A stretch of DNA of 56,642 nucleotides. It comes from a bacterium HR19 (lineage in GTDB: Bacteria; Calescibacteriota; Calescibacteriia; Calescibacteriales; Calescibacteriaceae). The notes beneath the pieces were generated by a model. It was not told the DNA's origin, ran no database searches, and saw only the letters and a list, made by a program, of their open reading frames with translations. This document shows positions 1 through 56,642 of this stretch, piece after piece. Within the stretch, counting starts at the first letter, position 1, and each line of letters opens with the position of its first letter. Made by a program: the position numbers and the translations under genes. The DNA lies in contig BEHV01000012.1 of assembly GCA_002898315.1 (NCBI GenBank), positions 1-56,642 on the forward strand, in the 5' to 3' direction.

Positions 1-1
1 T

Positions 2-355
2 TCAGACATGCTTAAAATAAAGTTATCAAGAGAGATGATACCGAAGATAGAAATACCAGTTGAGAAGACAACACTTTATAAGATTGGATTTGAAGAGGGA
101 GAGAAGGTTGGGGAAGAGAAGGGAATACTCAAAGGTAAGAGGGAAGGAGTAAAGGAAGGATTGAAGGAAGCGATTTTACTTGATTTTGAGTTGAAGTTTG
201 GGGATGGGCAGTTTAGAAAGAGCAAGTTAAATGAACTGAAAAAACTGCTTTCTAAAATAGATGATACAAAGAAGCTGAGGAAAATAAAGAAAGCCATTTT
301 CTCAGCAGAAAACCCAGATGAATTCATAAAAAAAATAAAACAATTTCTGCAATAG
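2..355 (+). CDS. PD-(D/E)XK transposase-like protein, C-terminal part (5' end outside window)
   Basis: The frame is open at the left edge and stops with TAG at 353-355. The first in-frame ATG is at 8, but the matching full-length gene near 45 kb has this Met internal, preceded by the same residues S-D, so what is visible is the C-terminal third of a larger protein. The DNA is almost identical to the inverted copy at 44852-45760 for about 90 bases from position 2. The copies then differ by length change in a Lys/Glu/Gly-rich stretch (KEG-type repeats) and at the extreme 3' end. The catalytic part is not in the window. The family is the Rpn/YhgA-like, DUF4351-type putative transposase nucleases; the assignment rests on the full-length copy. 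Confidence 0.75.
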   Translation, partial: SDMLKIKLSREMIPKIEIPVEKTTLYKIGFEEGEKVGEEKGILKGKREGVKEGLKEAILLDFELKFGDGQFRKSKLNELKKLLSKIDDTKKLRKIKKAIFSAENPDEFIKKIKQFLQ

Positions 356-359
356 CATT

Positions 360-1979
360 TCATTTGAAGTTCTCTATTATTTCTTTGAAGACATAGAAAC
401 TTTTGCGGGGAGTTCTTTTTCTTTCGGCTGATGAGTAATCCACTTCTATAAGTCCGAACCTTTTTGAGTATCCTGAATTCCATTCAAGGTTATCTATGAG
501 CGCCCAGTAGAAGTATCCCAAAACTTCAATTTTTTCTTCAATTGCTTTTTTCACAAACTTTATGTGTTCTCTTATGAATTCTGGTCTTCTTTCATCTTTT
601 GAGTCAGCTATACCATTTTCGGTGATAAGTATAGGGAGCTTGCTTTCTCTATATCTTTCATTGATTTTCTTTATCACTTCGTATATTCCTGGTGGGTAGA
701 TTTCAAGCATTCCTTCTGACATTCCGTACGGGCATTTTTCTGATGGAGAAAATGTTGGACAAGCTGGGAACTCAGGAAGGAATATAATTCCTTTTTCTGG
801 GACAACTGGCAAATATTTTATCTTCATTCTGTTGTAATAGTTTATTCCTATTATATCTACTCTTTTTTTCAATGATGGGAAGAATTTTTCTTGACCTTGC
901 AAGTTTTTGAGTTTTCCATCTACTATTGCATCAAGAATGAAAAACACCTGAACATCCCACGCTTTTTCTGTAGCTTTTTTATCTTCTTCGGTTTCTGAGG
1001 CGGGTTCAAAGTAAGGGATGTTATATATCAGTACCACTTCGGCTTTTTTTCCGTCAGAATCAGCGTCTTTTTTATCAAATTGTGCTATTGCGTCATATGA
1101 TCTTGCGAGTGCCCATATTATGTTTTCTGTTGCTTTCTCAAAAGCGTCTGGGTCAAATGCGCCGGGAGGGAAAGCTCCCCCGCCTGCGAGTGCGCCGATT
1201 TTCCCGAGAAGATAGCCAGCAGTTGAAATTACAATCGGCTCGTTCATCGGACCCCAAAGGTCAACAATATCTCCGAACTTATGTGCTAAAAATGCGGAAT
1301 ACTTTGTAAATTCTATGACAGTATCTGTGGAGAGCCATCCTGCCGGTTTCCCAAAACAGAGTTTTGTGTTTTCTTTCTCTTTCAGTTCAAACCAATCCCG
1401 GCAAGCTATCGGGTCGTGTATCCATTTTGGTAAAGTGAAGTGGTTAAGTGTGAGAAGGATTTTTAATCCTTTACTTCTCGCATATTCTAATATTTCTCTG
1501 TACTTTCTGAGATTGTTCTCATCTGCTTTCTTTTCAAGTTCTCTTATAGTTTCGTCTGTTATTTTTATTTCTGCTGGATAGCCATCTTCGGTCCACACAA
1601 CTTCAACTTTTATATCTGTTGTAGGTTCTGGGAAAATTCTTGACCACTCAATGCTGTATCTGAAGTAATTTGTTCCTAACTCTTTTGCTAAATCAATATC
1701 GGTTTTGTAGTTTTTCCAGAATGCGGGACCGTTTTCGGGTTTATCTTTTCCTACAAGCCCTTCTTTTTCGTTTTTCTCATCGTGCATCCATATCCACCAG
1801 TCAGAGTTTTCATCGGGCTGTACGCCCGGTCCCATATCTGCTTGGAAACCAGAGATAGCTGTACCCCATATCATCTTTGTTTTTTCTTCTTTGTTTTTTT
1901 CAGAACACTTTGATAAAATTGCGGTTGAGATGATGAGAAACAACGAGACGGCGATTTTTTTATTCTTTTTGCTGTTCAT
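360..1979 (-). CDS. GH1 family beta-glucosidase/glycosidase, probable lipoprotein
   Basis: Glycoside hydrolase family 1, a retaining enzyme acting on beta-glucosides, beta-galactosides or related sugars. The acid/base Glu lies in the motif GPMNEP and the nucleophile in LITENG near the C-terminus, both at the expected spacing for a protein of about 540 residues. The N-terminus is a Lys-rich n-region, a hydrophobic stretch and then a Cys in the context ILSKC. This suggests a lipoprotein or exported enzyme, although Lys at -1 is an atypical lipobox and most GH1 enzymes are cytoplasmic. A TTG codon lies three codons upstream. I prefer the ATG at 1979 because TAAAAT ends 8 nt before it. The gene follows coaX by about 30 bp on the same strand. 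The substrate cannot be read from sequence. Confidence 0.9.
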   Translation of the reverse strand: MNSKKNKKIAVSLFLIISTAILSKCSEKNKEEKTKMIWGTAISGFQADMGPGVQPDENSDWWIWMHDEKNEKEGLVGKDKPENGPAFWKNYKTDIDLAKELGTNYFRYSIEWSRIFPEPTTDIKVEVVWTEDGYPAEIKITDETIRELEKKADENNLRKYREILEYARSKGLKILLTLNHFTLPKWIHDPIACRDWFELKEKENTKLCFGKPAGWLSTDTVIEFTKYSAFLAHKFGDIVDLWGPMNEPIVISTAGYLLGKIGALAGGGAFPPGAFDPDAFEKATENIIWALARSYDAIAQFDKKDADSDGKKAEVVLIYNIPYFEPASETEEDKKATEKAWDVQVFFILDAIVDGKLKNLQGQEKFFPSLKKRVDIIGINYYNRMKIKYLPVVPEKGIIFLPEFPACPTFSPSEKCPYGMSEGMLEIYPPGIYEVIKKINERYRESKLPILITENGIADSKDERRPEFIREHIKFVKKAIEEKIEVLGYFYWALIDNLEWNSGYSKRFGLIEVDYSSAERKRTPRKSFYVFKEIIENFK

Positions 1980-2009
1980 ATAAATCAATTTTATTCAGTT
2001 TTGTTTTCG

Positions 2010-2822
2010 TTATTCATGTACATTTTTTATGTATATGTAGAAAAGTCCGTCTAGTGTTAAGGTTTCATCTACTTTATTTATTTTCTTGCAGAATTTTGAT
2101 ATAAGGTTTGAATATCCGCCTGTTGCTACTGAAAAGACATCTGATTTGAATTCGGAAGATATTTTTTCTATCATTCCATCTATCATAGATGCGTAGCCGA
2201 AGACAATTCCTGATTGTATGCTTTGTGTAGTACTTTTCCCTATTACGCTTTCTGGGTTTTTTACAAGTATTGCTGGAAGTTTTGCGGTCTTTTTGAAAAG
2301 AGATTCTACTGCGATGAATATTCCAGGGAATATCGCACCTCCAAGATACTCCCCTTTTGGACTTATGCAATCAAAAGTTATTGCCGTTCCGAAATCAACA
2401 ACTACAAGGGGTTTTTTTGGTGTCATGCTTTTACCGTATTTTTCCCATACTCCTACTGCATTGGCTATTCTATCTGCTCCAACATCAGACGGAGGATTAT
2501 ATATGACAGCAATCCCGGTTTTTACTCCCGGTTCTAAAATTATCTCTTTTGCTTCTGGAAAGTACTTCCTGATAAGGTTTTCAAAAGTCCCCTGGAGCTG
2601 TGGAACAACAGAGGAAATACAGAACCCTTCAATCATCTCTGGGGTTATATTGAATCTTCCAAAGATGTTCAAGAGAATTACAGCATATTCGTCGTGAGTT
2701 CTTGACGGATTTGAAGAAAGCGAAAATGTAATTTTAAGCTCCCCTTTTTTTGTGTACATTCCTATTGATGTTGTGGTATTCCCTATATCAACTGTGCATA
2801 TGAGTGAAGAATTTTTCTTCAT
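2010..2822 (-). CDS. coaX: type III pantothenate kinase
   Basis: Catalyses ATP-dependent phosphorylation of pantothenate, the first step of coenzyme A synthesis, in the cytosol. All three CoaX signatures are visible: DIGNT near residue 12 (phosphate binding), GADRIANAVG near residue 118, and DFGTAITFD near residue 143 followed by GGAIFPG. The length of 270 aa is normal. The ATG at 2822 is preceded by TAAATT 8 nt upstream and has no Shine-Dalgarno, fitting the leaderless pattern seen at several first genes here. It is probably cotranscribed with the downstream GH1 gene. Type III enzymes are not feedback-inhibited by CoA in characterised members. Confidence 0.93.
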   Translation of the reverse strand: MKKNSSLICTVDIGNTTTSIGMYTKKGELKITFSLSSNPSRTHDEYAVILLNIFGRFNITPEMIEGFCISSVVPQLQGTFENLIRKYFPEAKEIILEPGVKTGIAVIYNPPSDVGADRIANAVGVWEKYGKSMTPKKPLVVVDFGTAITFDCISPKGEYLGGAIFPGIFIAVESLFKKTAKLPAILVKNPESVIGKSTTQSIQSGIVFGYASMIDGMIEKISSEFKSDVFSVATGGYSNLISKFCKKINKVDETLTLDGLFYIYIKNVHE

Positions 2823-2919
2823 CTTGAAAAAATTTAGTTTGGACTTCCCTATGTTTTGGTTTTTGCTTTTCTTTTTTGTGATTTTTCTTGACTTTTTGGT
2901 CTTAAAATAAATTTTCTAT

Positions 2920-3582
2920 ATGTTCAGAGTAAAGAAAGTTATAACCGGTCCCCTTCAGGAAAACTGCTACATTGTTTTTGATGATAAAAAGAGTGAATGT
3001 GTAGTTATAGACCCAGGAGATGAGGGAGAGAAAATAGAGAGAGAAATTTTATCTATATCTCGCAACGCGGTTTTAAGGTATATTCTGCTTACTCACTGTC
3101 ATTTTGACCATATAGGAGCTCTGAGATATTTGAAAGAGAATTTGGGAGGGGAGATACTCATGCACAGAAACGAACTTGGGCTTCTTGAAAATGCAAATCT
3201 TGTTGCAAGTTACTTTGGTTTTCAGATAGATGAGCCACCTCTCCCAGATAGATTCATAGATGATGAAGAAGAGATATTACTCTGGGATAATGTTTTTGTG
3301 CGCACAATTTATGTCCCGGGACACTCTCCCGGAGGAATGGCGTTCTTATTTATCGTCCAGGAAAGAGAAAAAAAAGAGTATCATCTTTTCACAGGTGATA
3401 TTTTGTTTGCTGGTTCTGTTGGCAGAACTGATCTTCCGGGGGGTAATTGGGATGCTCTTATAACGGGAATAAAAACGAAACTTCTCACGCTTCCGCCAGA
3501 TACAATTGTTTATCCCGGTCACGGTCCAGAAACCACAATAGCGAGGGAGAAACTTACAAATCCTTTTCTGATATATTACTGA
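2920..3582 (+). CDS. MBL-fold metallo-hydrolase, YcbL/glyoxalase II-like
   Basis: Metallo-beta-lactamase fold hydrolase of 220 aa. The metal motif is THCHFDHIG (HxHxDH) near residue 66, followed by VPGHSPGG, the bridging Asp in FTGDILFAGSVGRTDLPGG, and a terminal PGHGPET. These features match the short YcbL-type relatives of glyoxalase II, which hydrolyse thioesters such as S-lactoylglutathione or act on other substrates. It lacks the long C-terminal substrate domain of classical GloB, so the substrate is open. It is transcribed divergently from coaX. The start at 2920 has TAAATT about 6 nt upstream and no Shine-Dalgarno. Confidence 0.88.
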   Translation: MFRVKKVITGPLQENCYIVFDDKKSECVVIDPGDEGEKIEREILSISRNAVLRYILLTHCHFDHIGALRYLKENLGGEILMHRNELGLLENANLVASYFGFQIDEPPLPDRFIDDEEEILLWDNVFVRTIYVPGHSPGGMAFLFIVQEREKKEYHLFTGDILFAGSVGRTDLPGGNWDALITGIKTKLLTLPPDTIVYPGHGPETTIAREKLTNPFLIYY

Positions 3583-3619
3583 TTTTTCTGATTTTCTTTC
3601 ATCTGCTTCCAAAGACATC

Positions 3620-3655
3620 TTGATAAATTCGGAAAAAGGGATTATATTTTATTTG
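3620..3655 (+). promoter_or_regulatory. sigma-70-type promoter abutting the start codon of the Mla-type ATPase
   Basis: TTGATA at 3620-3625, a 17-nt spacer, TATATT at 3643-3648, then 7 nt to the ATG at 3656. Both hexamers are within one or two bases of consensus, and transcription would be expected to start at or next to the A of the start codon. No Shine-Dalgarno is present, so a leaderless mRNA is predicted. Seen directly; promoter activity is inferred. Confidence 0.6.
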
Positions 3656-4429
3656 ATGGACTCTAAAAACCCCATAATAAAGATAGTAAATCTCACAAAA
3701 AGGTTCGGGACTGTGGTAGCGTTAGAAGATATAAATTTTGAGATAGAAGAAGGAAAGATAACCGCTATTTTAGGTCCCTCTGGTTCAGGAAAAAGTGTTC
3801 TTGTTAAGTTAATTCTTGGTCTGATGCGTCCGACGAAGGGTGAAATAATATACAAGGGTAAAAATATCTTTTCTTTGAGTGAGGAGGAGCTTTATGAGGT
3901 GAGGAAGGATTTCAGTATGCTTTTACAAGATGGAGCTTTATTTGACTCAATGACGGTAGAAGAAAATCTTGTCTTCCCGCTCAAAATAAGGAAGGCAAAA
4001 AAAGAAGAAATAAAAGATAAGGTTGATTTTTATCTCAGGAGTGTTGGATTAGAAGGTTTTGAGAGGAGGTATCCGTCTCAGCTTTCGGGTGGGCAGAGGA
4101 GGAGAGTCGCATTGGCGAGAGCTTTGATAACAGAACCGCAGATAATAATTCTTGATGAACCTACTACTGGACTTGACCCTATAACAACAGAAAGTATAGA
4201 GAACTTGATATTGAGTATAAAAGAGAAAAATAAAGAAAAGACATTTATTCTTATAACTCATGATCCATTTTCTGCTTTCAAGCTTGCAGATAACATAGCA
4301 GTTCTTTTCTTTGGAAAGCTAATATACTATGGCTCTAAGGATGAGGTTGTGGAGAGAATGAATTCAGATAAGACCATCTTTCACATTTTCAAAAGGGCAA
4401 ATCTCAAAATAGCTCAAACTTCAACATGA
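3656..4429 (+). CDS. ABC transporter ATPase, MlaF/Ttg2A type
   Basis: ATP-binding subunit of an Mla-like lipid transport ABC system, 257 aa. It shows Walker A GPSGSGKS, a Q-loop region reading LLQDGALFDSMTV (the GALFDS pattern is characteristic of MlaF-type ATPases), signature LSGGQRRR, Walker B IIILDEP and a switch His in ITHDP. In known systems MlaF works with a permease (MlaE), an MCE protein (MlaD) and a periplasmic carrier (MlaC) to move phospholipids between membranes. None of these is adjacent, so the partners must lie elsewhere. The ATG at 3656 is chosen over an upstream TTG because of the promoter spacing. Confidence 0.87.
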   Translation: MDSKNPIIKIVNLTKRFGTVVALEDINFEIEEGKITAILGPSGSGKSVLVKLILGLMRPTKGEIIYKGKNIFSLSEEELYEVRKDFSMLLQDGALFDSMTVEENLVFPLKIRKAKKEEIKDKVDFYLRSVGLEGFERRYPSQLSGGQRRRVALARALITEPQIIILDEPTTGLDPITTESIENLILSIKEKNKEKTFILITHDPFSAFKLADNIAVLFFGKLIYYGSKDEVVERMNSDKTIFHIFKRANLKIAQTST

Positions 4430-4491
4430 TGCAAAAACCATAAAGTGAAAAAGAAAATTTTTCAGCATAAGCTATAAAAATTATTTTTCTT

Positions 4492-5307
4492 ATGTTTGAG
4501 CTTGAAGAAAAGAATTTGGGAACTTCTGAAAAGAAAGAGAGGAAATACATAAACATAACAGCGGTAAGGATTATTCCATGCCTTGACATAAAAGACGGAA
4601 GAATTGTAAAAGGTGTAAGATTTACAGACCTTAAAGATGCGGGGAATCCATACGATGCATCAAAAGCGTATTTTTATGAGGGAGCAGATGAAATATGTAT
4701 TCTTGATATATCGGCAAGTGAGGAAGGAAGGAGAGCTTCGGAAAAGATGATCTCAAAAATAGCAGAAAACATATTTGTACCTTTGACAGTGGGAGGTGGA
4801 GTGAGAACTCCAGATGATATGAGAAGATACCTTCTTGCTGGTGCTGATAAAGTTTCAATTAACACTGGTGCTGTTGAGAATCCACATCTTATACGAGAGT
4901 GTGCAAAGATATTTGGCAGTCAGTGCGTTGTTGTGGCGATAGATGCAAAAAAAGTAGGGAAAGGGTACAGAGTTTTTATCTATTCTGGTAAGAGAGATAC
5001 TGGGCTTGATGTGGTGGATTGGGCGAAAAGAGCGGTTGAGCTTGGAGCTGGGGAGATACTTCTCACTTCAATAGATAAAGACGGGACAAAAGATGGTTAT
5101 GATTTAGAGCTTATAAGTATTGTTTCTGAATCAGTACCTGTACCAATTATTGCTTCTGGTGGAGCCGGGAAAATTGAGCATTTTGAAGAAGCGGTAAGAG
5201 CAGGAGCTTCTGCTTGCCTTGCTGCATCTATATTCCACTTCGGCGAACTGAAAATATCTGAAATAAAAAATTTCCTGAAACAAAAAGGAATAAATGTCAG
5301 AATATAG
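4492..5307 (+). CDS. hisF: imidazole glycerol phosphate synthase, cyclase subunit
   Basis: HisF uses ammonia from HisH to convert PRFAR to imidazole glycerol phosphate and AICAR, linking histidine and purine synthesis. The (beta/alpha)8 barrel begins at VRIIPCLDIKDGR, whose first Asp is the catalytic residue, and the second catalytic Asp is in LTSIDKDG. The protein is 271 aa, about 20 longer than usual. The extra residues are an N-terminal charged extension before the canonical start. There is no ATG or GTG at the usual position, so the extension is probably translated. It stands alone, without hisH or other his genes nearby. Confidence 0.93.
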   Translation: MFELEEKNLGTSEKKERKYINITAVRIIPCLDIKDGRIVKGVRFTDLKDAGNPYDASKAYFYEGADEICILDISASEEGRRASEKMISKIAENIFVPLTVGGGVRTPDDMRRYLLAGADKVSINTGAVENPHLIRECAKIFGSQCVVVAIDAKKVGKGYRVFIYSGKRDTGLDVVDWAKRAVELGAGEILLTSIDKDGTKDGYDLELISIVSESVPVPIIASGGAGKIEHFEEAVRAGASACLAASIFHFGELKISEIKNFLKQKGINVRI

Positions 5308-5390
5308 AGGAAAGATAAAGAGAAATCTATCAAACCGAAATTTTGGGAAAAATCTAAAATCTCCGGAAGAAGACAAAAAAATAAAGTTTT

Positions 5391-6347
5391 ATGAAGGTTA
5401 TCGTTGTTCTTGGTCCGGGTGGAGTAGGAAAGACGACGATTTCTGCTGCGATTGCAGTAAAACTCAGCAAAAAGGCAAAAACTGCTCTGATAACAGTTGA
5501 CCCTGCAAAAAGGTTAAAATCAGCTCTGTCAATAGACATTGATGAGATAAAAGAAGTGAGAAAAAATCTGTGGGCGACGCAGGTTGATAAGTTCAAAGAA
5601 TTTTCTGATTTTGCTCAAAAATATGGTATATCTGAAATCTCAAAGACCAAACTTTTCAAGATCGCAGCAGATATGTTGCCATCAGAAGAATACGCGTCTT
5701 TCCTGAAAATAATAGAAATATGCGAGATGGGCTTTGATTATATTGTTGTTGATACGCCACCATCTTTGAAATTTATTTCCTTTGTTTCTGCCCCGGAGAA
5801 GATCTTATCTCTTTTTGAAACAGATGTGGTAAGGTATTTTTTAGAGATCGCAAGTAGAGCAGGTAAGAGATTTTCAGGTCCAATTGGTATAGCAGGAAGA
5901 ATTCTTGGAGCGGACTTTGTGGTGGAATTTGCAAATTTCCTTGCAAATTTAAAAAGTATCTTTTCGCAGATGAGAGAGGTTTCAGAAAAAGCGCAGAAGA
6001 TTTTGAAAGGAGAAAACACAGTTTTTATAGGAGTTGCTTCTCCATACGATAGAAAAATTGAAGAACTCCTTGAGATTATAAAGGAGGCAGAGAAGCTTGA
6101 TATAAATATCACGCAGATAATTATAAATAGGTATCTTGATTTTTCAGATGACGGAATACCTATAAACTCTCCCGAAGGTGTTGTAAAACTTCATCAGGAG
6201 CTTGTTAATTTCTCGTCAAAGGCAAGAGAGCAGGTCAAAACTTTACAGCTCAAAGGATTCAAAGTTTTTTTAGTTGAGGAGCTTTTCAAAGATATAGTAT
6301 CAATCCCCGTTTTAGAGGAGTTCTCAGAGAAGATTGAGTTCATTTGA
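5391..6347 (+). CDS. ArsA/Get3-family ATPase
   Basis: Cytosolic P-loop ATPase of the ArsA/GET3 (SIMIBI) class, 318 aa. The N-terminus is VLGPGGVGKTT, the deviant Walker A with the signature Lys, followed by ITVDPAKRL as in ArsA/Get3 switch I. A second conserved segment is VVDTPPSLKF. Family members energise arsenite efflux or target tail-anchored proteins; bacterial single-domain copies are largely uncharacterised. No arsB or arsD is adjacent. Its 3' end overlaps the convergent PLP-enzyme gene by 24 bp. The start at 5391 lacks a Shine-Dalgarno. Confidence 0.82.
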   Translation: MKVIVVLGPGGVGKTTISAAIAVKLSKKAKTALITVDPAKRLKSALSIDIDEIKEVRKNLWATQVDKFKEFSDFAQKYGISEISKTKLFKIAADMLPSEEYASFLKIIEICEMGFDYIVVDTPPSLKFISFVSAPEKILSLFETDVVRYFLEIASRAGKRFSGPIGIAGRILGADFVVEFANFLANLKSIFSQMREVSEKAQKILKGENTVFIGVASPYDRKIEELLEIIKEAEKLDINITQIIINRYLDFSDDGIPINSPEGVVKLHQELVNFSSKAREQVKTLQLKGFKVFLVEELFKDIVSIPVLEEFSEKIEFI

Positions 6348-7325
6348 GTTCAATGTGGAATAGAAAAGAACTTTTTTACCTTTGAAAATTTCTCTCATTT
6401 TTAGAAGAGCTGAAAGGGTTTTTGCAGTGTATGTTTTTTCTACCTTCATATATTTCCCAAAGAAGTTCATCGCTTCTGAACCATCATCTGTTGGGAATCC
6501 ATATCCCCGCCCTAAAAATCCATCTAATATGGTAAAGTTCTTTCTGCTTTTTTCTACTGCTGCCTGAACATCTATGAAGTCAGAAATAAGTTTGCAAGAA
6601 TCTTTTATGAGTTTGAGAGCTACGAATTTATTACAGAGAGATTTCTCAACAACTCTTACTCCTATTATTTTTGAATTTATTCCGAAGATAGAGAAGCCAA
6701 GAGAGAGTCCCGCTATTGTTCCTGTTGTCCCGGCAGGAAGGATAACATAATCAAACTCCGGAACCTTTCCTGAATCTATATCTTTTTTTATCTCATATGA
6801 AGCTATGACAAAGCCCAGGATAGATAGTGGAGAAGTTGAACCCATAGGCACGAAGTATCCTTGCTCTGAAAATGAGAGAGTTTTTGAAATAATGAACGCT
6901 AGTATAGGATTGCGAACTATTCTGTATCTTTTTGAGAGTTTGGTTATAATTTCTGTGTTTTCTCTCACATATCTATCTCCCCACTCGTAAAGATAGGTTG
7001 GAAAAAGAAAGGAGTAGAAGTCAAAAAGGTTTTTTCCGTATATTAAATTTGCAATGATGTGATGAGAGCCGGTGGGACCGAATATAAAAACTTTTTTCTT
7101 TCCACTTCTGATTATATCTTTGAAGATGAATTCTATCTTTCTTACTTTGTTCCCGCCATATACACCAATTTTATCGTCTCTCTTTATAAAAAAGTCAAGT
7201 TTGAGTTTGTGAGATATTTCTTCATGTAGTTCTATTTGAGAGTTGAGTGGGCAGAGCTTATATCTCATCTCATCAAGGTATTTTATCAGCATTACATCTT
7301 TGCTTTCTGATTTTTCCATAAGCAT
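6324..7325 (-). CDS. PLP-dependent enzyme, ACC deaminase / D-cysteine desulfhydrase family
   Basis: Fold-type II pyridoxal-phosphate enzyme of 333 aa. The motif GGNKVRKIEF carries the predicted Schiff-base Lys, as in 1-aminocyclopropane-1-carboxylate deaminase and D-cysteine desulfhydrase. LPAGTTGTIAG matches the phosphate-binding loop. Members deaminate or desulfurate small amino acids, but the substrate is not resolved here. The middle region is less typical than in characterised enzymes, so a divergent activity is possible. The ATG at 7325 has TAAATT 8 nt upstream and no Shine-Dalgarno. The 3' end overlaps the ArsA-type gene tail to tail. Confidence 0.78.
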   Translation of the reverse strand: MLMEKSESKDVMLIKYLDEMRYKLCPLNSQIELHEEISHKLKLDFFIKRDDKIGVYGGNKVRKIEFIFKDIIRSGKKKVFIFGPTGSHHIIANLIYGKNLFDFYSFLFPTYLYEWGDRYVRENTEIITKLSKRYRIVRNPILAFIISKTLSFSEQGYFVPMGSTSPLSILGFVIASYEIKKDIDSGKVPEFDYVILPAGTTGTIAGLSLGFSIFGINSKIIGVRVVEKSLCNKFVALKLIKDSCKLISDFIDVQAAVEKSRKNFTILDGFLGRGYGFPTDDGSEAMNFFGKYMKVEKTYTAKTLSALLKMREIFKGKKVLFYSTLNSNELNLL

Positions 7326-7390
7326 TAAGATAAAATTTAAAGGAAGTTAGGATGTAGGTGGATTTTTGGATATAGGAGGGTTTTTTGTTT

Positions 7391-8260
7391 TTATATGGAT
7401 TGAGCTTCAAGGGCGTTTTTACCATTTACTATATCTATAAGTTCTTTTGTTATAGCTTCTTGTCTTGCTTTATTAACCTGCAAGTTGAGAATTTTTATCA
7501 ATCTATCTGCATTTTGTGTTGCGAGGTCCATCGCCTTTATACGTGCAGCGTGTTCAGAAGTTATAGAAGATTGAAAACATGCGAAAAGTTTTGCTTTCAG
7601 CCACGAAAGTGAGAAAAATTCCAAAACCTTTTCAAGCGACGGCTCAAAAATTGTTTTTGGTCCCCAAGGGAGGCGAACCGAAACAGGAAAGACCTTCTCG
7701 GAAACTGGCACTTGTGTGCCAGGACTTTTGAAAAGCATATATATGCAGTATATATCTGATATTTTTCCGCTCTTTATCATTTCAGAGATTTCATCAAATA
7801 TGGCTTCAAACTTCTCATAAGAAAAATCTCTCCAGAACTCTTCAAATTTCCTTTCTATATTGTATTTTCTGAGGAGTTTTGATATTTTTTTCCCGAAAGC
7901 CCATATTATGGAATTTTTCTCGTCAAAGTTTTGTTGGAATGTTCTGAAAATATTTGAGTTAAATGCACCACACAAACCTCTATCTGTTCCCAAAACAATG
8001 TAAAGCTTATATTTCTCTTCGCCTTCAGAAGAAAGGGTGAAGGTAGATTCATAGCTATTTTGTATCTCTGCGGGAGGGAGTGATGAAACGAGGAGTTTTT
8101 TTTCAAGGTCTTCAAGGAATTCTTTTGATGATAAGAAAATAGCTTGAGCTTTTCTTAATCTGACAGATGAGACCGCTTTCATCGCTTTTGTGACTTTTCT
8201 GATGTTTCTTATAGCTCTTATTCTTTTCCTTAAAAATTTCAGCCCTCCCTTTGCAGGCAT
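7391..8260 (-). CDS. atpG: F-type ATP synthase gamma subunit
   Basis: Central-stalk rotor subunit of F1, 289 aa, the usual length. The N-terminal helix (RKRIRAIRNIRKVTKAM), the mid-domain GTDRGLCGAFNS, and the C-terminal helix with SEHAARIKAMDLATQNA are diagnostic. In most bacteria atpG sits between atpA and atpD. Here it is a single gene between a convergent-side PLP enzyme and a divergent PEBP gene, with no other ATPase subunit in the window. The ORF is intact and the conserved residues are present, so it is probably the functional copy of a dispersed operon. Confidence 0.95.
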   Translation of the reverse strand: MPAKGGLKFLRKRIRAIRNIRKVTKAMKAVSSVRLRKAQAIFLSSKEFLEDLEKKLLVSSLPPAEIQNSYESTFTLSSEGEEKYKLYIVLGTDRGLCGAFNSNIFRTFQQNFDEKNSIIWAFGKKISKLLRKYNIERKFEEFWRDFSYEKFEAIFDEISEMIKSGKISDIYCIYMLFKSPGTQVPVSEKVFPVSVRLPWGPKTIFEPSLEKVLEFFSLSWLKAKLFACFQSSITSEHAARIKAMDLATQNADRLIKILNLQVNKARQEAITKELIDIVNGKNALEAQSI

Positions 8261-8374
8261 GATAAATCAAAAAATAATAGAAGACGCAAAAGATGAAGGT
8301 AAAAACAGAAAATATTGAATGCTAATTCATTTTTGAAGAATTGATATTGAATCATCATTAAATTTAATGGTAGG

Positions 8375-8959
8375 ATGAGTGGAGAAAAAATAAAATTATC
8401 TCACATAATGAAGTTTTTTATTTTTGTTGTGTTTTTCTATTCTCTTTTAAACTTTTGTAATGATGCTTCAACAGAGAAGAAAGAGGAGGTGAAGAAAATG
8501 GAGATAAAATCATCTGCTTTCAAAAACGGAGAAAGGATACCTAAAAAATACACCTGTGAAGGCGAGGACTTTTCTCCTCCGCTTGAGTGGTCCGGCGCTC
8601 CCGCTGGAACAAAAAGCTTCGTAATAATAGTTGATGACCCCGATGCTCCGATAGGAACATTTAACCACTGGGTAATATACGATATACCATCTTCTTATAG
8701 TTCTCTTAAAGAGAATTTACCAAAGACCCCGGAACTTCAAGATAAAATAAAACAGGGAACAAATGATTTCGGTAGAATCGGTTGGGGTGGTCCTTGTCCT
8801 CCAAAAGGACATGGAACTCACAGATATTTTTTCAAGTTAATGGCTTTATCTGTTGAGAGCTTGGGTTTGAAGCCGGGAGCGAGAAAGAGCGAAGTCATTA
8901 AAGCAGTTGAGGGTAAGGTGCTCGCGGAAGCCCAATTTTATGGAACATGCTCCAGGTAA
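8375..8959 (+). CDS. PEBP-family (YbhB/YbcL) lipoprotein
   Basis: Phosphatidylethanolamine-binding-protein fold of the bacterial YbhB/YbcL group, 194 aa. The anion-pocket motifs DDPDAP near residue 88 and GGPCPPKGHGTHRYFF near residue 137 are intact. The N-terminus has a hydrophobic segment ending LLNFC, a plausible lipobox, then a charged linker. The protein is therefore probably anchored in the cell envelope. The role of this family in bacteria is unclear. An internal ATG at residue 12, just before the hydrophobic segment, is an alternative start. Confidence 0.87.
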   Translation: MSGEKIKLSHIMKFFIFVVFFYSLLNFCNDASTEKKEEVKKMEIKSSAFKNGERIPKKYTCEGEDFSPPLEWSGAPAGTKSFVIIVDDPDAPIGTFNHWVIYDIPSSYSSLKENLPKTPELQDKIKQGTNDFGRIGWGGPCPPKGHGTHRYFFKLMALSVESLGLKPGARKSEVIKAVEGKVLAEAQFYGTCSR

Positions 8960-8995
8960 AAAACAATAAAATAATTTGATGAGACGAATTTTGAG

Positions 8996-9637
8996 ATGAA
9001 GAAAAACTCAAAAAACCACAGAGAGAACCTCAAAAAAACACTCTTGGAACTACTCAAAAAAGATGAGGACTTCAGATATGAAGTCATGGGGCTTTTGGGA
9101 TATAAGGAGATAATTGATGAAATAAGACAGCTGAGAAGAGATTTCAACGAGTTCGTAAAACTATCAGAAGAAAGATGGAAAGAAAACGAAAAAAGGTGGG
9201 AGGAGAACAATAAAAAATGGGAGGAAAATCAGAGAGTTATCAGATGGCTTATGGTTGCCCTTCAAGAGTTAAAGTATGCAGTAGGTGTCGGTTTTGAATT
9301 CTACACCGCGTTTGTTATAAAATATATACTCAAACAAAAAGGAGTAGAAGCAGATGTGAGAACGCATGTGAATTTACCTGTTGATGGATACAAAGAAGTC
9401 GATGTTTTCTGCGACGAGCCGTTGATTGTTGCTGAAACAAGTTTGAGTTTGAGAAGCATTGAAGAAGCGGAGAAGAAGATAGAAAAGTTAGAGTTAGCAG
9501 CAGAATCGGCAGAGAAATTAACAGGGAAGAAGGTATTTATGAAGTTTTTCTCTGTGGAGTTTGCGACAAAAGAAGTGCTTGAATTTCTGCACAAAAAAGC
9601 CCAAGAAAAAAATATAGAACTCATCGTAGGAAGGTAA
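8996..9637 (+). CDS. coiled-coil plus PD-(D/E)XK nuclease-like protein (DUF3782-like)
   Basis: 213 aa. Residues 1-45 are helical and charged. About residues 50-80 form a coiled coil with near-repeats of ERWKENEKRWEEN. The C-terminal half looks like a PD-(D/E)XK fold: FEFYTAFVIKYIL helix, EVDVFCDEP strand with a candidate Asp, and LIVAETS, where family members usually end E-x-K; here the Lys position is Ser. Similar coiled-coil/nuclease proteins are common in hyperthermophilic archaea and some thermophilic bacteria (DUF3782 type) and have no firm function. It follows the PEBP gene by 36 bp. Catalysis is doubtful because of the missing Lys. Confidence 0.6.
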   Translation: MKKNSKNHRENLKKTLLELLKKDEDFRYEVMGLLGYKEIIDEIRQLRRDFNEFVKLSEERWKENEKRWEENNKKWEENQRVIRWLMVALQELKYAVGVGFEFYTAFVIKYILKQKGVEADVRTHVNLPVDGYKEVDVFCDEPLIVAETSLSLRSIEEAEKKIEKLELAAESAEKLTGKKVFMKFFSVEFATKEVLEFLHKKAQEKNIELIVGR

Positions 9638-9716
9638 ATTGATGTCTCTCCTTTGTTTGTTTGAGAGATATAACCAAGCTTAAAAATTTGCCTGCCTTCT
9701 TTTTAAAATTTTCTCT

Positions 9717-10784
9717 ATGAAGGCAAAACTTTTTATCTTCTCTGTTTTCACTCTTTGTGCTATCGGAATGCTCTTTATCTTGAGTATAACATCAGTGAGA
9801 ATGTATTCCAAAGACCCATATATTCTGTTCAAAAAACAGCTAATCTCTATTTTTTTGGGTTTCATGATTATGTTTCTCGTATCAAAACTTTCATTTGATG
9901 TAATGAAGAAGATTTCTCTGGTTATATTCATCGTAGCTTTTGCTCTTGTTTTATCAAGTTTATTTGTAGGAGAAGGTAAAGTTAAAAGGTGGATTCACCT
10001 GCCGGGATTTTCTATCCAACCCGTAGAGTTTTTCAAAATTGGAATAATACTCCTTTATTCAAATATCTTATCAAAGATAAAGAGGGAGGATATTGACTTT
10101 TATGCTTTTTTACTCTTTGCGGTATCATTTTTTGTTTTATCTATGCCTGTTCTTCTCCAGCCAGATTATGGAAATTTCCTTCTGATAATGCTGTTTTGTT
10201 TTTTCCTGCTATTTATAAAGGGAGTGAAGATGAAATACTTCTTTTTAACTTCTGCTCCTGTTTTAGCTTTGCTCTTCTTTTTCGCAGTAAGTTCAACTTA
10301 CAGAATGAACAGAATATTAGCATTTTTGGACCCCTGGAAAGACCCTCAGGGTAAGGGCTTTCAGATAATTCAATCTATGGTAGCATATTCTTCTGGTGGA
10401 TTAAGTGGTGTTGGTATAGGAGAAGGGACCCAGAAGCTTTTCTTCCTGCCAGAGGCACATAACGATTTTATAATATCTTCAATAGCTGAGGAAACGGGTA
10501 TGGTGGGAATTCTTCTGATAATCTTGCTTTTATTTTTTGTCATCTTCATAGGATTCTCTTCTGCTATTTCTCTGAAAGATGAGTTTGCGAAGCTTGTTGT
10601 TGCTGGTTCAACATTTATTATCGGCATTGAAGCGGTGATGAATTTATATGTTTCTGTTGGACTTATGCCGGCAAAAGGTTTGCCGTTCCCGTTTGTAAGT
10701 TATGGGGGTTCTTCAATGATAAAATCTTTTGCTCTTGCTGGTATGATACTTTCAGGAATATCTCATGCGGAAGACGATAGATAA
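9717..10784 (+). CDS. SEDS-family peptidoglycan glycosyltransferase, FtsW/RodA type
   Basis: Multi-spanning membrane protein of 355 aa with about ten hydrophobic segments. Signature stretches include RWIHLPGFSIQPVEFFK, the LDPWKDPQGKGFQ loop, LPEAHNDFIIS and the C-terminal GLMPAKGLPFPFVSYGGSS. The last two are the conserved extracellular loops of SEDS glycan polymerases. GLMPAKGLPFPF resembles FtsW (GLMPTKGLPLPF) more than RodA, so a role in septal synthesis is favoured. No mur or fts gene or partner class B PBP is adjacent. The ATG at 9717 has TAAAAT (9704-9709) 7 nt upstream and no Shine-Dalgarno. Confidence 0.88.
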   Translation: MKAKLFIFSVFTLCAIGMLFILSITSVRMYSKDPYILFKKQLISIFLGFMIMFLVSKLSFDVMKKISLVIFIVAFALVLSSLFVGEGKVKRWIHLPGFSIQPVEFFKIGIILLYSNILSKIKREDIDFYAFLLFAVSFFVLSMPVLLQPDYGNFLLIMLFCFFLLFIKGVKMKYFFLTSAPVLALLFFFAVSSTYRMNRILAFLDPWKDPQGKGFQIIQSMVAYSSGGLSGVGIGEGTQKLFFLPEAHNDFIISSIAEETGMVGILLIILLLFFVIFIGFSSAISLKDEFAKLVVAGSTFIIGIEAVMNLYVSVGLMPAKGLPFPFVSYGGSSMIKSFALAGMILSGISHAEDDR

Positions 10785-10794
10785 ATTCTTTATG

Positions 10795-11952
10795 CTATGA
10801 AGGTTTTTCAAGGGCTTTTTGCACGAGGGGACTTACTATTTTCCCGCCGTGTGCTACTGCTGTATCTCTGATTATCTCATCTTCAAAGTTGAGAACTATT
10901 TTTCCATTTGCTATGATTAGTTTTAGAAAGTTCTCTATGTTTTTAGAATAGAGGAAAGATGCATCTTTCGGATATAAGCTTGCGGGGTTGACCATTCCTA
11001 TTATTTTTACTCCATTGAAATCAACTATTTCACCGGGTTTTGTTAATTCGCAGTTTCCGCCCTTCTCTGCTGCGAGGTCAACTATGACTGAACCCGGTGC
11101 CATCTTTTCAACCATATCTTTTGTTATGAGAACCGGTGCTTTTTTCCCGGGAACCATGGCTGTTGATATGACAACGTCTGCTTCTGCTACGTGCTTTGTC
11201 ATAAGCTCTCTCTGTTTCTTATAGAATTCTTCACCCATCGCTTTTGCATATCCACCTTCTGCTCTTGCTTCTTCTGATTCCAATCCGAGTTCAACAAACT
11301 TTGCTCCAACACTTTGAACTTGTTCTTTTGTCTCGGGTCTTATGTCATATCCTTCAACTATTGCTCCAAGTTTTTTAGAGAAAGCCATCGCCTGCAATCC
11401 TGCAACTCCTGCTCCTATTACGAAAACTTTTGCTGGTTTTACCGTTCCTGCTGCTGTCATGAGCATAGGAAATATTTTGCTGAGGTGTTTTGCTGCTTCT
11501 ATTACAGCAGCGTATCCAGCTATTGATGCCATAGAAGATAGCGCATCCATGCTTTGGGCGCGCGAAATACGAGGAATGAGTTCAACAGAAAATGCTGTGA
11601 CTTTCTTTTCTGCAAGTTTTTGAATGACTGATGGATAAGCAAGTGGTTCTAAAAAACCAATTATTATCTGTCCCTCTCTGAAAAGAGAGATGTCTTCCTT
11701 TTCAACCTCTTGGGATGCTCCAGGACCCCTTACATATATAAGTATATCTGCTTTTTCAATTACTTCTTTTCTTGAATCAGCAATTTCAACTCCTCTTTTT
11801 ACGAACTCTTCATCTTCAATCATTGAAGGTTTTCCATATCCTTTCTCAATAATTACTTTTGCTCCCCTTTTTATGTATGATTCGGCGGTCTGTGGTGTTA
11901 TACCAATTCTCCTTTCCCCAGGGAAAAGCTCCTTTACAGCTCCTATAATCAT
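10795..11952 (-). CDS. NAD(P) transhydrogenase subunit alpha part 1 (PntAA-like)
   Basis: 385 aa, alanine dehydrogenase/PNT family. Residues 1-130 are the N-terminal domain. The signature RISRAQSMDALSSMA followed by AGYAAV is the PntA hallmark. A Rossmann motif GAGVAGLQA lies near residue 177, and DLAAEKGGNCE near residue 293 is the transhydrogenase NAD-binding site. There is no C-terminal membrane domain, so this is the soluble dI part of a three-gene transhydrogenase that exchanges hydride between NADH and NADP using the proton gradient. The expected pntAB and pntB are not next to it. The start at 11952 is preceded by TAAATT 7 nt upstream. Confidence 0.85.
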   Translation of the reverse strand: MIIGAVKELFPGERRIGITPQTAESYIKRGAKVIIEKGYGKPSMIEDEEFVKRGVEIADSRKEVIEKADILIYVRGPGASQEVEKEDISLFREGQIIIGFLEPLAYPSVIQKLAEKKVTAFSVELIPRISRAQSMDALSSMASIAGYAAVIEAAKHLSKIFPMLMTAAGTVKPAKVFVIGAGVAGLQAMAFSKKLGAIVEGYDIRPETKEQVQSVGAKFVELGLESEEARAEGGYAKAMGEEFYKKQRELMTKHVAEADVVISTAMVPGKKAPVLITKDMVEKMAPGSVIVDLAAEKGGNCELTKPGEIVDFNGVKIIGMVNPASLYPKDASFLYSKNIENFLKLIIANGKIVLNFEDEIIRDTAVAHGGKIVSPLVQKALEKPS

Positions 11953-12010
11953 ATTGAAGAATTTATATCAGCGGTGTAAGATTTTTCTTTTTGTTCAATT
12001 TTTTATCTTG

Positions 12011-12046
12011 TTGTCTGAAAGCAGAGAAAAAAATAAAATTCTCTAT
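12011..12046 (+). promoter_or_regulatory. promoter abutting the flhA start codon
   Basis: TTGTCT at 12011-12016, 17-nt spacer, TAAAAT at 12034-12039, then 7 nt to the ATG at 12047. It has no Shine-Dalgarno and predicts a leaderless flhA message. The same hexamer and spacing occur at rodA/ftsW (9704-9709), and the SDR gene near 44.44 kb. Confidence 0.55.
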
Positions 12047-14128
12047 ATGAGAAGGAATACAGACATTTTGGTTGCTCTCTCTATTTTTTCGGTTCTACTC
12101 ATAGTTATATTACCTTTGCCTTCAATCATTCTTGATGTGCTCATAATAATAAGCTTTTCAGCGGGAGTTATGATTTTGTTCACTTCCCTTTACATCAGAG
12201 AACCAATAGAATTTTCAGCTTATCCTACCATACTGCTTCTGGTCACACTTTACAGGTTGTCTTTGAATGTTGCCACAACAAGAAGGATACTATCTCACGG
12301 ACATGAATTTGTTAGCGGGGAGATACAGGGCAAAGTATCTTTTATCATAGAGTTTTTTGGAAATGTTGTGATGGGGGGAAATTTTGTGATAGGGTTGATA
12401 ATTTTCATCGTTCTTACTGTGATAAATCTTGTTGTCATAACAAGGGGAGCTGGGAGGATTGCTGAGGTTGCGGCGAGGTTCACACTTGATTCACTTCCTG
12501 GAAAACAGCTTTCCGTAGATGCTGACCTGAATGCTGGATTGATAACCGTTGAAGAGGCGAAGGAAAGGAGGCAAAGATTGACAAGAGAGGCAGATTTCTA
12601 TGGGGCTATGGATGGTGCTTCAAAATTTATAAGAGGAGAAGCAGTCGCTTCAATAATAATACTCTTTGTCAATATAATAGGTGGAGTGATAATAGGAACA
12701 TTGCAGAAGGGATTAAGTATTCAAGATGCTCTTTCAACATTTACAAAGCTTACGGTTGGAGATGGGCTTGTAGCTCAGATTCCTGCTCTTATGGTATCAA
12801 CATCTGCGGGCATAATAATTTCTCGTTCATCGGGTGAGATGGATTTCACAAGAGATATAACAAGACAGATGACCGCATATCCAAAGGCAATATTAGCTTC
12901 TGGAATAGTTATAGCTCTTTTAGGGCTTACATTCATGAACTGGGCTACTCCGCTATTTCTGATATTGGCGGGAAGTTTGCTCGCATACGCAATAAGAAAC
13001 ATAAGAAAAGAGGAAGAGAGCAGAAAATTTGAATCCGCCCTTGCGGAACAAAAAGCAGTTCAAGAAGCTAAATTGAAACCAGAAGAAGAAGAAAAACAAA
13101 TAGAAGCAATACTCCAGCCAGATGTTATAGGATTAGAGATAGGATATGCCCTTATTCCTTATGTAGATGAATCACAAAACGGAGAAGTGATAAAAAGAAT
13201 AAAAGGTTTGAGAAGAACTCTTGCAGAAGAGTTAGGAATAATCCTCCCACCCGTGCATGTGAGAGATAACCTTTCCTTAAAACCAAATGAGTACTCAATT
13301 TTGCTAAAAGGTATTGAGGTTATGCGAGGAGAAGTTATGCCGGGAAAATATCTCGTTGTAGGAACGGAAAAGCCAGATATAGAAGGTATCCCAGCAATAG
13401 ACCCTATTTTTAATGTTGAAACGGTATGGATAGATGAAGACAAAAAGACAGAAGCTATTGCGAAAGGATACACAGTAGTTGATGTCCCTTCTGTGATAAT
13501 AACTCACTTTTCAGAGGTGATAAGAAGAAACGCTTATGAAATTCTCACAAGACAAGATGCTCAAAAACTTCTTGATATAGCAAAGAAAAATTATCCCAAA
13601 CTTGTGGAAGATGTCCTTTCCGTTGCTCCTCTATCAACTATACACAAGGTTCTTCAAAACCTTCTGAAAGAAGGAATATCTATAAAAGACCTGATTTCAA
13701 TCCTTGAAGCGATAGGGGATTGGGGGAATAATGTAAAAGACCCAGATATGCTTACAGAATATGTCAGACAATCTCTCTGGCGGTACATCACAAAAGTGTA
13801 TCAATCACAGAGCGGTGAGATAATAGCTATATCTATTGACCCTGCCACTGAGGAAAAGATACTTGAAGGAATAGAGGAAGCGCAAGGGGCGATAAAAATA
13901 AAGATACCGCCTCAATTTGTTCAAAAGTTCATAAGCTCAATTGCTGAGCTTGTGCCAAAATTCACCAAGTATAAAACGCAACCCATACTGATAACATCTC
14001 AGCAGATAAGAAGATTTGTGAAAAAAATCATAGAAAATTACTTCCCTATGATACCCGTGATTTCATTTCAGGAGATAGACCCAAAGGTTAAAATCAGAAT
14101 ACTTGGAGTTGTGAAAGTGCAGCTGTAA
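12047..14128 (+). CDS. flhA: flagellar biosynthesis protein FlhA
   Basis: Export-gate subunit of the flagellar type III secretion apparatus, 693 aa. About eight N-terminal membrane segments contain the FHIPEP block ARFTLDSLPGKQLSVDADLNAG and READFYGAMDGASKF. The C-terminal cytoplasmic domain, from about residue 350, includes PPVHVRDN and binds chaperone-substrate complexes. The frame is open 119 codons further upstream, but that part overlaps the divergent pntAA gene, and the ATG at 12047 has correct length and promoter spacing. FlhA rather than a virulence homologue is favoured by length and by the neighbouring cheX-cheY. No other flagellar gene is in the window. Confidence 0.95.
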   Translation: MRRNTDILVALSIFSVLLIVILPLPSIILDVLIIISFSAGVMILFTSLYIREPIEFSAYPTILLLVTLYRLSLNVATTRRILSHGHEFVSGEIQGKVSFIIEFFGNVVMGGNFVIGLIIFIVLTVINLVVITRGAGRIAEVAARFTLDSLPGKQLSVDADLNAGLITVEEAKERRQRLTREADFYGAMDGASKFIRGEAVASIIILFVNIIGGVIIGTLQKGLSIQDALSTFTKLTVGDGLVAQIPALMVSTSAGIIISRSSGEMDFTRDITRQMTAYPKAILASGIVIALLGLTFMNWATPLFLILAGSLLAYAIRNIRKEEESRKFESALAEQKAVQEAKLKPEEEEKQIEAILQPDVIGLEIGYALIPYVDESQNGEVIKRIKGLRRTLAEELGIILPPVHVRDNLSLKPNEYSILLKGIEVMRGEVMPGKYLVVGTEKPDIEGIPAIDPIFNVETVWIDEDKKTEAIAKGYTVVDVPSVIITHFSEVIRRNAYEILTRQDAQKLLDIAKKNYPKLVEDVLSVAPLSTIHKVLQNLLKEGISIKDLISILEAIGDWGNNVKDPDMLTEYVRQSLWRYITKVYQSQSGEIIAISIDPATEEKILEGIEEAQGAIKIKIPPQFVQKFISSIAELVPKFTKYKTQPILITSQQIRRFVKKIIENYFPMIPVISFQEIDPKVKIRILGVVKVQL

Positions 14129-14156
14129 AACATACAAAGGTGATTTTGAATTAACC

Positions 14157-14975
14157 TTACAGTTCAAGGAAGTAGAAGGTGTAAGTATCATCTGGAGAAA
14201 CGAGGTTGTATTTCAAACATTTTGATGAAATATCTGGTTCTTTCGGAACAGATATTGAAATTCTTTTTCCGAGCCTTTCCATTTTTGCCACTGCATTTCC
14301 CATGATCACATTCATAAACTCATTTACCGCATCTTTTCTTAGCTCTGGTGAATCAGGGATGCCATATTCTCTTACAAGTAGTTCGGGGAGTTTTTTAGGT
14401 GGAGAGAAAATGACTTTCATCTTGACATCTCCTGCTGTATCAACTTGCACATCGTAATCTCCTCTTTTTACATATTCCTCAAATGTGAAGTCCCCAAATT
14501 TAGTATTTATATCTACTGTACGAAGGAGGAATTTTTTTCCGAGGTCTACGACTATGTTTATGAAGTCCCTGTTTTTAACTCCTTCGGGGAGATAGACCAT
14601 TTCTGTCATATATGCTCTTTGTTCGCTTTCAAATATTTTGAGTTCTCTCGCCAGCACTTCCTTTGTTATGAATCCTTTTTCAACCAGTATATCACCAAGG
14701 AGTTTATGTGAGCTTTTCTGGATTCTTATGAGTTGTTCAACTTGTTCGGGTGTGAGGTATCCGAGCCTCACTGCTGCTTCACCAAACCTGAGTTCTTCTC
14801 TTTTTTGAAGTTTTCTTATTTCTTCAACTTGTTCAGGAGTAAGATAACCTAATCTTATTGCGTGTTCTCCGAGTTTAAGATTAACTCTTTTTTGTTCTTC
14901 AAGTGCTTCAAAAAGTTGTTCAGGAGTTATTACTCCTCTTTCAATTAAGAATGCTCCGAAGAACTTTACACCCAT
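14157..14975 (-). CDS. CheX-type CheY-P phosphatase with N-terminal MshEN-like repeats
   Basis: 272 aa. Residues 1-110 contain three tandem copies of a GxxLIERGVITPEQLxxALxxQ unit, the short helix-turn-helix repeats of the MshEN/GspE N-terminal type, some of which bind cyclic di-GMP. The C-terminal about 150 residues are a CheX/CheC-type domain. It contains D-x3-E-x2-N (in DAVNEFMN) followed 22 residues later by Pro (VPKEP), the known phosphatase consensus. It follows cheY by 35 bp with a strong AGGAGG Shine-Dalgarno, so the pair forms an operon that would set the lifetime of CheY-P. The repeats may target the phosphatase or sense a nucleotide; this is inferred. Confidence 0.82.
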   Translation of the reverse strand: MGVKFFGAFLIERGVITPEQLFEALEEQKRVNLKLGEHAIRLGYLTPEQVEEIRKLQKREELRFGEAAVRLGYLTPEQVEQLIRIQKSSHKLLGDILVEKGFITKEVLARELKIFESEQRAYMTEMVYLPEGVKNRDFINIVVDLGKKFLLRTVDINTKFGDFTFEEYVKRGDYDVQVDTAGDVKMKVIFSPPKKLPELLVREYGIPDSPELRKDAVNEFMNVIMGNAVAKMERLGKRISISVPKEPDISSKCLKYNLVSPDDTYTFYFLEL

Positions 14976-15010
14976 TTTTTTCCCTCCTTACAGATTAAAA
15001 AATGTGGTTT

Positions 15011-15382
15011 TTATATGTTCTTCAAAATTTTTTCTATTTCTTTTTCATCAAATGGTTTTGATATTATCGCTTTTGCACCGTAGCGGAGCGCTTCCTCTGC
15101 TTTTTCAGCTGCTCCTCCTAAAGAAGAAATCATTACAACCTTTGCGTTTTTATCCATGCTCATTATAGCTCTCAAAGTTTGTAGCCCATCCATATTCGGC
15201 ATAAGTATATCTAAAAATACAACATCAGGTGTGAGCTCTCTGTATAATTTTACTCCCTGCATTCCATCTTTACCGTGTCCTACGACTTCTGCTATTCCCG
15301 TCTTTTCAATGAGAGATTTGAGCTGTTCAAAAGTGAAGGTACTATCGTCTATTATCAGGACTCTCTTTTTCACTTCTGCCAT
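15011..15382 (-). CDS. CheY-like single-domain response regulator
   Basis: 123 aa receiver domain without an output domain. The acidic pair is in LIIDDS, the phospho-acceptor Asp in VFLDILMP (about residue 57), the switch Ser in VMISS and the Lys in ISKPF. All catalytic residues are intact. It is first in a two-gene unit with the CheX-type phosphatase, as expected for a chemotaxis CheY that acts on the flagellar switch. No CheA or receptor gene is present here. Confidence 0.9.
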   Translation of the reverse strand: MAEVKKRVLIIDDSTFTFEQLKSLIEKTGIAEVVGHGKDGMQGVKLYRELTPDVVFLDILMPNMDGLQTLRAIMSMDKNAKVVMISSLGGAAEKAEEALRYGAKAIISKPFDEKEIEKILKNI

Positions 15383-15494
15383 AATTTTTAGCTTAATCAG
15401 AATTTAGTAATTTTTATCACTTTTTTCAATTTTTTTCTGAAATAAGAGCAGATAAAGTTTTTCCTTCTGCGTGTTTGAATTAATATATAAGTCA

Positions 15495-16268
15495 ATGGAT
15501 ATTATTCTTGAAGCAAGAGGAATATCTTTGAGCTTTGGAGGAGTAAAAGCGCTGAACGATGTATCTTTCTATGTTCAAAAAGATGAGATTTTCGGGATAA
15601 TCGGACCAAATGGCTCGGGAAAGACATCACTCTTTAACGTCATAACAGGAATATATAAACCAGATAAGGGAGAAGTTATATTTTCTCCCGATGGAAATCA
15701 AAAAATTAACATAACGAAATTTCCTTCGTGGAAAATTGCGAGATTGGGAATAGCAAGAACATTCCAGAACATAAAGCTTTTCGGATATATTTCAGTTCAA
15801 GAAAACATACTTCTTGGGAGAAATTTTCATTTCAGGTCAGGAACACTTGGAGTAATTTTTGGTCGCTACTCAAAAGATTATGAGCAAAACATAGATTTTG
15901 TGGAAGAACTTATAGATTTTTTAGACCTCAAAGCATATAGAAGAGCCATTGCAAGAGATATTCCTCTTGGAATAAGGAAAAAGGTTGAACTTGCAAGAGC
16001 TGTTGCCCAAAGACCTAAATTGCTCCTTCTTGATGAACCTACTGCGGGTCTGACATACGAAGAAAAATCAGAATTCCTTTACTACATCAGAGAAATAAAT
16101 CAGAAGTTCGGAATAACAATTGTTATCATAGAGCATGATGTGAAAGTTATAAGCTCGGTTGCATCTCAGATTATGGCTCTTGACTTCGGATTAAAAATAG
16201 CAGAAGGGAAACCAGAAGATGTCCTCAAAAACCCAAAAGTTATATCCGCATATCTCGGAGCAGAATAA
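15495..16268 (+). CDS. ABC transporter ATPase, LivG (branched-chain amino acid) type
   Basis: 257 aa ATPase. Walker A is GPNGSGKTS; the LivG-specific stretch ARTFQNIKLFGYISVQENILLG follows; the signature is LGIRKKVELARA, a variant of LSGGQ typical of LivG/LivF; Walker B is LLLLDEPTAGL; and an H-loop is present (IEHD). LivG normally pairs with LivF, LivH, LivM and a binding protein, none of which is nearby, so the substrate could also be urea, amide or another amino acid. The ATG at 15495 is chosen over one eight codons upstream because TAATAT lies 8 nt before it. Confidence 0.83.
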   Translation: MDIILEARGISLSFGGVKALNDVSFYVQKDEIFGIIGPNGSGKTSLFNVITGIYKPDKGEVIFSPDGNQKINITKFPSWKIARLGIARTFQNIKLFGYISVQENILLGRNFHFRSGTLGVIFGRYSKDYEQNIDFVEELIDFLDLKAYRRAIARDIPLGIRKKVELARAVAQRPKLLLLDEPTAGLTYEEKSEFLYYIREINQKFGITIVIIEHDVKVISSVASQIMALDFGLKIAEGKPEDVLKNPKVISAYLGAE

Positions 16269-16356
16269 TTAACCTGAAATTGATAAAAAAAACAAATAAA
16301 GAACAATATTTTGAATTTATCAAAAAATAAAATTCTCTGAATACTATGCGATTTAT

Positions 16357-17976
16357 ATGGGGTGGAGAATATACTTTATTATACTATCAATTTTAGCTTT
16401 TGCGGGAATAATAGCTTTCAGAGGAATAAAGCTCGGACTTGATTTGAAAGGTGGTTCCCATTTTGTCCTCAACGTGAGACAAGACCTTGCGGTGAAAAAA
16501 TATGTAGAAAGAATTGCAGGAGAGATACTTTCAGAATACAAAAAAAAATATCAGGAACTGACAACTCATCCTGTTTTATTTGAGGATACAAATATTTATG
16601 TTTCCGCACCTACTGAATTTGTGGAAGAAATAAAAAAGAAGTTCCCCTCTTTTGATTACAGAGGAAATGAACTTCATGGTGAAACCGAATACCATATATT
16701 CACTCTTAAAGAATACGAAAAAAAGGAGATAGAAGAATTTGCTGTGAATCAAGCTCTGAGCGTGATAAGAGCAAGAGTTGATGAATTCGGAGTTGCAGAA
16801 CCTCAAATATCAAAGTATGGGCAATCAAAAATCGTTGTTCAGCTTCCCGGGATTCAAGACCCATCGCAGGCGAAAAGAATAATAGGAAAGACCGCGCTTC
16901 TTGAGTTCAGATTAGTAGATGATGAAACCGATTTTTTCGCCAATATAGTCCCACCAGAAGGTATTTACAAAAACACAGAATTATCTACTGCAAAAAAAAC
17001 TGTGTCTTATCTGTGGACATACGAGAAAGATGTAAATAAGTTGGAGGACTTTGTTAAAACTCTTACTCCTCCTGTTGGCAAAACCATTCTTTTAGGAAAA
17101 GGAGAGGGAGGAAAAATATGGAGAACATATGTTGTGGAATCAATCTCGGAGATAACAGGGGAATTCTTACGAGATGCTGTTGTAAGAATGAACTCAATAA
17201 CAAACGAACCATACATACTTATAACTTTTAACTCAGAAGGAGCTAGTAGATTTGAAAGAATCACGGGTGAGAATGTGGGAAAGAGGTTAGCGATAATACT
17301 TGATGAAAAAGTTTTTTCAGCTCCTGTGATAAGAGAGAAGATATCAGGAGGAGTTGCAACAATAGAAGGCAGATTTACAATAGAGGAGGCAAGAGAACTT
17401 GCTTCTGTTCTCAGAGCAGGAGCTCTTCCCGCACCCGTAGAATTTGAAGAAGAAAGAACCGTAGGTCCTTCACTTGGGCAGGATTCTATAAAAAAAGGAA
17501 TTTTCGCATCTTTAACAGGTGCTGGACTTGTTGGTGCTTTTATGCTCGGATACTACAGAATCTCCGGCTTCGTAGCTATGATAGGTGCATCAATAACAAT
17601 ACTCTTTACACTTGCTATACTCTCTCTTTTTTCAGCTACCTTGACGCTTCCTGGACTTGCTGGATTAGCTCTTACTGTGGGAATGACAGTTGATAACAAC
17701 ATAATAATTTTTGAGAGGGTGAGGGAGGAGATTTTGAGAAGAGGTGTTGTTAAACCTTCGGTTGAAGCTGGACATAAACTCGCGATGGCAACAATACTTG
17801 ATGCAAATATAACTACGCTTATAGCTGCTCTTTTTATATTCCAGTTTGGAACGGGACCTGTAAGAGGATTTGCTCTTACTCTTTCCATAGGAATTCTCGG
17901 AGCGCTTTATGGTGCTGTTTTCTGCTCAAAAGCTATTTTAGACCTTCTGATTTCAAGAAAAATATTCAGCATATAG
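16357..17976 (+). CDS. secD: protein translocase subunit SecD
   Basis: 539 aa, RND-type accessory of the Sec translocon that uses the proton gradient to pull exported proteins out. It has an N-terminal membrane segment, then LDLKGGSHFVL, the P1 domain with ARVDEFGVAEPQI and a central KRIIGKTALLEFR block. Five further membrane segments at the C-terminus include GLALTVGMTVDNNIIIFERVREE, the conserved motif in TM4-TM5. A TAAAAT with similar spacing lies just upstream (16330-16335), with an out-of-frame ATG at 16346 between it and the start. It is followed 12 bp later by secF. Confidence 0.95.
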   Translation: MGWRIYFIILSILAFAGIIAFRGIKLGLDLKGGSHFVLNVRQDLAVKKYVERIAGEILSEYKKKYQELTTHPVLFEDTNIYVSAPTEFVEEIKKKFPSFDYRGNELHGETEYHIFTLKEYEKKEIEEFAVNQALSVIRARVDEFGVAEPQISKYGQSKIVVQLPGIQDPSQAKRIIGKTALLEFRLVDDETDFFANIVPPEGIYKNTELSTAKKTVSYLWTYEKDVNKLEDFVKTLTPPVGKTILLGKGEGGKIWRTYVVESISEITGEFLRDAVVRMNSITNEPYILITFNSEGASRFERITGENVGKRLAIILDEKVFSAPVIREKISGGVATIEGRFTIEEARELASVLRAGALPAPVEFEEERTVGPSLGQDSIKKGIFASLTGAGLVGAFMLGYYRISGFVAMIGASITILFTLAILSLFSATLTLPGLAGLALTVGMTVDNNIIIFERVREEILRRGVVKPSVEAGHKLAMATILDANITTLIAALFIFQFGTGPVRGFALTLSIGILGALYGAVFCSKAILDLLISRKIFSI

Positions 17977-17988
17977 GGAGGAAGTAAT

Positions 17989-19179
17989 ATGTCAGAAAAA
18001 GATAAGTTGAAGAAAAAACTTTTCAAAGAAGCTGAAAGAGAGAAGAAAGAAAAATTTGACGAGGAGAAAATATCGGTTAAGAAAGAAAATCAGGAAAGTT
18101 TGACTCATACCAGGGAAGAAGTAATAGATGGAAAAGAAAAGAGCAATGTTGTCATTCAGCAGGAGCAATTTCAAAAGGCGAAGAAAACTCAAAAAGCTCA
18201 GACAAAAGATGTTCAGCAATTGAAAGAAGTTGTGAAACCAACTCCGAAAACTAAAATCCTCACTCCACCAAAATTCTTCTCCTTATTTCCATATGGAAAA
18301 GTTATAAATTTTATGAAGTTCAGAAAATGGGCGTATGCGCTATCTTCTGTCCTTACTCTCCTTTCTCTTTTCATTATATTTTCTGGAAGAGTTCCTCTAT
18401 CTCCCGATTTCAGAGGCGGAGTGTCAGCAGAAGTAGAATACAGAGGAAATGAAAAAATTTCTGAAGGTGAATTAAGAACAATATTCCCAGAAGCAACTAT
18501 TCAAAGATTAGGAGAAAAAGAGTTTCTTCTAAAACTCCCTCTTGATTTTGTGGAGAAGGCAAAGCAGGAAGGTAAGGATGCTGGAAGTGTTATAAAAGAA
18601 AGATTATCTCAGATTGGACAGTTTGAAACAAAAAGGGTTGAGTCAGTAGGTTCTCTTATAGGAGCAGAACTCAGAAAAAAAGGAGTTCTTGCGGTAATCT
18701 TCAGCTTGATAGGAATATCAATTTATATTCTTTTGAGATTTGAATGGAGGTTTGCAGTAGGTGCCTTTATATCTCTTTTTCACGACTCAATCATAACTCT
18801 TGGTATAGCTTCGGTTCTCGGTGTAGAGTTTTCTTTACCTACGCTTGCAGCAATACTTACCCTTATAGGATACTCAATAAATGACTCTATAATAATAGCA
18901 GATAGAATAAGAGAGAAGTTGAGGTTATCAAGGACTATATGGACAGAAGAGATGTTCAACAAAGCCATCAGCGAGACGCTTTCAAGAACAATAATAACGG
19001 TTCTTACTGTCATGCTCCCTACAATAACTATTATTTTGTTTGGAACAGGAGTTCTCAAAGACATAGGTATAGTTTTCCTCATAGGACTTATCTTCGGCAC
19101 TTACTCATCAATATTTGTTGTTTCTGCAATAGCTCTTGATATACATAACCTCACGATGAAAAAGAGCTTCTCAAAATAA
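17989..19179 (+). CDS. secF: protein translocase subunit SecF with long charged N-terminal extension
   Basis: 396 aa, about 90-100 longer than typical SecF. Residues 1-95 are rich in Lys, Glu and Gln with no hydrophobic segment and end in a Pro/Lys-rich linker. Standard SecF begins near KFRKWAYALSS, with the first membrane helix, SPDFRGGV, the periplasmic P4 domain, and five helices carrying GYSINDSIIIADRIREKLR. A strong GGGAGGAAG Shine-Dalgarno lies 6 nt before the ATG. Together with secD it forms the SecDF proton-driven complex. The extension would face the cytosol near the ribosome or SecYEG. Confidence 0.94.
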   Translation: MSEKDKLKKKLFKEAEREKKEKFDEEKISVKKENQESLTHTREEVIDGKEKSNVVIQQEQFQKAKKTQKAQTKDVQQLKEVVKPTPKTKILTPPKFFSLFPYGKVINFMKFRKWAYALSSVLTLLSLFIIFSGRVPLSPDFRGGVSAEVEYRGNEKISEGELRTIFPEATIQRLGEKEFLLKLPLDFVEKAKQEGKDAGSVIKERLSQIGQFETKRVESVGSLIGAELRKKGVLAVIFSLIGISIYILLRFEWRFAVGAFISLFHDSIITLGIASVLGVEFSLPTLAAILTLIGYSINDSIIIADRIREKLRLSRTIWTEEMFNKAISETLSRTIITVLTVMLPTITIILFGTGVLKDIGIVFLIGLIFGTYSSIFVVSAIALDIHNLTMKKSFSK

Positions 19180-19187
19180 ATTCAAAT

Positions 19188-20159
19188 TCAGATTTCTATT
19201 TTTCTTCCGGAAAATATAGTTTTGAGATAACCTTCATATAAAAGCGGGGCTGTTTTAAAATTGTTAATCTGATTTGGTTTTACCCACCTGAAATCCACGT
19301 GTTCCCAATCTATCTTTATATTTTTCCTTGATTTGAGTATTACCCTGAAAGGAGTTATTTCCCATCTTATACCTAACTTTGTGTCTGAAAACTCAAAAGG
19401 AGATGACTTAAAAAGCATTTTTATATCTTCTTTTGTTATCCCTGTTTCTTCAAGCAGTTCTTTCAGAGCGGTTTGTTCTTCTGTCTCTCCTTCTTCAATA
19501 TGACCTGACACAATGCCCCATTTTCCTCTGTAACTTCCAACTTTTCTGCTTCTTTTTAAGATAAGAATTTTACCGTTGTATTCAACGAAAGAAGATGCGA
19601 CTTTCCTCGTCTGAAGTTCCCATCCGAGAATATGGTTTATTGCGAAGAAAAAAGAGTAAGAAGCAACTTCCCTCATTATTTCTTCTCTGCTTTTCCCACC
19701 GAAGAGATTTACGAAAGTGCTTTTTCCTTTTTTTGAAGCGACACAGATAAAAGATAGTCCAACAGGTTTCATTTCAGTTGAGCCGGTTGGACCGAGTATA
19801 GAGCTTTCAGCTACTACTAAATCTGCTCCCGAAAATTCAATAAACCTTTCAGAAAGAGATAAAACAGCTTTTTCTGATACAGCTCCATCAGATATGTCTC
19901 CTCCGAAAAATTCTTTCAGTGAATTTGAATAAGGTGTTATGCTTCCCACAAATATTGAAGATGCTCCTTTTATTCTTACTATTTGGTAAGAGATAAACCC
20001 CCCTGTGGAACACTCTATAAACCCCAACTTAACTGATTTTTCTTTTGCAATCTCAAAAAGTTTTTTTGAAAATTTTTCTGGCTCCGGTATGTGCGGAGAG
20101 AAAGGCAGATTTTTCAATCTGTTCTGTTCGTTCATGGAGTTTTGAAAGAATCTTTTCAA
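19188..20159 (-). CDS. fusion of CinA C-terminal (PncC, NMN amidohydrolase-like) domain and NUDIX hydrolase
   Basis: 323 aa. About residues 30-180 match the CinA C-terminal/PncC family: IECSTGGFISY (for ESCTGG), YSNSLKE, DGAVSEKAV, AESSILGPTGSTEMKPVG. PncC deamidates nicotinamide mononucleotide, recycling pyridine nucleotides. Residues 185-320 are a NUDIX domain with the box GHIEEGETEEQTALKELLEE, where the usual Arg of REUxEE is Lys. NUDIX enzymes cleave NADH, ADP-ribose or similar nucleotides. The first listed start is TTG; an ATG eight codons in (20135) is an alternative. The convergent secF ends 8 bp away. Fusion suggests a coupled role in NAD turnover, an inference. Confidence 0.8.
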   Translation of the reverse strand: MKRFFQNSMNEQNRLKNLPFSPHIPEPEKFSKKLFEIAKEKSVKLGFIECSTGGFISYQIVRIKGASSIFVGSITPYSNSLKEFFGGDISDGAVSEKAVLSLSERFIEFSGADLVVAESSILGPTGSTEMKPVGLSFICVASKKGKSTFVNLFGGKSREEIMREVASYSFFFAINHILGWELQTRKVASSFVEYNGKILILKRSRKVGSYRGKWGIVSGHIEEGETEEQTALKELLEETGITKEDIKMLFKSSPFEFSDTKLGIRWEITPFRVILKSRKNIKIDWEHVDFRWVKPNQINNFKTAPLLYEGYLKTIFSGRKIEI

Positions 20160-20241
20160 TTTTCCACTTTAATTTTTATTTTCAAAATCATCGTTGCGTT
20201 TAAAACACAATTTCTGTCTTTTTTGATATATTTTTAATTGT

Positions 20242-21225
20242 ATGAAGCAGACCATTGCAATGACAGGAGTGAAAGGTTTTTTAGGTTCTAATTTAGCGGT
20301 AAGATTGCAAAATATTCCAGATGTGAAGCTTGTAGTTATAGATAGGTTCAGACCAAGCTTTCTCAACGATGATGTATCTTTTTACAGAATAGACCTGACT
20401 GACCCAAAAGCAGATATGATGATATACGAAGCTCTGGAAAGAGAGAAAGCAGATACATTTTTACATCTTGCATTTTTTGAAGACCATGTTCCTTTTTCTT
20501 CGTCTTATGCGCATGAAGTTCAGGTGATAGGGACTTGGTATGTGCTTAATGCTTGCTCAAAGAAAAAAGTCAGGAAGTTCATACTTTCTTCTACGACAGA
20601 GGTTTACGGAGCAGACCCGATGAATCCGAACCTTATAGCCGAAGACGCAAAACCCAAGGTAAATCAGAACTACAGATATATGAGAGGTAGGTTGGAAGCA
20701 GAGGAGCTTACTTTGAAGTTTGCTAAAAAAAATCCAAACACGAAGGTCTTCATACTCAGAAAGTGTCCCATTCTGGGCGATAAAGTAAGAAACTTTATGA
20801 CATGGTATCTTTCGGGAATAATTATATTTACTGTTTTAGGTTTTGACCCTATGATGCAGTTTATACATCAAGAAGATGTCCTTGATGCATACATGATGTT
20901 TTTGCTCGGAGATGAGATTCCGGGAGGTATATATAATGTTGTAGGCAGAGGAGCTCTGCCACTGTACTACATAGTCCGCCTTATGGGAAAAATAAACATA
21001 CCAGTTATGTATTCTACCGCTTTTTCTATATTCTGGCTGATGAGAAACCTGCGATTGGCTCCATTCCCACCACAACACATAGATTATATCAGATTCACAT
21101 TCGTTGCTGATGGGACAAAGCTGAAAGAAACCACAGGATTTATCCCACGATACTCAACAAAAGAGATAGTAGAAGAATTTGCCGGATATGTAAAACTCAA
21201 AAGAGCAAAGATAAAAGCTAAGTGA
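20242..21225 (+). CDS. NAD-dependent epimerase/dehydratase (extended SDR)
   Basis: 327 aa Rossmann protein. The N-terminus is MTGVKGFLGSNLA, the extended-SDR TGxxGFLGxxL nucleotide motif. LHLAF follows, then SSTTEVYGADP with the catalytic Ser/Thr region. The usual YxxxK appears as YMRGR followed by LEAE, so Arg replaces the catalytic Lys, which may alter or abolish activity. RKCPILG and a C-terminal region typical of nucleoside-diphosphate-sugar enzymes follow. The substrate is unknown. The 3' end overlaps the convergent DCC-family gene by 8 bp. Confidence 0.78.
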   Translation: MKQTIAMTGVKGFLGSNLAVRLQNIPDVKLVVIDRFRPSFLNDDVSFYRIDLTDPKADMMIYEALEREKADTFLHLAFFEDHVPFSSSYAHEVQVIGTWYVLNACSKKKVRKFILSSTTEVYGADPMNPNLIAEDAKPKVNQNYRYMRGRLEAEELTLKFAKKNPNTKVFILRKCPILGDKVRNFMTWYLSGIIIFTVLGFDPMMQFIHQEDVLDAYMMFLLGDEIPGGIYNVVGRGALPLYYIVRLMGKINIPVMYSTAFSIFWLMRNLRLAPFPPQHIDYIRFTFVADGTKLKETTGFIPRYSTKEIVEEFAGYVKLKRAKIKAK

Positions 21226-21625
21226 TTTTCAGGAGTTTTTCAAATACTTCTTTCAGCTTTTCTGCTGGCAGATTTTTGTATCCAGAGAGCGTACAGCCAC
21301 ATATACCCCTTTGATTATTTATTCTCTCTGCATTTCTGTTCAATCTTTTCAAAACAGGATATATCAGGAATGAAAGGTAAGAAAAAGGACCGAGTTTTCT
21401 ATTTTTCAGGAACTTGAAGACCGCATAATCTCCCCACCATATACCCTCCTCATCTATAAGGTAAAGCGCAAACGGAACTCGGTTTTCAGAAAAGAACTCT
21501 TCAAGAACATGGTAGACATCTTGAATGGGAACAGTAAAAACTCCGAACTTTGAAAGAAAAGAAGCAGTACTCCTGCAAAAGACACAATCTCTATCATATA
21601 TCAGAATTTCTCTCCTCCGCTTCAT
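21218..21625 (-). CDS. DCC-family (DUF393) thioredoxin-like protein
   Basis: About 135 aa. The motif YDRDCVFCRSTASFL near the N-terminus is the DxxCxxC signature of the DUF393 family, annotated as predicted thiol-disulfide oxidoreductases. The ORF is open 17 codons further upstream, but the family normally starts a few residues before this motif, so the ATG at 21625 is preferred. A second CGC pair lies near the C-terminus. Function is unproven. It ends head-on with the epimerase gene. Confidence 0.8.
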   Translation of the reverse strand: MKRRREILIYDRDCVFCRSTASFLSKFGVFTVPIQDVYHVLEEFFSENRVPFALYLIDEEGIWWGDYAVFKFLKNRKLGPFSYLSFLIYPVLKRLNRNAERINNQRGICGCTLSGYKNLPAEKLKEVFEKLLKIT

Positions 21626-21771
21626 ATTAGAATATTTTTTCTGCGAGTAAATAAAATATATTTTAGTTAGCTTCAAAATTTATAGCGCTTTTGCTGGCTA
21701 AAACCCCATATATATACTATCCCCTTGTATGCAAACTTACCCTATGCTCCGCATCTTTCATGTGAATTAGT

Positions 21772-23121
21772 TCACTCCCATCTTATTTTGCCTTCTTTTT
21801 GAGCTATTTTTATATCTTTGATTTTCTCTCCGTTTATATAACATGAAAAAATCTTCGGACAGTTCAAGATAAACTCATCTCCATCTAAAATAAACTCCAT
21901 CTCTTTTTTCCCATCGGAGTAGTAATGGTATTCTAATTTTCGCAGTATGCCTTTTACAAGTTCTGGATAGGGTCTTATTACTGGAAGAAAATTTGTCAGC
22001 GGGTTCAGGAAATCATCTACTATACCGAGAGAATATTTGCTTGCTTTATCATAAGCCCATATTGCGGACCCAATAAAGTTTGAATCAAAAAGATTTATGT
22101 GCTTCATAATCTTCTCATACACTTTTTCATCTTTCCATGAACTCCCGTATTCTCCGATTATCATAGGGACATCATATTTCAGAGAGTGTTCAAGATGCAT
22201 CAGAAAAACTTCTTCCGATCCTTTGTTTATGCCTAAAACTCCTCTTAACTCATCAGGAAGTGGATATATATGTGGAGCATACACCAAATTTTCTCCTTCT
22301 GGCTTCACAATATAGAAGTTCCATCCGAAATCAGATAGAGGATGAGTTTCATAAAAAATAAGCTTCTTTGAGAATTTTCTTATTTCATCTATGGCTTTTT
22401 TGTAGAACTCACGAAGGATTTCATTCTCCCATTTTTCTGTGTTGAGAAAACTTGAGCCGGGCCATGGTTCGTTCATTATATCAAATCCTACGACATTTTC
22501 ATACTGCTCAAATTCTCTTGCTAAAAATCCGAGCATTTTTATGTATGATGTTTGAACTCCATTTTTATCTTGCCAGAAAGAATCAAATTGACACATCAGT
22601 GCAGGTGATATGTAGTTCAGCATCCACGGTTTAATGTCTTGAAATTCCGGGCAAGTTTGATCTCTTGCCCATTCGGGCGGACCATCTCCTTCATCTGAAT
22701 CGGTTGCTTGAAAACCAAAAATGTCCTGATGACTATCTATGAGAACATAAATCTCATATTTTTTTGCTATTTCAATAATTTCTTTCAGAGAATTTATGTA
22801 ATCTCTGTTGTACCTTTCTCTTTGTGGTTCAACTGCTGACCAGAAGATAGTGAGGCGAATGAAGTTCAATCCCCATTTTTCTCTCAGAATTTTTATTTCA
22901 TTTTCTCTGACCCATGGGATGATAGTTCTTTTTGCTGTGTGAGATAAATTTACTCCTCTCAAAAGTATTTTGTAATCTCCCTTGCATATAAATCTTCCGC
23001 ACTGGTAGAAATTCTCTTTTTGGTTTCTCTCTTGAAAATTACATCCTTCTGGAAAATAAAAAGAGAAAAGCAATAGAAAGAAGCAATATACCTTTTTATC
23101 AGTCCTAACATAAAGCTCCAT
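21772..23121 (-). CDS. GH5 family glycosidase, endoglycoceramidase-like lipoprotein
   Basis: 449 aa. An N-terminal hydrophobic stretch ending FPEGC is a candidate lipobox. The TIM barrel shows LIDSHQDIFG, GDGPPEWA, GFDIMNEPWPG with the acid/base Glu, and IIGEYGSS with the nucleophile Glu. DSHQD and GDGxPEWA are features of endoglycoceramidase-like GH5 enzymes, which release oligosaccharide from glycosphingolipids; characterised relatives also act on other beta-glycosides. A C-terminal beta domain of about 80 residues completes the protein. It lies 186 bp downstream of the cytochrome b-ferredoxin gene and may be a separate unit. Substrate assignment is tentative. Confidence 0.84.
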   Translation of the reverse strand: MELYVRTDKKVYCFFLLLFSFYFPEGCNFQERNQKENFYQCGRFICKGDYKILLRGVNLSHTAKRTIIPWVRENEIKILREKWGLNFIRLTIFWSAVEPQRERYNRDYINSLKEIIEIAKKYEIYVLIDSHQDIFGFQATDSDEGDGPPEWARDQTCPEFQDIKPWMLNYISPALMCQFDSFWQDKNGVQTSYIKMLGFLAREFEQYENVVGFDIMNEPWPGSSFLNTEKWENEILREFYKKAIDEIRKFSKKLIFYETHPLSDFGWNFYIVKPEGENLVYAPHIYPLPDELRGVLGINKGSEEVFLMHLEHSLKYDVPMIIGEYGSSWKDEKVYEKIMKHINLFDSNFIGSAIWAYDKASKYSLGIVDDFLNPLTNFLPVIRPYPELVKGILRKLEYHYYSDGKKEMEFILDGDEFILNCPKIFSCYINGEKIKDIKIAQKEGKIRWE

Positions 23122-23307
23122 CTCAAATTTTTTTAGAATTTTCTCAAGAAATAAATCATTTCAAAAAATTTTTACTGTTTCCCGCAAGCTTTTTATTTGT
23201 TTCTTTTTGATGCTCTTATCTTGCTCTTTTTGGTTGTTCGGTTCCACAAGCTATGTTGAGATGACTTCTTTTTCCAATTTGAGAAAGCTTGATATTTTTC
23301 CATTTTT

Positions 23308-25032
23308 TCAATCCCTCAACCTCAGAAGAAAAACTCTATCTTCAAGCCTATACCTTTCTTTCAGAATAATCTTACCTGTTGCATCTTCAATCACTTCTAA
23401 ATCAATCTCTGTTATGCTACTTGGAAACATAAAATCTTCAAAAGTGTTTATCTTACCATCTTTCATTATACCGCTCGGGAAAAGTTTCTTTGAAAACAAA
23501 CGATTATCTGTTTTCACTTTGACCGTAATTGAACTTCTTTCAGCAGGAAATTTGAAGGAGTTTTTCATGTGTGGAAGATTTCCTTCAAAATCAAAATACT
23601 TTGAAGGAGATGAGAGGTAATCAATGTCAAGAATAAAAACCTTCCCGGAGAAAACTTTAAAATCAAGAAAGTTGAGTGGTAAAATGAGAAGAATAAACAA
23701 AGCTGCGAGCAAAGGGGCGAGGAAAACATTCTTTTTCCTTTTTGTTTGTTCCAAAAGATGTGTCTCATTTCTTATAACCGGGCGCCTTTTCCCCTCCGCT
23801 CTTTTTTCAGTCCAATCGTACCCCAACCTGAAATAACACAAAGAACATCCTATGAGCTTTACCTTCTTTGTCTTATCATCTATCATCTTCGGATTAACTT
23901 CACCTATGCACTGGACCAGAATATCTGCTTTCTCATCTGAACCAGAAAGAACACATTTTATCGTAATTTCATCTTTTTCTGATTTATATGAATAAAAAGG
24001 GAAGATAACGGCAGATGACTCACAAGAGCCAAAACATATACCGCAACCTACACAATCTGATTGGATTACCCGCGCTTTTCTCTTCCCATGAAGGTTCAAA
24101 ATTTCTATTGCATTGTAAGGACAATCCATAAAGCACTGCATACATCCGTTGCATTTTTCAAGGTCTATAACCGCTTTGTTCCTGAACTTAAATAAAAAAG
24201 GTAGAGTTAAAGTGATGGCAAACACAAAAAGAAAAAGGAAAGCCGAAATTTTTCCATATCGCACAAAAACAAGATAAGGAAATGAATAAAGAAAATCAGG
24301 AGTTATTTTATCAGGGAAAATAATTTCTCTCGCATCGTTGCCAAGCAGTGGCTGAAAGAGCAAAGATACAAGAAAAAGCAAAAGCAAAGCAGCAGAAGAA
24401 AGCATAAAGTTTGGAAGTAAAACCGGCTTTTTGAGCTTCATAACGTGCAATCCCAGAAAAGCGAGAAAAACCAGAGAGAGAAAAACATGGAAAATAAGAC
24501 ATATTCTGAAAATTCCAGAAAGCATTCTAATGTCAGAGATGAAAAAAGTTCTTTCCAGATTATCTGAAAATCCAACTGATGTGAGAAATTTCACAAGTCC
24601 TATTCCAATAACCTTGGCTGAGTCATCCCATACCAGGAGAAAACCTGTCATCCCTTCAATGATGATAAGTAAAACAAGAAGAAAGCCGAAAATATAAGTT
24701 TTCTTCTGCCTGAATTTTCCCGAGAAAAACGTTTCAAGGAAATGAAGTACAGAGAAAATCAAGAGCGCATCAGAAGAATATCTGTGAATAGCACGAGTGA
24801 AATTCCAGAATTTGCTCTGAGAGATAAACTTTACCGATCCATAAGATTTATCGGGAGAGACATCGTAAGCAAAAAGAAGGGGTATTCCAGACAATGCGCA
24901 TACGATAAAAGATAAAATCGCAAGAGCACCAAAGTTCCTGAAAATATTCAGATTCCTCGGCAGAAAAGAAGAGATATATAAAACAAATCTCCAGAACCTG
25001 CTGGTGTAAAATTTATTTTTTTGACTATCCAT
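23308..25032 (-). CDS. cytochrome b / 2x[4Fe-4S] ferredoxin fusion, membrane electron-transfer protein
   Basis: 574 aa. Residues 1-200 match the cytochrome b N-terminal four-helix core: two His pairs each 14 apart (AIHRYSS...LHF and IFHVFLS...GLH) would bind two b hemes. More membrane segments follow to about residue 280. Then come two CxxCxxCxxxCP clusters (CNGCMQCFMDCP and CVGCGICFGSCES), an additional Cys region with QCIGEVNP and GCSLCYFRLG, another membrane segment and a C-terminal beta-rich extracytoplasmic domain. It starts 4 bp after the sco gene and belongs to the oxidase operon. A quinol dehydrogenase or electron-bifurcation role is inferred; the combination is unusual. Confidence 0.78.
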   Translation of the reverse strand: MDSQKNKFYTSRFWRFVLYISSFLPRNLNIFRNFGALAILSFIVCALSGIPLLFAYDVSPDKSYGSVKFISQSKFWNFTRAIHRYSSDALLIFSVLHFLETFFSGKFRQKKTYIFGFLLVLLIIIEGMTGFLLVWDDSAKVIGIGLVKFLTSVGFSDNLERTFFISDIRMLSGIFRICLIFHVFLSLVFLAFLGLHVMKLKKPVLLPNFMLSSAALLLLFLVSLLFQPLLGNDAREIIFPDKITPDFLYSFPYLVFVRYGKISAFLFLFVFAITLTLPFLFKFRNKAVIDLEKCNGCMQCFMDCPYNAIEILNLHGKRKARVIQSDCVGCGICFGSCESSAVIFPFYSYKSEKDEITIKCVLSGSDEKADILVQCIGEVNPKMIDDKTKKVKLIGCSLCYFRLGYDWTEKRAEGKRRPVIRNETHLLEQTKRKKNVFLAPLLAALFILLILPLNFLDFKVFSGKVFILDIDYLSSPSKYFDFEGNLPHMKNSFKFPAERSSITVKVKTDNRLFSKKLFPSGIMKDGKINTFEDFMFPSSITEIDLEVIEDATGKIILKERYRLEDRVFLLRLRD

Positions 25033-25036
25033 AGCG

Positions 25037-25732
25037 TCAGAAGAGAAATTTTCTGAAAATGAGTACGAAAGTTATGATGAAAGCGAAAAAACCTGCGGTG
25101 TGATATACTATTCGCATATCAAACTCATATCTTCCAGTTATTGGATTGAAGCGATAGCAGAAAGATATAAGCTTTGAGAATATGCCGAAAACCTCTCCCT
25201 TCCCCGCTCTTTCAATTGCTATTTTCAAACTTTTCTCGTCAATTTTATCTGCTCCGTTGAGGAAGCTTGATATTTTTCCGTCAGGAGTTATGATATAAAA
25301 TACATTTGGATGTGCTATATCATCATCTGAAAATTCTATGTTAAAATCAAGTGAGGAAAGCAGCTTTTGAATGTCTTCTTTTTTTGCGGAGACAACATTC
25401 CAGTTTGAACCATCTATATCCCACCTTTGAGCAAAACCTTCAAGGTCTTCAACAGTATCTCTGTGGTCAAAAGAAAAAGAAATTATTTTATACTTTTCTC
25501 CGAGACCACCTATTTTTTTCACCGCCTCTTTTATGTTGAAGGTTATTATTGAGCAGAATTTCGGGCAACTCGTGTATATAGGAGATAGAATGAGAACTTT
25601 TCCCTCTGAAAAATCCATAATTTTGAATTCCCTCCCTTTGAAATCAAAAACATATATGTCAGATATACTTTTGCCTATTACATCGGGTTTCGGAGGGGAG
25701 AGTAAAGACAAAACTATAAGGACAACAATCAT
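25037..25732 (-). CDS. Sco1/SenC-family copper chaperone
   Basis: About 231 aa, thioredoxin fold anchored by an N-terminal hydrophobic segment and a second C-terminal membrane helix. The copper site TSCPKFC and the distal His in DDIAHPNVF are intact. Sco proteins deliver copper to, or reduce, the CuA site of oxidase subunit II, which is encoded just upstream in the same operon. The ATG at 25732 is chosen over TTG two codons earlier because TAAATT lies 7 nt before it. A 65-bp gap from subunit I could hold a secondary promoter. Confidence 0.88.
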   Translation of the reverse strand: MIVVLIVLSLLSPPKPDVIGKSISDIYVFDFKGREFKIMDFSEGKVLILSPIYTSCPKFCSIITFNIKEAVKKIGGLGEKYKIISFSFDHRDTVEDLEGFAQRWDIDGSNWNVVSAKKEDIQKLLSSLDFNIEFSDDDIAHPNVFYIITPDGKISSFLNGADKIDEKSLKIAIERAGKGEVFGIFSKLISFCYRFNPITGRYEFDMRIVYHTAGFFAFIITFVLIFRKFLF

Positions 25733-25797
25733 ATTCAAAAATTTAGTTTTTCAGCCCCCTTCCGCGCAAAAATGTAAATCTTTCGTTATCGCACACT

Positions 25798-27471
25798 TTA
25801 TTTCACGTACCATGTAGCAGAGAGCCACTTCCAGTTGAGGAAAAAATAAGTCATGAACCATACGAAAAAGATAAAGATTAAAGTTAGTGTTCCGGGACAC
25901 AATATAGAAGAGTGAGAAGGATTTTTCTTTTCTTCTTGAGGAGGGAGAACGATGGGAATCTGCATATCTTCTGGTCCCTTCAGCTTAGGACCGAAAAACA
26001 CAGATAGAACAACTATGAGTATCCAGAGAAGTGCTCCGAGAACCGCCGATACTCCACCTATCACAAAGAGTGTCCAGAAGAACCACATAGCCGGGTTGAA
26101 CTCGTGTTTGAAAGGTGCGTTTGAAAATAAAATATCGTAGTGTCTCCTCGGAACTCCAAGGTATCCCAGAGCGAGCATAGATATTGCAAGAATTGCTATA
26201 CCAAGTCCAAATAGCCATGGCTGAACCTTAGCAAGAGAATAAAGAACAATCTTTCTCCTGAAAATAAGTGGTATGAGGTAATATGTCGCTCCCATGAAGG
26301 CGAGTGTTGTTCCTATGACCACAGTTCCTTTGAAGTGCCCCGGCACAGCGAGGGTGTTGTGATGGATTATATTTGTTTGTTCTTTTCCTATCATAACTCC
26401 TGTCACTCCGCCGATGAACCCGAAACCAACAAGAGATATGAACATAGCAGAAAAAGCTGGATTTCCCCATGGCGCTTTTGCGAGCCAAGCAAAAATCCCT
26501 CTATACCCTCTTTTTCTCTGTGCTAACTCAACACTTGCCGGAATAGCATAAGCGTGAATCATAGACCCTAAGACAGCAAGATACATAGCATAAGATGTGT
26601 TGAAGACCTTCCATGCCGGAGAGACGGCAGGGTCAACAAGGAGATGATGAGCAGACGCCAGATTTATAAAAAATATGTACAGCAGGAAGGCGAGGCGTGA
26701 TATTTTCTCGCTTGGAGTTATTCCCCCAACAGAAAGATATGATATAAGATACCATGCAGATATCATTGCTGCAAGGTTTATCTGCTGAGCAGGATGCCCA
26801 ACTCCCCAAAATATTATTCTGTAATTTTCAGGGTCAACTTTATCTATAATACCGAGCGACCAGAGAAAAGTGGGGATAAAAATTATTGCTCCAGAAACCA
26901 AGGTGACAACTGCTATTATTGCTGCTGTAAGAAGTCCAAATGTAAATAGCGGCAGAGATCTTTCCCATTTTCCCTCTCGTTTTGCGACGACCAGATTAGC
27001 AAAGAACAGTATAACTCCAAGAAGTGCTCCAATAGCAAAGAGAAGGACACCAAGATAGTAAAGCCAGTGAGCTTTAAGAGGAGGATAAGATGTAAAAAGG
27101 ACATCTGCTTTTCCTTGTAAGATGGTGTAGTTTATCAGCAGTGCTCCGCCGAGCATAAGGAAGAATGCAAGCCAGCCCAATGGAGGAGAGGAAAATCTGG
27201 AGTTCAAAACAACCGTTGAACCGAAGTACAGTCCCGCGATTTCAAAAAATATTATCCAGAATAAAAGCGCATTCCAGCCGTGAAGAGTCAAAAACCTGTA
27301 ATAAAGATGTGGTGGAAGAAGATGGATTGTTGGGTGCCGAGTCAGAACTAAAAAGAAAGCGGCAATTATCGCTACAAGAAAGAAGATAACAGCAAAAACA
27401 GCGTTAACTTTTATAAGTGCCTCCCCTCTTTTATCTACTTCAAAACCCGTTATATCACACTTTCTAAACAT
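25798..27471 (-). CDS. heme-copper oxidoreductase subunit I, B-family-like, lacking active-site Tyr
   Basis: 557 aa with about 13-14 membrane segments. Ligands seen: H64 (LTLHGW, low-spin heme), H226 (GHPAQQ, CuB), H275-H276 (SAHHLL, CuB) and H379 (VPGHF, high-spin heme). Two key residues differ from O2-reducing B-family enzymes: the cross-linked Tyr four residues after the CuB His is Gln230, and the second low-spin-heme His of the HFH motif is Lys381 (HFK). Loss of the Tyr is known in nitric oxide reductase branches of this superfamily, so NO reduction is a reasonable alternative to O2 reduction. A strong GGGAGGAGGTG Shine-Dalgarno precedes the ATG. Encoded with subunit II, a small subunit and Sco. 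Confidence 0.85.
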   Translation of the reverse strand: MFRKCDITGFEVDKRGEALIKVNAVFAVIFFLVAIIAAFFLVLTRHPTIHLLPPHLYYRFLTLHGWNALLFWIIFFEIAGLYFGSTVVLNSRFSSPPLGWLAFFLMLGGALLINYTILQGKADVLFTSYPPLKAHWLYYLGVLLFAIGALLGVILFFANLVVAKREGKWERSLPLFTFGLLTAAIIAVVTLVSGAIIFIPTFLWSLGIIDKVDPENYRIIFWGVGHPAQQINLAAMISAWYLISYLSVGGITPSEKISRLAFLLYIFFINLASAHHLLVDPAVSPAWKVFNTSYAMYLAVLGSMIHAYAIPASVELAQRKRGYRGIFAWLAKAPWGNPAFSAMFISLVGFGFIGGVTGVMIGKEQTNIIHHNTLAVPGHFKGTVVIGTTLAFMGATYYLIPLIFRRKIVLYSLAKVQPWLFGLGIAILAISMLALGYLGVPRRHYDILFSNAPFKHEFNPAMWFFWTLFVIGGVSAVLGALLWILIVVLSVFFGPKLKGPEDMQIPIVLPPQEEKKNPSHSSILCPGTLTLIFIFFVWFMTYFFLNWKWLSATWYVK

Positions 27472-27493
27472 ATTTATTCACCTCCTCCCCTTT

Positions 27494-28126
27494 TTATTCC
27501 GGGTTTATTTTCCCGGCTTGGTTGAAATATCCTTTTTCTGCAAAATCATTTTTCTCGGTTTTTATTTCGCCGAGGTATTTTTCGGGTGTTTCTCCCTCAG
27601 CTATAACTATTACTTTTCCTATCATAAGGTGGTGTCCTATTCCGCAGAACTCGTTGCAGATGATGGAATATTCTCCTTCTTTTGTTGGTTTGAATTTCAG
27701 CACATGGTCATAGCCAGGGATTACCTGAAAATTCATGTTCACAGGTTGAAGAGAAAATCCGTGTTGGAGGTCAAGAGAAGATATGTGGAATGTGTACCAT
27801 TTATCTTTTTCGAGGACTAAAATAGGGCTCCACGACCACATTCTTGCAAGGAGTATAACATCTGATTCTGGCGGTGGCTTTACAACGGGGGTGCCATTTT
27901 TCTCACCTATTTTGTATTTTTCTACGAAGGAATTGTAGAGCTGGAAGAATTCCATTGGATTTACCTTGTAGGAGACGAAGGAAGTATTTTGTTTTCCGAA
28001 GATGTGCCATCCTATCATCCAGAAGAACATAAAGAGGCATGAGAGTAGAGCGATATATACCCAGGTTTTTTCGTCTTTTGATGGTTTTTCTTTGTCCCAG
28101 TTTTCAGGTGGTGGCAGGAGAGCCAT
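27494..28126 (-). CDS. cytochrome c oxidase-type subunit II with CuA site
   Basis: 210 aa. One N-terminal membrane helix (about residues 22-47) precedes a cupredoxin domain. The CuA ligands are complete: His in LQHGF and the cluster CNEFCGIGHHLM (C-x3-C-x3-H-x2-M). It would accept electrons from a cytochrome c or other periplasmic donor and pass them to subunit I. A single N-terminal helix fits B-family (ba3-like) architecture. It has a GGGAGGTG Shine-Dalgarno, sits 7 bp after the small subunit and 22 bp before subunit I. Presence of CuA argues against a quinol oxidase and against classical cNOR. Confidence 0.92.
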   Translation of the reverse strand: MALLPPPENWDKEKPSKDEKTWVYIALLSCLFMFFWMIGWHIFGKQNTSFVSYKVNPMEFFQLYNSFVEKYKIGEKNGTPVVKPPPESDVILLARMWSWSPILVLEKDKWYTFHISSLDLQHGFSLQPVNMNFQVIPGYDHVLKFKPTKEGEYSIICNEFCGIGHHLMIGKVIVIAEGETPEKYLGEIKTEKNDFAEKGYFNQAGKINPE

Positions 28127-28133
28127 TTTGGGT

Positions 28134-28325
28134 TCACCTCCCTTGTGTTAGGAAAATCTGTTTGATTTGTGCGGGGAGTTCAGAAACTTGTGATACTTCC
28201 ATAATTCCCCAGATCACATAAAATATTATGTATACTGCGACTCCGAGGAACAGAAGGAGCATGGGGTCATCAAGTATTTCCCTCAATAAACTTCCTTTTT
28301 TGTTTTTTTCTTTTTCTTGCTCCAT
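28134..28325 (-). CDS. small single-helix oxidase subunit (IIa-like)
   Basis: 63 aa. A charged N-terminus (Glu/Lys), one membrane helix around residues 18-43 and a short tail. It is the first gene of the oxidase operon, with an AAAGGAGGTG Shine-Dalgarno 7 nt before the ATG. Position and topology match the small IIa subunit that precedes subunit II in ba3-type oxidase operons. Assignment rests on context and topology, not on residue identity. Confidence 0.65.
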   Translation of the reverse strand: MEQEKEKNKKGSLLREILDDPMLLLFLGVAVYIIFYVIWGIMEVSQVSELPAQIKQIFLTQGR

Positions 28326-28503
28326 AATCTTTCACCTCCTTTTTTTCTCTATTTTTAGTTTATTCTCATCTCAAAAAGTTTTGTTCTTTTTTCAAAAATT
28401 TATTTTTTCATATTTTTATCTTTTTTTGATTAAATCATTTTTTTGGAAAGAAATATCTGCTTGGGAGGAAAAAGGGAGAGATTTGTTGAGATGTTTTTAA
28501 GAT

Positions 28504-29139
28504 TTATTTTGAAGAATTTTGGGTTTTGAGTATTTCTATCAGAGAAATCTTAGTTTCTTCGGCTGATTTCGGGTTATCGTAATTTGATATGAACTCATAT
28601 TTTTTGTTTTTGTATATGAATTTGAAATGGAGTTCATTTCGTTTGACTTTTGGTTCAGGGTTTTTGATTTCGCTGTAAGGTATAACTTCTTTTATTTCGC
28701 ATTTCAATTTCTTTTTGCCAAGTATAAGCGATAAGGTGTTGAAATAATTCTCAACAGTTGGATTCCCAGATGCGGTATTGATTGCAGATTTTATCTCATC
28801 ATCCATATTCTTCTGTGGTCTCTCTAAAATTTTCTCAAGCAGAGCGTTTAAAATCAAGTTGAGAGGAAGCAAATATGGTTTATCTGATGAAGGGGCAACA
28901 AAAATAGAAGGAGCATTAGGACGCGGGAGATGTGATACATGATTTGTTTTTATGTCAATTATATGGTTTTCGGTAAAAAGAAGGATATGCCTTATGTATC
29001 CGCCACCGAGTGTTTCCCATCCAAAGCTATACTTCCAGCTATCGAGCAAAAATTTTACTCTTTCATTCATGGGCTCCTGTGCTATGGGTAGCATATAGAG
29101 AACGAAAAATAAGGCAAAAATTTGGTTTATTAAATTCAT
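28504..29139 (-). CDS. exported protein of unknown function
   Basis: 211 aa that I do not recognise. The N-terminus MNLINQIFALFFVLYMLPIAQ is a plausible signal peptide with possible cleavage after PIA. The rest is soluble, mixed alpha/beta, with no Cys pairs or obvious catalytic motif. A Gly-rich segment (WETLGGGYIRH) lies near residue 41. It lies between the oxidase operon and glutamate dehydrogenase, same strand, 178 bp upstream of the oxidase small subunit's side and 36 bp from gdhA's stop. It may be the last gene of the gdhA unit. Confidence 0.65.
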   Translation of the reverse strand: MNLINQIFALFFVLYMLPIAQEPMNERVKFLLDSWKYSFGWETLGGGYIRHILLFTENHIIDIKTNHVSHLPRPNAPSIFVAPSSDKPYLLPLNLILNALLEKILERPQKNMDDEIKSAINTASGNPTVENYFNTLSLILGKKKLKCEIKEVIPYSEIKNPEPKVKRNELHFKFIYKNKKYEFISNYDNPKSAEETKISLIEILKTQNSSK

Positions 29140-29175
29140 CTTTCACTTTTATTTTTATCAGCGGAGGATTAATTT

Positions 29176-30486
29176 TCAAAATTGGCTGTATTTTTGCATT
29201 AATCTTTTCAGAGCTATTAGTAAAGCCGATTCTCTCAAAGATATTTTATATTTTTGAGAAATTTCCCAGACCTCGTCAAGGGCTTTGATCAGGTATTCCT
29301 CTAATTTTTGGAAGACCTCTTCTTTTTTCCATTTTCTATCTGATTTGTTCTGGAGCATTTCAAGGTATGAAGCAGTAACTCCGCCAGCATTTGCTAAAAT
29401 ATCTGGAACAACTATTATTCCCCTTTGATTTAAAATTTCATCTGCTTCTTCTGACACAGGGTTGTTTGCTAATTCTAAAATTATTTTTGCTTTTATTTTG
29501 TGGGAGTTTTCTTTGTTAATCACATTTTCCACAGCAGAGGGGATTAGGACATCAACTTCAAGTTCCAGAAGCTCCTCATTTGTTATTTTCTTGCAGGAAG
29601 TGTTTGAGGTTTCTTCGGAATAGTAAAAAGCGGTAACGGTTCCTTTTTCTTTTTTGTATTTCATCACAGTGTCTGGGTTGAAACCTTTTTCGCTATATAT
29701 TGCTCCTTTGCTATCAGAAAGAGCAACAATTTTATATCTGTCTTTGTGTTGATATAGGAATTTTGCGATATTTTGGCCGGCATTGCCAAAGCCCTGTATT
29801 GCAACTTTCAATTGCCCATTGTTTAATTTCATTTTTTCTATTAGTTTATTCAGAATAATCTCTCCACCTTTCCCGGTTGCCTCTTCTCTTCCCTCAATTC
29901 CCCCATTCTCAACAGATTTTCCTGTGAAGGTTGCAAGTAAATTATTGATTCCCTGATTATTTTGACCTTTTGAAATATTTTTACTTATTTTGATGTACTC
30001 GTCTACCATCCAATCCATGATTTTTGAGTTGGTATTTATATCGGGGGCAGGAATATCTTTATCTGGTCCGATAAAATCGTAAATTTTTCTGACGTACTCT
30101 CTTGAAATTCTTTCTAATTCTGATTCAGATAGATTTTCGGGGTCTATTTTTATTCCGCCTTTGGCTCCTCCAAGCGGCAGTCCAACTAAAGAACATTTGA
30201 GGGTCATGATTAACGCCAATGTTTTTATTTCATCTTCGTCAACTTCTGTGTAGTATCTGATTCCACCTTTGTATGGTCCTAATATATTGTTGTATTGAAC
30301 GCGGTATCCTTCAAAAATTTCTAATGTTTGATCATCTTTTTTTAAGGGGATAGAAACTTTGATTATTCTTTGAGGATGGCTTATTATCTTGAATAATTCT
30401 TTAACCTTTGTTTCATCTCCTTCAATTTCTGCGAGCGTGTTGCAAGCTTTTTTGATTCTGTTCAGTGTATTTTCATAGATATTCAT
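29176..30486 (-). CDS. gdhA: Glu/Leu/Phe/Val-family dehydrogenase, glutamate dehydrogenase
   Basis: About 436 aa from the ATG at 30486; an ATG eight codons upstream is also possible. It interconverts glutamate and 2-oxoglutarate plus ammonia. Substrate-domain motifs: GPYKGGIRY, MTLKCSLVGLPLGGAKGG with the catalytic Lys, PAPDINT and TGK. The NAD(P) domain begins at VAIQGFGNAGQN; the residue pattern after the second beta strand (ALSDSKG) suggests preference for NAD, tentatively. The length fits the hexameric class. It lies downstream of the catE-like gene, separated by about 50 bp. Confidence 0.9.
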   Translation of the reverse strand: MNIYENTLNRIKKACNTLAEIEGDETKVKELFKIISHPQRIIKVSIPLKKDDQTLEIFEGYRVQYNNILGPYKGGIRYYTEVDEDEIKTLALIMTLKCSLVGLPLGGAKGGIKIDPENLSESELERISREYVRKIYDFIGPDKDIPAPDINTNSKIMDWMVDEYIKISKNISKGQNNQGINNLLATFTGKSVENGGIEGREEATGKGGEIILNKLIEKMKLNNGQLKVAIQGFGNAGQNIAKFLYQHKDRYKIVALSDSKGAIYSEKGFNPDTVMKYKKEKGTVTAFYYSEETSNTSCKKITNEELLELEVDVLIPSAVENVINKENSHKIKAKIILELANNPVSEEADEILNQRGIIVVPDILANAGGVTASYLEMLQNKSDRKWKKEEVFQKLEEYLIKALDEVWEISQKYKISLRESALLIALKRLMQKYSQF

Positions 30487-30537
30487 TATTTTTTTTATCT
30501 TTATACACATCTGAAATTTTTCAAATTAGCAGGAAGT

Positions 30538-31368
30538 TTAGCATAGAACTACTTTTATGTTATCAAAATCTCTGGTGTATATCTCATTATCTTTTTTTGT
30601 GTATTTGATTTGAAGATTCTCAAGGTTTTGAATTACTTTTTCAAGATGCTCTTTTGATGGTAGTTTTATTTTGAAGTAAGACAGACCTTTTGTGTTTTCT
30701 TCTTTTGGTTTTGCTCCACTGCTATGCCAGATATTTGCCCCTATGTGATGGTGATAACCTCCGAAGGATAAAAATATCGCACCATACCATCTTAGTGTGA
30801 TGTTTAAACCTAAAATCTCTGAGTAAAAGAGTTCTGCTTTTGAGAGGTTTGAGACGCGGAGATGTATATGCCCTATTTTTGTGTTATCGTTTATACGCTC
30901 AAATTTTTCCTGGTCCGCTAAGATAAGGAGCGATTCAATATCAAGCGGGAGGGTATCCATCAGAATTTTGCCATCTGAGTTAATCCACTCGCTTGCGGGT
31001 TTATCGCAATAAATTTCTATGTGGTTTCCTTCGGGGTCTTGAAGATAGACTGACTCGGTGGCGATATGGTTTGCGAAACCTTCAATCGGAGCTTCAACTT
31101 TCAGAAGATGCTTTAAAATTATTGCTAAATCTTTTCTTTCTGGGATGAGATATGCGACATGGTAAAGTCCGGGACCTTTTGGGTCATCTTCTTTTGCTTT
31201 TTCATCTCTGACGAGTTTCAAGAAAGGATTTTTACCTGCTCCGAGCGTGGCTCTATCTTTTGTTTTTTCAAAAACCTTGAAACCCAAGGTCTTCTCATAA
31301 AATTCGGTGAGTTTTTCAAGGTCATGGACTTTGAGCTCAATTTCTTCTATTATTGTTTCTTCTCTCAT
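30538..31368 (-). CDS. catechol 2,3-dioxygenase/glyoxalase-superfamily protein, two VOC domains
   Basis: About 276 aa from the ATG at 31368; the frame is open further to 31443, but VOC proteins of this group start shortly before ELKVHDLEKL. Two vicinal-oxygen-chelate domains: the first has YHVAYL and HIEIYCD, the second HIHLRV and GGYHHHIGANIW. These match the CatE-like (YfiE) group, in which the second domain carries the metal site. Whether it cleaves catechols or has another role (for example in quinone or aldehyde handling) is not visible. No aromatic-degradation genes are near. Confidence 0.75.
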   Translation of the reverse strand: MREETIIEEIELKVHDLEKLTEFYEKTLGFKVFEKTKDRATLGAGKNPFLKLVRDEKAKEDDPKGPGLYHVAYLIPERKDLAIILKHLLKVEAPIEGFANHIATESVYLQDPEGNHIEIYCDKPASEWINSDGKILMDTLPLDIESLLILADQEKFERINDNTKIGHIHLRVSNLSKAELFYSEILGLNITLRWYGAIFLSFGGYHHHIGANIWHSSGAKPKEENTKGLSYFKIKLPSKEHLEKVIQNLENLQIKYTKKDNEIYTRDFDNIKVVLC

Positions 31369-31486
31369 TGCGTTTTCTAAGTATTTTATGGTCTCTATTC
31401 TGACTATATTTATTTTAAGAAATAGGTAATTTGAACTTTGCAAAAATGAGATGGGGTTAAATTTGCAAACAACAGAATTTTCTATT

Positions 31487-34400
31487 TTACTTCAAGCTTT
31501 TTGATAGATTAATCGTTATTTTTTTACCTCTGATGAGTAGGAATATTCCTACAATTGCGGTTAAGATTAGCTGATTTAATATGCCTTCCGGTTCATAACC
31601 GGAGGAACACGAACAAGCCCTTTCTCTGCCATATCCTTCAAGTTTAATTCCAATTCCTCCAAAGTTTGTCAAAAACCTTATTGAACCTTCTTTTTTGCCT
31701 CCAGAAGTTGGCGAGAATGAAACCTTTACTATTCTTGAATCTCCAGGTGGCATAGTGAAAGGAGTTGTTGGAATCTCTGCCTTGAAATCTTTACTATCCA
31801 AGCTAATTTCATAAATTATAACAAACCAGTTCCCCGAATTACTCACCTTTAATGGAAATTCTTTTGTCTTTCCTACGATAACTGTTCCAAAATTTACTGT
31901 GGTAGGGTCAAAATAGAGAGAAGATGTGAGCCCTTCTCCTTGAAGTGAAACATAAGCCTCTCCATAAGAAGTTTTTATGATAGCTTTACCCGTATGTGCA
32001 CCTTGTTTTATCGGTGAAAAACTTATGTTAATCGTTTCAGATTCCCCTTCATCAATGGTAATAGGTAAAGAGATTTCATCTGAGAATTTGAAACCCTCAC
32101 CTTCAATACCCATCCCTGATACCTCTAATGGATAGGTTCCTGCGTTTACTATTGAAAAGCTCAAATTCTTCTGTGAGCCTGATACAACTTCTCCAAAGTC
32201 CAATATTGATGGATTTACGAGTAAGAATGGAGAAACCCCTTGTCCAGATAGTTTAACTTCACCTGAACCATAATTTGTTTTTACCGACACACTCCCTGTG
32301 GATAAACCAACTGCCTGGGGAGAAAATCCAACTTCCACTTTTGCTGATTCACCTGGGTTGAGCAAAAAAACATCTGTGGAACGCAGTTCAAAACCTGTTC
32401 CAGATATTTCTAACGATTCAATTTTTAGAACTCCTGAACCTTTATTCTTGATATAAAATTCTTCTGTTTTTCTTGTCCCAATCCTTACTTTATCAAAGTT
32501 TAAAATCTCTGGTTCTAACCCAAGTTCAGGGAATTCTCCTTGACCTGAAAGTGATACCAGAACAACCGCTATGTCGGTTCTTACTATTATGTTTCCTGAT
32601 TTTTCACCCGGGGACTTAGGTTCAAAAGTTGCCTTTGCCTTTGTGTTTTCACCGGGGAGCAATTGAAATTTAGTCTGAGTTGTACTCACAGAAAAATCGG
32701 TTCCAGAAACTGCTATTTCAAGAATTGTAAGTTTAGATGTTCCTATATTTGAAATTTCAAATTCTAACTCTTTTGATTCTTGCCATCTAACACTCCCAAA
32801 ATTTAGAGTTTGGGGTGAGACAGCAACTAACGGGAAAAGTCCATTTGCTTCTAATGAAACAAAGCCAGAACCAGCATTTGAGGATATAACTACTGTTCCT
32901 GCTTTGACTCCGGGACTCAGTGGGGAGAATCTAACAGTGAGTGTAGATGATTGTCCTGATCCCAATATAAGAGGTAAGCTTGGGGGGGAAACTATAGAGA
33001 AACCTTCGCCTGATATACTCAGATTTGAAATTTCCAAGTTTGATTCTCCTGTGTTCCTTATGTTGAGTGTCATATCTTTTGATGTTCCTCTCTCAACTCC
33101 GCCGAAGTCAATTTCACTTGGGGTAATGCTCAAAACCGGAGCAAATCCTTGACCTGAAAGCAAAACAGACTTGGAACCGCCGTTTGATACAATTATTAAC
33201 TTGCCTGAAAGTGTTCCCCGAGATGTTGGCGAAAATCTTATAGATAGAGAAACTGATGATGCAGGATTTAGGAATATAGGTAAAGAAGGAGGATTTACCA
33301 AAGAAAAGCCGGTACCGGATATTAAAATTTCGTCCACCCGAAGTTGAGCTTCTCCGATATTACTTAAGCTAACCTGCATGTCGCGTGAGCTTCCAACATC
33401 AACTCCACCAAAGTCCAAACTTGTAGGACTTACCGATAGTAAAGGAGCTATGCCTCTACCCGAAAGTAAAACATTGGTATTTCCTCCATTTGTTTCTATT
33501 GCTATACTTCCCTCATAGTTCGTAAGTGAAGAGGGATAGAATCTGACAGCAATTTCTGCATAGGTTCCTGGACTGACATAGATTGGCAAACTCGGCGGAT
33601 TGACAAAGCTAAAAGCTTCTCCTAAAATCAACAAGTTTGAAACTCTTAAAGTACCAGGTCCAGAGTTATTTATACGAAAAACTCTATCAGCATAAGTATT
33701 GACAGGAACATTGCCAAAAGTTATGGATGTAGGGGAAACTGAAAATGAAGGTATGGCAGTTCCATTCCCGTAAAGCGGAATATTTACTGAACCCCCATCT
33801 GATGAAATAAAAACATTTCCTGAGATTGACCCTATTACTTCAGGAGAAAATCTTATATAAATTGTCTGTGATTTCCCAGGTTCAATAGAAAAAGGTAGAG
33901 GTGGAACCCCTATGGTTCTGAACGGTCCTCCTGTTGGCAAAATGATTATATCTCTAACTACCATAAAAGCTTGACCTGTATTTTGAATGTCTATGGGAAG
34001 TTCTTTATATTCACCTACTCTCACATCTCCAAAATTTAAAGAAGTAGGAGAAACCGAGATCTGGGGTTGTACGAATGTGAATATCATAAGACCACCGAAG
34101 CGGTTTGCTGTGAACACTACTCCATCTACCACCATTATCTCGGTGGAGTCAGAAGAAGTAATGAAATAACTCATTCCCTTAGGGAAAGCAGGATTTGAAA
34201 CATCTATTAAAGTTACGCCTCCTTGGAAATCTGCAACAAATGCTATCCCGCCTTTCACCCAGACATCGAAAGCGCTAGTTGTCTTAAATGTAGAAACTAA
34301 TGAAGGGGAACCCGGATTTGTGACATCTATTATTCTTATACCTGCTCCTGCATCAGCAACATAAGCAGTATTCCCAGAAACGAAAACATCTATAGCATTT

Positions 34401-35887
34401 GATGTTGCAATACGAGTTACTGCAACGGGGTTTGAAGGGTTGGTAACATCTATTATCATCAGCCCCTGCCCCCCATCTGCAACATAAGCTGTGTTTCCCT
34501 GAACATAAACACCACGAGCAAATCCTGGGGTATCAATCCATCCTAAAGAGACAGGATTATTATAGTTGGATGCATCTATTATGAACAACCCCAAATTACC
34601 AGCAGCGAAAAAAGCCAAAGTAGCATCTTTCACGAATACATCCCATCCATCACCTCCGGTAGTCCAGGGCATAAAGAAAGAAACCTCGGTTGGAGAATTC
34701 GGATTTGTAACATCTAGTATTCTTAATCCTCCTTCTGCTCCTGATGCAGCATAAACTATTCTCGCTCCAGATGGATGGTCTACCACAACAAGTCCCCTTG
34801 TATCCCCAGGGGTATCATAGTATGTTATCTCATAAGGAAATGATAAGTCGGTTATGTTTATTATTCTTACTCCGCCACGCCAATCGCCTACAAAAGCTAA
34901 GTTCAGGTCCTTTCTCACATAAACTCCCCACGAATCGCCAGGAGCAAACCATATATCCATCATAGAAGGGGAGCACGGATTTGATATATCAAATGTTGCA
35001 AACCTTTGCCAATCCCAGACAAAATAAAGAATGTTTTGGTCCTCGGGAATAAATATTCCGTGTCCTTCAACTTGGGGTTCTGTTATTTCATTGCACATGA
35101 CAGGATTTGAGATACCTGCCGAAAAATCTATAATGTGAACACCTCCTGATATATACTTTCCACCTGAATCCCACCTCATATATTCTGAATAGAAAACATA
35201 GTTCCCTTTAACAGCAAGGTATGTGTAATCGTCAGTTTGGTTAAAAGTTACTTGAACAGTTGTTATCAAATTTGGAAATGCTGGATTTGAGACATCTATA
35301 ACTCGTAAATAAGCATAGATTCCCGAAGAATCTGCAACATACGCTGTTTGTCCTTGAACATAGACATCAAGATAATCAGGAGAAGGTGTTGCAAAACTTG
35401 TAATTTCTGTGGGATTTGTGGGGTCGGAAACATCTATTATACGTAGTCCGCCATTTCTATCTGCAACATACGCTATGTTATCTTTTACGAAGACATTCCA
35501 AGCAGAACCGGGGGTATCGAGCCATCCTAAAAACCTAGGTTGAAATGGATTAGAAAAATCTACAATATGGAGTCCCTGATTATCATCTGCTATGTAGGCT
35601 ATGGTGCCTTTTATGAAAATTCCCCGAGCAGGCGCCGGTGTGATGTAAAAAGAAATTTCTCTTGGGTATTTTGGGTCTGATACATCAACAATTCTCAAAC
35701 CAGAATCATCGCAAACCACAAGAGCTATAGAACCTGATGCTTTTACATCACGGCAGAACTTCGGCATACCGATAACTCCCAAAAATTTTATGTCATAGGG
35801 GTTTGAGACATCAAAAGTTCTGAGACCGAAACCAGAGGCAACATACGCTACTTTTCTCTGGGTATCAACATATGTTTTCCATCGCAC
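31487..35887 (-). CDS. giant surface protein: LVIVD beta-propeller repeats, eight ASH/choice-of-anchor-D domains, C-terminal sorting-like tail
   Basis: 1466 aa in this frame. About residues 1-625 are LVIVD repeats (GLRIIDVSDP... followed by AYVAD), forming one or two beta propellers. About residues 630-1420 hold eight immunoglobulin-like ASH/choice-of-anchor-D domains, each opening with a variant of VSPTSLNFGDV. The C-terminus is CSCSS, a short linker, a hydrophobic helix and RGKK, resembling MYXO-CTERM/Synerg-CTERM-type sorting tails. The GTG start used here is not natural: a signal-peptide ORF in another frame (36101-35865) overlaps it. The intact product would be about 1540 aa, exported and displayed on the cell surface. 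Role unknown; adhesion or matrix binding is inferred. Confidence 0.8.
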   Translation of the reverse strand: MRWKTYVDTQRKVAYVASGFGLRTFDVSNPYDIKFLGVIGMPKFCRDVKASGSIALVVCDDSGLRIVDVSDPKYPREISFYITPAPARGIFIKGTIAYIADDNQGLHIVDFSNPFQPRFLGWLDTPGSAWNVFVKDNIAYVADRNGGLRIIDVSDPTNPTEITSFATPSPDYLDVYVQGQTAYVADSSGIYAYLRVIDVSNPAFPNLITTVQVTFNQTDDYTYLAVKGNYVFYSEYMRWDSGGKYISGGVHIIDFSAGISNPVMCNEITEPQVEGHGIFIPEDQNILYFVWDWQRFATFDISNPCSPSMMDIWFAPGDSWGVYVRKDLNLAFVGDWRGGVRIINITDLSFPYEITYYDTPGDTRGLVVVDHPSGARIVYAASGAEGGLRILDVTNPNSPTEVSFFMPWTTGGDGWDVFVKDATLAFFAAGNLGLFIIDASNYNNPVSLGWIDTPGFARGVYVQGNTAYVADGGQGLMIIDVTNPSNPVAVTRIATSNAIDVFVSGNTAYVADAGAGIRIIDVTNPGSPSLVSTFKTTSAFDVWVKGGIAFVADFQGGVTLIDVSNPAFPKGMSYFITSSDSTEIMVVDGVVFTANRFGGLMIFTFVQPQISVSPTSLNFGDVRVGEYKELPIDIQNTGQAFMVVRDIIILPTGGPFRTIGVPPLPFSIEPGKSQTIYIRFSPEVIGSISGNVFISSDGGSVNIPLYGNGTAIPSFSVSPTSITFGNVPVNTYADRVFRINNSGPGTLRVSNLLILGEAFSFVNPPSLPIYVSPGTYAEIAVRFYPSSLTNYEGSIAIETNGGNTNVLLSGRGIAPLLSVSPTSLDFGGVDVGSSRDMQVSLSNIGEAQLRVDEILISGTGFSLVNPPSLPIFLNPASSVSLSIRFSPTSRGTLSGKLIIVSNGGSKSVLLSGQGFAPVLSITPSEIDFGGVERGTSKDMTLNIRNTGESNLEISNLSISGEGFSIVSPPSLPLILGSGQSSTLTVRFSPLSPGVKAGTVVISSNAGSGFVSLEANGLFPLVAVSPQTLNFGSVRWQESKELEFEISNIGTSKLTILEIAVSGTDFSVSTTQTKFQLLPGENTKAKATFEPKSPGEKSGNIIVRTDIAVVLVSLSGQGEFPELGLEPEILNFDKVRIGTRKTEEFYIKNKGSGVLKIESLEISGTGFELRSTDVFLLNPGESAKVEVGFSPQAVGLSTGSVSVKTNYGSGEVKLSGQGVSPFLLVNPSILDFGEVVSGSQKNLSFSIVNAGTYPLEVSGMGIEGEGFKFSDEISLPITIDEGESETINISFSPIKQGAHTGKAIIKTSYGEAYVSLQGEGLTSSLYFDPTTVNFGTVIVGKTKEFPLKVSNSGNWFVIIYEISLDSKDFKAEIPTTPFTMPPGDSRIVKVSFSPTSGGKKEGSIRFLTNFGGIGIKLEGYGRERACSCSSGYEPEGILNQLILTAIVGIFLLIRGKKITINLSKSLK

Positions 35888-36101
35888 CCATTCCGAGTTC
35901 GCTTCTCAAAAAGATTTTTCCACCTTTTGGAAGCTGTCCTGAAACGGTCGTTCCTTTCGGAAGGAGCCTAGATTTAATTCCTGTAGCTAACTTTCTAAAT
36001 CCTATTTTTCCCTCCTCTTTTCCGCATAGGATTAGGGTCCCTGTTATTAAGGTTCCCGCTATTATTCCAAGCCATATTTTTTCTTTTATTATCCGGTTCA
36101 T
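35865..36101 (-). CDS. N-terminal lipoprotein signal of the LVIVD/ASH protein, separated by a frameshift
   Basis: 78 aa. The hydrophobic segment GIIAGTLITGTLILC ends in a convincing lipobox Cys, followed by a basic linker. The frame ends at TGA 35865-35867, inside the start of the LVIVD ORF. The LVIVD frame opens only after a TGA at 35906-35908, so the two frames could join only between 35865 and 35905. Removing one base from the GGG run (CCC on the plus strand, 35887-35889) would read through ELGM-VRWKTYVD and give one continuous lipoprotein. So this is a real frameshift, an assembly error or, less likely, recoding. Confidence 0.75.
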   Translation of the reverse strand: MNRIIKEKIWLGIIAGTLITGTLILCGKEEGKIGFRKLATGIKSRLLPKGTTVSGQLPKGGKIFLRSELGMGAMENIC

Positions 36102-36271
36102 TCTCCTTTAAAATTTAATCATTTTTGTCTCACTTTTGTCATCCAAATTCCTTTCTGGACATATTACTATTCTTCATCGTGATGTTTATAATTTTTACCT
36201 CATAAAGCTGACACAAAGAAAGAATTATTGATGATTTTGATTTTTGAGCTGATAAAAATTGTTCTGATATT

Positions 36272-36823
36272 ATGGAGATAGATGAAAAGATTTTCGGGGA
36301 AAAGATAGATGTTGAGCTTGAGAACTTCACAAGAGTGAAACACAAAAATCCGTACATACTTGGTATAATAAAAGACGGAGATAAGGAGCTGACAGTTTAT
36401 ATAGGAAAGAACGGATTGAAGATTTTTCCTTTTTCTTCTGAAAATTTTATAAAGTTGATTTTCGCCATAAGGGGAAGTGATAAGACCACAGGCATCTTTA
36501 CAGACGGGAACCGAGAGGGTTTCTCGGTTGTTCTTGTTGAAAAGGGGAGAATAAAAAAAATATTTTTATGCAAGGTTAAGGGGACTTCAAACGAAAATGA
36601 AACTTCTGCGATTTTGTTCGCGGTAAAAAAATTTCCTCAATACAGAATTTTTTCTGACTCTCTTATTGCTATAAAAAGAGTTTCAAGGTTTATAGATAGG
36701 ATAAGGATTGTTAAGGTAAGAGCTCATTCTGGGGTTCTGTGGAATGCGATTGCAGATACAATTTTGAAATACATAGATGAGATATGTCAAGATAAACACT
36801 GCGTTGAAATTTCGGGATGTTGA
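36272..36823 (+). CDS. RNase H-fold protein, divergent RNase HI-like
   Basis: 183 aa. About residues 1-70 are an unassigned domain. Residues 70-175 resemble RNase HI: the first Asp in FTDGN, a Glu in NENETSAI, an Asp in FSDSL and a final Asp in NAIADTI preceded by AHSGVLWN. These four acidic positions are in the right order and spacing for two-metal RNase H catalysis. The overall sequence is divergent and the fold is shorter than E. coli RnhA. It may process RNA-DNA hybrids. It is followed 73 bp later by phoU. Confidence 0.65.
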   Translation: MEIDEKIFGEKIDVELENFTRVKHKNPYILGIIKDGDKELTVYIGKNGLKIFPFSSENFIKLIFAIRGSDKTTGIFTDGNREGFSVVLVEKGRIKKIFLCKVKGTSNENETSAILFAVKKFPQYRIFSDSLIAIKRVSRFIDRIRIVKVRAHSGVLWNAIADTILKYIDEICQDKHCVEISGC

Positions 36824-36896
36824 AAAAATAAAATCAAGAGCTGAAAATATTTAAAATTATAGGAATTATCTTTATGTTTTGAGAAGGTGTTGAGGG

Positions 36897-37559
36897 ATGC
36901 TCATAGATAAAAAGATTGAAGAGATAAAGTGGAAGCTTACGGAGTTTTCGGAGCATGTTGTTGAGATGCTTTCAATGAGCATAAAAGGTCTTGTTGAAAG
37001 GAACAGAGAGTATCTTGATAAAGTCATAAAAGATTATGAGCCGAGATGTAATAATTTGGAGTTAGAAATAGATGAGATGTGCATAAGTTTTATAGCACAG
37101 TTTTCTCCAAGAGCAAAGCATTTGAGGACTATTTTTACGGCGCTGAAAATGAACAATGACCTTGAAAGAATGGGAGACCACATTGTAAATATCTCGCAAA
37201 GCGCTATATTTCTCATAGATAAGCCACCTGTAAAACCACTTATAGACCTTCCGAGAATGGCTGATGAGGTGAAAAAAATGCTTTCAGATAGCGTCAAGTC
37301 ATTTATAGATGAAAATGCTGAACTCGCAAAGTCGGTCTGCGAAAGAGACGATGTTATAGATGGCTTGCGCGAGCAGATAGTAAGAGAACTTATAACTTAT
37401 ATGATCTCTGACCCATCAACAATAGAAAGATCTCTCCATCTTGTGAGAATTTCTGGGAACTTGGAAAGAATAGCAGACCTCTCAACAAATATATGTGAAG
37501 ATGTAATTTTCATAGTCAAAGGGGAACTTATGAAACATCACAAGGTTGTGAAATTTTAA
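36897..37559 (+). CDS. phoU: PhoU-family phosphate signalling/transport regulator
   Basis: 220 aa, two tandem three-helix PhoU repeats. Each carries the conserved E/D-x3-D-type metal-binding pattern: LEMDE-like LELEIDEMC with NNDLERMGDHIVNIS in repeat 1, and GNLERIADLSTNICED in repeat 2. PhoU usually dampens PhoR signalling through the Pst transporter; no pst or phoBR genes are adjacent. It has a proper Shine-Dalgarno (GAAGGTG) and a roughly 35-nt leader after a TAAAATTAT block. A gene for a cyclic-nucleotide-binding protein follows 63 bp downstream. Confidence 0.88.
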   Translation: MLIDKKIEEIKWKLTEFSEHVVEMLSMSIKGLVERNREYLDKVIKDYEPRCNNLELEIDEMCISFIAQFSPRAKHLRTIFTALKMNNDLERMGDHIVNISQSAIFLIDKPPVKPLIDLPRMADEVKKMLSDSVKSFIDENAELAKSVCERDDVIDGLREQIVRELITYMISDPSTIERSLHLVRISGNLERIADLSTNICEDVIFIVKGELMKHHKVVKF

Positions 37560-37622
37560 AAACTCAGGAAAGCAGGGAATCTTTAACATCTTTGCGTAAA
37601 TCCGAATTATATTTTTTAACTG

Positions 37623-38090
37623 ATGGAGGACGAAAAAAAGATTATAAGTTTGCTTTATGCCAACCCTATATTCTCAAAGCTCGGAATTGAAGACATGAAA
37701 AAAATTATGAATTTTCTTGAACTTGTAAGTTATAAAAAGGGCGATGTGATATTCAGGGAGGGCGATATTGGTGATTCAGTTTATTTCATAGTAAAAGGTT
37801 CTGTCGGGATATATAAGAAGAAAAATTTTTTTGGAATTTCAAGGGATGTAAAGTTATTTGAGCTGAGGTGTCCCGAAGCTTTGGGAGAGCTTTCAATTTT
37901 TGACAATTTTTTGAGGTCTGCCACTGCTGTTGCGGAGTCAGATTGCGAACTCCTCAAACTAACAAGGAACAGTTTTGTTGAAATGGAAAAATCAGACCAT
38001 CGCGTAGCTTATCACATAACGAGGTCAATTCTTATGATTGTTGCGAAGCGTTTGAGGAAAACAACAGAAGAGCTTGTAAAATTTATGTGA
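37623..38090 (+). CDS. cyclic nucleotide-binding-domain protein without DNA-binding domain
   Basis: 155 aa, one cNMP-binding beta barrel (about residues 15-135) with helical ends. Motifs: GDVIFREGDIGDSVYFIVKGSV, and the phosphate-binding region EALGELSIFDNFLRSATAVA, where the Arg before SATA is present. There is no Crp-type helix-turn-helix, so it is not a transcription factor by itself; it may regulate a partner protein. The start at 37623 has TATATT about 9 nt upstream and no Shine-Dalgarno. The gene ends 8 bp from the convergent His-rich protein gene. Confidence 0.83.
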   Translation: MEDEKKIISLLYANPIFSKLGIEDMKKIMNFLELVSYKKGDVIFREGDIGDSVYFIVKGSVGIYKKKNFFGISRDVKLFELRCPEALGELSIFDNFLRSATAVAESDCELLKLTRNSFVEMEKSDHRVAYHITRSILMIVAKRLRKTTEELVKFM

Positions 38091-38098
38091 TTGAAAAT

Positions 38099-38878
38099 TC
38101 AAAACTTCAAATATCCTATAAATCCTATTCCTTTTCCTTTTCTTATTCCTGAAAGAGCCCAGAACCCATAGAGGTTGAAAAGAAAATCAAGTTTCTGACT
38201 TATAGGTATGTTTCCCGTAAGTCCTACTTGTGGTTGGAGGACGAACATTTTTAGATCTTCAAAAAAGAACGAGGGGCGGACATCAACACCTAATTTTTTC
38301 AGCATAACCATAAATCCTATGTGTCCAATAATTTCTTTTTCGGAGTGTGGGAAAAGGTAATTTATTTTATGGTGAGAGCTTGTACTATTGTTATGGTTGC
38401 TGTGTGTCTCGTCAGATGAAAAAGAGCCGATGGAAAGATGAGCACCCAACAAAGAGTGTATGTGAATGTGGATTTTTGTATGTATGTGAAACTCCCCAGC
38501 AACGGCGGGCATCAAAGATAAGTGCCCACTTCCCGCTAAATCTTGCCCTGTTGGTAAAGTAGAACTCAAAATCAGTGTCAGAGCGTTATCTTCAAAAATT
38601 GGGGGAGTGGATTTCAAAGTAGCTATGATGTCTGAAAAGTAAAAGTTGCTTCCGAGCAATCCGAAAGGTACGACTCCCTGAATTGAGAATATGTTTTTGA
38701 AGAACGAAAACTCTGCAAAAGGTCCGACAAACAGAGAATATTTTTTACCAATATCAGATAATATATCTCTTTGAGCAAATATTGATACTACACCAATTGA
38801 GTTTTTCGCTATGTGTTCTGGACTTCCTTCTTCAATATGGTGAGAGATGAGGAATAAGAGTATGATGAAGTTTATCAT
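38099..38878 (-). CDS. His-rich exported protein, candidate outer-membrane barrel
   Basis: 259 aa. A short hydrophobic N-terminus is consistent with a signal peptide. Alternating polar/apolar beta-strand-like segments run to a C-terminal aromatic residue (YLKF), as in outer-membrane beta-barrel proteins. Two clusters are strikingly His-rich: HIHTKIHIHIH near residue 131 and HSNHNNSTSSHH near residue 159, the second predicted to be in a loop. They could bind Zn, Cu or Ni. No metal transporter is adjacent. I do not recognise the family. Confidence 0.6.
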   Translation of the reverse strand: MINFIILLFLISHHIEEGSPEHIAKNSIGVVSIFAQRDILSDIGKKYSLFVGPFAEFSFFKNIFSIQGVVPFGLLGSNFYFSDIIATLKSTPPIFEDNALTLILSSTLPTGQDLAGSGHLSLMPAVAGEFHIHTKIHIHIHSLLGAHLSIGSFSSDETHSNHNNSTSSHHKINYLFPHSEKEIIGHIGFMVMLKKLGVDVRPSFFFEDLKMFVLQPQVGLTGNIPISQKLDFLFNLYGFWALSGIRKGKGIGFIGYLKF

Positions 38879-38959
38879 TTTTCTTCTTTCTTAGAGAGTA
38901 ATCTTTATTTTTTGTTTTGTGGTTTTTCAAGAATTTATGTGATGGATTGATTTTAATTT

Positions 38960-40192
38960 CTATGTAAGAAAGGTGATTGCTTCTTTCAGCACATCTATGA
39001 AGAAAAGAACTTCCTCTTCTGTGTTATAGATGTAAAAAGATACTCTGATGCTGTTTTCCATATTCAATCTTTGCATTAGGGGTTGTGCGCAGTGATGTCC
39101 GGCTCTGACTTCAATAGCGTATTTATCAAGAAAATCGGCTATGTCGTGGGGATGAACTCCCTCAACATTAAAAGATATAACTCCTATAAACCTATCCTCT
39201 TTCCCGTCTGGTCTGACATAGAGTTTGACTTTTGGAATTTTTGAGAGTTCTTCAAAGGCGAGCTTGAAAAGTTTTCTTTCGTGCTCTTCGCAGTGATCAA
39301 TCAGCTTTTCAAGGAACTCAACCGCTTTTCCAAGTCCTATACCCCCTGAAATATTAGGAGTACCAGCTTCAAATTTCATGGGTAGCTCGTTCCACTCAGC
39401 TCCTTCTATCGTGACACGGGAGATCATATCTCCACCGTACATGAACGGCGGAATTTTTTCAAGGAGTTCTTCTTTGCCCCAGAGAAAGCCCGTTCCTGAA
39501 GGACCGAGCATCTTGTATCCCGAAGCGAAAAGGAAATCGCATCCCAATTTTTCCACATTTACTCTTTTGTGTGGCACAAGTTGCGCTCCATCTACGATAA
39601 CAATTATTTCTGGGTTTATTCTCTTCACTTCTTTTATGATTTTTTCAAGGTTTGGGCAGTAGCCGGTGACATTTGAGGCGCCTGAGATTGTTATTATTTT
39701 TGTTCTTTCGTTTATGAGGTCAAAGATTTGCTCTTCTTTCAGTGTTCCATCGTCATTTATATCTACGAAGACAAGCTCTGCTTTTTTATATTTTGCTATG
39801 AACTGCCAGGGGACGATGTTTGAGTGGTGCTCCATTATTGTGGTTATGATTCTATCTTTTTCTTGAACGAGGTGTAGCCCGAGAGAGTAAGCAACGAGGT
39901 TTGATGCTTCTGTTGCGTTTTTGGTGAATATTATCTCTCTCCACGATTTTGCTCCTATGAATTCTGCGACTTTTTCGTGGGCATATATATATTTTTCTGT
40001 CGCTTCGTGAGAGAGTGTGTGAGGTGATCTATGGACATTAGATGAGTTTGTTTTGTAGTATTCTTCTACCGCATCTATTACGATTTTGGGTTTGAGCGAT
40101 GTTGCAGCGCTATCAAGGTAGGTTACAGGGCGACCGTTTATCTTTCTCTGAAGTGCAGGGAACTCCTGACGAATGGCGTAAAAATCTATCAT
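38960..40192 (-). CDS. sufS: cysteine desulfurase, SufS type
   Basis: 410 aa PLP enzyme that takes sulfur from cysteine for Fe-S cluster assembly. Group II features: a short loop with the catalytic Cys in RAGHHCAQPL, MEHHSNIVPWQ with the stacking His, and the Lys in ASGYKMLGPSGTGFLWG. The residue before the PLP Lys is Tyr where SufS normally has His (SGHK), a rare substitution. It lies 31 bp downstream of a Rieske-type ferredoxin gene, probably one transcript. No sufB, sufC, sufD or sufU is nearby. Confidence 0.92.
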   Translation of the reverse strand: MIDFYAIRQEFPALQRKINGRPVTYLDSAATSLKPKIVIDAVEEYYKTNSSNVHRSPHTLSHEATEKYIYAHEKVAEFIGAKSWREIIFTKNATEASNLVAYSLGLHLVQEKDRIITTIMEHHSNIVPWQFIAKYKKAELVFVDINDDGTLKEEQIFDLINERTKIITISGASNVTGYCPNLEKIIKEVKRINPEIIVIVDGAQLVPHKRVNVEKLGCDFLFASGYKMLGPSGTGFLWGKEELLEKIPPFMYGGDMISRVTIEGAEWNELPMKFEAGTPNISGGIGLGKAVEFLEKLIDHCEEHERKLFKLAFEELSKIPKVKLYVRPDGKEDRFIGVISFNVEGVHPHDIADFLDKYAIEVRAGHHCAQPLMQRLNMENSIRVSFYIYNTEEEVLFFIDVLKEAITFLT

Positions 40193-40223
40193 ATTAGTTC
40201 TATCATTGAAAAGAGTTTTTTAT

Positions 40224-40538
40224 CTATTCAATTATTATCATTATATTTCCGTTTTCATCTATTTCAACATCAAATTTTTTGATCGGGGCGGGAGCTGGTA
40301 AAGAGAGATTTTTACCTGTTTCAAGTTCAAATTCTGCTCCGTGCCACATGCATATCAATTTTCCTTCTTCAAGGTCGTAATTTTCAGAAATCGGCATGTG
40401 CTGGTGAGAGCATATATCTTCAAAAGCATAGACCTTCCCGTTTTGCTTTACGATAAGAATTGGCGTATCGTCTATTTCAAATCCCCTTGCTTCTCCGTCT
40501 CTTATATCGTTTATATTGCACACCCTTACCTTTTTCAT
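40224..40538 (-). CDS. Rieske-type [2Fe-2S] ferredoxin
   Basis: 104 aa soluble Rieske protein. The cluster ligands are C-x-H in CSHQHMPI and C-x2-H in CMWHGAEF, about 18 residues apart. It lacks a membrane helix, so it resembles the small ferredoxins of aromatic dioxygenases or NirD-like proteins, not the bc1 subunit. It is directly upstream of sufS; the pairing of a Rieske protein with a cysteine desulfurase is common in genomes and may reflect Fe-S or sulfite/nitrite chemistry. The donor and acceptor are unknown. Confidence 0.88.
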   Translation of the reverse strand: MKKVRVCNINDIRDGEARGFEIDDTPILIVKQNGKVYAFEDICSHQHMPISENYDLEEGKLICMWHGAEFELETGKNLSLPAPAPIKKFDVEIDENGNIMIIIE

Positions 40539-40577
40539 GAAATCTTATGAATTTATGTATGAGAAAAGTCAAGGAAT

Positions 40578-41612
40578 TTATTTTCTGTTTCTTTGTGTCA
40601 AAAGCTGATAGTAGTAGCCGAGAGAGTAGTAAGTATCCATAACAAGTTTCACGTAGGGAGTGAAAAATATGAGAAATGGGAGATACCTTCTTGGGAAGAA
40701 CTTTTCGGGGGTTTTGTTTACCACATCAAAAAGGAGCTTTTCTGACCTAACTATATAAGAGATAGAAAAAATAGGAAGTGTGAGAGGTGGGAGAAGAGAG
40801 AAAGACATCACTAATTTTGGTATGATGAGTTCTCTTGGAAGGAGGGTTTTTATAGGGCTTTCATAGTATTTTTTCTTCAAAGTCGCAAGAGACCTACCCC
40901 TTCTGAAAAACCACTTTTTAATTTCTTCAACTGATTTTCTTGGTTCTGCGTAAGATATAGCGGTTTTTGAGTAGAGAAATTTTGTTTGTGGTTTTAGCAT
41001 TTTTATTCGGAGTGAGAGGTCAGAGTCCTCAGCTCCGAAAATCAGGTTCTCATCAAACCCGCCTACATTTTCTATGATTTCTTTTTTTATAGCGAGGTTA
41101 GCGGTTGAGAAGGAATCAATAAAGTTTGAGCCGAGAGCGAAGTATTTTAGTCCGCCTGCTGGGAATCCAAGGACGCTCTGGGAAAGCGCAAGAACGTTTT
41201 GGAAGAATGTTTGAAAATCTCTTTCAGGTTTGAGTTCAGGGAGTACCGCTCCCATAACTGCGTCTGCTGAACCATCAAGTATGGGTTTTGAAATATTTTC
41301 AAGCCAGTTTTCTTCAAGGCGCATGCCGTCATCTATGAAAACTATTATGTTGTGTCTTGCGTTTTTAACTCCTATGTTTCTCTGAAAAGAGAAACCGCTC
41401 CGCCATACAACTATATGCTTTATGTTATCTTTTTCTCTTTTGATGTGATCTTCAGAGGTTTTCTCTTTTGTTGTTTTTTCTTCTGCGGAAACAATTATGT
41501 ATTCCCATTTGCCTGAAAAGTTCTTGCAGTTTTCAAGAACATAGTGGAATGTTTTTTCAAGGTCTTTTTTTGAGTTTGAAATAGTTATTATGCTGACTGC
41601 TTTTTCTCTCAT
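40578..41612 (-). CDS. glycosyltransferase family 2 protein
   Basis: 344 aa GT-A type enzyme. The nucleotide-sugar region has FQRNIGVKNA, the DxD-like VFIDDGM, and the acceptor-side GAEDSDLSLR. About 60 C-terminal residues include hydrophobic segments (SLLPPLTLPIFSIS), suggesting membrane association. It starts 1 bp after the GT4 stop codon, so translation is probably coupled. With the GT4 enzyme it would build a surface glycan or glycolipid. The sugar is unknown. Confidence 0.83.
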   Translation of the reverse strand: MREKAVSIITISNSKKDLEKTFHYVLENCKNFSGKWEYIIVSAEEKTTKEKTSEDHIKREKDNIKHIVVWRSGFSFQRNIGVKNARHNIIVFIDDGMRLEENWLENISKPILDGSADAVMGAVLPELKPERDFQTFFQNVLALSQSVLGFPAGGLKYFALGSNFIDSFSTANLAIKKEIIENVGGFDENLIFGAEDSDLSLRIKMLKPQTKFLYSKTAISYAEPRKSVEEIKKWFFRRGRSLATLKKKYYESPIKTLLPRELIIPKLVMSFSLLPPLTLPIFSISYIVRSEKLLFDVVNKTPEKFFPRRYLPFLIFFTPYVKLVMDTYYSLGYYYQLLTQRNRK

Positions 41613-41613
41613 C

Positions 41614-42720
41614 TTATCTCAAAACTTCTTCATAAAAATTAATTACTTTTTCCCTGTGGTTTTCTATTGAGAACTCTTCTGATTTTTTGAGCGAATTTTC
41701 TGATAGTTTTTTTCTAAGTTCTTTGTCTTTTATGAGGGTGTTTATTGATAGTGAGAGTTCTTTTATGTTTTTGGGATTTACCACCAGTGCAGATTTCATG
41801 TTCTCTACTATTTCGCTTGCTCCTGAAAAACGAGATACAATCTGAGGGATACCGCAAGCCATAGCTTCAAGTACTACATTTCCAAAGGAATCAATCAGTG
41901 AGGGGAAGACAACCACATCGCTTATTGCGAGTATATCTTCAACTTTCATGTATCCTGGCAGAACGAGATGAGTCCTTTTGGCGTATTTTTCAAGTTTATC
42001 TTTCATAGGACCGTATCCTGCTATAAGCAGAGAGAAATTTGATGTATCTTTTAATCTTTCGCAGGCAAGAAGAAGTAAATCAAACCCTTTACCTTCTTCT
42101 AATCTCCCATAAGATGATATGACAATTTCTTTTAGAGAAAAAAATTTTTTTATTCTTTCTCTCGTTCCGTTTTCTATTTTTTCTTTTACTCTATCTCTTA
42201 TTGAGAGGTCTATTCCGTTGTATATAACCTTGGTTTTTTTTCTGGGAAAGATTTTTAAGAGGTATCCGAATCTTTCTTTCAGGGTTTTGAATGAGTTTGC
42301 GATAATTCCGTCCGAGAGGAGAAACAAAAATGGGTCTGGGTAGTCCTTTTTTGATATTCTGACATGCCAGACGAGTTTGAATTTTGAATTCTTGGTATTC
42401 ATCGCTTTGAGGAGTGAAAAGTACATCATAGCACGAGATCCGTTGACATGGATTATATCTGGTGAGAAGTTTTTGAGCATCTCTCGGAGTTCTCTGATAG
42501 ATTTTATGAACTGTGAGAAGTTTTTAAGAGACGGCATGTTTGAGATGAATATTTTTTCTGCTCCTTTTTCTGAGAGTTCTTTTTTTATTTCTCCTTCTCC
42601 GGGAATGAAAACCGCAACACTAATTTTTTGTTTTGTAAGGAGGGATTTTATGAGTTCGGAAAAGTATATTTCTCCACCACCGACAACTCTACTGTGGTTG
42701 AAAGCAAGAAGAACTCTCAT
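41614..42720 (-). CDS. glycosyltransferase family 4 protein
   Basis: 368 aa GT-B type enzyme. The N-terminal FNHSRVVGGGEIY is the donor-loop Gly-rich motif, and the C-terminal half has VIYNGIDL, SYGRLEEGKGFDLLL and FPSLIDSFGNVVLEAMACGIP with the EX7E catalytic pattern. It transfers a sugar to a lipid or polysaccharide at the cytosolic membrane face. The order argB-GT4-GT2 on one strand with gaps of 8 and 1 bp makes an operon with an amino-acid biosynthesis gene, an unusual mixture. Confidence 0.87.
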   Translation of the reverse strand: MRVLLAFNHSRVVGGGEIYFSELIKSLLTKQKISVAVFIPGEGEIKKELSEKGAEKIFISNMPSLKNFSQFIKSIRELREMLKNFSPDIIHVNGSRAMMYFSLLKAMNTKNSKFKLVWHVRISKKDYPDPFLFLLSDGIIANSFKTLKERFGYLLKIFPRKKTKVIYNGIDLSIRDRVKEKIENGTRERIKKFFSLKEIVISSYGRLEEGKGFDLLLLACERLKDTSNFSLLIAGYGPMKDKLEKYAKRTHLVLPGYMKVEDILAISDVVVFPSLIDSFGNVVLEAMACGIPQIVSRFSGASEIVENMKSALVVNPKNIKELSLSINTLIKDKELRKKLSENSLKKSEEFSIENHREKVINFYEEVLR

Positions 42721-42728
42721 TACATATT

Positions 42729-43571
42729 TTATTTTATTATTTCTGTTCCTATTCCTTCGTCTGTGAATATTTCAAGTAAGATTGAGTGTTCAATGAATCC
42801 GCTTATGATATGGACTTTTCTGACACCGTTTTCTACTGATTTTAGCGCCATTCTGATTTTGGGTATCATCCCGCCAGATATAACTCCCTTTTTGATAAGT
42901 TCTTCCGCCTTTTCTTTTGATATTGATTTTATTATTTCTCCTTTTTCATCTTTTATTCCTTCTTCGTCTGTGAGTATTATGAGTTTTTCTGCTGATAAGG
43001 ATATTGATAGTTCAGAGGCAACTTCATCTGCGTTTGTGTTCATGCTCTTCCCATCCTCATTCACAGTCACAGATGATATAACAGGTATAAATCCAGAAGA
43101 TAAAATTTTTTCTATCATGTTGGTGTTTATTCGTTTTATTCTTCCAACTCTTCCTTCAACAGGTTCTGATATTATTGAGAAGCCATCTCTTCCTGACATT
43201 CCGAGGGCTTTTCCTCCCTTTTTACATATTGCTGAAACGATTTTGCCGTTCACTATACCATCAAGACCCATCTCTACAAACTCCATAATCTCATCGGTTG
43301 TTTTTCTTATGCCTTCTTTGAACTCTGATTTTATTCCCGCTCTTTCAAGCAGTCGGTCTATCTCTTTACCTCCACCGTGGACAATAACAGGTCTGATTCC
43401 GACAAGTGAAAGAAGGACTATATCTTCTGCTATTGATTCAAGAACTTCGCCGTCATCTACTATTTTACCCCCTACCTTGACGACAAAGATTTTATTGGCA
43501 AATTTAAGGAAATAAGGGATTGCTTCTGTGAGGACATCTGCTTTATCTGAAAATTTATCTTTTTTCATCAT
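42729..43571 (-). CDS. argB: acetylglutamate kinase
   Basis: 280 aa amino acid kinase that phosphorylates N-acetylglutamate, the second step of arginine synthesis. Visible motifs: VVKVGGKI (ATP-binding Lys), PVIVHGGGKEID, GIRKTTDEIMEFVEM, and the terminal SGGMIPKIRMAL substrate-binding block. The N-terminus has the helical extension DVLTEAIPYFLKF found in arginine-sensitive hexameric ArgB, so feedback inhibition by arginine is likely. No other arg gene is adjacent. The GT4 gene follows 8 bp downstream. Confidence 0.94.
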   Translation of the reverse strand: MMKKDKFSDKADVLTEAIPYFLKFANKIFVVKVGGKIVDDGEVLESIAEDIVLLSLVGIRPVIVHGGGKEIDRLLERAGIKSEFKEGIRKTTDEIMEFVEMGLDGIVNGKIVSAICKKGGKALGMSGRDGFSIISEPVEGRVGRIKRINTNMIEKILSSGFIPVISSVTVNEDGKSMNTNADEVASELSISLSAEKLIILTDEEGIKDEKGEIIKSISKEKAEELIKKGVISGGMIPKIRMALKSVENGVRKVHIISGFIEHSILLEIFTDEGIGTEIIK

Positions 43572-43666
43572 ACCTTATCCCCGAGAAATTTTCACCCTTG
43601 TCTTTGTTATGTTATATTTTCTTTGGGCTTTTGTTTTTTGATTTGGTATTTTTAAAAAATTTATTT

Positions 43667-44440
43667 TCATTTCAATCTCATTTTCATAAATATTTTCCCG
43701 AGTTTTGTTATAAGTGGTATTGGAGTTATTCTGACTATGTATGAGTATATTTTATTAGCAGGTCCTGGAACGAATGGGCTTTTTGATTTCTTCACTGCCT
43801 CCCACACATAATCTGCAAGTTCATCTGCGGTGAGGTAATTTTGGAGAGAGTATATATCGTCTTTTATTCCGGCTCTTTTTTGGAATTCTGTTTTCACTCC
43901 GCCAGGGCATATTGTTATGACTTTTATTTTTTTGTCTTCTACTTCTCTTCTTATTGCTTCTGAAAAACTGAGGACGAACGCTTTGGTTGCTGAATAAGTT
44001 GCAAAATAAGGTATCGGGAAAAATCCAGCAAGAGAAGAAATGTTTATCAGCGTTCCTCCTTTACCTTCTTTTATTCTTCTTGAAAGGAAGTGATGTGATA
44101 GCTCAACGAGGACTTTTACATTAAGCTCAATCATTTCAAGTTCTTTCTTTATGTCAAGTTCGTAGAATTTCCCTATTGTCCCAAAGCCAGCGTTATTCAC
44201 AAGGGTATCAAACTCATATTCGGAGTATATTCTGTTGAAGAGTTCTTCAAGATTGGTTTTTGTGAGGTCTGCGGGGAAAATATATGACTTTCCACCATCT
44301 TTTTCTATCTCTTTTTTGACTTCAAGGAGTTTCTCTTCTGTTCTCGCTATGAGAATAACTTCAACACCGTTTTTAGCGAATTTTTTTGCAAGTGCATAAC
44401 CTATTCCGTAGCTCCCACCTGTTATAAGCGCTCTTTTCAC
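43667..44440 (-). CDS. short-chain dehydrogenase/reductase
   Basis: 257 aa classical SDR. It has TGGSYGIGYALA (nucleotide loop), NNAGFG, ISSLAG with the catalytic Ser, and YSATKAFV with Tyr and Lys, giving an intact N-S-Y-K set. A basic residue after the first strand (ARTEEK) favours NADP. It is in the DltE-like/cP2-type group of general reductases; the substrate is unknown. The start codon is GTG at 44440, with TAAAAT (44448-44453) exactly 7 nt upstream and no Shine-Dalgarno. Confidence 0.85.
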   Translation of the reverse strand: MKRALITGGSYGIGYALAKKFAKNGVEVILIARTEEKLLEVKKEIEKDGGKSYIFPADLTKTNLEELFNRIYSEYEFDTLVNNAGFGTIGKFYELDIKKELEMIELNVKVLVELSHHFLSRRIKEGKGGTLINISSLAGFFPIPYFATYSATKAFVLSFSEAIRREVEDKKIKVITICPGGVKTEFQKRAGIKDDIYSLQNYLTADELADYVWEAVKKSKSPFVPGPANKIYSYIVRITPIPLITKLGKIFMKMRLK

Positions 44441-44513
44441 GATTTCTATTTTAATGCCATATTAAATTTTTGAAAATTTATTTTGATTTTTTTCTCCGGA
44501 AATCTTTCAGTAT

Positions 44514-44828
44514 ATGAGGTTTGTTGTTTTTATAACTGTTCCAGATGAGGAGACGGGAGTTAAAATCGCAAGGTGGCTTGTAGAGAAAAAACTCGCTGCG
44601 TGTATAAATATAATCCCCATATCAAAATCAGTGTATATATGGAAGGGAAAAGTAGAGGAACATCCGGAATTTCTTCTTGTTGTCAAGACGAAGGAGAAAG
44701 TTTTTGATATGCTGAAAGAGGAGGTTGAGAAGATTCACCCTTATACTGTTCCCGAAATCATCGGTTTTGAGATCAAAAAGAGCGCAGAAAAATACGCAAA
44801 CTGGTGGGATGAAATTATTCCAGATTGA
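44514..44828 (+). CDS. cutA: divalent cation tolerance protein CutA1
   Basis: 104 aa ferredoxin-like fold that forms very stable trimers. Signatures are TVPDEETGVKIA, KLAACINIIP, SVYIWKGKVEE and HPYTVPEIIGFEI. CutA1 is often linked to copper tolerance, but its true role is unsettled. It is transcribed divergently from the SDR gene. Its 3' end faces the transposase-like gene 23 bp away. Confidence 0.93.
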   Translation: MRFVVFITVPDEETGVKIARWLVEKKLAACINIIPISKSVYIWKGKVEEHPEFLLVVKTKEKVFDMLKEEVEKIHPYTVPEIIGFEIKKSAEKYANWWDEIIPD

Positions 44829-44851
44829 TAATTGCTTTTTCAGGCCTGAAA

Positions 44852-45760
44852 TTAAGTTTTATTAATCTCCTTGATTTTCCTTATGAATTCATCTGGGTTT
44901 TCTGCTGAGAAAATAGCTTTCTTTATTTTCCTCAGCTTCCTTATATCATCTATTTTAGAAAGCAGTTTTTTCAGCTCATTTAACTTGCTCTTTCTAAACT
45001 GCCCATTCCCAAACTTCAACTCAAAATCAAGTAAAATCGCTTCCTTCAATCCTTCTACCTTACCTTCTTTTATTCCCTCTTCAAATCCAATCTTATAAAG
45101 TGTTGTCTTCTCAACTGGTATTTCTACCTTCGGTATCATCTCTCTTGATAACTTTATTTTAAGCATGTCTGAAAGCAAAATCAAGTTTTTCATAACCTCT
45201 TTCCTCTCTTCTTCATCTCTTGAAAGAACTTTTATCCTCTCTTTTATAAGCTCTAAATCCCTCTTTTCTCTTGCTGAAACTATGCCAAGTATCACAAAAT
45301 AAGGGTTATGGCTTTCTAAAAACCTTCTCAATCCGAGCTTTCTCATGTCTATGACTTTGAACCTGTGAAGAGTGCTTTTATCTTTGAATTGAGGTTTGGG
45401 TGGATTTCCTTTTCCGAACCATAAAACAAACTGCTCCGGTTCTTTTTTGTATTTTGCTTTTATAGCTATTTTGTAAAGGAGCATTTTCTCCGGAAGAAGT
45501 TTATCAGAGTAGTTCTGGATTTCAAAGTGTAGTATGTGCGAGCGATTTTTTGTCTTGATAGATAAAAGTAAGTCAGCTCTGAGCTGTTTTACGAACCGGA
45601 GTTCTTCTGGGAGGAGAGAGATTTTCTGGGGTTTTTGATTTGAGACGAGCTTTATGATTTCTGGGATTGATTTCTGGAAGATCTCTTTGAAAACAGGGTC
45701 AAGACGGGCGATTTTCTTTTTTGCTTTGCGATTTTTCAAACTACTATGAGCCACCTTCAA
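44852..45760 (-). CDS. PD-(D/E)XK putative transposase/nuclease (Rpn/DUF4351-like), full-length copy
   Basis: 302 aa. The N-terminal domain has DPVFKEIF, an Asp in RADLLLSI and LHFEIQ, the D...ExQ arrangement of the Rpn/YhgA-type PD-(D/E)XK nucleases, which promote RecA-independent recombination in E. coli. The C-terminal 110 residues, from MLKIKLSREM, are Lys-rich and helical and are nearly identical to the fragment at 2-355 on the opposite strand. A GGAGG sequence precedes a TTG at 45760 and a GTG at 45754; either may start translation. Spread by duplication is evident; no terminal repeats were recognised. Confidence 0.78.
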   Translation of the reverse strand: MKVAHSSLKNRKAKKKIARLDPVFKEIFQKSIPEIIKLVSNQKPQKISLLPEELRFVKQLRADLLLSIKTKNRSHILHFEIQNYSDKLLPEKMLLYKIAIKAKYKKEPEQFVLWFGKGNPPKPQFKDKSTLHRFKVIDMRKLGLRRFLESHNPYFVILGIVSAREKRDLELIKERIKVLSRDEEERKEVMKNLILLSDMLKIKLSREMIPKVEIPVEKTTLYKIGFEEGIKEGKVEGLKEAILLDFELKFGNGQFRKSKLNELKKLLSKIDDIRKLRKIKKAIFSAENPDEFIRKIKEINKT

Positions 45761-45872
45761 ATTCCTCCCTCCATCTTTCTTTTAAAAATTTTTTGATTGT
45801 TCATCAACTTTTTTATAAGCGATAAAAAGCAGAAATTTGAAGTTTGAGATTAGGAGAGAAAGTTTTTTTGAT

Positions 45873-47045
45873 TTATTTTTCTATCAACTCTTTCAATTTT
45901 GGCAGAATACCTACTGCCTTATCTATAACTTTATCATCACAGGTTAAAGATATCCTCGCATAACCTTCTCCACCGGAACCAAAACCTACTCCCGGTGTGA
46001 TAATTATTCCAAATTTATCTAGCGCATCTTTCGCAAATTTTTTTGAATCAGAACCACATTTAAACCAAATATAAAAAGTTGCATTTGACCTGAAAAACTT
46101 TACGCCTGCGTCTTCCAAAGCTTTCTCAACTTTCTTTTTTCTTCTGAAAAAAATCCTCCTTATTTCTGGGACTATTTTATGATAGTTTTCAAGAGCGAAC
46201 TTGGCAGACATCTGAACGGCTCTGAAAACTCCCGAATCAGTATTGGTCTTTATCTTACCAAGAGCCGAAACTATGTCTTTGTTGCCTATTGCCATACCTA
46301 TACGCCAGCCAGTCATACAGAATGTCTTTGAAAAAGAGTGAAACTCAATAGCAGGAATTTTTTTGTCTTTTACTACCTCAAAAAAAGATAAAGGTTTTTG
46401 ATTCTCATCAAAGTATATTTCAGAGTATGCAAGGTCAACTGCGACCACAAAGTCATATTTTTTTGCGTAAAAATATACCTTTTCGTAAAAATCCGAGTTC
46501 GCACAAGCAGTCGTAGGATTGTTCGGATATGAAACCCAGAGAATTTTTGTACGAGCTAAAACATCAGAAGGTATCTCCTCAATATCAAAAAGAAAATTTT
46601 TCTCCTCCCTCAAAATAACCTCATAAACCTTCCCTCCTGCAAAACCCGTCCATATACCATACACAGGATATGAAGGAGATGGAACAACACATATATCTCC
46701 CTCGTCTAAAAATGCAAGATGAAAGTGAGCAATCCCTTCCTTTGAACCTATAAGAGTTATACATTCATCAGGAGAAAACTCAACGCCAAACCTTTCAAAA
46801 TACCACTCAACAAATTTTTTTCTCAAAGATATGTCTCCGTCATAAGAAGGATACCTGTGATTTTCCGGCTTTTCAACCTCTTCTTTCATCTTCTCAACTA
46901 TAATCTTGTGAGTTGGAATATCAGGATCGCCTATACCAAGGTCTATAACTTCAACTCCTTCTTCTATTTTCTTTCTTTTGAGTTCATCTATTTCAGCAAA
47001 GAGATACTTTGGAAGCGATTTTATTCTTTTTGAAACCTCCGGCAT
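45873..47045 (-). CDS. class I/II PLP aminotransferase, LL-diaminopimelate/alanine aminotransferase-like
   Basis: 390 aa fold-type I enzyme. LGIGDPDIPTH, RYPSYDG, SYPNNPTTACA, the Asp/Tyr in AVDLAYSEI and the PLP Lys in SFSKTFCMTGWRIG are all present. These match LL-diaminopimelate aminotransferase (DapL) and related alanine/aspartate enzymes. DapL bypasses three steps of the lysine/peptidoglycan pathway and is common in thermophilic bacteria, but no other dap gene is here, so specificity is open. It is transcribed divergently from sppA. Confidence 0.8.
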   Translation of the reverse strand: MPEVSKRIKSLPKYLFAEIDELKRKKIEEGVEVIDLGIGDPDIPTHKIIVEKMKEEVEKPENHRYPSYDGDISLRKKFVEWYFERFGVEFSPDECITLIGSKEGIAHFHLAFLDEGDICVVPSPSYPVYGIWTGFAGGKVYEVILREEKNFLFDIEEIPSDVLARTKILWVSYPNNPTTACANSDFYEKVYFYAKKYDFVVAVDLAYSEIYFDENQKPLSFFEVVKDKKIPAIEFHSFSKTFCMTGWRIGMAIGNKDIVSALGKIKTNTDSGVFRAVQMSAKFALENYHKIVPEIRRIFFRRKKKVEKALEDAGVKFFRSNATFYIWFKCGSDSKKFAKDALDKFGIIITPGVGFGSGGEGYARISLTCDDKVIDKAVGILPKLKELIEK

Positions 47046-47168
47046 AATCCTTTTGTTTTAATCAGACAAAAAGAAGATATAATCAATTCAAAAAATTATG
47101 CGAGAAATTTCACCTCACCTCAAAACAGGTGGAAAGAATATAAAATCACGCAAAGAAGTAATTCAGAA

Positions 47169-48044
47169 ATGTTTGAAGTAAAATTTTCAAGTATGAAAGG
47201 GCTTTTAAAATTTGTGAGAAACATTTTTTTATTTGTCATAATAGTTCTTGCAATAAGAGGATGTTTATCCCTCATAAAAGAAAGAGAACAAAAAAAAGAC
47301 GCAATATATGTTATGAAACTTGAAGAAACAATATTCTCTTCTGAAAAGATAATATCTGAAATCAGAAAAATAAAGAAGGCAAAAGAGATAAAGGCGGTCA
47401 TAATCAGAATAAACTCCCCTGGCGGAACCATAGGCGCATCTCAGGAAATCTACCACGAACTCCTGAAATTCAAGGAAGAGACAGGGAAAAAACTTGTATG
47501 CTCAATTGAAAACATAGGCGCATCAGGAGCTTACTATGTATCACTCGCATGCGATAAAGTTCTTGCACTCCCCGGCTCAATAGTCGGTTCAATAGGAGTA
47601 ATCTCAATCTTCTTCACAGTAGAAGAACTTATGAAAGAAGTAAAGATAAAACCATTTATCATAAAGTCAGGAAAATTCAAAGACACTGGCTCCCCTTTCA
47701 GAACACCTAACGAGATAGATATTAACTACCTCCAAGATGTCGTTATGAAACTATATAACAACTTCAAAGAAGATGTCGTAAAAAAAAGACCACAACTCAA
47801 AGATAAAATAGACGAAATAGCAGACGGCAGAGTGTTCACAGGAAAAGAAGCTTTTGAACTCGGACTTATAGATAAACTCGGTTCCTTCTCTGATGCGGTA
47901 TCAACAGCAATAGAACTCGCCCAAATAAAAGAAGAACCAAAAATAATATGGCCAAAAAAAAGAGAATTCCCATTCCTTGAAGAACTTATGCAGAAAATAA
48001 AAGCAGAAATTCTATCAAAACTCTTCTCCCCAACCTTTATGTAA
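47169..48044 (+). CDS. sppA: signal peptide peptidase SppA, 36K type
   Basis: 291 aa membrane-bound serine protease of family S49. One N-terminal membrane segment (LFVIIVLAIRGCL) anchors the catalytic domain. The nucleophile Ser is in IGASGAYYVS and the general-base Lys in KSGKFKDTG. RINSPGG is the conserved strand before them. It digests signal peptides released after secretion. The alternative start eight codons in (MKGLL) would still keep the anchor. Third codon positions here are richer in C and A than in most genes further left, consistent with the lagging strand. Confidence 0.9.
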   Translation: MFEVKFSSMKGLLKFVRNIFLFVIIVLAIRGCLSLIKEREQKKDAIYVMKLEETIFSSEKIISEIRKIKKAKEIKAVIIRINSPGGTIGASQEIYHELLKFKEETGKKLVCSIENIGASGAYYVSLACDKVLALPGSIVGSIGVISIFFTVEELMKEVKIKPFIIKSGKFKDTGSPFRTPNEIDINYLQDVVMKLYNNFKEDVVKKRPQLKDKIDEIADGRVFTGKEAFELGLIDKLGSFSDAVSTAIELAQIKEEPKIIWPKKREFPFLEELMQKIKAEILSKLFSPTFM

Positions 48045-48059
48045 AAGAGAAATTTCAAA

Positions 48060-48518
48060 ATGAAATTCACCGTCAAGATAGAAGAAAAAGACGATAAAGT
48101 TTTGCTATGTGTCAAAACACTCAAAATCAAAATCTTCCAGACCGAAATAACAGACAAGAAAATAGAAGATAGCTTGAAAAAATTATCAGAAACAAGAGAA
48201 GAAAAAAAGAAAGAGAAAACAAAAATTGAATCCAAAAAGAAAAAAAATTTAGAAAATAAAATTCTGACCCTTATCATCTCGGCAATAAAGAAAGAGAGAA
48301 TTAACATCTCTGAACTATCTTTGAAAATAAAAAACGATATGCTATGCGAAGAGAAAATACTATTCCCTGCCCTCTTTTCACAAGCTCTTCTACCAGCAAA
48401 AATAAGCGTATCAGAAAAGTTCTCCGCAGAAATAAAACTGAAAATAAACTTGCTGAAACTGCTATCAGACCTGATAATATCTTTCCTGAAAAATAATTTC
48501 AAAAATAAAAAAAGCTAA
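48060..48518 (+). CDS. Lys-rich protein of unknown function
   Basis: 152 aa, not recognised. Residues 1-40 are beta-like; 40-80 are strongly Lys/Glu-rich; residues 85-152 have alternating hydrophobic segments (ILTLIISAI and LLKLLSDLIISFL) and a basic tail. It follows sppA by 15 bp and precedes purD by 27 bp on the same strand, so cotranscription is likely. A DUF2953-like membrane-associated protein is possible, but the resemblance is weak. Confidence 0.55.
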   Translation: MKFTVKIEEKDDKVLLCVKTLKIKIFQTEITDKKIEDSLKKLSETREEKKKEKTKIESKKKKNLENKILTLIISAIKKERINISELSLKIKNDMLCEEKILFPALFSQALLPAKISVSEKFSAEIKLKINLLKLLSDLIISFLKNNFKNKKS

Positions 48519-48545
48519 CCTCTGCCTTACAAAAAAATTATAGCG

Positions 48546-49802
48546 ATGAGAGTTCTTGTGTTAGGTGGTGGTGGAAGAGAACACGCAATAGGATGGCGAC
48601 TGAAAAAAGATTATAAAGAAGGAGAATTCTTTTTCGCCCCCGGAAACGCCGGAACAGAAAAAATCGGCATAAACCTATCTATAAACCCAGAAGACCCCTA
48701 TGAGGTCGCTTCAATATGCGCAGAACTAAAAATAGATTTTATATTTGTCGGCCCTGAAAACCCGCTCGCAAAAGGAGTCGTAGATATACTCACAGAAGAA
48801 GGAAGATTATGCTTTGGACCAACAAAAAAAGGAGCTATGCTTGAATCATCAAAGGTATTCGCAAAAAAAATCATGGAAGAAGCACAAATACCAACCGCAA
48901 AATTCTCAATATACTCAATAGATGATTTCAAAACAGGAAAACTCAAAACAGATAAATTAACTCCACCGGTCGTGATAAAAGCATCAGGACTCTGTGCCGG
49001 AAAGGGAACATTCGTCTGCAAAACAAAAGAGCAAATTGATGAAGCTATAAGAAGAATCTTTGTAGAAAGAGAGTTCGGCGATGAGGGAAATCAAATCGTC
49101 GTAGAAGAGTTCCTTGATGGAAAAGAAATATCTTACTTTGCACTGTGCGTGAAAAATCAGTTCAAGACAATCGGCTTCGCAAAAGATTACAAAAGATTAT
49201 TAGACGGAGACGAAGGTCCTAACACCGGCGGAATGGGCTCTTACTCCCCAGTAGAATACGGAGATGAAAAACTAAGAGAAAAAGTGGAAAATAAAATAAT
49301 AAAACCCCTGATGAAAAAGTTAACAGAAAAAGAAATAGAATTTACCGGAATCCTCTACGCCGGTCTTATGATAGGAAAAGATGGAGAGCCGTATGTCCTT
49401 GAATTCAACACCAGATTAGGAGACCCAGAAGCTCAGGTCATACTACCTCTTATAAAAAACAATTTTTTTGAGGTCATCTTAAAAGCCCTATCGGAGGAGA
49501 AAATAGAAGATATAAAGATGGAAAATCATGCCCTCTGCGTCGTTATGTCATCAGAAGGTTATCCATCAAAATACAAAAAAGGAACAGAAATAAATATAAA
49601 AAACGAAGAGGGAGAAAACTTTATAATATTCCACGCGGGAACAAAAAGAGAAAACTCAAAATTGATATCATCAGGAGGAAGAGTTCTCAACATAGTGGGA
49701 ATAGGGAAGTCAAAAGATGAAGCGAGGAAAATAGCATACGATATAATAGAAAGAGAAATTTCTTTCCCTAACTCTCATTTCAGAAAAGATATAGGACTCT
49801 GA
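48546..49802 (+). CDS. purD: phosphoribosylamine-glycine ligase
   Basis: 418 aa ATP-grasp enzyme of purine synthesis joining phosphoribosylamine and glycine. Motifs run from VLGGGGREHAIGW, through GPENPLAKGVVD and KASGLCAGKG, to GDEGPNTGGMGSYSP and EFNTRLGDPEAQ. The length is normal. It starts with ATG at 48546, 27 bp after the Lys-rich gene. No other pur gene is in the window. Confidence 0.95.
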   Translation: MRVLVLGGGGREHAIGWRLKKDYKEGEFFFAPGNAGTEKIGINLSINPEDPYEVASICAELKIDFIFVGPENPLAKGVVDILTEEGRLCFGPTKKGAMLESSKVFAKKIMEEAQIPTAKFSIYSIDDFKTGKLKTDKLTPPVVIKASGLCAGKGTFVCKTKEQIDEAIRRIFVEREFGDEGNQIVVEEFLDGKEISYFALCVKNQFKTIGFAKDYKRLLDGDEGPNTGGMGSYSPVEYGDEKLREKVENKIIKPLMKKLTEKEIEFTGILYAGLMIGKDGEPYVLEFNTRLGDPEAQVILPLIKNNFFEVILKALSEEKIEDIKMENHALCVVMSSEGYPSKYKKGTEINIKNEEGENFIIFHAGTKRENSKLISSGGRVLNIVGIGKSKDEARKIAYDIIEREISFPNSHFRKDIGL

Positions 49803-49827
49803 AAAAGACCGAAATTTCGCTTTGGCT

Positions 49828-50283
49828 TTAACTCTGCTTGACAACAAGAACCGGTATTTTGCTCTTCAGAACAACCTTTTGAGCAACAGAACCCAAGATG
49901 AATTCAAAAGCAAGGCGTGATGTGCTCCCAACCGCTATGAGATCGCATTTTAATCTTTCAGCAACCTCAACTATCTTGTCGGGCGGAAAACCTATTTCGC
50001 AGATTGTTTTGACCTTTCTTTTGTTTTTTTTAGCTATTGATTCGGCTTGTTTAAGAATCCTATTAGCGTATTCTTTGTGTATTTCAAGCATGTTTTTTTC
50101 AAGTTCGTCTATATTTCCCGACCATATAAGAGATATATCAATTCGTGATGGCCACTTGATCTCACCCTCATCTATAACATAAAGAACAAAAATACTTGAA
50201 TTTTTTTGAGAGAACTTTATAACTTTTTCAAGAGCTTTCTTTGAAGGTTCGGAACCATCAAAAGCTACAAGAACCCTTCTCAT
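49828..50283 (-). CDS. universal stress protein, UspA family
   Basis: 151 aa single Usp domain. VAFDGSEPSKKAL at the N-terminus and GSTSRLAFEFILGSVAQKVV near the C-terminus (the G-2x-G-9x-G-S/T ATP-binding pattern, slightly modified: GSTSRLAFEFILGSVA) indicate an ATP-binding type. It is convergent with purD. A TTTTCCACA box lies about 40 bp upstream of its start, in the region that may belong to the replication origin. Confidence 0.88.
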   Translation of the reverse strand: MRRVLVAFDGSEPSKKALEKVIKFSQKNSSIFVLYVIDEGEIKWPSRIDISLIWSGNIDELEKNMLEIHKEYANRILKQAESIAKKNKRKVKTICEIGFPPDKIVEVAERLKCDLIAVGSTSRLAFEFILGSVAQKVVLKSKIPVLVVKQS

Positions 50284-50692
50284 CTTACCTAAAATACCTC
50301 CTCTTCAAGATATTACACATTTTCCACAAAAAATTACTTGAAATAGAGCAATCTTATAATGTGGAAAAGAAAAAAAGAAAAATCGGAAATCTTTGAAACT
50401 AAAAATATTGATAAAAAAAATCGTTCAAAAACAAAAATTTTTATAATTTTTATAAATCTTTTTGAGACGGGGTTGGTTATAAGATGATGAAAAACGGGGT
50501 AAGTTTCAAATATAAAAATCCGATCTCCCTCAGCATAGATACTCTATCTTGTAGAATTATTCTATTTTACCAATATTTTTGGAAAATAATCGGTTCGGAA
50601 AAATTTCCGATTAAAATATATATAGATGGATTTAATAAGTTAGCAAATTTAAATATTTAAAAAGATAGAAAATGAAGAAAAATTAAAAGGTT
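50284..50692 (+). other. 409-bp intergenic region with DnaA-box-like sequences, possible origin part
   Basis: There is no credible ORF. Two TTTTCCACA elements lie in opposite orientation, at 50320-50328 and (as its complement) 50360-50368. The rest is very AT-rich with runs such as 50380-50460 and 50620-50680, where promoter-like TATAAT-type sequences occur. It could be a second box cluster of a split origin flanking dnaA, or only a regulatory region for the divergent UspA and hydrolase genes. Confidence 0.4.
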
Positions 50693-51484
50693 ATGATAAA
50701 ACTACTGAAAGATTTAAAGAGCATAATAGAAACATTCACAGAAAGAGAAAGAATAGGAACAATAAAAATGTCCCTCTTCCCTTCTTGGCAATTATCAGAT
50801 GAAAGCAGTTCGCTTTTGAGAACAAGAAGAATTCCAGTCATAGTTATCCAAGGATACATGATGAAAAGAGAATCAATGTACGAAATAGATAACGCACTCA
50901 AAAATGCGGGATTCGCTCCAATATCCTTCCATCTGAAACGCCTTGGAGTAGATAAAGGAATAGAAGAACTCGCAATTGAGCTCAGAATGTATCTTGAAAT
51001 CCTCTTCAAAAATAACTTCAACGGAATGAAAAGAACCCTCCGCATTCCAGCAATCGGATTCTCAATGGGCGGAGTTATCTTACACTATATAACCCGCGCT
51101 ATGGATGGATGTTCATTTATAGACCGACTCATAACAATTTCTTCACCAATAAATGGACTGAAATACGCTGTTCTGGCACTACCTTTCAAAAACCTTATAA
51201 AGCCCTTCAGAGCTGCCTATGACCTCTGGGAAGGTTCAGAATTCATAAAAAAACTGAAAAAGAAACCATACCCTCCATCGTGTTATTTTGTATCAATAAG
51301 CTCTGATGGGGATTGGATGGCTCCTCCTTCCTCCTGCACACTCCCGATACTGCCAAACACAAAAAATATTCTACTTCGCCGTATGTTCCATTCAGATCTA
51401 CCCTTCTCAGATGAAGTTTCATCAAAAATAATAGAGCTACTCCTTGAAACAGAAAACAAAAGAGAACTTATAATGTATTTCTGA
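50693..51484 (+). CDS. alpha/beta hydrolase, lipase-like
   Basis: 263 aa. IPVIVIQGYM holds the oxyanion region. The nucleophile elbow is GFSMGG (GxSxG), the acid Asp is probably in SSDGDWM and the His in RRMFHSDLPFS. The pattern resembles bacterial triacylglycerol-lipase/PGAP1-like acyl hydrolases; no signal peptide is seen, so it would be cytosolic. It lies between the UspA gene and dnaA, and the start at 50693 lacks an obvious Shine-Dalgarno. Confidence 0.75.
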   Translation: MIKLLKDLKSIIETFTERERIGTIKMSLFPSWQLSDESSSLLRTRRIPVIVIQGYMMKRESMYEIDNALKNAGFAPISFHLKRLGVDKGIEELAIELRMYLEILFKNNFNGMKRTLRIPAIGFSMGGVILHYITRAMDGCSFIDRLITISSPINGLKYAVLALPFKNLIKPFRAAYDLWEGSEFIKKLKKKPYPPSCYFVSISSDGDWMAPPSSCTLPILPNTKNILLRRMFHSDLPFSDEVSSKIIELLLETENKRELIMYF

Positions 51485-51667
51485 ACCAAAGAATTTTCTC
51501 CGCCTTTGAACAGATTTTTACCTCAAAAGAAAAAATAATTTCAACAACATGTCAAAAAGTTCACAGATTTTCCACAAATCAAAAAAATGAAAATTGGTTT
51601 ATTAAAATTTATTCCACCCCATTTCAAAGGGGTAGAAATGCTGAACAGATTTTTTTAAAATTGAGAA

Positions 51668-51675
51668 AAGGAGGT
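51668..51675 (+). promoter_or_regulatory. Shine-Dalgarno of dnaA
   Basis: AAGGAGGT lies 9 nt before the ATG at 51685. It decides the start: an in-frame TTG at 51661 lies upstream of it and cannot be the initiation site. It also shows that the short DnaA is not merely a mis-called start. A TTTTCCACA box at 51568-51576 lies in the upstream leader and may allow autoregulation by DnaA. Confidence 0.75.
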
Positions 51676-51684
51676 AAGAAGAAG

Positions 51685-52749
51685 ATGATGAACTTATTCC
51701 CCATAGACCGAAGATTCACCTTCTCTAATTTTGTGACGGGAGAGAACAACAAAGCTGCTAAAATGGCAGCTATGGAAATAGCAAAGGGAACCGCAAGAAC
51801 AAACCTGCTTTTTATATGGAGTCCCAACGGACTTGGAAAAACCCATCTCCTTCACGCCGTCGGAAACGAAGTGATAGAAAATGGAATAGGCTCGCGAGTG
51901 ATATATGTTCCAGCAAACGAGTTCATGAGAGAATTTATGACAGCATACCAAGAAAATATACTATCAGAATTCAGAAGAAAATACAGAGATATGTGCGATG
52001 TTCTGCTTTTAGATGATATAAACCTTCTTGAACCAGAAACACGCGGAGCGACAAGGGAGGAAATTTTTGAGACAGTAAACTATCTTCTTGTCACAAAAAA
52101 AAGAATAGTCATCACAGCAGATAAACCCCCACACTCTTTGAAGAACTTTGAAAACAAACTCATAAGCAGATTTCAGTGGGGAAGAGTGGTAGATATAAAA
52201 CCTCCGCCTTTTGAAATAAGAGTGGCAATCTTGAAAGCCAAAGCGTATGAAAGAAACTACAACGTGCCAGATGAGGTGATTCATTACATAGCAGAAAGAA
52301 TAACGGGAAATGTGAGATGGCTTGAAGGAGCCCTTGAAACAATCGTTATGTTTGCAGAAATAGAAGAAAAAACCCCAGATATAGAACTTGCCGAAAGAGC
52401 TCTATCACAAATAAACCTCCCCTTGAAAAACATAGACGCAAAAAAGATAATAGAGATAACAGCAAAGTTCTTCAATCTTGACCCAAAAGATATACAAAGC
52501 CCAAGAAGAAAAAAAACAATTTCAATAGCAAGGCAGGTTGCAATATACCTCTGTCGTGAAATGCTTAACCTCTCCACAACACAAATAGGACAGATATTCG
52601 GAAACAGAGACCATTCAACAATAATATACGCAATAGAGAAAATAAAAACAGAAAAAGAAAAGGACTCCTCTTTGCAGATGATAATAAACTCCATCAGAGA
52701 GACAATAATTGGAGAGGTAAATGCAAATAGAAATGGAAACGGAAGATGA
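51685..52749 (+). CDS. dnaA: chromosomal replication initiator DnaA lacking domains I and II
   Basis: 354 aa against about 440-450 in most bacteria. The protein begins right at the start of domain III (FPIDRRFTFSNFVTGENN), so the DnaB/DiaA-interacting domain I and the linker are absent. AAA+ parts: Walker A SPNGLGKT with Ser46 replacing the first Gly of GxxxxGKT, Walker B VLLLDDINLL, sensor I ITADKPP, a box VII Arg in ISRFQWG, and sensor II NVRWLEGAL. Domain IV has the helix-turn-helix with GNRDHSTI, the DnaA-box reading signature. Box-like TTTTCCACA sequences lie on both sides. Helicase loading must use another contact. Confidence 0.92.
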   Translation: MMNLFPIDRRFTFSNFVTGENNKAAKMAAMEIAKGTARTNLLFIWSPNGLGKTHLLHAVGNEVIENGIGSRVIYVPANEFMREFMTAYQENILSEFRRKYRDMCDVLLLDDINLLEPETRGATREEIFETVNYLLVTKKRIVITADKPPHSLKNFENKLISRFQWGRVVDIKPPPFEIRVAILKAKAYERNYNVPDEVIHYIAERITGNVRWLEGALETIVMFAEIEEKTPDIELAERALSQINLPLKNIDAKKIIEITAKFFNLDPKDIQSPRRKKTISIARQVAIYLCREMLNLSTTQIGQIFGNRDHSTIIYAIEKIKTEKEKDSSLQMIINSIRETIIGEVNANRNGNGR

Positions 52750-53057
52750 ACCTTGTGGAAAACTTGTGGAAAAACATCGGAAAAACTGTTGAAAAACCTG
52801 TTAAAAACCCCCTTTATTTTTCCACAAAAATTTTCAACAACTTTTTCCACATCTCTTTCCACAAAAATTCCACAAATTTTTCAACCTCTCCTTCCCTTGA
52901 TTTTCAAGGGCAAAAAGATTTTTCAACAGAAAAAATCGGAATTATTATATATATTCTTTCTTATTACTACGTAATTAATTGAAAAAGAAATAAAGAGGAA
53001 TGAGGAAAAAATCAAAAATAAGATGAGGGTAAAAACTTCTCTAAAATTCAAAAAGTT
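52750..53057 (+). other. candidate replication origin (DnaA-box cluster and AT-rich segment)
   Basis: 308 bp without a gene, directly after dnaA. DnaA-box-like elements: complement of TTTTCCACA at 52754-52762 and 52765-52773; direct TTTTCCACA at 52818-52826 and 52843-52851; and near matches at 52855-52863 (CTTTCCACA) and 52866-52874 (AATTCCACA). The elements face each other around 52775-52815. Several TTTTCAAC variants follow. An AT-rich stretch at 52930-52985 could be the unwinding element. The consensus TTATCCACA differs at one position. Origin function is inferred. Confidence 0.6.
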
Positions 53058-54020
53058 ATGCATATATGTGTTTTCATAAATCCTTTTTCGGGAAAGACAA
53101 TTCAAGGATTCTTCTCAGAGGAGAGAATAAAAGATATTTTCTCAAAATACCTCTCGCGTGAGCATACCTTTGAGTTTGTAAAAACAGAAAATCCAGATGA
53201 ACTCCCATCAAAAATCTCGTATATAATGAAAAACGCAGATATAGTTGCTGTGGTTGGTGGAGATGGAACGATAAAAACCTTTATTGACCTTCTTATACCT
53301 ATGTCAGAAGGTGAAAAGAAAATTCCCATCATAGCGCCAATTGGAGCTGGGTCTCTGAACGTTGTTGCAAAAAATGTTCTTCCTCAAACTGTTGGAACCG
53401 CTCCAAGGTTAATATGCGATATTGTCAATAGCTTCTCATCTTTTCCTGATATGCGGTTTGTGAAAATGATAAGCCCTCTCAAATTTGAGGAGGAAAACCT
53501 TGTTCAGTATGGGTTTATGTTCGGGAACGGGCTAATTTTTTCAGGAGCTGAGATATATGATTTGTGGGGTTTCGGCTCTCAAAAAGCTCTCTCTCTCATA
53601 ATAAAAGCCATTTTTTCTTTCTTTTTTGGGGGTGAGCTGAAAGAGAAGCTGACAAAATATATAAGCTGTGAGATGATAGCAGATGGTTCAGAGGTTCCAA
53701 TAAGGCGTGCGGTTGCCTGTCTTGCCTCTCGGTTTGACAAGATGATTTTATTCACTCGCCCCTTCACCTCAAAACCGCAAGAAGGAAAGTTCTTCTTCGC
53801 TGTCTTCGCAGATAGTCATAAAAAACTCGCTTTGAATCTCTTAAACATAGCTCTCGGCAGAAAAGTCCTTGAGAATTCTATAAACTCCCTCGCTTCCGAA
53901 GTGTTTTTGAAATTTGAGGGCGGTTATACAATTGATGGAGAGATTTTCAGAAGAAAATTCACAGAGATGAAAATCTCTCTTGGACCAAAAATTCCTTTCC
54001 TTTCTCTCAATAAAAGGTAA
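53058..54020 (+). CDS. diacylglycerol/lipid kinase family protein
   Basis: 320 aa DAGK catalytic-domain protein (DgkB/YegS/LCB5-type). It has NPFSGK at the N-terminus, the nucleotide motif VGGDGTIK near residue 74, and APIGAGSLNVVAKN (usual form PxGTxNDFA), which is somewhat altered. A C-terminal beta-sandwich has GGYTIDGEIF. It phosphorylates diacylglycerol or a related lipid at the membrane. A TAAAAT lies 10 nt before the ATG. In its opening codons T outnumbers C at third positions, unlike dnaA. Confidence 0.82.
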   Translation: MHICVFINPFSGKTIQGFFSEERIKDIFSKYLSREHTFEFVKTENPDELPSKISYIMKNADIVAVVGGDGTIKTFIDLLIPMSEGEKKIPIIAPIGAGSLNVVAKNVLPQTVGTAPRLICDIVNSFSSFPDMRFVKMISPLKFEEENLVQYGFMFGNGLIFSGAEIYDLWGFGSQKALSLIIKAIFSFFFGGELKEKLTKYISCEMIADGSEVPIRRAVACLASRFDKMILFTRPFTSKPQEGKFFFAVFADSHKKLALNLLNIALGRKVLENSINSLASEVFLKFEGGYTIDGEIFRRKFTEMKISLGPKIPFLSLNKR

Positions 54021-54045
54021 AGTTTTTTCTACTTTTCTTGGTTCG

Positions 54046-54053
54046 GAAAATCG
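54046..54053 (+). repeat. target site duplication, left copy
   Basis: GAAAATCG, repeated exactly at 54795-54802. It flanks the GGTA...TACC-bounded IS1-family element and marks its ends to the base. An 8-bp duplication agrees with the 8-9 bp usual for IS1. Confidence 0.85.
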
Positions 54054-54073
54054 GGTATTCAGTTAAAAATCAC
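54054..54073 (+). repeat. left terminal inverted repeat of the IS1-family element
   Basis: Starts GGTATTCAGTTAAAAATCAC. Pairs with 54775-54794 (complement starting GGTAGATAGTTAAATATAAC), 15 of 20 positions equal. Confidence 0.75.
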
Positions 54074-54498
54074 CCAGAGGGTAGTAAATTCCATCTAATA
54101 AAAACTAAGGCTAAAGCCCTATATAAAGCTCTAACTGATTTAGCATAAGCCTTTGTCTTCCTTTTTAACATTGCTATCTTACTTCTTAAAAATGAATGTA
54201 ATCCTTCATTCCAATTGGTACACCCATATTTACCAATTTTTCTATTATCTAATCCTTCATAAGCCTTATATCCATTCTCTGTTTGAAACTCTTCTGCTAT
54301 TGGAATTTGATGGTAAAATTTCCAAAATGTCTCTTCATCTCTCTTTCCTATTTCAAAAAACTTTGTATCTTTATCAAAAACTGCAGTCCATATCCAAACA
54401 TCATTTTCTTTTTTCCCTACATAGCTCCACATTTCATCTAATCCTGCTTTTTTAAAACTTTTATTAATTTGTTTCTTTTTTCTTGTTTCTATTTTTTT
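54070..54498 (-). CDS. IS1 transposase ORF B (InsB-like), DDE catalytic part
   Basis: The ATG-initiated ORF is 54432-54070 (120 aa), but the frame is open upstream to the A7 slippery site at 54492-54498. Reading there after a -1 shift gives IETRKKKQINKSFKKAGLDE-MWSYVGKKEN, and DEMWSYVGKK is the IS1 hallmark. The C-terminal part has the conserved NEGLHSFLRSKIAMLKRKTKA and ends just inside the left repeat. The product would be the InsAB' fusion by programmed frameshifting, as in IS1 itself. Confidence 0.82.
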   Translation of the reverse strand, partial: KKIETRKKKQINKSFKKAGLDEMWSYVGKKENDVWIWTAVFDKDTKFFEIGKRDEETFWKFYHQIPIAEEFQTENGYKAYEGLDNRKIGKYGCTNWNEGLHSFLRSKIAMLKRKTKAYAKSVRALYRALALVFIRWNLLPSG

Positions 54499-54756
54499 AT
54501 TGCTTTTTCTCCTCCTGCTCTAATCCAACTACGAACTGTTTCATAAGGAACTTCTAATGAATGTGCTATTACTGCTATTTCTACACCATCTGTATATAAT
54601 CTTAACGCTATTTCTTTTAATTCTTTTGGGTACCTATTCTTCTCATAATCTTCTAAAAAAGTAAGAATAACAGTTTTTACAATAGTATCTTTGTATCCCT
54701 TTTTCATTTTTTCCTTTTTTTATTACATTTTCTGATTTACAGTATTTGCACTCCAT
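54489..54756 (-). pseudogene. IS1 ORF A (InsA-like) split by a one-base frameshift
   Basis: From the ATG at 54756 one frame reads MECKYCKSENVIKKG...GIQRYYCKNC, the InsA zinc finger (two CxxC pairs), but it stops soon after. The HTH region (ELKEIALRLYTDGVEIAVIAHS) continues in another frame from 54707 and ends at a TAG, 54489-54491. Removing one base from the A6 run at 54655-54660 restores a continuous InsA of about 88 residues. So the copy carries an extra base there (mutation or homopolymer error). Confidence 0.75.
54492..54498 (-). promoter_or_regulatory. -1 ribosomal frameshift signal (A7) of the IS1 element
   Basis: On the minus strand an A-AAA-AAA run is followed directly by the in-frame TAG of ORF A. 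A -1 slip here joins ORF A to ORF B. IS1 uses the similar A-AAA-AAC site at the same place. Confidence 0.75.
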
Positions 54757-54794
54757 GTTTTTATTTTACACCAAGTTATATTTAACTATCTACC

Positions 54795-54802
54795 GAAAAT
54801 CG
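54795..54802 (+). repeat. target site duplication, right copy
   Basis: GAAAATCG, identical to 54046-54053. It lies immediately outside the TACC end of the element. Confidence 0.85.
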
Positions 54803-54813
54803 GGAAGAATATT

Positions 54814-55551
54814 TCATATCATCTCGTATTCGGGATACTTTATATCTGCAAGATACAGTCCGTGTGGAGGTACTGTGAAACTGGCTTTTGCTTCTCCTGT
54901 TAGGACTTTTTGAAATTCTTCCTCGTTCATCTTTCCGAGTCCGACTTCAATGAGGCATCCCACGATATTTCTTATCATATAGCGAAGGAAGCTTCTCCCT
55001 ACAATTTCATAAAGTATTATCTTCCCCTTTTTTGTTATCTGAGATAGTTTAATTTCTCTTTCTGTGTTTTCTTTTTCTGGTGTGAATGAAGAGAAATTGT
55101 ATTTTCCCTCAATGAGTTTTGCACATCTTTGCATTGCTGAAACATCAAGATTTCTATTTATATGCAGAGCAAAGTTTCTTAAAAACGGGTTTATCTCTCC
55201 TTCAATTATAATGTAGATGTATCTTTTTTCACATACGCTCCACCTTGCGTTAAAACTTTTTGGAACCTCTACTGATTTTGTGATTTTTATATCGGGGGGC
55301 AGGAGTGAGTTGAGAGCATACTTGAACCTTTCAGGAGGTATCTCAGATGAGGTCAGAAAATTTGCTACCTGACCTATTGCATGAACTCCAGCATCTGTTC
55401 TCGAAGCTCCTATTAACCTCACTTTCTCTCCTGTTAATCTCTCTATTGCTTTTTTTATCTCGCTTTGTATAGTTGGGACATCTTTTTGTACCTGCCATCC
55501 GTGATAGTTTGTTCCCACATAACTTATTTTCAGTGCTATATTCCTTATCAT
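54814..55551 (-). CDS. truA: tRNA pseudouridine synthase A
   Basis: 245 aa enzyme making pseudouridine at positions 38-40 of tRNA anticodon arms. The catalytic Asp is in GASRTDAGVHA near residue 53, preceded by NYHGWQVQ, and the C-terminal FLRYMIRNIVG motif is present. The length is normal. It starts at ATG 55551, about 18 bp after the permease gene stop, so the two genes may be cotranscribed. The IS1 element lies downstream, 19 bp after its stop codon. Confidence 0.94.
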   Translation of the reverse strand: MIRNIALKISYVGTNYHGWQVQKDVPTIQSEIKKAIERLTGEKVRLIGASRTDAGVHAIGQVANFLTSSEIPPERFKYALNSLLPPDIKITKSVEVPKSFNARWSVCEKRYIYIIIEGEINPFLRNFALHINRNLDVSAMQRCAKLIEGKYNFSSFTPEKENTEREIKLSQITKKGKIILYEIVGRSFLRYMIRNIVGCLIEVGLGKMNEEEFQKVLTGEAKASFTVPPHGLYLADIKYPEYEMI

Positions 55552-55569
55552 ATATGTTTCACGTGAAAC

Positions 55570-56642
55570 TTATTTTGGGAAACCGAAGAATAAAAAAGCA
55601 ATCAAAAAATACGAAGGTATGAGTATTGCGTAGGAATAGAACATATAGAAGATAAAATTTGGAGCTTTTATTTTCATCTCCTCACTTATGCTTTTTACCA
55701 TAAAGTTAGGTGCATTTCCTATGTATGAGTTTGCTCCCATAAAGACCGCTCCACATGATATCGCCTTCAAGAACGGCTCCCATACGCCCGCAACCGAAGG
55801 TGTGAGAGCAAACTTTTCTGTAAGCCCCTGAGCCATAGCAAAAAAAGTAAGATATGTTGGAGCGTTATCTAAAAATGAAGAAAGCACTCCGGATGCAAAA
55901 AAGAACTCCCAAGGACTATCCACTCCGAATTTATCTGCGTTTTCTCTGAGGAAATCTAAAACAGGAGTCATAGTTGTGAATATTCCTGCAAAAACAATTG
56001 CGACCTCTTTTGCTGGCTCAAAACTGAACTCGTTCCTTTCCCTTATATCCTTTGGGGTTAGAACCCAAGAAAGCAATGCGCTCACCCACATAACCAGCTC
56101 CCTCAAAGGCGTTCTCAAAGATATGACAGAAATTATTATCATAAGCAAGAAAAAAAGATTTATCTTACCTTTGATGATAAAGCCCATTTTCTCTTCTTGC
56201 CCTTTCTCCTCTTCTAAAACCTCAAGTAGCTTTCTCTCTTTCTTCAAAGCTATCGTGTCCCATACGAAAAAAGCTGTCAGAACCAATCCGACTTCAAGAA
56301 TCCCTACGGGAAAAAGTTTGAGAGACCAGAAAAACGGAACCCCCTTTAGAAAACCCATAAAAAGCGGTGGGTCCCCAATGGGTGTGAGAACTCCACCTAT
56401 ATTTGATACCGTGAAGATGAAAAAAACAGGAATATGGAATGTGTTTTCTCTCAATCTGTTTATCCTGAGGAAAGGTCTTATAAGAAGCATGCTTGAACCG
56501 GTTGTCCCAATAATATTAGATAGAACTGCTCCAAAAAGTAGAATAAGTGTGTTGAATACCGGAGATGGTGGAACTTTTATATCAATAAGTAGTCCTCCGC
56601 TTACTATAAAAAGCGATGTTATAAGAGATATAAATGAAAAAT
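55570..56642 (-). CDS. ArsB/NhaD-type ion permease (IT superfamily), N-terminus outside window
   Basis: The frame is open to the right edge; the first internal ATG at 56490 is not the true start because upstream codons read SNIIGTTGSS, a conserved membrane motif directly before MLLIRP. At least 357 codons are visible with about 9-10 membrane segments. GGVLTPIGDPPLF and SFLDNAPTYLTF are the re-entrant motifs of ArsB/NhaD/CitMHS permeases, and GANSYIGNAPNFMVKSI is typical of genes annotated as Na+/H+ antiporters. The transported ion (Na+/H+, arsenite or a carboxylate) cannot be fixed. A missing N-terminal portion of about 80 residues is expected. Confidence 0.83.
   Translation of the reverse strand, partial: FSFISLITSLFIVSGGLLIDIKVPPSPVFNTLILLFGAVLSNIIGTTGSSMLLIRPFLRINRLRENTFHIPVFFIFTVSNIGGVLTPIGDPPLFMGFLKGVPFFWSLKLFPVGILEVGLVLTAFFVWDTIALKKERKLLEVLEEEKGQEEKMGFIIKGKINLFFLLMIIISVISLRTPLRELVMWVSALLSWVLTPKDIRERNEFSFEPAKEVAIVFAGIFTTMTPVLDFLRENADKFGVDSPWEFFFASGVLSSFLDNAPTYLTFFAMAQGLTEKFALTPSVAGVWEPFLKAISCGAVFMGANSYIGNAPNFMVKSISEEMKIKAPNFIFYMFYSYAILIPSYFLIAFLFFGFPK

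Follow-up and report, generated by a model that had tools for sequence, protein, structure and literature searches.

The operon and its genes

We analyzed a 56,642-nucleotide stretch of the bacterium HR19 genome (contig BEHV01000012.1), referred to here as the window. Four genes lie on one strand in the order subunit II, subunit I, sco and cyt b-Fd, the last being a cytochrome b fused to ferredoxin clusters and further domains. The gap between subunit II and subunit I is 22 bases and that between subunit I and sco is 59 bases. The cyt b-Fd ORF, P0001, runs from 25032 to 23308 on the minus strand, begins with ATG and encodes 574 residues, while the plus strand at 23308-25032 contains many stop codons. 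The sco gene ends 4 bases upstream of P0001, which bears out the initial annotation's placement of the frame directly after sco. The features of the locus are listed below.

23308..25032, minus strand: P0001, cyt b-Fd-FlpD-TM-beta protein, 574 aa (ORF, Pfam, alignment, AlphaFold2 model)
23314..23643, minus strand: predicted extracytoplasmic beta domain, residues 464-573, with a conserved His-Met pair, H488 M489 (models)
23668..23730, minus strand: C-terminal TM helix, about residues 435-455 (hydropathy; helix in the AlphaFold2 model)
23776..23970, minus strand: shortened FlpD/MvhD-like module, residues 355-419, with C360, C375, C396 and C399 (PF02662 in relatives, see below)
24007..24174, minus strand: 2x[4Fe-4S] ferredoxin domain, residues 287-342 (Fer4_21, 2.8e-9; closest solved relatives include the HdrA C-terminal ferredoxin)
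24187..24423, minus strand: two further TM helices, residues 204-282 (structural alignments to cytochrome b reach residue 283 or beyond)
24286-24300, minus strand: PEWY-like motif PDFLY, residues 245-249 (aligned to xDWYF of Rieske-linked cytochrome b)
24427..24975, minus strand: diheme cytochrome b core, residues 20-202, ligands H83/H97 and H182/H196 (PF00033, 1.7e-13)
25037..25738, minus strand: P0002, Sco/SenC copper chaperone (PF02630, 1.1e-10)
25798..27471, minus strand: P0003, heme-copper subunit I, predicted eNOR type, with GHPAQQ, HH and HFK (PF00115, 9.2e-68; Gln signature; ba3 oxidases are the best solved relatives)
27494..28126, minus strand: P0004, subunit II, intact CuA motif CNEFCGIGHHLM (CuA ligands 58/58)
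28137..28325, minus strand: 63-aa single-TM ORF directly upstream of subunit II (kept in the same-genus genome G002)

The fusion is intact in G002, with 86% amino acid identity and a dN/dS of 0.16, and is therefore not an assembly error; among relatives it occurs fused or split. At the G002 locus (L156:2756-6088), two 540-aa-class FAD-like oxidoreductase ORFs lie between the cytochrome gene and a GH5 glycosidase; the corresponding window segment, 23121-23308, does not have them.

P0001 combines a diheme cytochrome b with two iron-sulfur modules

Pfam recognizes Cytochrome_B (PF00033) together with Fer4 domains in P0001. A profile scan of genomes returned 579 relatives, of which the best 80 were analyzed. 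The two His pairs that had been described as 14 residues apart are exactly so spaced, and all four His are present in 80/80 of these best relatives. The AlphaFold2 model of the whole protein has a pLDDT of 89.5 and a pTM of 0.89. When the membrane part was superposed on bc1-type cytochrome b with VIA-align, the best match had a Z of 23.9 (rmsd 3.5, 260 residues aligned), and many rows extend past residue 280. Sequence and model together identify P0001 as a six-helix cytochrome b with two predicted bis-His heme sites stacked across the membrane.

In an alignment with the cytochrome b of Rieske operons, PDFLY of P0001 falls on SDWYF, the PEWY place. Residue D246 is Asp in 77 and Asn in 3 of the best 80 relatives, most of which read xDW(F)Y; thus the acidic residue is kept within a degenerate motif. 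P0001 shares the four heme His, the fold and a PEWY-like stretch with the cytochrome b of bc1 and b6f complexes, but it has no Rieske or c1/f protein nearby, its Fe-S and FlpD parts are fused to it, and its PEWY motif is degenerate.

Both of the 4Fe-4S motifs noted earlier are present (C294, C297, C300, C304 and C327, C330, C333, C337), and seven of these Cys are found in all of the best 80 relatives and C330 in 79. The third Cys region is likewise real and aligns to FlpD/MvhD. PF02662 is detected in 76 of the best 80 aligned proteins, with C360, C375 and C396 kept in 80/80 and C399 in 68/80. A profile built from these 80 members matched the HdrA C-terminal ferredoxin among solved chains at 1e-18 (about profile positions 279-375) and MvhD at 4e-15 (best match from position 380 of the profile onward). 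P0001 resembles MvhD (FlpD) plus the HdrA C-terminal ferredoxin in having two Fe-S modules side by side. It differs from Hdr/Mvh systems in that a membrane diheme cytochrome b replaces the HdrA flavin and the operon contains no hydrogenase or HdrBC.

A similar combination appears in RME88945.1, a single ORF with cytochrome c (C1), cytochrome b6, DMSOR-beta-like Fe-S and FlpD domains, as given in the available part of PMC8756737 (Table A3). It shares the last three domains with P0001 and differs in its extra C1 domain; the table lists it without functional comment.

P0001 relatives are linked to one type of heme-copper enzyme

The initial annotation suggested that P0001 belongs with the heme-copper (HCO) enzyme encoded beside it, and this link is consistent across many phyla. 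The same HCO type is found on the same stretch for 66 of the best 80 relatives. Among these 80, 38 loci are flanked by 5 kb or more of sequence on each side, and 37 of them adjoin this HCO type, so the homologues are not simply parts of unrelated complexes. The one exception, L092 (Magnetococcales), adjoins NirS. The loci come from many phyla, among them Bdellovibrio relatives, Gemmatimonadota, Acidobacteria, Aquificota, Verrucomicrobiota, Nitrospirae and Proteobacteria, and one is from an archaeal bin. In the 66 paired loci the two genes are at most 5,054 bases apart, on the same strand in 39 loci and on opposite strands in 27.

We also surveyed 290 genomes, using cut-offs of E <= 1e-70 for the HCO (16 genomes) and E <= 1e-80 for the long cytochrome (15 genomes). 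Both were present in 12 genomes, the HCO only in 4, the cytochrome only in 3 and neither in 271 (Fisher p = 1.4e-15), and in each of the 12 the two genes share a contig, separated by a few kb. The cytochrome lacks an HCO in G053 (6.1-kb contig) and in G079 and G264 (Rieske operons). The HCO lacks the cytochrome in G001, G023, G213 and G036 (5.3-kb contig). Since the first three of these carry the HCO with no nearby partner, the HCO can work without cyt b-Fd. Its neighbors in G023 and G213 are a copper-oxidase-family protein and Rrf2, and in G023 also ScdA_N.

Across 58 sequences, pairwise distances were correlated between the cytochrome and the HCO (r=0.91), the HCO and subunit II (0.89), and the cytochrome and subunit II (0.84), all uncorrected for the species tree and from a sample rich in Gemmatimonadota. 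None of 2000 permutations reached any of these values. Sequence comparison establishes that P0001 is genetically linked to the putative eNOR subunits and co-diverges with them.

Within the best 80 loci, which are of unequal length, the neighbors include Rrf2 (33), heme O synthase (20), NirS (8) and hemerythrin (5). Eight Rrf2 neighbors were scanned and none reached the NsrR equivalog cut-off, and therefore we do not claim NO sensing. A Defluviimonas plasmid carries the annotations 'cbb3-type subunit I', heme o synthase, SCO, 'cytochrome b N-terminal domain-containing protein', hypothetical and hemerythrin. In Aquificota, L106:1899-10710 is a compact nitrosative locus with NirS-type proteins, Sco, eNOR I/II, a divergent cyt b-Fd, hemerythrin, an NnrS-like protein and Rrf2. 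Two cyt b-Fd paralogues per locus, together with eNOR, are seen in L101, L102 and L107.

The cyt b-Fd module also occurs elsewhere. In a few genomes paralogues lie away from any HCO (L166, L168), and the closest related module is found in operons with cytochrome b (L159, L160, L172), where the partner is a Rieske/cytochrome b pair, there is no eNOR-type HCO and FlpD is a separate ORF. Rieske is upstream in L159 and L160 and does not appear in the L172 listing. In the cytochrome b of these three operons, Arg takes the position of H97 and the H196 position lacks a His, so that this protein may hold one heme only.

Such occurrences would fit P0001 being a separate quinone-linked enzyme that moves electrons between quinone and cytoplasmic ferredoxin or NAD(P)H, in either direction, and whose tie to eNOR is no more than shared regulation under nitrosative or low-oxygen conditions. 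The opposite orientation of the two genes in 27 of the 66 paired loci points the same way, as does FlpD itself, which serves soluble dehydrogenases in Hdr/Mvh systems. We find a separate enzyme quite unlikely, because linkage in 37/38 loci and an r of 0.91 exceed what co-regulation usually gives and because no dedicated dehydrogenase is recognized beside P0001.

An eNOR-type NO reductase is the better reading of the partner

The enzyme beside P0001 had been called an unusual oxidase. It stands as the consistent neighbor, and an eNOR-type NO reductase fits its active site and intact CuA better than an oxidase does. Subunit I has the B-family heme-copper fold, with ba3 oxidases as its best solved relatives. 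The active-site Tyr is replaced by Gln (GHxxQQ) in 64 of the 66 HCO rows, the other 2 being gaps, and the HH pair is present in 65 rows, with 1 gap. The CuA ligands of subunit II are complete in 58/58. In the available part of PMC8756737, replacement of the cross-linking Tyr by Gln is the mark of eNOR, an enzyme type already described in the accessible portions of that paper and of PMC4653789, PMC8114936 and PMC8879329.

The host assembly (1.88 Mb, estimated 82% complete) encodes NirS (cd1 nitrite reductase), next to which lie other D1 proteins and one radical-SAM protein, and a full NosZ. Its COX1-family matches are an aa3-type protein, P0003 and two short or weak ones; only the first two are full-length, and no candidate NO reductase other than the window HCO was thus found in the assembly. 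Because of the Gln substitution and the presence of NirS and NosZ, we prefer to class the partner as an eNOR-type NO reductase rather than an oxidase, with NO reduction as its predicted activity.

The operon agrees with published eNOR (ba3-a1) in the Gln of subunit I, the CuA of subunit II and the adjacent Sco. It differs in that eNOR is published as a two-subunit enzyme with a cytochrome c donor (PMC8879329, citing its ref. 45), the available text of which does not discuss a cytochrome b-ferredoxin subunit. We dropped the idea that P0001 is 'orf1' of the Nitrosomonas norSY-senC-orf1 (sNOR) cluster, as published descriptions set the two apart: sNOR has Asn at the cross-linking Tyr place (PMC8756737, in the sections at hand), and the last gene of related Bacillus clusters encodes a 6-TM CbaD-like protein (PMC3475470).

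The reading closest to that proposed at first, a high-affinity O2 reductase with P0001 as its quinol-oxidizing subunit, would suit a B-family, ba3-like subunit I, and some authors argue for O2 reduction by the related sNOR of Nitrosomonas (PMC6967387, from the part available). We nevertheless consider it very improbable. The Gln signature argues against it, as do NirS, NosZ and a separate aa3-type oxidase in the host and NirS beside relatives.

The second low-spin heme ligand is residue 381 of P0003 (window 25798-27471), which by alignment would correspond to H386 of ba3. The motif is HFH in 58 of 66 rows; its last residue is Lys (HFK) in the window, in G002 and in five Aquificota loci. In the clade with HFK, the low-spin heme may be altered or missing. 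Since HFK occurs in only 7/66 rows rather than the whole group, it is left out of our explanation. Separately, a second COX1-family ORF lies beside eNOR in L084:1859-3424, L089:1894-3357, L104:1924-3336, L121:9264-10538, L158:8531-10009 and others. The ten that we checked are 424-521 aa long; PAHYH and the GHxxQ stretch are present in 10/10 and the HH pair for CuB in 0/10.

The beta domain and a possible role in copper delivery

The beta-like tail noted earlier is modeled confidently (pLDDT 89.6 for the tail alone). Its main conserved feature is the His-Met pair, with H in 55/66 and M in 61/66. In at least 20 relatives, mostly Gemmatimonadota, the tail is a separate ORF just downstream; this indicates gene fission or fusion, and the tail is therefore part of the same system. 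Foldseek returned nothing for the tail fold at E <= 0.001. The best VIA-align rows are beta-sandwich domains (Z 9.1, rmsd 2.0, 78 aligned), and unrelated families reach Z 6-8. On these models we read the tail as a generic beta-sandwich that offers no functional hint, although it may still belong to a known family.

A tail of this kind recalls CcoG, a characterized cupric reductase that has two Cu sites and carries an Ig-like domain in addition to two tetranuclear clusters (PMC7558416, in the part available). Together with Sco, P0001 might be an assembly factor of the CcoG/FixG kind, a trans-membrane cupric (or disulfide) reductase supplying Cu(I) to the CuA and CuB of eNOR. This is the main rival because of its architecture, its His-Met pair and its sco neighbor: the order TM, 2x[4Fe-4S], TM, beta domain parallels CcoG, which also has an extracytoplasmic Ig-like domain after a final TM and is encoded beside a heme-copper enzyme; the His-Met pair could bind copper; and P0001 directly follows sco. 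Heme O synthase, often near relatives, is also in keeping with such a factor. We still consider it unlikely. CcoG has no heme b, PEWY-like motif or FlpD. FixG_C (PF11614) is found in 0 of the best 80 aligned proteins, and the P0001 tail gave no alignment with one FixG tail (hhalign, single sequence), so that the two are not detectably related. In addition, P0001 distances track the HCO as closely as those of a structural subunit do.

P0001 as a candidate electron-input subunit

How the predicted eNOR receives electrons bears on the role of P0001. No bc1-type complex was found in the host assembly (82% complete); P0001 is its only PF00033 protein (cytochrome b), and its only Rieske protein is a 104-aa ferredoxin at 40224-40538. 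In agreement with the initial annotation, no Rieske/cytochrome c1 pair adjoins P0001, as the operon contains no Rieske and there is no CXXCH in P0001-P0004. On balance, P0001 is probably a dedicated electron-input subunit of the CuA-containing eNOR, doing the job of Rieske/cytochrome c1 elsewhere. We favor this role because of the linkage in 37/38 loci, the co-occurrence in 12 of 290 genomes, the distance correlation of 0.91, the Gln signature, the NirS and NosZ of the host and the lack of another NOR candidate in its assembly.

In such an arrangement, the Fe-S clusters and FlpD would lie on the cytoplasmic side and the beta domain outside. The cofactor chain would run from the FlpD [2Fe-2S] through 2x[4Fe-4S], heme bH and heme bL to a quinone site at the outer face, delivering electrons there that come from the quinol pool, a cytoplasmic donor or both. 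The beta domain may dock onto subunit II or a cytochrome c, and CuA, the low-spin site and the heme-CuB center would then reduce NO. The Fe-S part would correspond to the MvhD to HdrA-ferredoxin relay with heme b instead of the HdrA flavin. By analogy with Hdr/Mvh, cytoplasmic donors may feed in, and by analogy with bc1, quinol would be oxidized outside; both routes would end at eNOR.

Several observations count against an input subunit. CuA is normally reduced by a soluble carrier, so direct coupling to P0001 is unnecessary. In P0001 itself, Pfam does not recognize the shortened FlpD module (PF02662), and neither an FAD partner nor a dehydrogenase partner for FlpD was identified alongside. 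The PEWY-like motif is more degenerate in the window species than in relatives, and cyt b-Fd evolves faster than the eNOR subunits (dN/dS 0.16 versus 0.03 and 0.06). The module's presence in Rieske/cytochrome b operons that lack an eNOR-type HCO also weighs against this role, as does the same-genus G001, in which eNOR, Sco, NirS and NosZ are present and a PF00033 protein is absent. The G001 locus, L155, has eNOR subunits and Sco, with subunit I 57% identical, and no cytochrome b; thus the locus was replaced or the partner was lost within the genus.

Electron flow could also divide. Quinol electrons might be split at the outer-face site, one passing to CuA and NO and the other through bL, bH, 2x[4Fe-4S] and FlpD to ferredoxin or NAD(P)+, a scheme that we regard as decidedly unlikely. 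If it were true, NO reduction would drive a supply of low-potential electrons without Rieske, a quinol-based electron bifurcation tied to denitrification.

Implications for denitrification

The greenhouse gas N2O is formed at the NO reduction step. Already known are eNOR itself and one fusion of this kind, tabulated without discussion in the available part of PMC8756737 (Table A3). In the literature searched, the scope of which did not extend to the key 2024 eNOR paper, we found no discussion of cyt b-Fd as an eNOR partner. A conserved cytochrome b with Fe-S and FlpD modules that co-diverges with eNOR over many phyla is a concrete candidate for the point at which electrons enter eNOR. Cyt b-Fd may also serve as a marker that separates eNOR from oxidases among proteins annotated 'cbb3-type subunit I'. 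An Hdr/Mvh relay tied to a cytochrome b could let low-potential carriers of the cytoplasm exchange electrons directly with denitrification. The presence of cyt b-Fd beside eNOR thus hints at an undescribed way of powering part of denitrification.

Follow-up and report, generated by a model that had tools for sequence, protein, structure and literature searches.

A gene in the window (the whole stretch of 56,642 nucleotides analysed here, from bacterium HR19) encodes the subunit I of a heme-copper enzyme with unusual residues at two positions, the active-site Tyr and the second axial ligand of the low-spin haem. Bis-His ligation of that haem is one of the features that vary least across the heme-copper superfamily. 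The locus raises two questions, namely which gas the enzyme reduces and what holds its low-spin haem. An earlier note on this DNA had suggested either a CuA-linked NO reductase or an undescribed oxidase class.

Subunit I and its metal ligands

The motifs of subunit I are H64, GH226-PAQQ230-IN, H275-H276 and GH379-F-K381, with H226-P-A-Q-Q230 encoded by codons 26796-26782 (Table 1). Its best sequence matches of solved structure are ba3 oxidases (180 bits), and alignment with the Thermus ba3 enzyme (1ehk family, 180 bits) placed Q230 on Tyr237 and K381 on His386, confirming what had been claimed for Gln230 and for the HFK motif with Lys381 (26331-26329). H64, H226, H275, H276 and H379, said to be in place, are all present and were found by alignment to be invariant among relatives. 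The canonical low-spin haem is bound by a His of helix II and the second His of HxH; here H64 is kept and the second His is Lys381.

Table 1. Features of the eNOR-type locus, in window coordinates
Feature	Position	Strand	Basis or remark
eNOR-type heme-copper subunit I, 557 aa	25798..27471	-	PF00115, 229.5 bits; uninterrupted ORF
His64 codon, first low-spin haem ligand	27280..27282	-	translation and alignment
His226 codon, CuB ligand	26794..26796	-	translation and alignment
Gln230 codon, at the cross-linked Tyr237 position of ba3 oxidase; eNOR diagnostic	26782..26784	-	alignment
His275-His276 codons, CuB ligands	26644..26649	-	translation and alignment
Lys381 codon AAA, at the low-spin haem ligand His386 position of ba3	26329..26331	-	alignment
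His379 codon, proximal ligand of high-spin haem	26335..26337	-	translation and alignment
CuA subunit II, 210 aa; H122/C157/C161/H165/M168 (H-CxxxC-H-M) conserved	27494..28126	-	directly upstream of subunit I
Sco-type copper chaperone, CxxxC...H	25037..25738	-	downstream of subunit I
Di-haem cytochrome b, 2x[4Fe-4S] ferredoxin and four-Cys FlpD/MvhD-like fusion	23308..25032	-	domain matches

An AlphaFold model of the protein showed the oxidase fold (Z about 31-33 against oxidases, a ba3 match included), with a mean pLDDT of 79 that falls below 50 at residues 369-375 and with no readout of the Lys381 side-chain geometry. The T. thermophilus ba3 oxidase shares with the window enzyme its fold, CuB ligands, high-spin haem ligand and a CuA subunit, but it possesses Tyr237, Tyr244, Thr312 and His386. 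Alignment of the K-channel positions showed that Tyr244 is replaced by Val or Ile and Thr312 by His across the eNOR family. Of the other residues that bear on the single proton channel expected of an eNOR, the equivalents of Ser309 and Tyr248 are retained, and that of Thr315 is Ala in the clade that carries Lys381 (hereafter the Lys clade).

Gln230 and assignment to the eNOR family

O2 reductases need the active-site Tyr for O-O splitting. Where the B-family enzymes have this cross-linked Tyr, the window protein has Q230. Its relatives were sampled as 80 related loci from a one-genome-per-species collection, to which Bacteroidota-phylum genomes and same-phylum relatives were then added. QQIN was invariant across the 80 loci, and the Tyr position was occupied by Gln in all 96 eNOR-type sequences aligned, whereas Tyr was present in all 15 B-family oxidases obtained from the same searches.

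A Gln at the position of the cross-linked Tyr has been used to define eNOR, the residue there being Asn in sNOR and CuANOR (bNOR; Table A4), Asp in gNOR and Glu in cNOR/qNOR (PMC8756737). Like the window enzyme, bNOR and sNOR are CuA- or cupredoxin-linked NO reductases related to the B family, but their Asn is not found here, the residue being Q230. Subunit I groups as a B-family-related heme-copper protein, both by fold match and in a tree with a B-family outgroup, and a cupredoxin/CuA subunit II gene adjoins its own, as is also asked of an eNOR. As Gln230 is the published eNOR diagnostic, and with the genome context described below, the reading of the enzyme as a CuA-linked NO reductase is well supported, with characterised eNOR compared by its published description rather than by sequence. 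The Tyr-to-Gln replacement is already known, as is the little-studied family that it marks, which is counted as one of four biochemically characterised NO reductase families (PMC11388526). The window enzyme resembles eNOR in its Gln, its upstream cupredoxin subunit II, its conservation at family level and its denitrifier context. It departs from it in Lys381, which is found in the window's lineage and in Thermus plasmid copies, while the 74 other eNORs aligned all keep the second low-spin haem His.

Conservation of Lys381

Lys381 was found in 23 of the 24 sequences of one clade that includes the window; in the remaining sequence (locus L027) the codon reads AAN, which is Lys or Asn. Members of this clade are the window organism, locus L005, Kapabacteria and Bacteroidota (Chitinophagaceae, Saprospiraceae and others). 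It received a support of 99 in a 69-row tree and of 100/99 in a 51-row tree, both computed without column 381. None of the O2 reductases compared has the HxK swap. A genome of the same genus as the window organism (G002) encodes an eNOR with HFH whose identity to the window protein is only 57%, which makes it likely that the HFK enzyme has been exchanged horizontally. HFH was also found in eNORs from Bacteroidota-phylum genomes (L100-L113). A divergent eNOR branch among these (L107-L113) has lost the otherwise invariant Glu364, with Thr or Met instead.

A degenerate gene or a sequencing artefact at both unusual codons might be suspected in view of the origin of the window sequence from a MAG and the ambiguous third base at codon 381 of L027. 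However, over 20 further assemblies and complete Thermus plasmids show the same residues, L005 is a 97% identical copy with the same motif from another assembly, and the Lys codon alternates between AAA and AAG among clade members, a synonymous variation that points to selection on the Lys. Sequencing error at the Gln230 and Lys381 codons, of which the earlier note had warned, is ruled out on these grounds, and any artefactual or degenerate origin is exceedingly improbable. HFK is a conserved trait of this multi-phylum clade.

Recurrence in Thermus thermophilus plasmids

Plasmids of Thermus thermophilus encode an eNOR-type enzyme that likewise combines Gln with HFK and is 48% identical to the window protein. 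A full-length copy is present in ten plasmid records, and three loci were examined (pTF24b, TTHNAR1 plasmid 4 and pHB5018d). On each of these three plasmids it is the sole strong heme-copper match. An annotated nitrite reductase gene lies near it on two of the three (nirS by name in one), and in place of the adjoining Sco and cytochrome b fusion genes of the window an Rrf2 regulator stands beside it on all three.

The Thermus HFK copies branch apart from the main Lys clade. A tree constrained to keep every Lys sequence in one group is worse by 18.4 log-likelihood units (AU p = 0.013), so at least two H-to-K changes are indicated and the change is probably recurrent; the Thermus branch is long, which makes this evidence for two origins good but not conclusive. 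We hold it slightly better than an even chance that these enzymes represent a class of heme-copper NO reductases with a His/Lys electron-transfer haem that arose independently at least twice, once in Bacteroidota/Kapabacteria together with the candidate phylum of the window and once in Thermus. If true, such a class would be an exception to the rule that the low-spin haem is bis-His ligated throughout the superfamily. A conserved His-to-Lys change that recurs in NO reductases of denitrifiers would offer a natural test of how haem ligands affect electron transfer and NO chemistry, and the presence of a homologue near nirS on plasmids of a culturable species makes it directly testable. The eNOR family and its Gln were already known; what is added here is the conserved, and probably recurrent, change of a low-spin haem ligand.

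Candidate ligands of the low-spin haem

The earlier note had considered that the missing Tyr and His might be supplied from other positions. Column comparison of both Lys lineages with the other eNORs revealed no replacement His, Met or Cys in subunit I that is specific to the Lys lineages. H370 is restricted to the window and L005. Besides column 381, the two Lys lineages have in common residues at columns 250, 375, 419, 428, 435 and 454 that few other eNORs possess, and none of these offers a new metal ligand. Lys381 is therefore the best candidate for the second axial position. His/Lys haem ligation occurs in other proteins, such as the thiosulfate dehydrogenase TsdA (PMC6879331). The TsdA paper was the only one retrieved in a literature search for a Lys low-spin haem ligand in heme-copper enzymes, a search whose reach did not extend to the original eNOR description, which may mention HFK.

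The main rival to Lys ligation is the same eNOR with Lys381 off the iron, paired with a propionate or another charge and leaving the haem five-coordinate or water-bound. The Lys side chain is longer than that of His, the model is silent on its placement, and 375 Ala, 419 Trp and 435 Leu, which accompany Lys in both lineages, could mean that the pocket has been rebuilt. Yet the Lys is kept in two separate lineages and is never replaced by Arg, Gln or another non-ligand (the AAN codon of L027 notwithstanding), and a haem with only five ligands would probably carry electrons less well and might itself bind NO. We regard this arrangement as possible, at about one chance in four, and favour ligation by Lys381.

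Gene neighbourhood

The CuA subunit II and Sco genes reported earlier for this operon were both recovered (Table 1). Genes for subunit II, subunit I, Sco and the cytochrome b/Fe-S fusion cluster in nearly every locus of the Lys clade, as they do in many loci of the His clade. Almost every copy of the fusion protein has four His at haem-b positions, and every copy has eight ferredoxin Cys plus four further Cys. The FlpD match is significant solely in relatives, although the window copy retains the four Cys. The fusion is probably an electron-input module and a candidate dedicated donor to the eNOR. A gene for a Crp/FNR-type regulator lies upstream in 15 Bacteroidota loci. Several Bacteroidota subunit II proteins (L006, L024 and L027; about 305 aa) possess an additional C-terminal CxxCH cytochrome c domain, which is absent from subunit II of the window and of Kapabacteria.

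Elsewhere in the window (31487-35887, minus strand), a 1466-aa protein is encoded in which about eight HYDIN/ASPM-type Ig-like domains come after LVIVD propeller repeats.

Denitrification context and proposed mechanism

The host genome encodes NirS (426 bits) and NosZ (866 bits) as well as three molybdopterin oxidoreductases; a NirK-type domain was not found in the assembly, which is 82% complete. Among the 21 Lys-clade genomes, NosZ was identified in 19 (17 full, two split), NirK in ten and NirS in three, and each genome carries at least one of the three. Apart from the window enzyme, the host has a single full-length PF00115 protein, an A-family oxidase whose subunits II and III are encoded next to it. 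The remaining PF00115 matches are two short, weak ones, and no other NO reductase was recognisable in the assembly, whose completeness of 82% makes a missed second enzyme (cNOR or qNOR) possible. With NirS and NosZ present, no other NO reductase found and Gln at position 230, the enzyme very probably performs the NO-to-N2O step of a denitrifier. Of the two alternatives offered in the earlier note, NO reductase is the one that is favoured by these observations, while an undescribed class is not, eNOR having already been named and characterised.

If the enzyme were a B-family O2 reductase able to dispense with the cross-linked Tyr, this would account for the oxidase-like overall fold, the CuA subunit and the annotation of homologues as cytochrome oxidase. 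Such a function is improbable in view of the eNOR-diagnostic Gln230, the loss throughout the family of the ba3 K-channel residues Tyr244 and Thr312, the NirS/NosZ context and the A-family O2 reductase that the host already encodes.

On balance we consider it moderately probable, from sequence and genome context, that the window encodes a CuA-containing eNOR acting between NirS and NosZ, with the fusion protein as its quinol-side supply and a His64/Lys381 low-spin haem. Electrons would probably be drawn from the quinol pool through the cytochrome b/Fe-S fusion, directly or by way of a carrier, and would be received by the CuA of subunit II. They would then pass to the low-spin haem, whose second axial ligand is most likely the Lys381 amine instead of the usual second His, and on to the high-spin haem/CuB site. 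There, with Gln230 standing for Tyr, two NO would couple to N2O (2 NO + 2 e- + 2 H+ -> N2O + H2O).

Annotation of eNOR homologues

In databases, eNOR homologues are annotated as cytochrome oxidase, the T. thermophilus plasmid enzyme as a ba3 or cbb3 oxidase. Probable NO reductases are in this way labelled as O2-consuming oxidases, and a capacity for N2O production is hidden. A plasmid of Thermomicrobium roseum (L129) also encodes an eNOR-type subunit I, annotated as a cbb3-type oxidase, in which AHFH replaces GHFH.
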